In this document: positions 1 through 22,121 of the stretch, one piece after another | How the letters are laid out: every line of letters begins with the position of its first letter | How positions within the stretch are numbered: the stretch's first letter is position 1 | Notes under the pieces: generated by a model | Seen by the model: the letters and a program-made list of their open reading frames with translations, nothing else | What the model was told of the DNA's origin: nothing | Database searches by the model: none | Translations under genes and position numbers: made by a program | Source: a virus | Virus record (IMG/VR): IMGVR_UViG_3300027754_000483 | Coordinates: 1 to 22,121 of that record | Strand: one strand, 5' to 3' | Length of the DNA stretch: 22,121 nucleotides

Positions 1-385
1 CAAGTTCATTGAATACAACGTGAATATAACCAGTTGTATTGGTAGCAATACCTGTGGTTCCGCCGCCGCCAACAGAAATTCTTGATGATTTATTTGGATC
101 TTCAAAGAAAACTGCAACAGGACTTGCAGTTCCAATACCTGTTGATCCAGCATCACCACCTTGTCCAGTGGTGTTTAATCCAATAACTGGAACTAGAACT
201 TCATCATAATAAGTCGTTGAAAGTCCAGAATATTCGCTAGTACCATATCTTCTGTAAATCCACCCACGGACATCTGCAAAACAATTCCAAGGAGTGTTAT
301 TTCTATCATTTTCAGACAGATGTTTGGGAATAGCGTAATTATTTGCTGCAGTTTCAGTAGTTGTTGAAATTCCCCAAATGGCCAT
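1..385 (-). CDS. Putative virion structural protein (3' end cut by window edge)
   Basis: The frame opens at ATG 385 (MAIWGISTTTETAANN) and stays open to base 1, giving 128 residues without a stop. The protein is rich in Gly, Thr and Asn, has no membrane segment and carries a run of five glycines (GGGGG) about 25 residues before the edge. That composition suits a beta-rich virion or fibre-associated protein, but I do not recognise a family. A perfect T4-type late promoter (TATAAATA, 418-425) sits 32 bases upstream, and AGG lies just before the start as a weak ribosome site. Late expression supports a structural role. The function is inferred from context only. Confidence 0.7.
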   Translation of the reverse strand, partial: MAIWGISTTTETAANNYAIPKHLSENDRNNTPWNCFADVRGWIYRRYGTSEYSGLSTTYYDEVLVPVIGLNTTGQGGDAGSTGIGTASPVAVFFEDPNKSSRISVGGGGTTGIATNTTGYIHVVFNEL

Positions 386-417
386 TCTTTTTACCTATAG
401 TACGTTAATCTAAAAAG

Positions 418-425
418 TATTTATA
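418..425 (-). promoter_or_regulatory. T4-type late promoter (TATAAATA)
   Basis: The minus strand reads TATAAATA followed by CT, a perfect match to the T4 late -10 element recognised by gp55-type sigma factors. No -35 is expected for this class. It lies 32 bases before the start of the left-edge gene, and its first bases are the T-tract of the upstream terminator. Confidence 0.75.
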
Positions 426-459
426 AAAAAATAGAGACCACGATATGCAGTCTCTATTT
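425..459 (-). terminator. Intrinsic terminator after the 61-aa gene, fused to a late promoter
   Basis: On the minus strand a perfect 10-bp stem, AAATAGAGAC (450-459) with GTCTCTATTT (429-438), encloses an 11-base loop and runs into a T-tract. The T-tract continues directly into TATAAATA. The stop of the 61-aa gene (476) lies just upstream. Confidence 0.8.
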
Positions 460-475
460 GTATGTCATAAAAAAT

Positions 476-661
476 TCAAGGTGTAATATCTTTTGCACCT
501 TTTGCTTTCAGAGCATTTTGTGCCTGAATAATGATAAGTGAAAGAATACCGTTAGCCTTGACTTTTGGATTTGCTCCAAGTGCTTCTGAAACTGCAAATA
601 ATACAGTTGCTAAAAGTGCCTGATTAGCTGATACCCATGCCCATACGATTGCGACTGACAT
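476..661 (-). CDS. Small hydrophobic protein, holin-like candidate (61 aa)
   Basis: A 61-residue protein. Residues about 5-29 form a hydrophobic helix broken by polar residues (AWVSANQALLATVLFAVSEA). A second, weaker hydrophobic stretch follows at about 38-50, and the tail is Lys-rich. The size, one or two possible membrane helices and a basic C-terminus fit small phage holins, but I see no diagnostic motif, so the lysis role is a guess. AGAGG lies 6-7 bases before the ATG as a ribosome site. A possible degenerate late promoter (ACTAAATA, 691-698) is about 30 bases upstream, and a strong terminator follows the gene. Confidence 0.65.
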   Translation of the reverse strand: MSVAIVWAWVSANQALLATVLFAVSEALGANPKVKANGILSLIIIQAQNALKAKGAKDITP

Positions 662-719
662 AATAACCTCTAGGTGAAATGTTCCTATATTATTTAGTGA
701 TTTTACCTTAATTTAACAA

Positions 720-2258
720 TCAATTAACATCTAAAGGTAACTTTCCAGATTTTTGCATTTGAAGTCTTTGTCTCTGAAGAGTTTGTTGTTTTTGTTGTAA
801 CATCTTCATATTTGCAATCTTTTGCTTATCTAGATTTTGTTTATTTTTATCAATTGCAGGATCCGGAGCTGAGGCAACTGGTTCATCAACCATTTGCTCT
901 CCAAGTTTAAGACCTCCACGTTCTGCTGTTAGTTTAGCAGCAACTGCCATTTTACGACGTTCTTCTTTTGTTCTACCTTTAAACTGTGGGGCATCAGATT
1001 TGTAAAAATCTTTAATTACATCACCCATTTTTGCTTTCCTCATATTCAGTTTTTCATCAAGTTCTATTTTTGATTCATTTCTAATATTGGATAACAAATC
1101 GTCAAGTTTATTTGGTTTTTTTGCTCTTGGTTTTTTAGGTTTTGTTGCAGTAGGTTTTGGTGTTTCTTTTTTTTGTGATTGTGGAGTATAAGAACCGCTA
1201 CTCACTTTTTCTGTTTTTCCAGCACCAGCACCACGATATGTTGATGGTTTTCTTTGTGTAGTGGTTGGTTTATTATCACTCTTCTCTATTTTACGAGCAA
1301 CACCTAATGCACCCTTTGCAACTCCTCTTGCTCCTCTTGCGACTGCACTTAATGCTGCTTTCTTAACGCCTGAAAGTTTCTTTCTTGCAAGACTTAAAAG
1401 ACCTTCTTTCTTCTTTTCAGGTGTTGATGAGGTATCGTGCCCAAAAGTTACCTTTGCCTCTGTTAATGCACACTCAAGTGCGTACTCAATTTCATCTTCC
1501 TCATACCCTTCATCAAGAAGTTCTACATAAGCACTTTCTATAATAAAATCAATCTCATCAACTTCTACCATCTCTAATAGAGTTCCACCAAGTTCTTCTA
1601 TTGCCTCACCAAGTTTTGGGTTGATTACGACTTTATTTTTTATTGGTTTTTCTTGTATTTTTTTTGTATCAATAACTTCCATCAATTCAGAAAGGTCATA
1701 TCTCCAATCGGAGAAACTTTCTTTTACTTTTTTCTTTGAGATTGCCTTTCCAACTACTTTACGACGATTGTGAAGATACTTATCAGACTTATCAGTATCA
1801 CCATCATTATCAATATCATCATCTTCTTGACCTACAGGGTCTAATGCTTCTTTATTCATAGAACCATAAGTTTTTACATTATACTCTTTTCCACCAGGTC
1901 CAATATCAGCAACCCTATATCCAAGTTTTTCCTTGGGAACCTCAACCTTTATCATTGGTTTTTTCTTTTCTTCATCAACAAACTCTTCATTATGTGCTGG
2001 TGATTGTCCCAATCTCTTAAATCTTTTATCTTCATCATCACTAGCAATTGTACTTACCAATTTACCCATTCTATCCATTGCAGCAGTTCTCTTTACTGCA
2101 TTCTTCTTCGTGTTAGGAGTAGAGACTACTTCACGACCAAGATTTCCTGCCTTGCGTTGCATTTCATTTTTGTTTCTCTGCTTGAGTTCCACCTTACCTT
2201 CATCAACAACCTGGTCCAGATAAACCTTGGAAATATCGTTAAGAATATTCATTGACAT
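720..2258 (-). CDS. Lys/Glu-rich cyanophage protein with a DxDxDGDxD motif (512 aa), probably virion-associated
   Basis: No enzyme family is recognised. Residues 146-166 contain an acidic DxDxDGDxD stretch followed by DKYLHNRR, which resembles a calcium-binding loop. Residues 234-269 form an acidic helical module containing LLDEGY, akin to one in the 159-aa protein at 4929-5408. Residues 302-324 are an Ala-rich amphipathic helix, then a Lys/Pro-rich linker, and the C-terminus is Gln-rich (about 470-502). The N-terminal part holds [13 protein letters not shown], which recurs in the 69-aa protein. LGEA (216-219) and LTEA (265-268) resemble T4 prohead-protease sites. The gene starts one base after the nucleotidyltransferase stop, so it is probably co-transcribed. 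A virion role is inferred. Confidence 0.8.
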
Positions 2259-2259
2259 T

Positions 2260-3567
2260 TTAATAAGTGCTTTCTTTTATTTTCCTATATTTATTTATGA
2301 ATTCTTTTATATTACTATAACCTTTATATGGTTTTGCTCCTTGTTGTAGATTTGTTTTATCACCCTTCTCAAACCCAGGAGTCATATCCACAGCATACTT
2401 AAAATAACCAGATGTTCCGACAAGAGTATTTGGTTTTCCAGGAAGTCTTTCCTTTTTATCCATTTTAGTTTCAGTATATTCCATTACATCCTTTATCCAA
2501 GACTTAAACATATACTCTTCTTTTGTAAGACAAATCAAATGATTAGTGCCTCTACGAGTAATTTTACCAACAAGTCCTGTATTTAAATTTTCTATAATAT
2601 CTCCAATTCTAAAAATATTACCCTTTACATAGTTTTCACGAAGAGTTTGTTGGTCATACTTTGGAGCAATCTGCCATAACTCAATAACTTCTTTTTTCTT
2701 TTTCTTTGCTCCCATTCCTTGACGAACAGCATTAAAAAGTGCCTGGGCATCAGTATCATTAAGTTTCTTTGGAGTTCCTCTACGAAATGACTTAAAATCA
2801 TCGTCTATAACTGCCTTTCTCATTTTAGACGCAGACATTCCTTCTACACCATCAGCATCAGCATCTCTAACTCCTGCTGAAATCACATCAATCATATCAA
2901 AGTTATAGAGATTTCCATTATACTTATTAGCAAGATTTTCAAATTCTGCCTGACGGTCAGAACCAACAATAATATTTACATTTTTATATCCATCTTCATT
3001 CGCATTTGTAAGAACATCAAAAATAGATTTCATATTAGAATCACTAATAATATTATCCGCAAAATTTGGAAACATCTTCTTCATAAATGATATTTTCATA
3101 TCAGGGTCAAGTGGATTTTTCTTGGGGTCTTGTGTTCTTGATGGATAAATCTTAAGGTCTCCACCTACTGATGCTCTTTTTGCGGCACTTAAAAGTTTTT
3201 CGTGGCCGACTGTTGGTGGATTAAAACGACCAAAGGCAATCGTCAATGTAGGTCCTTCCTCATCTGGTTGCTCCTCTGGTTCCTGCTGTGGTGCTCCTGA
3301 GGGTTGTGGAGCAGGTTGTGCTTTTACCTTTGAAGTATCTTGTGCTTGAGGTGCTGCTGCTGGTTTCTTTTCATCTGCTGGTTCTTCAGCACCCTTTGGA
3401 GTTTTTTTACCAATAAGTTTAAGTTTTCCGTTTTCAGTTCTTGCTACTACTTTTCCGGTGCGGTCAACCCATCCACCATGACCATCTCCAGTATATCCAA
3501 GTTTCTTTGCTTGCATTGCTGCTTGAGATTCTGCTGCCTCAGATAGAAATTGGAAAAATTTTTTCAT
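2260..3567 (-). CDS. Nucleotidyltransferase (NMN adenylyltransferase-like) with a T4-type capsid-targeting leader
   Basis: The protein has 435 residues. Residues 1-11 ([11 protein letters not shown]) look like the T4 internal-protein leader cut at xxE|A. Residues 60-105 are a Pro/Ala/Glu linker. The catalytic core of the nucleotidyltransferase superfamily starts with [11 protein letters not shown] (112-122, HxGH-type motif). It continues through [11 protein letters not shown] and ends with MSASKMRKA (244-252), the second phosphate-binding motif. The family transfers a nucleotidyl group, for example NMN plus ATP to NAD, but the substrate here is unproven. The C-terminal part contains an SH3/KOW-like stretch (about 310-350, including [13 protein letters not shown]). 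A late-promoter-like AATAAATA lies 20 bases before the ATG and no Shine-Dalgarno is evident. Late expression with such a leader suggests packaging into the head. Confidence 0.85.
2291..2298 (-). promoter_or_regulatory. Possible late promoter inside the nucleotidyltransferase tail (CATAAATA)
   Basis: The minus strand reads CATAAATA, matching 7 of 8 bases of the late consensus, 32 bases before the start of the 512-aa gene. It lies in coding sequence that is AT-rich anyway, so chance is plausible. Confidence 0.35.
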
Positions 3568-3587
3568 ATTGTGTTTTGGTATACCTT

Positions 3588-3595
3588 TATTTATT
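3588..3595 (-). promoter_or_regulatory. Probable late promoter (AATAAATA)
   Basis: The minus strand reads AATAAATA, matching 7 of 8 bases of TATAAATA, 20 bases before the nucleotidyltransferase ATG. This is close to the 21-base spacing of the two perfect late promoters at 4713 and 5430. It overlaps the stop codon of the preceding gene. Confidence 0.5.
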
Positions 3596-4691
3596 ATCCC
3601 CGATAAAGCAACTTAAGCATTAAAAAGGCACCAAGTTTTCCTTTTTGTTTTGCTTCTCTATATTCAGAGTCACTTCTAATCGTCATAGTTAAAGTCATTT
3701 TTTTATTATTACTACCTTTCAAATCAATAAACCATTCTTGAACAGATTGTGGTTTTAAATATGCATTAACAGACGTAACTGCAGGTAAAAATTCTCTCAA
3801 AGGATCTGTTGCGTGAGATTCTGCTTTTGATCCGATTGCTTTTACAAGAATCATAGGAACCTCAACATCCTGTTTTTCTAATCTAAATTCCTCCTCTACC
3901 CATTCTTTAGTTGCATTTACATTTCCTTTTATCATAGAAATTAATTTGTTTCTACATATTGTATTCATTCTAACGTAGAGAGCTTCAAAAATAACATTAT
4001 CATACTTGAATAGATCAAGCATTTTTTCCTGGAGAATTTTATTTGGAGTTTGCCTTGCTGTAGTAAGTGTTAGATAATTTATTTTATTAACAGTTTTTGG
4101 TAAATTAGGAATCATTGAATAAACTTTATCCCACAATTCTTCTTTTAATTCATCTACAGCTCTTGGATATGCTTTTTTCCAAGCAGGTTTTCTCAAAGTA
4201 GTTCCAACGTAAGAATTTAATTTTGGTTCTTTAGAAGATGTTGTCCCAGCTTTTAAACTAATTCCCAAAATTTTTGGGTGAATTTTTTTATCTTTAAAAA
4301 AAAGAAATATATCCCCAGCGTGATTTGAAGGAACTCCTTGAGGTTTTTCTCTATATCCCCAAATTACTTTTTCTATTTCTCGTTGATGATGATATTCATA
4401 AATCCAATTTAAAATACCAAGTGCGTTTTCTAATTTTGTATTCTTCATAGATGGTCTAATTCTCGCCATCTTAACAATATATTCTTTAGCAGATTCTATA
4501 TTACTATCATTTACAAAAGATTTCTTTGCACCATTTTGATTTAGATCCAATCCATTAACAAACTCTTCCAATTCACTTGCATTTTTTGGATGATATCCAG
4601 AATTAAAAGCAAGGGCTGGAAATAGTTCAGTTATGGTGGAGTTAATTGTTGTTTGTTCTCCCCCAGATAAATATGGTAAATTATCCAACAT
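3594..4691 (-). CDS. Unknown late protein with a possible PD-(D/E)xK nuclease core (365 aa)
   Basis: I do not recognise a named family. Residues about 95-150 contain a conserved Glu region (IYEYHHQREIEKVIWGY), then HAGDIFLFF (124-132), then LGISLKAGT (142-150). The order Glu, Asp after a turn, hydrophobic strand, and SxK on the next strand resembles restriction-endonuclease-like PD-(D/E)xK folds that use an S/D/E-x-K variant. The rest is mixed alpha/beta with a basic C-terminus. It starts at ATG 4691, 21 bases below a perfect late promoter, with no Shine-Dalgarno. Neighbours on both sides are probable packaged proteins. Nuclease activity is a hypothesis; a structural role is the alternative. 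Confidence 0.75.
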   Translation of the reverse strand: MLDNLPYLSGGEQTTINSTITELFPALAFNSGYHPKNASELEEFVNGLDLNQNGAKKSFVNDSNIESAKEYIVKMARIRPSMKNTKLENALGILNWIYEYHHQREIEKVIWGYREKPQGVPSNHAGDIFLFFKDKKIHPKILGISLKAGTTSSKEPKLNSYVGTTLRKPAWKKAYPRAVDELKEELWDKVYSMIPNLPKTVNKINYLTLTTARQTPNKILQEKMLDLFKYDNVIFEALYVRMNTICRNKLISMIKGNVNATKEWVEEEFRLEKQDVEVPMILVKAIGSKAESHATDPLREFLPAVTSVNAYLKPQSVQEWFIDLKGSNNKKMTLTMTIRSDSEYREAKQKGKLGAFLMLKLLYRG

Positions 4692-4712
4692 TTATATTAA
4701 TACTATTTAAAA

Positions 4713-4720
4713 TATTTATA
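4713..4720 (-). promoter_or_regulatory. T4-type late promoter (TATAAATA)
   Basis: A perfect TATAAATA on the minus strand lies 21 bases before ATG 4691. The leader contains AGTATTAATA just before the start, shared at the same spacing with the promoter at 5430-5437. Confidence 0.75.
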
Positions 4721-4722
4721 AC

Positions 4723-4932
4723 TTACCTATCGTCTCTCAGTTCTCTTTTAATTTCATCTTTCAATCTTTTGCGATTATCAGCATCAGAAGTTCTCTGTCT
4801 TTGAGCATCTGCAGAGGTTTTAGATTTATTTTTAAACCTCTGCATTTGGTCTCTTGACCTTTGACGCAGTTCTATTCTACGTTGCTCAATATCCTCAGAG
4901 AACTGGTGATAGGTTTTCACAGTTTTAATCAA
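4723..4932 (-). CDS. Small Arg-rich cyanophage protein (69 aa)
   Basis: A 69-residue, highly charged, probably helical protein with many Arg, Gln, Asp and Lys and no membrane segment. The N-terminus (VKTYHQFSED) resembles the T4 capsid-targeting leader (Lys-Thr-Tyr, then Phe, then Glu) but lacks Ala after the Glu. It then carries IELRQRSRDQMQR, nearly the same as [13 protein letters not shown] in the 512-aa protein. Its start overlaps the stop of the 159-aa gene by ATGA, so the two are translationally coupled in one late unit. DNA-binding or head-interior association is possible. The function is unknown. Confidence 0.7.
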   Translation of the reverse strand: MIKTVKTYHQFSEDIEQRRIELRQRSRDQMQRFKNKSKTSADAQRQRTSDADNRKRLKDEIKRELRDDR

Positions 4933-5408
4933 CGTTTGTTTCTTAAGTTTTCAGCAGATTTATCAATAACACCCATCATTTTACTCATTTTGAATCTATT
5001 ATCACCAGATGCTTCACCAGTTTCCCTAGCATCTTTCAGAGCAGCAGCACCCAACTTTTTATACCTATCATACATACGTCCATGCTTCTCTCTATCAATT
5101 TCTTTATATCCTTCGACAACAATACTCTCTCTCCACTCTTCACTCATATTCACCATAATTGCTTCTGCTGCTTGTTCAGTATCAGCATAACCTTCATCAA
5201 TCAAGTGTGAGAGAATAATGTCGTAGAGGTCGGTTTCTTCCTTTTTTATAACATTTTTCATTTTTGGACCTTTCATCTTTCCACCACCCTTTGGTTCATC
5301 AGGATGATTATCAGCATATGGATCAGCTAATCTTGGTCCTGTTCCTTTTAGTTCTTCATAAACATCTAAATATGCTTCTTGTAGATTGCGAAAGTCTTGG
5401 GAATTCAT
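4929..5408 (-). CDS. Conserved cyanophage protein with an LQE|A leader (159 aa)
   Basis: An acidic to neutral soluble protein of unknown function. It opens MNSQDFRNLQEAYLDVYEE, where LQE|A fits the T4 prohead-protease consensus. A Gly/Pro/Lys linker follows (about 20-55). Next comes a helical module, DLYDIILSHLIDEGYADTE with EAIMVNMSEEW, which parallels the LLDEGY module of the 512-aa protein. The C-terminal part is Lys/Arg-rich. A perfect late promoter lies 21 bases upstream and there is no Shine-Dalgarno; AGTATTAATA occupies the leader instead. It is coupled to the 69-aa gene by a 4-base overlap. A late virion or head-interior role is inferred from promoter and leader. Confidence 0.75.
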   Translation of the reverse strand: MNSQDFRNLQEAYLDVYEELKGTGPRLADPYADNHPDEPKGGGKMKGPKMKNVIKKEETDLYDIILSHLIDEGYADTEQAAEAIMVNMSEEWRESIVVEGYKEIDREKHGRMYDRYKKLGAAALKDARETGEASGDNRFKMSKMMGVIDKSAENLRNKR

Positions 5409-5429
5409 TTCTATTAATACTTTTACATT

Positions 5430-5437
5430 TATTTATA
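5430..5437 (-). promoter_or_regulatory. T4-type late promoter (TATAAATA)
   Basis: A perfect TATAAATA on the minus strand lies 21 bases before ATG 5408. It begins within the T-tract of the terminator that closes the mazG unit, so the early/late boundary is a single compact element. Confidence 0.75.
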
Positions 5438-5465
5438 AAAAACTCTACCCAAAAGAGGAGAGAGT
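5437..5465 (-). terminator. Intrinsic terminator after mazG
   Basis: The minus strand shows ACTCT (5461-5465) pairing with AGAGT (5442-5446). There is partial inner pairing around the pyrimidine- and G-rich loop, and six T bases follow. It lies directly after the mazG stop. The stem is imperfect, so strength is uncertain. Confidence 0.55.
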
Positions 5466-5472
5466 ATATATT

Positions 5473-5946
5473 TTATAAATCTCCTTCTACACGATTTTCA
5501 GATTTATAAACAGAGAAAGTTCCTTCTGGATATCTTGCCGATAGTTTTTGGTAGTTGATTTCCATTAGTTCCTCAAAGGTAGTATCAAGAGCAATACAAA
5601 GTTGAGACATATACCACAGAATATCTCCTGCCTCTTTTTTCATATGGATAATATTTTCTTCATTATATGGTTTTCCTTGTAAGAATATTTTTTTAATGAT
5701 TTCAGCAAGTTCTCCTGCCTCGGCACTTACACCAAATGCAGCAGTCATAAGACGTGAAACATCAGCATCGTGAGTTATTTCAAGTTCTGTAAGACGCGAA
5801 ACAAGTGCTGCGAAATCACTACTCGCAGGACTTGTAGTTTCACGAACAAACTCAATATATTTTTTTGTATCTATAGTATTATTTTCAGTCATAGTATACT
5901 CAGTGCTTCCATCAGAGAGGTTTTCTTTTTTAATTGAAATAGTCAT
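5473..5946 (-). CDS. mazG: MazG-like nucleotide pyrophosphohydrolase
   Basis: MazG-family enzymes hydrolyse NTPs or dNTPs to NMP and pyrophosphate using magnesium held by paired acidic motifs. Both are present: EAGE (76-79) in AEAGELAEIIKK and EAGD (105-108) in KKEAGDILWYM. They are followed by the helix NYQKLSARYP (131-140). The single-domain size (157 aa) matches cyanophage MazG rather than the two-domain bacterial protein. Cyanophage MazG has been discussed as a modulator of (p)ppGpp or as a dNTP-cleaning enzyme recycling host nucleotides; the sequence does not decide. The start overlaps the upstream stop by ATGA, and an internal ATG at 5892 is an alternative start. It is the last gene of the replication module, before a terminator. 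Confidence 0.9.
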   Translation of the reverse strand: MTISIKKENLSDGSTEYTMTENNTIDTKKYIEFVRETTSPASSDFAALVSRLTELEITHDADVSRLMTAAFGVSAEAGELAEIIKKIFLQGKPYNEENIIHMKKEAGDILWYMSQLCIALDTTFEELMEINYQKLSARYPEGTFSVYKSENRVEGDL

Positions 5947-6170
5947 ACAATAAAAGGTTCTAGATCACATTGGTTTAGGATTTTTTGTTCAGAAAGTCTT
6001 AAATCATCTGGTAACTTAATGTAAGGAACATTAACAGTCTGTGGATTTATATGTTTCATTTGACGATATGTTCTGGTATTATCAAATTCAACAAGCATCA
6101 TCGCATCTTTAATATGATTACAATCAACGATTTTTTTACCATCTCTATCAAATACTGAATAATAGATCAA
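5943..6170 (-). CDS. Hypothetical protein (75 aa)
   Basis: A small soluble protein starting MIYYSVFDRDGKKIVD, with alternating strands and helices and no recognised motif. It is tied into the operon by ATGA overlaps at both ends: 6167-6170 with gp41 and 5943-5946 with mazG. Such tight coupling argues that it is real and made together with the helicase. A role in replication or nucleotide metabolism is inferred only from position. Confidence 0.7.
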   Translation of the reverse strand: MIYYSVFDRDGKKIVDCNHIKDAMMLVEFDNTRTYRQMKHINPQTVNVPYIKLPDDLRLSEQKILNQCDLEPFIV

Positions 6171-7543
6171 AACTTAAATCCCTCAAATGATTTTTTAGGT
6201 TTCTTTTCTTCATTATCATACTCCTTTTCTTTACCAGAGTCAAGTATATCATTTTGAGCATCTTGCTCTACATCATAAAGTCTCATCTTACTTCTATCAA
6301 TACCAACAACAAATCTTTTATATATTGTTAAATCATTATATCGGTTCTTAAGTTGTTTGACCAGAATTTGCCCGAGACCTTCAAGTTCTTCTGTGCTAAT
6401 AAGGGCAAACATAAGGTCAGCAGTAGCAGGAAGACCAAAGGATTCAGAAGTATCAGTAAGTTCAACATCAGAACTCCCATAACCACTACGAGTAGTCTGA
6501 GTAGCGGAAACAATTGGAACATTTGCCTCAACTGCGAGTCCTCGTAATTCTTCAGCAATTGATTTAACCAGTGTGTATGAGTTGATATTACTTCCACCCT
6601 TAAATCGTGAAGAAGCACAGATATTAAGATAGTCAATAAAAATAATATCGGGTTTAAATGATTTCTTAAGTGCAAGTTCATTTAACAGTGATTTAAAATG
6701 ATTTGAGTGTGCTGATGCTGTTGGATATTCTTTAATTATAAGTGTTCCCTGTGTCTTTTTAGCAATACTATTAACTTTTGATTCAAACATTGATTTTGGC
6801 AATTCAGTCAGTTGTTGAATAGGAATGTTTAAGAGATTTGCATCAATTCTCTCAGCAATACGTTCCTCTGCCATTTCAAGAGTGATGTAGAGAACGTTGC
6901 GGCCTTGCAATAAGACGGAAGCAGCAACATGGCACATAAAGAGACTTTTTCCGACACCTGTACCAGCAAGAGCGATATTGAGAGTCTTATTAGGCAAACC
7001 ACCTTTGGTAATTTTATTGAAGTAATCAAGGTCAAATTCAATTTTTTCCTCCTTTCTGTGATAAGACTCATAACGTTTCTCAAAGTCTAACAGATAATCG
7101 TGTCCAACGTGAGTATCAAAAGATACTGCGAGAGCATCTGATAAAATTGTAGGTATACTATCTCTGTTTTTCTTGCCGTCTTTATCATCTGCAATGTGTA
7201 TTGATTCCATCAGTGCAAGGTAGATTGCTCTATCTCTACACCATTTTTCAGTTGTATCAACTAACCAGTCAAACTCTGTAGGAACATCATCAAGGCACTC
7301 AATAAGATGTATGATTTGTTTAAAAGAATCCTCATTAATATCTTTACGTTTTTCCACTTCAATACAGAGAACTTCTTTCGTTGCAAGTTGATTATATTGT
7401 GTAACAAAATTGAATATTTCTTCAAAAACTATTTTTTGATTAGAGTCTTCAAAATAATCAGATTTAACAAATGGAATAACTTTTCTTGTATATTTCTCAT
7501 TATATAAAAAGTTTCTCAAAATTAGAAATTCAACTTTATCCAT
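6167..7543 (-). CDS. 41: Replicative DNA helicase gp41 (DnaB-like)
   Basis: The hexameric helicase that unwinds DNA ahead of the T4-type fork and supports primase. Residues 194-200 are Walker A (GTGVGKS) and 301-307 the Walker B strand (IFIDYLN). A downstream segment, VPIVSATQTTRSGYGSSD, carries the Gln-containing DnaB-family motif. The length of 458 aa is close to T4 gp41 (475). The N-terminal region is DnaB-N-like, and the C-terminus ends in a Lys/Glu-rich tail with a final SFEGFKF, possibly a partner-binding peptide. The start ATG 7543 overlaps the hydroxylase-like stop by 8 bases. Confidence 0.95.
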   Translation of the reverse strand: MDKVEFLILRNFLYNEKYTRKVIPFVKSDYFEDSNQKIVFEEIFNFVTQYNQLATKEVLCIEVEKRKDINEDSFKQIIHLIECLDDVPTEFDWLVDTTEKWCRDRAIYLALMESIHIADDKDGKKNRDSIPTILSDALAVSFDTHVGHDYLLDFEKRYESYHRKEEKIEFDLDYFNKITKGGLPNKTLNIALAGTGVGKSLFMCHVAASVLLQGRNVLYITLEMAEERIAERIDANLLNIPIQQLTELPKSMFESKVNSIAKKTQGTLIIKEYPTASAHSNHFKSLLNELALKKSFKPDIIFIDYLNICASSRFKGGSNINSYTLVKSIAEELRGLAVEANVPIVSATQTTRSGYGSSDVELTDTSESFGLPATADLMFALISTEELEGLGQILVKQLKNRYNDLTIYKRFVVGIDRSKMRLYDVEQDAQNDILDSGKEKEYDNEEKKPKKSFEGFKF

Positions 7544-8138
7544 TGTCTATTTTGTGATGTGGGTTATTTTTATGGTGTGGCATATCAAAAACAAATGCAA
7601 TTCTAACATTATCTCCAATATTTACAGAAGAATGTTCAAGTTTATTATTAAACCAAAAAAAAGTTCCTGGTTCTATAATTACATTTTCATCATCTACAGT
7701 ATAACAATATCTTCCCTGAATTGATATATGATATCTATCTTTAGTTAAATAATAATTCCCAAAGTCAACATGTTTTCCAACTTTACCACCTATCGGTATT
7801 CCCAAAAAACCACACCTTTTAAGTTTATCAAATTTTTTAAATCTTTTTTTAATTAAATTTAAAATTTCTGTATGTTTCTCATATGCAGGAGTTTTAATGC
7901 AAATTTCCGTATCGCCAACATATTCATCTTTTTTGTTTATTCCCCCTATTATTAATTGCAGTACGTCAGCAGTTACGGTGTATTTTGTGGGATCAAGTTG
8001 TTGAGTCTTTTCTATTTTTTTTTGAGACCCCCAATCATCAACATTTTTTTGCAGTTGTTTTAAAACTCCAGAAACATCTATACCAGTTTCAATTATTTTT
8101 ATTTTTTTAGATTTATAAGTATTATTTACCAGATCCAT
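7536..8138 (-). CDS. Aspartyl/asparaginyl beta-hydroxylase-like 2-oxoglutarate oxygenase
   Basis: The 200-aa protein has a double-stranded beta-helix with the iron triad HVD (H123, D125) and a distal His (H169, in KLEHSSVN). Arg179 (NVRIAFVFD) follows 10 residues later and is the expected 2-oxoglutarate ligand. This arrangement is typical of the Asp/Asn hydroxylase (PF05118-like) group, which hydroxylates protein side chains or related substrates. The tail is His-rich (MPHHKNNPHHK). ATG 8138 is preferred over an in-frame TTG at 8159 because GTGAG sits 7 bases before it. It overlaps uvsX by 17 bases and gp41 by 8. Its codons look more A/T-rich than its neighbours. The substrate is unknown. Confidence 0.75.
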   Translation of the reverse strand: MDLVNNTYKSKKIKIIETGIDVSGVLKQLQKNVDDWGSQKKIEKTQQLDPTKYTVTADVLQLIIGGINKKDEYVGDTEICIKTPAYEKHTEILNLIKKRFKKFDKLKRCGFLGIPIGGKVGKHVDFGNYYLTKDRYHISIQGRYCYTVDDENVIIEPGTFFWFNNKLEHSSVNIGDNVRIAFVFDMPHHKNNPHHKIDNG

Positions 8139-9129
8139 AACTAAACTCACTTTTAGCAATCACATCAAGTTTTTCCATTACTTCTAGATTAAAATACTTT
8201 TCAGGATCTTTTAGTATGTCCTTACCATAGATTTTTTTACCATCCATTTCATATCTTCCTGCGACATTTTTCCACATTCCACCAATCTCACCAAGCTCAA
8301 GTAATCCATAATACTTATCAAGTCCACGTTCATCATAAAATAACCGAATTTCAACTTGCTTATTTTCTTTACTTAATCTTGATTTTTGTGTTTTGGCACG
8401 AATAATATTTCCTATAACTTCTGTTCCATCTTTTTCTTTTGACTTTGATAAGTATACGATTGTAGATGATGCATATTGCAATCCAGATCCACCTGACATT
8501 TGCTTACCACCATAAAGACTCATACTTTCATATGTGTGATTGGTGACTATCATAGGAATATTTGCCTGACCCAACTTAAGAGTCAACATTCTAAAAGCAC
8601 CCTTAATCAGTTGTGCCTTAGTCATATCACGAGTATCTTTCTCGGCAAGTGTATCTGTGATTTCTTTATTAGTAGAGAGCATACCCAAAGAGTCAAGTAC
8701 AAACATACAAGGACTCCTTTCACTCTTTGTCTTTTTTAGATACATATCAACTGCCTTCAGAGTCTTATTACGGAAATCTTCAATCGTGACTACATTGACA
8801 ACCACCAGGCGAGTTGTGTCAATTCCCCTACCTTCCAAAAGGGACTTTGTGATTGCTGCTTCAGTATCAAAATACAAACAGTATCCAGTAGGATTATTAT
8901 CAAGGAAATTTTTAACGACGGCAAGACTGAAGAAAGTTTTTCCAGTAGAAGTTTCCCCTGCGATTGCAGTAATCTTGTTCCCAGAAACACCACCAAAGAT
9001 GCTACCAGATACAAGAGCGTTAAAAATGTAGCTGCCAGTATCCACATACGTTTCAGTTTCGTCAATCTCTGATGCCAGTTGTGTGTATTCTCCACCAATT
9101 TCTTTTACAATTTCTTTTAAGAAATCCAT
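8122..9129 (-). CDS. uvsX: RecA-like recombinase UvsX
   Basis: Forms filaments on single-stranded DNA and drives strand exchange and recombination-dependent replication. Walker A is GETSTGKT (58-65). The Walker B strand is CMFVLDSLGML, and the region MIVTNHTYES is followed by the mobile-loop segment QMSGGSGLQYASS. The length of 335 aa is typical of cyanophage UvsX, shorter than T4 (391). The start is ATG 9129 with GGAG further upstream, just after the 46-aa microprotein stop. The C-terminus overlaps the hydroxylase-like gene. Confidence 0.95.
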   Translation of the reverse strand: MDFLKEIVKEIGGEYTQLASEIDETETYVDTGSYIFNALVSGSIFGGVSGNKITAIAGETSTGKTFFSLAVVKNFLDNNPTGYCLYFDTEAAITKSLLEGRGIDTTRLVVVNVVTIEDFRNKTLKAVDMYLKKTKSERSPCMFVLDSLGMLSTNKEITDTLAEKDTRDMTKAQLIKGAFRMLTLKLGQANIPMIVTNHTYESMSLYGGKQMSGGSGLQYASSTIVYLSKSKEKDGTEVIGNIIRAKTQKSRLSKENKQVEIRLFYDERGLDKYYGLLELGEIGGMWKNVAGRYEMDGKKIYGKDILKDPEKYFNLEVMEKLDVIAKSEFSYGSGK

Positions 9130-9132
9130 AAT

Positions 9133-9273
9133 TTAGTTGTTCTCCGTAATATAAACATAGTCAGGGTGTTTTGTCTTAAATGCTTCTACTTGTTCTTGTG
9201 TTTTCAAGTATATAGAAAGAGCCGTTTTTGGGTGTTCTTTAAAATAATACTTAACCTGTATTAAATTTTTCAT
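9133..9273 (-). CDS. Microprotein between polymerase and uvsX (46 aa)
   Basis: A 46-residue frame, MKNLIQVKYYFKEHPK to YITENN, basic and aromatic, without a known motif. Its ATG shares one base with the TAA of the preceding 54-aa gene (TAATG), which suggests reinitiation coupling, and GGAG lies about 10 bases upstream. It ends 3 bases before the uvsX start. With its neighbour it fills the gp43-uvsX gap completely, which supports it as a real gene. The function is unknown. Confidence 0.6.
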   Translation of the reverse strand: MKNLIQVKYYFKEHPKTALSIYLKTQEQVEAFKTKHPDYVYITENN

Positions 9274-9437
9274 TATGCAACCACTCCGTATTTTTCTCTT
9301 AGAATTTTTTTGTAAGGTAGTCCTTGGTCTTTAAGTTCTTTTATTAATTTCAGTCTATGGTATAATGATGCATCACCTCCAAGACTCATTGCTTTAATAA
9401 TCGTATTCAGTTCTTCGTCTGTAATCGGTAAATCCAT
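9273..9437 (-). CDS. Microprotein directly after DNA polymerase (54 aa)
   Basis: A 54-residue frame, MDLPITDEELNTIIKAMSLG to LREKYGVVA, predicted as short helices with an acidic start and basic end. Its ATG overlaps the gp43 stop (TAATG), so it is probably translated by reinitiation after the polymerase. DEELNTII and YKKILREKYG look like a small helical DNA- or protein-binding unit, but I recognise no family. Same-strand coupling on both sides supports expression. Confidence 0.65.
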   Translation of the reverse strand: MDLPITDEELNTIIKAMSLGGDASLYHRLKLIKELKDQGLPYKKILREKYGVVA

Positions 9438-11938
9438 TAGGTAAAAAATGACTCCAAATTAGAAGTGTATTCAGTTTTCCATCCAATCACATCAAGAATT
9501 GATTTCAAAGGATCTAAAAATGCTTTTTCAAATTGTAATTCATAGTCAATGTATTTGTCAAGTTTAAGTTCTTTTGGAAACTCTGAGATAAATGAGATTA
9601 CATTTTCGTGAATTATATTTGGTTTTTTGAGGTAGATAAATTTAATCTTTTCTCCATTTTTTATAATAGAATACTTATTTGAAAGTTTATTTTGTTTTAT
9701 ATAGTGATTATAAAGTAGTGCCCCACGAACATGAATTGGAGTTCCTTTTGAGTAGATTGAACTTGATGAATAATATTTTTCAACATCAGACACTGACCTT
9801 GGAAATGAAAGTTCTTCTGGGGAAAGACTTTTAAACTCCTGGCGAGCATTTTCAATAAACTCAATTACCTCATCTTCAGTTCCATTCATCATTAATTTAA
9901 GAGCACTCTTAATCATCTTACGGCAAGGAGCAGGAGTTGATGACTTAACTGCCTCAATACCCATTATCTTGAGTTTAGGTTCTTCATAACGAACACCCTC
10001 AACATCCCAGGCATTTAGAATATATCTCTTTTTAGCAGTCCAAATACCACGATCAGCAATAGTTTCTCTTTTCATTTGCATTTTTTGATCGTAGGCATTT
10101 ACATATTCTGCCAGTTCTTGGTAAGAATTTTCAATATACTTTTCAAGTTCCACCGAACAGATCTTATCAAGGAACGAAATAATGCCTTCAGAAGTTTTCT
10201 CTCTTCCCTTGTATATCTTGTCAACCAAAGGACCCATATGAAGGTAGATACTATCAGTATCAGAAGCAATAACATAATCAACTTCATCTGTCTTAAGAAG
10301 TTTATTTAGATACAAATTCATCTTATTTTCAATCCAACGAATCGCAACTTGTCCTGATGTTGTGATTGCCTCAGCATTTGCTAACTTATAATAACGAAAA
10401 TATTCATTACCTACGGCTCCATAAGCAGAGTTCAAAGAAATCTTTTTTGCCATTTGTATGTTATTACAACGAGCAATTTCTTTCTCTAATTTTTTAGTTG
10501 GAGTTTTTTCATATTGTTTCTTTGCCTCAAGCATCTTCTTTTTGTAAATAACTCTTTCGTTATACATTTTTTCCATTAATTCTGGAAGAAATCCACGAAC
10601 GTCTTTACGATACATTGCTCCATTAGGACATACCGCATAATCTTTATAATCAGAAAAATCAAGTTGCTTACTTAAAATATTATCTACTGATACTGTAGGA
10701 TGCTTTTCATCTAATAAAGTTTCTGGTGAAATATTATAACCCATTATCAAGTGAGGATATAGACTATTCAAGTCAAAACTTACAACATAATCATACATTC
10801 CTGGTTTTGGTTCTTTTACATATGCTCCAGCAAACTTTCCATTCTTTACAGAACTATCTTTTTGTGGGATAACAATATTTCTTTTCTTTAAGTAATTGTA
10901 AATAATTGCATCCCAAGTTCTTACTTGATAAAATATATCACCATAGTTTACTTTCGCATCATATGCCATCGTAAGAATAAGTTCGATCAGTTTCATCTTG
11001 TCTTCTAAACGATCAACAAGTTCTACGTCAACAATATTATATTCAATAAACTTTTGCCAACCGTGAGTATAAAACTCTTTAAAAGTATCAAATTCAGAGT
11101 GATCTAATTTTTTCTGCCCAAGTTCTACTTCTGCAATATAGTCCAGACGATATGACTCTTGTGCCTTATATGTAAACTTCTTATACAAGTCCATATAATC
11201 AAGTTGAGTGATTCCACCAACATCAAAGACTGTATGTTTACGTCCTGTGAGATATATTTCTCCTTCAGTCACCAACCCCCAGTTAGAAAAACGTTTCATC
11301 AGTTTTTCACCAAGAACACGATCTAAACGTTTGCAAATATAAGGAATATCGTATAGTTGAATATTCCATCCTGTAATCACATCAGGAACATCAATCATCC
11401 AATGATGAATAAAAGAATTAAGAAGTTCATATTCACTTGGACAATAATGATAAGTTACATCACTCCGATTATTTACAAATGGTTTTACCCCCCAGGTTAT
11501 TATTTTTTTAGTATTGTAATCTTGAACACTAATCGCAAGAATTTCTTCAGTACAAGACTCTACATCAGGAAATCCCTCTTCTGACGATACTTCAATATCA
11601 AGAGTAACAAGTTTGATTTGACTGATATCAAATTTAATCTCATCATCTGGATAGTTTTCTGAAATATATTGATAGACATACCTGTCCTGGCCATATATTT
11701 CAAACCCTTCAATATCTTTATACTTATTAAAAAACTCTCTACAATCTCTTACTGTTCCTGGTTGAATTGATTCAACATTTTCACCATTTAAAGTTTTATA
11801 TTTTGACTGTTTTTTTGTTGGAATAAAAAGAGTTGGAGAAAAATCTCTTCTTGTTTCATATCTTTTACCATCCTCTACTCCACGAATCAAAAATTGATTG
11901 CCAATCAATTGAACATTTGTATAAAAATTTGAAGACAT
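9437..11938 (-). CDS. 43: Family B DNA polymerase gp43
   Basis: Replicative polymerase with proofreading. Exonuclease motifs are DIEVSSEEG (about 114), GWNIQLYD (about 190) and YNIVDVELVD (about 300). Polymerase motif A is DLNSLYP (about 389), motif B KKISLNSAYG (about 498) and motif C SDTDSIY (about 559), followed by KKRYILNAWD. The C-terminus NLESFFT resembles the peptide by which T4 gp43 docks on the clamp gp45. ATG 11938 (833 aa, one base after the upstream TAA) is preferred to an in-frame TTG at 11947. The length is slightly below T4 (898). No intein or split is seen. Confidence 0.97.
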   Translation of the reverse strand: MSSNFYTNVQLIGNQFLIRGVEDGKRYETRRDFSPTLFIPTKKQSKYKTLNGENVESIQPGTVRDCREFFNKYKDIEGFEIYGQDRYVYQYISENYPDDEIKFDISQIKLVTLDIEVSSEEGFPDVESCTEEILAISVQDYNTKKIITWGVKPFVNNRSDVTYHYCPSEYELLNSFIHHWMIDVPDVITGWNIQLYDIPYICKRLDRVLGEKLMKRFSNWGLVTEGEIYLTGRKHTVFDVGGITQLDYMDLYKKFTYKAQESYRLDYIAEVELGQKKLDHSEFDTFKEFYTHGWQKFIEYNIVDVELVDRLEDKMKLIELILTMAYDAKVNYGDIFYQVRTWDAIIYNYLKKRNIVIPQKDSSVKNGKFAGAYVKEPKPGMYDYVVSFDLNSLYPHLIMGYNISPETLLDEKHPTVSVDNILSKQLDFSDYKDYAVCPNGAMYRKDVRGFLPELMEKMYNERVIYKKKMLEAKKQYEKTPTKKLEKEIARCNNIQMAKKISLNSAYGAVGNEYFRYYKLANAEAITTSGQVAIRWIENKMNLYLNKLLKTDEVDYVIASDTDSIYLHMGPLVDKIYKGREKTSEGIISFLDKICSVELEKYIENSYQELAEYVNAYDQKMQMKRETIADRGIWTAKKRYILNAWDVEGVRYEEPKLKIMGIEAVKSSTPAPCRKMIKSALKLMMNGTEDEVIEFIENARQEFKSLSPEELSFPRSVSDVEKYYSSSSIYSKGTPIHVRGALLYNHYIKQNKLSNKYSIIKNGEKIKFIYLKKPNIIHENVISFISEFPKELKLDKYIDYELQFEKAFLDPLKSILDVIGWKTEYTSNLESFFT

Positions 11939-11939
11939 T

Positions 11940-12188
11940 TTACTCAATTAGTTTTTCATATTTTTTTAAGATTAAATTAACTGGATCAATAATAGTTAAT
12001 ACCTTATCAGAGTGAATCATAAAACTATTCTGTGATGTATAATCTAACATCCAAGGGGTTAATGTCATATCAGAATTCACTACAAATGGTTCTATTAATC
12101 TGCAGTCTGGTTCTCCCAGTTCAGAACCAACTTCCTCAATCTGACTTATCAGAATTTCCTTGTTCAGAAGAACTAGAATCTTTATCAT
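11940..12188 (-). CDS. Sm-like small protein upstream of gp43 (82 aa)
   Basis: The protein begins MIKILVLLNKEILISQIEEV and continues with LIEPFVV, LTPWMLDY and KVLTIIDPVNLILKKYEKL. The same order of elements occurs in the next gene upstream (12136-12519), so the two look like diverged paralogues. The beta-barrel pattern resembles the Sm-like protein of presumed cyanophage origin whose structure has been solved; that link is from memory. Sm/Hfq-type folds usually bind RNA. ATG 12188 is chosen because GGAAAG lies 4-5 bases upstream, while the earlier ATG at 12200 has no clear ribosome site. It overlaps the upstream gene by 53 bases and ends one base before gp43. Confidence 0.7.
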   Translation of the reverse strand: MIKILVLLNKEILISQIEEVGSELGEPDCRLIEPFVVNSDMTLTPWMLDYTSQNSFMIHSDKVLTIIDPVNLILKKYEKLIE

Positions 12189-12519
12189 TTTTCTTTCCAT
12201 AGTTTACAATGTCTTCAATATACATTTGTTTGAGTTTATCTACTGGTTCAACCATAGTGATTAACCAGTCAGAAGGAACAGGTATTTTTTCCTCTTTAGA
12301 CAAAGGTATCCAGGGGAAAAGAGATACCTCAAATCCTGCTTTTTTCATTCCTTGAGTTTCATTTTCTGTTAGAAGATTTGGATTTCTCATTTTAACAACA
12401 CAAGGTTTATCCAAGTAATATCCAATAACTCTTTGATTTTCTTCTTCACCAACACACATTTCATTTACGTCTGCGATGATATCTTCGCCAGACTTAAGAA
12501 GCATCAGTTTAATCGTCAT
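12136..12519 (-). CDS. Sm-like small protein with an acidic/Ser tail (127 aa)
   Basis: The protein begins MTIKLMLLKSGEDIIADVNE, continues with YYLDKPCVVKM and SLFPWIPLSKEEKIPV, and ends its fold with WLITMVEPVDKLKQMY. A Ser/Asp/Lys tail (about 108-127) follows. The LKSGEDIIADV opening and the PW and VEPVDKL elements mark a small beta-barrel family resembling Sm-like cyanophage proteins. RNA binding would suit a gene placed just ahead of the polymerase, but that is inference. ATG 12519 is chosen because GGGAGA is just upstream; the longer TTG frame from 12570 would start inside the promoter-terminator element. Confidence 0.7.
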   Translation of the reverse strand: MTIKLMLLKSGEDIIADVNEMCVGEEENQRVIGYYLDKPCVVKMRNPNLLTENETQGMKKAGFEVSLFPWIPLSKEEKIPVPSDWLITMVEPVDKLKQMYIEDIVNYGKKNDKDSSSSEQGNSDKSD

Positions 12520-12540
12520 AGTTCTCCCATACCTCAGTGA

Positions 12541-12570
12541 ATTATAGCACAAAAAAAGGGGAGGTGTCAA
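12541..12570 (-). promoter_or_regulatory. Consensus sigma70 promoter with extended -10
   Basis: The minus strand shows a perfect -35 TTGACA (12565-12570), an 18-base spacer and a perfect extended -10 TGCTATAAT (TATAAT at 12541-12546). The -35 lies in the 3' arm of the hsp20 terminator. It should drive the Sm-like genes, gp43 and downstream genes using host RNA polymerase, probably early. Confidence 0.85.
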
Positions 12571-12593
12571 CTGGATTTTACCAGTTACCTCCC
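12551..12593 (-). terminator. Intrinsic terminator after hsp20
   Basis: The minus strand shows GGGAGGT then AACTGG (12581-12593), a 6-base loop, CCAGTT, a 3-base bulge and ACCTCCC (12559-12565). A C and seven T bases follow. This gives 13 paired bases. The 3' arm also holds the -35 of the next promoter. Confidence 0.8.
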
Positions 12594-12623
12594 TGCAGCA
12601 ACGATAGTTTAGCTCATTGTTAT

Positions 12624-13058
12624 TTATAGATAATCTTTTCTCTTATGTGATTCTGGAACGATTCTTCCCAAAATTACTGTAAGTAATCCGTCTTCAAAAT
12701 TTACAGAAGAGACTTCTGTATCATCAGCAAGAGTCCAAGTTCTAGTAAAACTTCTTTGTGCTAAACCTTTATGTAAATAATTTGTCTCAGTTTCTTTATC
12801 TTCTTTTTGTCCTTCAATAAAAAGTTTTCCATCTTGTGTATAAACAAGTACTTCTTTTTTAGAAAATCCAGCAAGTGCGAGTTCTAAACGTGACTCTACA
12901 TTACTGATTTGAACTAGATTATATGGTGGATAATTTGAAGTTGTTTCGTGAAGGTTAAATAGACGATCAAAATATTCGTCCATTCCAATACTATTACGAG
13001 TAATCCTATCCATCAGGGCAGGAAGATCGGCAGATGTGTACCTAGAAAGATTAGTCAT
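12624..13058 (-). CDS. hsp20: Small heat-shock protein Hsp20
   Basis: A 144-aa alpha-crystallin-type chaperone, a characteristic gene of cyanomyoviruses in this position. The N-terminal arm (MDEYFDRLFNLHE) leads into the beta-sandwich (about 44-125). It contains YNLVQISNVESRLELALAGF, DGKLFIEGQKED, SFTRTWTLADDTE and NFEDGLLTVIL, the last being the family's GxL-type motif. A short basic C-terminus follows. It probably protects nascent or host proteins during infection. The ribosome site TAAGGAG lies 5 bases before the ATG, the best in the window. It has its own promoter (13117-13125) and a terminator on each side, so it forms a single-gene cassette. Confidence 0.92.
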   Translation of the reverse strand: MTNLSRYTSADLPALMDRITRNSIGMDEYFDRLFNLHETTSNYPPYNLVQISNVESRLELALAGFSKKEVLVYTQDGKLFIEGQKEDKETETNYLHKGLAQRSFTRTWTLADDTEVSSVNFEDGLLTVILGRIVPESHKRKDYL

Positions 13059-13116
13059 TTTTGCTCCTTAGAAAGCGAGATTTGATAGTGCGAACCCTTA
13101 CGGCATTCACATTACT

Positions 13117-13125
13117 AATTATAAC
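13117..13125 (-). promoter_or_regulatory. Extended -10 promoter for hsp20 (TGTTATAAT)
   Basis: The minus strand reads TGTTATAAT (TGnTATAAT). At 17-base spacing the -35 position is CTCCCT, not a consensus, so activity would rest on the extended -10. It lies just below the regA terminator and about 60 bases before the hsp20 ATG. Confidence 0.65.
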
Positions 13126-13133
13126 AGAAAGCA

Positions 13134-13158
13134 CAAAAAAAGGGAGTGTGGAACTCCC
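13134..13158 (-). terminator. Intrinsic terminator after regA
   Basis: On the minus strand AGGGAGT (13152-13158) pairs perfectly with ACTCCCT (13140-13146) around a 5-base loop, and T7 follows. It lies 8 bases after the regA stop and ends the gp44-gp62-regA unit. Confidence 0.85.
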
Positions 13159-13165
13159 TACTTTA

Positions 13166-13603
13166 TTATTCGGTTTCTGCTGCTTTCACTTTCTTACCAA
13201 TATTATATTTCTGTTCTAAAATCCATTCTTCTTTATCTTTATATGCCAAAACTTTGATTTGATTAAGTGGGGCAATATCAACAACTTCATCTGGATTTAC
13301 AACAGATAATAGTCCCCAATCTAAAAGAAGACGAACAATACGATTACGTCTTTGAACATCGTTTAAAGTTAGATTGGCGTGTTTACCATCCAGAGCAAAT
13401 AACTCTTTAAAGTGGACAATATAATATCTACCTTGCTTATGTAGAATGTGACAAGATTGGTAAAGTTTTTTTTCTTTACGTGATGCTACTCCGATACGTG
13501 TCAAAGTCTCACGAACTTTAAGAAAATCATCTGGTTCATTTAATAGAACCTCAATCATCATACTTGGTGTCCACTGTACTTGTGGTTCTACCGTGATAGT
13601 CAT
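13166..13603 (-). CDS. regA: Translational repressor RegA
   Basis: RegA binds the start region of early mRNAs, including those of the clamp and clamp-loader genes in T4, and blocks ribosome entry. From residue 16 the sequence follows T4 RegA closely: IEVLLNEPDDFLKVRETLTR, LYQSCHILHKQGRYYIVHFK and NRIVRLLLDWGL. The protein is 145 aa against 122 in T4, because of about 15 extra N-terminal residues plus a slightly longer tail. GGAGG lies close before ATG 13603, which supports the long form; the internal ATG pair at residues 15-16 has no comparable site. The start overlaps the gp62 stop by ATGA. Confidence 0.95.
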   Translation of the reverse strand: MTITVEPQVQWTPSMMIEVLLNEPDDFLKVRETLTRIGVASRKEKKLYQSCHILHKQGRYYIVHFKELFALDGKHANLTLNDVQRRNRIVRLLLDWGLLSVVNPDEVVDIAPLNQIKVLAYKDKEEWILEQKYNIGKKVKAAETE

Positions 13604-13971
13604 CGTCTTCCTCCAGTATCAAGTCGCTGTTTAATAAAAATAATCTGATCTTTTGATAAGATTTTTAAAACTTGTAATGCTTTTTCATTACTATATCCAT
13701 AGTATTTCTTAATACATTCCAAATCTTCAATTTTATCCTTATAAACCCAGGGAGAAAATCTCCTCTGTTTTCTAATAGTATTTAGATAAAATGTATATTG
13801 CATATCTTTATCTAAAGAGTGATTAAGATTTATTTCGTTTGCATACAATATGCAATCAACATATGCAGATAAACAACGATTGATAATAAAGGGTGGATAT
13901 GATTTAATATCCTCTGACAAATCCTTTTTATTATCATTAATTGAGTTCAACCAATCTTTAAGTTCAGTCAT
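13600..13971 (-). CDS. 62: Clamp loader small subunit gp62
   Basis: Small subunit of the gp44/gp62 complex that loads the gp45 clamp. It is 123 aa, shorter than T4 gp62 (187), as usual for cyanophages. Diagnostic segments are MTELKDWLNSIN, YPPFIINRCLS, NTIRKQRRFSPWVYK and YYGYSNEKALQVLKILS. ATGA overlaps at both ends couple it to the DruA-like gene and to regA. In T4 it follows gene 44 directly; here a foreign gene intervenes. Confidence 0.93.
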   Translation of the reverse strand: MTELKDWLNSINDNKKDLSEDIKSYPPFIINRCLSAYVDCILYANEINLNHSLDKDMQYTFYLNTIRKQRRFSPWVYKDKIEDLECIKKYYGYSNEKALQVLKILSKDQIIFIKQRLDTGGRR

Positions 13972-15083
13972 CTTATAATTTGTATGTCATCATCTTCTGT
14001 CCAGAGTTCGACCTTAGTTCTGAATCTACCTTCTTGTTTAAGTTTTTCATATCGTTTAGTTGCTTTCTTTTTCCACCAGGAAATAATATTTTCCAATTCA
14101 AACTTATCCCAATTAGGGCCACGAACAAGTTGTTCTTCTTCACCAAGAAGAACCTGACGTACATTTTGATACCCATATTCAGAAGTATAAAACCTTTTCT
14201 TTTGTGTCAACTCAAATGCATTACCGATTACAGAATTAAATTCTGAAAGTTTTTCTTGGTCCTGAAGAGAATTTTTAATAATTGATATCATTTTAGTTTG
14301 CCTCTTCATTTTTTTAGATGATGCCTTATTATCCGTAAGAGGGGTATTATTATTTAAAAGAGTAAACCTATTATGTAATTTATGAAAAATATCATCATGC
14401 AGTAAGGGAAGAAATTTACTCTCTGTTAAACCTTTATATCGCATAAATGGTTTAAGACCATCATATTGAGAAGAATCAGTAGTAGACCCATAAAGAGAAG
14501 TTGTTTCAAATAAAGCAATGTCTTTCTCAAAAACTTCATTTAGTTTTTCACGAGCAAAATGAGAACAACAGAGAAGTGCAAGAAGTTTTCCACCAAGATA
14601 ATTATACCCAAAAGGTTGTGAAGGTACAATCACAAATCCCATTACTGCATGTCGATTGAATATTCTTAGGTCTGGTTGCTTTCCTAACCAGACATTTCTT
14701 GGTTTTGAATTGATAGTTGGAGAACCAAAACGAATAAACCCAACTACTTTTTGAGTTTTTTTTTCAAATATCATCCAACGAAGTTCTCTTCCTGGAATAT
14801 TAGATTCGTTATTATGAGAAGAAACTGCTTTTAATAAGTTTACATAATAATCTTGCGGAAGTGAATTTTGAAATCTACTTCCAATAAACTTAATGTCAAA
14901 CTCCATATCATTAGGACTAATATCTTCATTAAAAAATTCGTCTTGAAGTGAAACAATTTGATTTGACTGTAAAATTACTTCTTTTTTTACATATCTCAAA
15001 TAATCCTCAATAGAAGTAAAATTTACATAATACTTAATAAATTCATCTGCTGCCCAAACTGCATCTTGTTCAGAAACAATCAT
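13968..15083 (-). CDS. DruA/DUF4338-like protein between clamp-loader genes (371 aa)
   Basis: The central part (about 98-220) follows the layout I associate with DUF4338 (DruA-type) proteins. GRELRWMIFEKK and GFIRFGSPTIN come first, then RNVWLGK (RD-x-WIGW position) and AVMGFVIVPSQP (RFLILP position). NYLGGKLLALLCC, ALFETTSLYGST (LLETFV position), MRYKGLT and KFLPLL follow. The C-terminal third is basic. The biochemical role of that family is not settled; DruA belongs to the Druantia anti-phage system. ATG 15083 is chosen over GTG 15095 because it makes an ATGA overlap with gp44. It is also ATGA-coupled to gp62. The family assignment is by eye and unconfirmed. Confidence 0.75.
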   Translation of the reverse strand: MIVSEQDAVWAADEFIKYYVNFTSIEDYLRYVKKEVILQSNQIVSLQDEFFNEDISPNDMEFDIKFIGSRFQNSLPQDYYVNLLKAVSSHNNESNIPGRELRWMIFEKKTQKVVGFIRFGSPTINSKPRNVWLGKQPDLRIFNRHAVMGFVIVPSQPFGYNYLGGKLLALLCCSHFAREKLNEVFEKDIALFETTSLYGSTTDSSQYDGLKPFMRYKGLTESKFLPLLHDDIFHKLHNRFTLLNNNTPLTDNKASSKKMKRQTKMISIIKNSLQDQEKLSEFNSVIGNAFELTQKKRFYTSEYGYQNVRQVLLGEEEQLVRGPNWDKFELENIISWWKKKATKRYEKLKQEGRFRTKVELWTEDDDIQIIR

Positions 15084-16024
15084 TTGAAAGAGCACTCACA
15101 CATTATTTCAGTCAGACAAGCAAGAAGGTTAATCTCTTGGTCTGCTACAAAAGCCGATTGGTATTGATATTTCGCAATAATAAGAACAGAAGAAGCAATA
15201 CTGGGACCATCCAAATGTTCATATAAAGCATCATACACCATACGAAGAACACTACTGGCATCATTATCAAGGTTTGACATAACCCATTTACGAACTTCCG
15301 GAAAGTTCTTTTCTTTGAGGTATTTAAGGAGATCATTAAGTTTAACATTAGAAAATGACGCAAGAATTGCAGAATCAATTGTTCCAGAAACAGAATACCT
15401 TTGGCATTCGTTCAAAACTCTTCTGAAATCGGGAAAGTGCTTATTTACAAGTTGGGCAAGAACTTTATCATCTGCCTCAACTTTCTCTTGATCCAAGATC
15501 TTTTTGAGCCTTTCAAAGAACTTTGAGGCAAGTTTTGGTTTGTCTTTGGTCTTGATCCCAAAATCAACAACGGCACATCTGGAATGGAGTGGTTCGATGA
15601 TTTTGTTTTTGTAGTTGCAGGTGAAGATGAATCGGCAGTTGCCACTAAACTCCTCAATAGATGCCCGTAGGAGGAGTTGAACATCGCTGGTTGTATTATC
15701 TGCTTCATCAATAATGATGACTTTGTGTTTAGCAGTTGATGAAAGTGAAACGGTCGAAGCGAAGTTCTTTGCATTATTTCTGATAGTGTCGAGGAATCTA
15801 CCCTCATCGGATCCGTTGATGACATAAAAATCTACTCCAAGTTCATTACATAATGCTTTAGCAACTGTTGTCTTACCAATTCCAGGAGGTCCAGAAAGCA
15901 ACAGGTTTGAAATCTCTCCTCTATCTACAAAGTCCTGAAATGTTTTTTTAATACCTTCAGGTAGTATACATTCTTCAATTGTTTTTGGAGCATATTTTTC
16001 TACCCACAAAAATTCATTTCTCAT
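15080..16024 (-). CDS. 44: Clamp loader large subunit gp44 (AAA+ ATPase)
   Basis: ATPase subunit that opens and closes the gp45 clamp on primer-template DNA. Walker A is GPPGIGKT (45-52), Walker B IIIDEAD (103-109), sensor 1 FIFTCNYKNK (132-141) and the arginine-finger motif HSRC (147-150). The length of 314 aa matches T4 gp44 (319). The stop overlaps the next gene by ATGA. The start ATG 16024 lies 7 bases after the 40-aa microprotein stop. Confidence 0.96.
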   Translation of the reverse strand: MRNEFLWVEKYAPKTIEECILPEGIKKTFQDFVDRGEISNLLLSGPPGIGKTTVAKALCNELGVDFYVINGSDEGRFLDTIRNNAKNFASTVSLSSTAKHKVIIIDEADNTTSDVQLLLRASIEEFSGNCRFIFTCNYKNKIIEPLHSRCAVVDFGIKTKDKPKLASKFFERLKKILDQEKVEADDKVLAQLVNKHFPDFRRVLNECQRYSVSGTIDSAILASFSNVKLNDLLKYLKEKNFPEVRKWVMSNLDNDASSVLRMVYDALYEHLDGPSIASSVLIIAKYQYQSAFVADQEINLLACLTEIMCECSFK

Positions 16025-16031
16025 AATCTAT

Positions 16032-16154
16032 TTAAATCCAATTAGGTTTTTTCAATTTACAACTTGGGACAATTTCCCACCATTCTTCCCCATCAAACAC
16101 ATACAACTTGTGTGTATCTTTGTCGAGAAAAAAGTCACCTTTTTCATAGGTCAT
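16032..16154 (-). CDS. Microprotein upstream of gp44 (40 aa)
   Basis: The frame MTYEKGDFFLDKDTHKLYVF, then DGEEWWEIVP and a final CKLKKPNWI, starts at an ATGA overlap with the stop of the glycosylase-like gene and ends 7 bases before gp44. The GD-F-DxxTxxLYVFDGEEW pattern looks like a small beta-hairpin or SH3-like unit as seen in phage fibre and accessory proteins. The function is unknown. Exact coupling and gap filling support it as real. Confidence 0.6.
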   Translation of the reverse strand: MTYEKGDFFLDKDTHKLYVFDGEEWWEIVPSCKLKKPNWI

Positions 16155-16663
16155 ACCCATTCTGGTCGGCGTTGTGGCATACGAAGATAATTAGATGCAA
16201 CCCAAGGTTTGGATGCAATGTACATCTTGTAAGCAGTAAAAGTATCAATCGTATCATCATATTTCCATTCTTCGGGCATAGCACGAGCAAATGGAGTCAC
16301 TTCTTTAATCTTACCTTTTGGAAACAAATAGTATGCTTGCAGTAAGGTATTATAGCAGGAGTGAGTTTTATTATATCGTAAAGTATATTCATCACACAAG
16401 TTCATTCCCCACTTGATTAACCAATAGGCATTATCAATAGATTGTGCTGCCCATAAAGTACAAGGGTGATTACGGAAGGCACCCTTCTCTGTTTTGTAGG
16501 GGGTTCCATCGGTCTTAGGGAGAGTTCCATAGTTGTGTCCCCACTTATTTGATGCCACGATGGAGAGCATTTGACATGCCTCTAAGGGCATTTTAATTAC
16601 GTGTTTGTCTGGAAGTGTAATAGCACTCTCAGCAGGAAATGGAGATGTAACAAAGATGTTCAT
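16151..16663 (-). CDS. Conserved cyanophage protein, possible pyrimidine-dimer DNA glycosylase-like (170 aa)
   Basis: The protein starts MNIFVTSPFPAESAITLPDK, then KMPLEACQMLS, RNHPCTLWAAQSIDNAYWLI with CDEYTLRYNK, and VTPFARAMPEEWK. This conserved pattern recurs in cyanophage genomes, sometimes labelled as pyrimidine-dimer glycosylase. Direct likeness to T4 DenV is weak to the eye, so the enzyme name is tentative. Conserved His, Cys, Trp and Arg residues (NHPC, LWAAQS) suggest an active enzyme or nucleic-acid binder. It lies between gp45, whose stop it overlaps by ATGA, and the 40-aa microprotein. DNA repair at the fork would suit a phage of sunlit water. Confidence 0.75.
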   Translation of the reverse strand: MNIFVTSPFPAESAITLPDKHVIKMPLEACQMLSIVASNKWGHNYGTLPKTDGTPYKTEKGAFRNHPCTLWAAQSIDNAYWLIKWGMNLCDEYTLRYNKTHSCYNTLLQAYYLFPKGKIKEVTPFARAMPEEWKYDDTIDTFTAYKMYIASKPWVASNYLRMPQRRPEWV

Positions 16664-17325
16664 TCAAATGTAGAATCGGGTTCAAGAGCACAATAGTACT
16701 TCAAATCTCTGTCGGTGCTCGTAAATCGTGACAAAAGTTTTTGTGAGATGACGACTTCATAGGAACCAGGAAGAATCTTGATATTCTCCACTTTAAAGTT
16801 AAACGTAAAGATGCTATCAGTTTCTCCAACCACGATAGAAAAATCATTTGAGGTATCATTCTTTTTATCTCTTACTACCAGTTTCACAACACCTGCCTCA
16901 CCAACAGCAGATAAATCTGGGAGTTGATAAATTGCAGCAGCCTTGAGTAACTTATCTAACTGCTGAGTATTCAACTCAAAACATACATCCTCACTTGGAA
17001 GAACAATCTCTTTGTCTGGTGGTGTTACAATCACACTTGGGTCAGCAAAGAAATACTTAGACCTTGATTTGCCTTCACGTATCATTACATACTTATCATT
17101 CTCAAAATCAAGTTCAGGTGTTTGGTGAAGATTGAGACCATTCAAAAATTGATTTAGATCATAGATTCCAAAGTCCTTTGGAAAGGTTTCAGTAATCGTT
17201 GCCTCAGCAAGTATGTTCTTCATCACTGAAATAGTGCGAAGTTTATCACCTTCCTTAAAAAGAATTGATTGATTGATACCAGAGAAGTTTTTTAGCAAAG
17301 ATAGAGTTTTGTCAGAAAGTTTCAT
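16660..17325 (-). CDS. 45: Sliding clamp gp45
   Basis: Trimeric processivity clamp for gp43, which in T4 also activates late transcription through gp33 and gp55. The start MKLSDKTLSLLKNFSGIN aligns with T4 gp45 (MKLSKDTTALLKNFATIN). YDLNQFL, FADPSVIVTP, FNFKVENIKILPGSYEVVI and the end YCALEPDSTFE follow the family. The length is 221 aa (T4: 228). An in-frame ATG at 17346 would add seven residues (MKLRNQI), and neither start has a clear Shine-Dalgarno; I chose 17325 by homology. It overlaps the next gene by ATGA. Confidence 0.93.
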   Translation of the reverse strand: MKLSDKTLSLLKNFSGINQSILFKEGDKLRTISVMKNILAEATITETFPKDFGIYDLNQFLNGLNLHQTPELDFENDKYVMIREGKSRSKYFFADPSVIVTPPDKEIVLPSEDVCFELNTQQLDKLLKAAAIYQLPDLSAVGEAGVVKLVVRDKKNDTSNDFSIVVGETDSIFTFNFKVENIKILPGSYEVVISQKLLSRFTSTDRDLKYYCALEPDSTFE

Positions 17326-17348
17326 AATTTGATTTCGCAGTTTCATTA

Positions 17349-17894
17349 TTATTTGAATTCAGAAAGTCCATTATCCTTGCGAGTATAATGACCATCAAAG
17401 TGAAGTAGTAGCATAGCATAGTGAATCACCTTAAGTAAATCACTTTTATTCCGTCCGTTTTTTGCTCCATAACGAGATCCATATTTAAGAATATTTGCCT
17501 GGCAGAAATCTTGTGCCAGATCCTTTGCTGCCATTAAATCAATTGTTTGAATATTTCTATACTCTTGATTTTGTCCGCAGTAATGACTACCATAAGTGCT
17601 TGTCACATACTCTGAGACATCCTTAAGAATCTGATATTCATTATATTTCCAAAGATGATTTTTTGATATTGGTGAATTTAGAACAACATTATCAGAAGAA
17701 GAAAAAGGAACAAATGGATTTCCAGTTAAACTAAATCCATCATCTTCCCAGTAATTATTCATATTAAAAGAAAGGTGATCTTCTCCCATTCCACCAAGAA
17801 GATGACTTCCAGTAATAGAAGCAGCACCAAATGTTACAGAAGGAGGTTTTTCTGGAATAAAACTTTCATAATTTGATTCAAAATTTTCAGTCAT
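17349..17894 (-). CDS. DUF3310-like protein upstream of the clamp gene (181 aa)
   Basis: The N-terminal half is low-complexity (Ser, Gly, Asn, Pro) and probably flexible. The C-terminal part (about 103-167) matches the DUF3310 layout: HYCGQNQEYRNIQTIDLM, DFCQANILKYGSRYGAKNG and DLLKVIHYAMLLLHFD. The DUF3310 family is common in phages and its biochemical role is not established. It is the first gene after the strong promoter at 17942-17970 and lies just before gp45, so it is probably early. Confidence 0.75.
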   Translation of the reverse strand: MTENFESNYESFIPEKPPSVTFGAASITGSHLLGGMGEDHLSFNMNNYWEDDGFSLTGNPFVPFSSSDNVVLNSPISKNHLWKYNEYQILKDVSEYVTSTYGSHYCGQNQEYRNIQTIDLMAAKDLAQDFCQANILKYGSRYGAKNGRNKSDLLKVIHYAMLLLHFDGHYTRKDNGLSEFK

Positions 17895-17941
17895 AATTTT
17901 TCACACAAAGGAACAAAGAAGAGGAGTATTTACCTCATCTT

Positions 17942-17970
17942 ATCATATCAGTTTGATTCAGATTCGTCAA
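17942..17970 (-). promoter_or_regulatory. Sigma70 promoter in the cobS tail, for the gp45 unit
   Basis: The minus strand shows -35 TTGACG (17965-17970), a 17-base spacer and an extended -10 TGATATGAT (TATGAT at 17942-17947). Each hexamer matches 5 of 6 consensus bases at ideal spacing. The -35 lies in the last codons of cobS. It should drive the DUF3310-like gene, gp45 and the clamp-loader genes. Confidence 0.75.
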
Positions 17971-19048
17971 CAGGAAGTTTAAAATCAATATCAATTTTAT
18001 CATAAAGTTCCAAAAATGCTTGCTTTGTTTCATCATCAAAACGATTTACACAAACTTGAATTGCCTTACCTTTATCTTGAAAGATACTATAAGCACGAAG
18101 AATATGAACTAAACGACGAGTGGAAATGATTTCTTCAATACCACCATCATAAAACGTTTTTCTAATAACGTCGCCCCAATCTACAAGTCTCTTACAGAAC
18201 TCTTTATCTTCAATACCCAAATCAAGAGCAACACCTTCTAAAATTCTTTGTTCTACTGAGGGAGCAGGATATGACTGCTCAAAGGTTACAGGAAATCTTT
18301 CTAAAAATGCTTCATTAAGAACATTAGTTCCAATAAACCTTCCATCCTCACTACCTTTACCTTTTGTATTAGCAGTTGCAAATATATTAAATCCGGAAGT
18401 AGGTCTTACAAACTTACCAATCTTCTTTAAAAATACACCTTTACCTTCCAGAACAGATTGTAGACAAAGTATTTTATTGGATGCTAAATCAACTTCATCA
18501 AGAAGAAGAATCGCACCTCTTTCAAGTGCCTCAATAACTGGTCCATTATGCCAAGCAGTTTCACCATTTATTAAACGAAATCCACCAATCAAATCATCTT
18601 CATCAGTTTCTATTGTAATATTTACACGAATCAGTTCCCTACCAAGTTGAGCACAAGCTTGCTCAACACTGAACGTTTTACCATTACCCGAAAGACCCGT
18701 GATAAATGTCGGATAAAAAAGATTGGACTGAATAATTTTCTTAATATCATTGAAGTTACCAAACTTGACGAAAGTATCATCTTTATCAGGAATAAGATTT
18801 TGTTCCACAGCAGGAAGAGCAGCAGGGGCAGAATAACTACGTTCTATTTCTCGAACTTTTCTTTGTGTCACTTCTAAATTCCATTTACCACGTCCAACCT
18901 TAAAGTTTTCTAAACGTTTAGTTACAGTTGGATATGAAATATTTTTAGAAACACAATACCCACGAACATCAGCAGCAATAAACTCTTTACCAAAAGTATT
19001 CTTGAGATCTGAAAGAACTTGATCGTCAGTCATTTGAATGCGTTTCAT
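17948..19048 (-). CDS. cobS: CobS-like AAA+ ATPase
   Basis: A MoxR/CobS-type AAA+ protein. Residues 1-70 are a cyanophage-type N-terminal extension (DVRGYCVSKNISYPTVTKRL, possibly a DNA- or partner-binding helix unit). Walker A is GLSGNGKT (118-125), then IETDEDDLIGGF, Walker B LLLDEVD (181-187), sensor FATANTKGKG and the arginine-finger region NEAFLERF. In bacteria CobS with CobT powers cobalt insertion by CobN. Here a CobT-like protein is two genes upstream and no CobN is seen. ATG 19048 is preferred to TTG 19087, which overlaps the putative -10. The length is 366 aa. Confidence 0.9.
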   Translation of the reverse strand: MKRIQMTDDQVLSDLKNTFGKEFIAADVRGYCVSKNISYPTVTKRLENFKVGRGKWNLEVTQRKVREIERSYSAPAALPAVEQNLIPDKDDTFVKFGNFNDIKKIIQSNLFYPTFITGLSGNGKTFSVEQACAQLGRELIRVNITIETDEDDLIGGFRLINGETAWHNGPVIEALERGAILLLDEVDLASNKILCLQSVLEGKGVFLKKIGKFVRPTSGFNIFATANTKGKGSEDGRFIGTNVLNEAFLERFPVTFEQSYPAPSVEQRILEGVALDLGIEDKEFCKRLVDWGDVIRKTFYDGGIEEIISTRRLVHILRAYSIFQDKGKAIQVCVNRFDDETKQAFLELYDKIDIDFKLPVDESESN

Positions 19049-19078
19049 AAAGTTGGTTGTTTGTTTTTGACTATAATC

Positions 19079-19084
19079 ATTATA
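19079..19084 (-). promoter_or_regulatory. Possible -10 element for cobS (TATAAT)
   Basis: A perfect TATAAT on the minus strand lies about 30 bases before the chosen cobS ATG, in the only gap between cobS and the upstream gene. No convincing -35 is present; at 17-base spacing it reads GTCTTT. Confidence 0.4.
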
Positions 19085-19117
19085 CAATGAAAGGAGAGCA
19101 CAAAGACCCTTCTATGG

Positions 19118-19303
19118 TCAGTTCACCAATTGGTTCTTGAGTTTTTCAATATGCTCTTGACTACCAATGTGCCCCTTATATCCAGGGTAATATTTTTCAA
19201 CCATAGAACCAATACCCATTGCAGTAATGGCACTATCACATCTTACCCAAACTTCTTTGGTGTCAGATTTTACAAAGTGTTCAAGTGGAAATTTAGATTT
19301 CAT
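19118..19303 (-). CDS. Hypothetical protein (61 aa)
   Basis: A small protein, MKSKFPLEHFVKSDTKEVWV with CDSAITAMGIGSMVEKYYPG and a Lys-rich end (HIEKLKNQLVN). It is soluble and possibly alpha/beta; no family is recognised. ATGA overlap with the 225-aa gene couples its translation. It lies in the same probable late unit as that gene and just before the cobS promoter. Confidence 0.65.
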   Translation of the reverse strand: MKSKFPLEHFVKSDTKEVWVRCDSAITAMGIGSMVEKYYPGYKGHIGSQEHIEKLKNQLVN

Positions 19304-19977
19304 TTTTCAACAGTAAATGTTTTGTTTTTAACTCTTGTATCAAATTCACCAGTTCTACCTGGTTTCATAGTACCTATCTTAACATTTTTTCCTTCTCCTG
19401 GAAAGGAAGTTTTTGAGGTTCCCTTAAGAGTTGCTTCACCACCAGGTTTGCGTTGAATTAAGACAGAATCCTGGTTGTATTTTTTGCCAAGTTTTTCAAT
19501 CACTTTCTTAAACTTTTTCTTACCCTTTTTACCTGGAGTAATCACATGTGATTTTTCCCCCACCTTTGTTTCCTGTGGTGTTCCTGGATTTTCAGTATAT
19601 CTACCAGAAACTTTTGTAGGTCCAGGAAGGCCAGCACCTCTTACATCTCTCTCAAGTTGTTTAGAACGTGCTTTATTCTCTTCTTTAGATTTATCTCCTC
19701 TTTGTGCCGACATAATTGCCATTCCACCTTTTTGAGACTTACTCATAACACGAGTAAGAGATGTTTCACTCAAATCATATTCTTCATTACGTGCTCTTCT
19801 TTTAGCAAACTGCGTATAAGTTTCACCAGGTTTTAACTTTTTAGAATAATCTTCAGGTGATTTGCGATCTTCACGAGCACGTTGGTTAGCACCAGGTCCA
19901 CCCAACTTGCGATCTTGCTCTGGATCCGGATGCCAGTAATCCCCTGCCTCTACAACAAAATTTTTAAACGTCTTCAT
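19300..19977 (-). CDS. Cyanophage protein with a T4-type capsid-targeting leader (225 aa)
   Basis: The first residues, MKTFKNFVVEA, closely resemble the T4 internal-protein leader (Met-Lys-Thr-aromatic, Phe, then Glu|Ala at position 10/11). A basic, Gly/Pro-rich middle part (RGAGLPGPTKVSGRYTENPG) follows. The C-terminal unit has EKSHVITPGKK, IEKLGKKYNQDSVLIQ, GEATLKGTSK and a final GEFDTRVKNKTFTVEK. The GKKYNQDSVLI stretch faintly recalls DUF3293 proteins, a weak idea. CATAAATA lies 19 bases upstream as a probable late promoter. High basic content and the leader fit a DNA-associated head-interior protein delivered with the genome. Confidence 0.75.
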   Translation of the reverse strand: MKTFKNFVVEAGDYWHPDPEQDRKLGGPGANQRAREDRKSPEDYSKKLKPGETYTQFAKRRARNEEYDLSETSLTRVMSKSQKGGMAIMSAQRGDKSKEENKARSKQLERDVRGAGLPGPTKVSGRYTENPGTPQETKVGEKSHVITPGKKGKKKFKKVIEKLGKKYNQDSVLIQRKPGGEATLKGTSKTSFPGEGKNVKIGTMKPGRTGEFDTRVKNKTFTVEK

Positions 19978-19996
19978 ATCTAATTTATTTTTTAAG

Positions 19997-20004
19997 TATT
20001 TATG
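19997..20004 (-). promoter_or_regulatory. Probable late promoter (CATAAATA)
   Basis: The minus strand reads CATAAATA then CTT, matching 7 of 8 bases of the late consensus, 19 bases before the start of the 225-aa gene and overlapping the stop of the CobT-like gene. The spacing is near that of the perfect late promoters. Confidence 0.5.
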
Positions 20005-22121
20005 AAATGATACTTACAAACTCACCAAGAACTTTTTTATTCAACTTCTTAGTCTTCAGAGATTTTACAAATGCAGATTTAATTTGTGCCTTAGTCGCAT
20101 CATCAGCAACATCAAATTCAGTATCCTGAGCAAGAGAACTTGCAGAGAGTCCAAAATAAGCATCATATGCTGAATTTGAGATATTAAGACTTCTATGCTT
20201 TTTCCAGTAAGACATAATTTTATCGTATTCTGGAGATTGTTGTGTGTAATATAGACTCACAAAACGAGAGGTATCTTTATTTTCAAGAACACGAATACCT
20301 ACAAAATTAACAGATGGAAAATTATCTTTGAGATTGGAGATTAAAACTTCTGTAAAGGAATTGTAATCATTACCCACTTTATAAGTTGTTCCAATCTTAC
20401 GATCTCGAAGAAAAGACTGACTTGGATTCATTCCACGAGTACCCATATAATCATTTCCTCCACGTTTTACTATGTGGTGATATGGAAGATAATTTGCCTC
20501 ACCATCAGTTAAAATTACACACTGGACTTTTTGTAGTTTATTATCTTTACGAAACTTTGGAAGTATTTGGTGTAGAGCAATCAAACTTTCATTTAGTGGT
20601 GTACCAGAAAGAGAGAGACGACCAGGGAATGAATATTGGCAGGAATAAGGAGTAGAAATAGCAAGTGAAAGTCTCCAGATATTAATCATCTGATCCTCTA
20701 ATAATCTGGAGTTTACTTTGCTGGTAAAAATATTAAGTAAACAAAATTCTTCAGATACACATATCAAACCTTCTTTTCTTTGGTAATGTTGATTAAGATC
20801 CTTTTTCCATTCATTTGTGAAGGCATAAACTTCAAATGGTATTGATACTTTTTTACAAAACCAAATTAGATTGTAAAGTTGCTTACAAGTATCTTTTAAT
20901 ACTGTTTGCATTGATCCACTCCAGTCTAAAATAAAAATCAATCCGTGATTTTTACCATCAGGTATCACATTAATTTTCTTAAAAAGATCTTCATTATACT
21001 TATAGGTATGAAGACGAGTAGTATCAAGAACACCAGTACGAGATATTGATATACGAGCATATGAATCAGCTGCCTTACGGCATTCAAATTCTTTTACCAA
21101 GTAATTAACTTCTTTTTGAGCAGAATTTTTAAATTCTTTGAATAATCTATCAGATTGTTCGTAAATATTATGCTCAGATAACTGATTTATTTTTGCCCAC
21201 TCATCTTTTACATTTTGTTGATTGAGAAAATAGTCGTCAATATATTCGTGAACTTCTGAATTTTTTTCGATAACAGTATCTAAATTTACCTTTGGAATTT
21301 CAACATAGACATTTTCACCACCCGAAAGATTTACAAGTTCTTCAATTTTTTGACGAAGAGTTTCTTCTGTACGAATTTTTGGTTCATTAGAAGATTCTTT
21401 AGGAGTATTACTTACAGATTCTCCTTGAGTTCTTTCAGATTGTTCTGTTTGAGATTCTGAAGGTTGAGATTTATTTGATTCTCCTTCATCTGATTCTTCA
21501 GATTCCTGTTGTGATTCTTCTTCTCCTTCATTAGAAGAGTTATCATTATTTTCTAACTTATGAGAATCTAACTCATTAACTTTTTGTTCTTGTTCTTTTT
21601 CATTTTTACAATACTTATAGAGTTCTTCTGCCGCATTCAGCACATCAGAAAAAGTTTCAGTTGATGCGATTAAGTTTATAATCTCACTTTCTTCAGAATT
21701 GAAATCTAATGTTAAGAAGTTTCCAATTTTAAAGTGAAGATTTGCACGGTCAGCAAGATTAAAAGTAGAAATATCTTCATCACCAATCTCAAAGAAATCT
21801 TGTTCTTTCAGTTCTTTATATCCACCATAAAATGTTTTTGCAAGTCCAGCATACTTACGTTTAATTAACTTTTCAACACGAGCATCCTCAACGATATTTA
21901 CAAACTGTTGAGGAACATTAGTTTCTTCAGTCCAGTCAACATCATCAGTAAAAATTGAATGCCCGCACTCGTGGGCTACAAGCAAATCATACACGATATT
22001 GCTTGCCTTTTCCCACAAAGGTAAGGTTAACACACGAGTATGAACGTTAAAACAGGCAGTGGGTACTTTTTTGTGTTCAACCACCAAGTCTTCAGTAGCA
22101 AGCAATCTAGCAAGTTGTGAT
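20000..22121 (-). CDS. CobT-like protein with zincin motif and von Willebrand A domain (5' end cut by window edge)
   Basis: The frame is open to the right edge (SQLAR precedes the TTG at 22105), so the true start is outside. Counting from that TTG, HECGH at 45-49 with E73 in IVEDARVEKL forms a gluzincin-like HExxH...E zinc site. An acidic Ser/Glu/Gln linker spans about 165-245. The von Willebrand A domain has the metal-site motif DWSGS (394-398) and VILTDGEAN near 535. CobT of bacterial cobaltochelatase has the same plan: ARVE-type segment, acidic linker, C-terminal VWA. Such proteins pair with CobS/MoxR ATPases, and cobS lies two genes away. Peptidase, chelatase subunit or remodelling partner are all possible. 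Confidence 0.85.
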   Translation of the reverse strand, partial: SQLARLLATEDLVVEHKKVPTACFNVHTRVLTLPLWEKASNIVYDLLVAHECGHSIFTDDVDWTEETNVPQQFVNIVEDARVEKLIKRKYAGLAKTFYGGYKELKEQDFFEIGDEDISTFNLADRANLHFKIGNFLTLDFNSEESEIINLIASTETFSDVLNAAEELYKYCKNEKEQEQKVNELDSHKLENNDNSSNEGEEESQQESEESDEGESNKSQPSESQTEQSERTQGESVSNTPKESSNEPKIRTEETLRQKIEELVNLSGGENVYVEIPKVNLDTVIEKNSEVHEYIDDYFLNQQNVKDEWAKINQLSEHNIYEQSDRLFKEFKNSAQKEVNYLVKEFECRKAADSYARISISRTGVLDTTRLHTYKYNEDLFKKINVIPDGKNHGLIFILDWSGSMQTVLKDTCKQLYNLIWFCKKVSIPFEVYAFTNEWKKDLNQHYQRKEGLICVSEEFCLLNIFTSKVNSRLLEDQMINIWRLSLAISTPYSCQYSFPGRLSLSGTPLNESLIALHQILPKFRKDNKLQKVQCVILTDGEANYLPYHHIVKRGGNDYMGTRGMNPSQSFLRDRKIGTTYKVGNDYNSFTEVLISNLKDNFPSVNFVGIRVLENKDTSRFVSLYYTQQSPEYDKIMSYWKKHRSLNISNSAYDAYFGLSASSLAQDTEFDVADDATKAQIKSAFVKSLKTKKLNKKVLGEFVSIIS

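Follow-up and report, generated by a model that had tools for sequence, protein, structure and literature searches.

Two overlapping, diverged Sm-like genes directly before the DNA polymerase gene of marine T4-like cyanophages: kinship, origin and a candidate role

Directly before the DNA polymerase gene of a virus of cyanomyovirus type lie two small overlapping genes, and the question raised by this locus is to which family they belong, how the pair arose and what its products may do. The stretch of DNA analysed as a whole (the window, 22,121 nt) was a 22-kb viral record with a gene order of the cyanomyovirus type (Table 1). An earlier note had described here two tandem diverged Sm-like ORFs with products of 82 and 127 aa, which were indeed present, both on the minus strand. 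Their placement directly before the polymerase gene was confirmed, with the gp43 ATG (11938) one base past the gene 2 stop. The overlap of 53 bases was correct when counted from the ATG at 12188. If gene 2 started from the in-frame upstream ATG at 12200, its product would have 86 aa and the overlap would reach 65 nt; a start a few codons 5' of the domain was common in close gene 2 homologues, matching this option. The location of the pair beside regA and gp43 held for gp43, which is adjacent, but not for regA, which is near and yet not adjacent because hsp20 separates it from the pair. The same order, with hsp20 upstream of the pair, was found in relatives.

Table 1. Positions of the features of the window and of the related loci discussed in the text
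Feature	Position	Strand	Remarks
gp43 DNA polymerase	9437..11938	-	ATG 1 nt after gene 2 stop (TAAAATG)
Sm-like gene 2 (T4-GC177 / phrog_483 type)	11940..12188	-	82 aa
Sm-like gene 1 (T4-GC176 / phrog_431 type)	12136..12519	-	127 aa
Gene 1, Sm domain	residues 1-105
Gene 1, Asp/Ser-rich disordered tail	residues 106-127
Gene 1/gene 2 overlap	12136..12188	-	53 nt; 65 nt (to 12200) with upstream start
hsp20 small heat shock protein	12624..13058	-	Pfam HSP20 E 3e-14; upstream neighbour of the pair
regA translational repressor	13166..13603	-	Pfam Translat_reg E 2.5e-44; next upstream after hsp20
375-aa ORF	13968-15095	-	between gp62 and gp44
ORF beside gp44	16151-16663	-
ORF two genes downstream of gp43	7536-8159	-
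Pelagiphage-type 3BY7 relative	L037:2995-3309		3BY7 groups with Pelagibacter T4-like phages
T4-GC139	L048:1872-2285; L049:2214-2633		third Sm-like paralogue (P-SSM2, Syn33)
T4-GC530 of P-HM2	L005:4410-4874		154 aa

Three other ORFs of the window gave matches of their own. The 375-aa ORF matched Pfam DruA (E 3e-11) and, weakly, PADLOC DruA. Its relatives were found in 31 phage records, several listed ones adjoining clamp-loader genes, under the annotations hypothetical, 'putative cytoplasmic protein' and 'methylcarbamoylase mom'; the ORF is probably a resident phage gene and not a Druantia system. The ORF beside gp44 matched a pyrimidine dimer DNA glycosylase (Pyr_excise, E 5.5e-15) and that two genes downstream of gp43 an Asp/Arg beta-hydroxylase/cupin (E 1e-6).

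The sequence elements said to be common to both products of the pair (hereafter 176 for gene 1 and 177 for gene 2) were all found: IKILVLL/IKLMLLK, PFVV/PCVV, TPWM/FPWI and IDPV/VEPV. The two proteins have strongly diverged (about 25% identity) and pairwise BLASTP of one product against the other gave no significant signal, so their kinship rests on profiles. When a profile of 65 sequences was compared with one of 82, the whole domain aligned with 98% probability and an E value of 7e-14, and the Smith–Waterman score of 53 was higher than in any of 2000 shuffles (mean 27, sd 5). Both proteins passed the curated cut-off of 27 bits for Pfam DUF6561 (PF20198), gene 2 with 110.2 bits (E 5e-32) and gene 1 with 32.2 bits (E 1.1e-7), and their best PHROG matches were phrog_431 for gene 1 (E 8e-33) and phrog_483 for gene 2 (E 9e-26). 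The papers searched made no mention of DUF6561, and PADLOC reported no defence match to either gene of the pair.

Single-chain models were predicted with AlphaFold2, the input alignments holding 65 and 82 homologues. The gene 2 model reached a mean pLDDT of 92 and the gene 1 model of 82, the latter being poor only at an insert loop and in the tail (about 45-50). In both predicted models the strand order of the five-stranded bent Sm barrel was present. The best solved match of each was 3BY7, an Sm-like protein taken from marine metagenome data and described in its deposition as resembling Sm/LSm in structure, with VIA-align Z 13.9 and rmsd 1.3 over 77 aligned residues for gene 2 and Z 13.6 and rmsd 0.9 over 81 residues for gene 1. 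The next natural proteins were eukaryotic and archaeal Sm/LSm chains (LSm, SmAP) at Z of about 6-7. A Z of about 7 would be weak by itself, but 3BY7 bridges the gap. The matches listed included no Hfq, and no argument against a kinship with Hfq was drawn from this. Sequence comparison also linked the pair to 3BY7 (E 4e-8 and 1e-9), so that the Sm-like identity proposed earlier, and the relation to a solved 'cyanophage' Sm-like protein, were borne out by sequence and by folds predicted with good confidence. The two predicted folds shared their best match, 3BY7, and both resembled Sm/LSm proteins; folds unrelated to one another or to Sm barrels would have refuted the proposal. Genes 1 and 2 are thus almost certainly members of a DUF6561/3BY7-like phage Sm family with an Sm fold.

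The suggestion that the two genes arose by tandem duplication was supported, because they formed one tree group and are adjacent, in addition to their profile kinship. In a tree of only 93 columns, some deep and basal forks of which were unresolved, 176 and 177 grouped together (98/98), apart from two further Sm-like subfamilies of the same genomes; 177 formed a clade (100/98) and a few deep 176 copies (P-HM2, S-SSM5) were placed on the 177 side. The window pair occupies the slot between regA and gp43, where a single relative was found in Pelagibacter phage Mosig as well as in all 80 pelagiphage-type loci. The cyanophage line probably began with one ancestral gene in this slot, as Pelagibacter T4-like phages still have, and gained the second by tandem duplication; the copies would then have diverged, stayed together and been translated in series with gp43.

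The pelagiphage-type single-copy subfamily was also the closest to 3BY7 (E 1.5e-36, against the values given above for the cyanophage pair), and in the tree 3BY7 joined this group (91/87). In a 2008 study, marine contigs were seen to carry a homologue of 3BY7 together with rimK, and regA flanked rimK (PMC2530865); in Mosig the order is regA, a RimK ATP-grasp protein and the 3BY7 relative. On the strength of the E values, the tree, these contigs and the Mosig order, 3BY7, described as of cyanophage origin, more likely stems from a pelagiphage-type virus.

In S-PM2, P-SSM2, Bellamy, S-SM2, P-TIM68, S-SSM7 and others the pair was found before gp43 as the hypothetical proteins T4-GC176 and T4-GC177. 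It was present in every cyanophage of a 21-genome panel except Synechococcus phage B23, which has 177 and lacks 176, and P-HM2 has two 176 copies. In P-HM2 the unrelated gene T4-GC530 sits between 176 and 177 copies. Environmental loci (150) were collected with three queries, of which the S-PM2 177 query gave two loci only, and the order 176, 177, gp43 prevailed among them. In untruncated IMG/VR loci from two queries the order 176, 177, gp43 was fixed, with exceptions at contig ends and through an extra gene copy. The 177 stop and the gp43 start overlapped by 4 nt in 69 of 144 loci and by 1 nt in 53 (together 122). A scan of genome contigs for a cellular origin gave two MAG contigs only, probably binned phage DNA. 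The pair is real, conserved and ordinary for marine T4-like cyanophages, and it is its function that we infer. With few exceptions, T4-like cyanophages, which rank among the most abundant viruses of the sea, carry both genes, and the records examined label them hypothetical or DUF6561; now that their fold, family, solved relative and duplication history are in hand, the function of the pair becomes testable.

Further Sm-like members were detected in the same genomes. A third, T4-GC139 (phrog_471), annotated as 'methylamine utilization', was present in 20 of 20 panel cyanophages and lay between the uvsW helicase and late sigma factor gp55 genes in the two examined (P-SSM2, Syn33). The P-SSM2 copy scored above the Pfam Sm_like (PF16243) cut-off and pelagiphage Mosig gave a weaker phrog_471 match; the 'methylamine utilization' label looks wrong. 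A fourth member, phrog_527 (T4-GC712 in Syn33), was located between gp44 and dam in Syn33.

The long overlap had been expected to constrain both sequences strongly. Its length, measured from a common domain position in a sample weighted toward close relatives of the window, was 44-56 nt in 80 of 148 loci; a second group of loci had an overlap of about 8 nt and some had none. The relative frame was the same in 128 of 137 loci. Within the overlap, the codons of the gene 1 tail run across beta strand 1 of gene 2; this section of gene 1 encodes a disordered tail outside the Sm domain, composed to 85% of D, E, S, T, N, Q, K, G and P. The hydrophobic strand 1 codons of 177, whose second base is T, turn into Asp, Ser or Asn codons in the gene 1 frame, and the mean hydropathy in the overlap was 1.37 for strand 1 of 177 versus -1.98 in the gene 1 frame. 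Third-position variation of 177 was 0.525 inside and 0.505 outside the overlap, and second positions were equally conserved (0.21 and 0.20, respectively). These values, and the many relatives with an overlap of about 8 nt or none, do not agree with a strong constraint on both genes. The overlap is one-sided and imposes no detectable extra constraint on 177. Because 177 positions vary alike inside and outside it, the overlap costs little and mainly records 177 as the constrained frame.

All homologues of both proteins (147 and 149) were acidic, with pI of 4.05-5.54, whereas pelagiphage-type relatives were near neutral (median pI 6.6) and the window's own regA and gp62 had pI of 8.6 and 8.9. In a simple pattern search, in which a motif could lie anywhere in the chain, the Sm1 D-x-hydrophobic-N (loop 3) and Sm2 R/K-G (loop 5) signatures were found in just 3/147 and 2/147 homologues of 177 and in just 4/82 and 0/82 of 176. 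Hfq Y-K-H was found in 0/147, 0/82 and 0/79 homologues, neither window protein carried any of the Sm/Hfq signatures, and a Pfam search at E<=1 reported no LSM or Hfq model for either. Loop 5 carries Asp instead (S-D-K in 177, x-D-W in 176), and 177 has GEPDC, with invariant P and C, in loop 3. In Sm rings loops 3 and 5 face the pore, so with such loops the pore would be acidic.

A small closed ring would be formed through strand pairing by each protein, or by both jointly, as in the 3BY7-type pentamer of TIP60. Ring formation by 176 and 177 is suggested by their relatives: the 3BY7 PDB entry has five chains and the TIP60 cage uses an LSm protein in pentameric form (PMC10374429). The acidic tail of 176 would be a flexible arm of the ring. 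The ring itself would bind proteins, acting as a scaffold or adaptor of the machinery for replication and late expression that is encoded in the same gene block (gp43, clamp, clamp loader). A protein scaffold or adaptor appears the most likely role because both proteins are strongly acidic and have lost RNA-contact residues, and a scaffold made together with gp43 is favoured by the short stop–start overlaps of 177 and gp43. The gene neighbourhood can, however, reflect transcription timing rather than a common function, and a local basic patch or RNA contact via other residues can be compatible with an acidic overall charge. The whole explanation, namely a duplicated sister pair with the Sm fold, forming a ring and acting as a protein scaffold rather than an RNA chaperone, is preferred here tentatively, its probability approaching but not reaching an even one.

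The composition of such a ring allows two alternatives. It is quite possible that 176 and 177 each form a homo-ring of their own and serve different clients, in which case their tandem order would only reflect their origin. This would fit their strong divergence, the different conserved loop residues (GEPDC/SDK in 177, xDW and the tail in 176), the presence of two more paralogues which stand alone elsewhere in the genome and the occurrence of 177 only in B23, but the co-occurrence and adjacency of 176 and 177 are near-fixed despite great sequence divergence. An obligate mixed ring, with both proteins in one ring and neither ring-forming alone, seems rather unlikely. The sister genes are adjacent and nearly always found together, they overlap and their translation is probably coupled, and eukaryotic Sm/LSm rings are likewise made of paralogues. 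On the other hand, B23 has 177 without 176, P-HM2 has 176 in two copies, the further paralogues stand singly and strict alternation of two subunits is impossible in a five-fold ring such as that of the known relative. A partial distance correlation of 0.30 between 176 and 177, left after removing gp43 and hsp20, also seemed to point to a mixed ring; 176 nevertheless correlated more with gp43 (0.60) than with 177, so this correlation can be explained by linkage. Such mirror-tree correlations were rejected as evidence for a mixed ring, since gp43 linkage gave equal or larger partial correlations.

The earlier proposal of an Hfq-like RNA regulator did not prove to be the best reading, because the proteins are acidic and lack the canonical RNA-contact motifs. 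Such a ring would bind phage or host RNA, replace the Hfq absent from most Prochlorococcus and act with RegA on early/middle transcripts. In its favour are the predicted Sm fold, the nearby regA and the finding that 10 of 12 Prochlorococcus strains lack hfq (PMC2518516), so that a phage protein could take its place, and RNA binding could be ancestral because the pelagiphage-type relatives are near neutral; given the uniform acidity, the missing Sm1/Sm2 and YKH signatures and LSM/Hfq Pfam matches, the Asp of loop 5 and the retention of the pair by Synechococcus phages though other sequenced cyanobacteria have hfq (PMC2518516), it is improbable.

The protein-scaffold reading can be taken further. 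Marine T4-like cyanophages would then have three to four phage-specific Sm-like members, with the sister pair forming a mixed, acidic, RNA-free ring that is co-translated with DNA polymerase and acts as a replisome/late-transcription adaptor. This version is speculative and improbable; if true, it would present a virus using an Sm ring as a protein scaffold without the usual RNA chemistry.

Among known systems, the window pair agrees with DUF6561, PHROGs 483/431 and T4-GC177/T4-GC176 in membership and in order before gp43; these records give no function, and the Sm fold and the 3BY7 link were drawn in this analysis. Pfam Sm_like and T4-GC139 belong to the same superfamily through cross-matching PHROG profiles, but T4-GC139 forms a separate clade and sits in the uvsW–gp55 interval. 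With 3BY7 and TIP60 the pair shares the fold, and both window models and 3BY7 align from strand 1 to the C-terminal helix; the 3BY7 subfamily, however, is single-copy and near neutral, whereas the window pair is acidic and tandem, one member having a disordered tail. The predicted Sm barrel is shared with Sm/LSm/SmAP and Hfq rings, from which the pair differs in its acidity and in the lack of RNA-contact motifs and of an N-terminal helix. Canonical Sm/LSm proteins have this helix before strand 1, whereas both window models start at a strand and their helix is C-terminal. A host precedent for the proposed role is the cyanobacterial Hfq, an Sm protein devoid of the residues for RNA binding: it has lost this activity and acts on proteins, working with PilB (PMC10989914).
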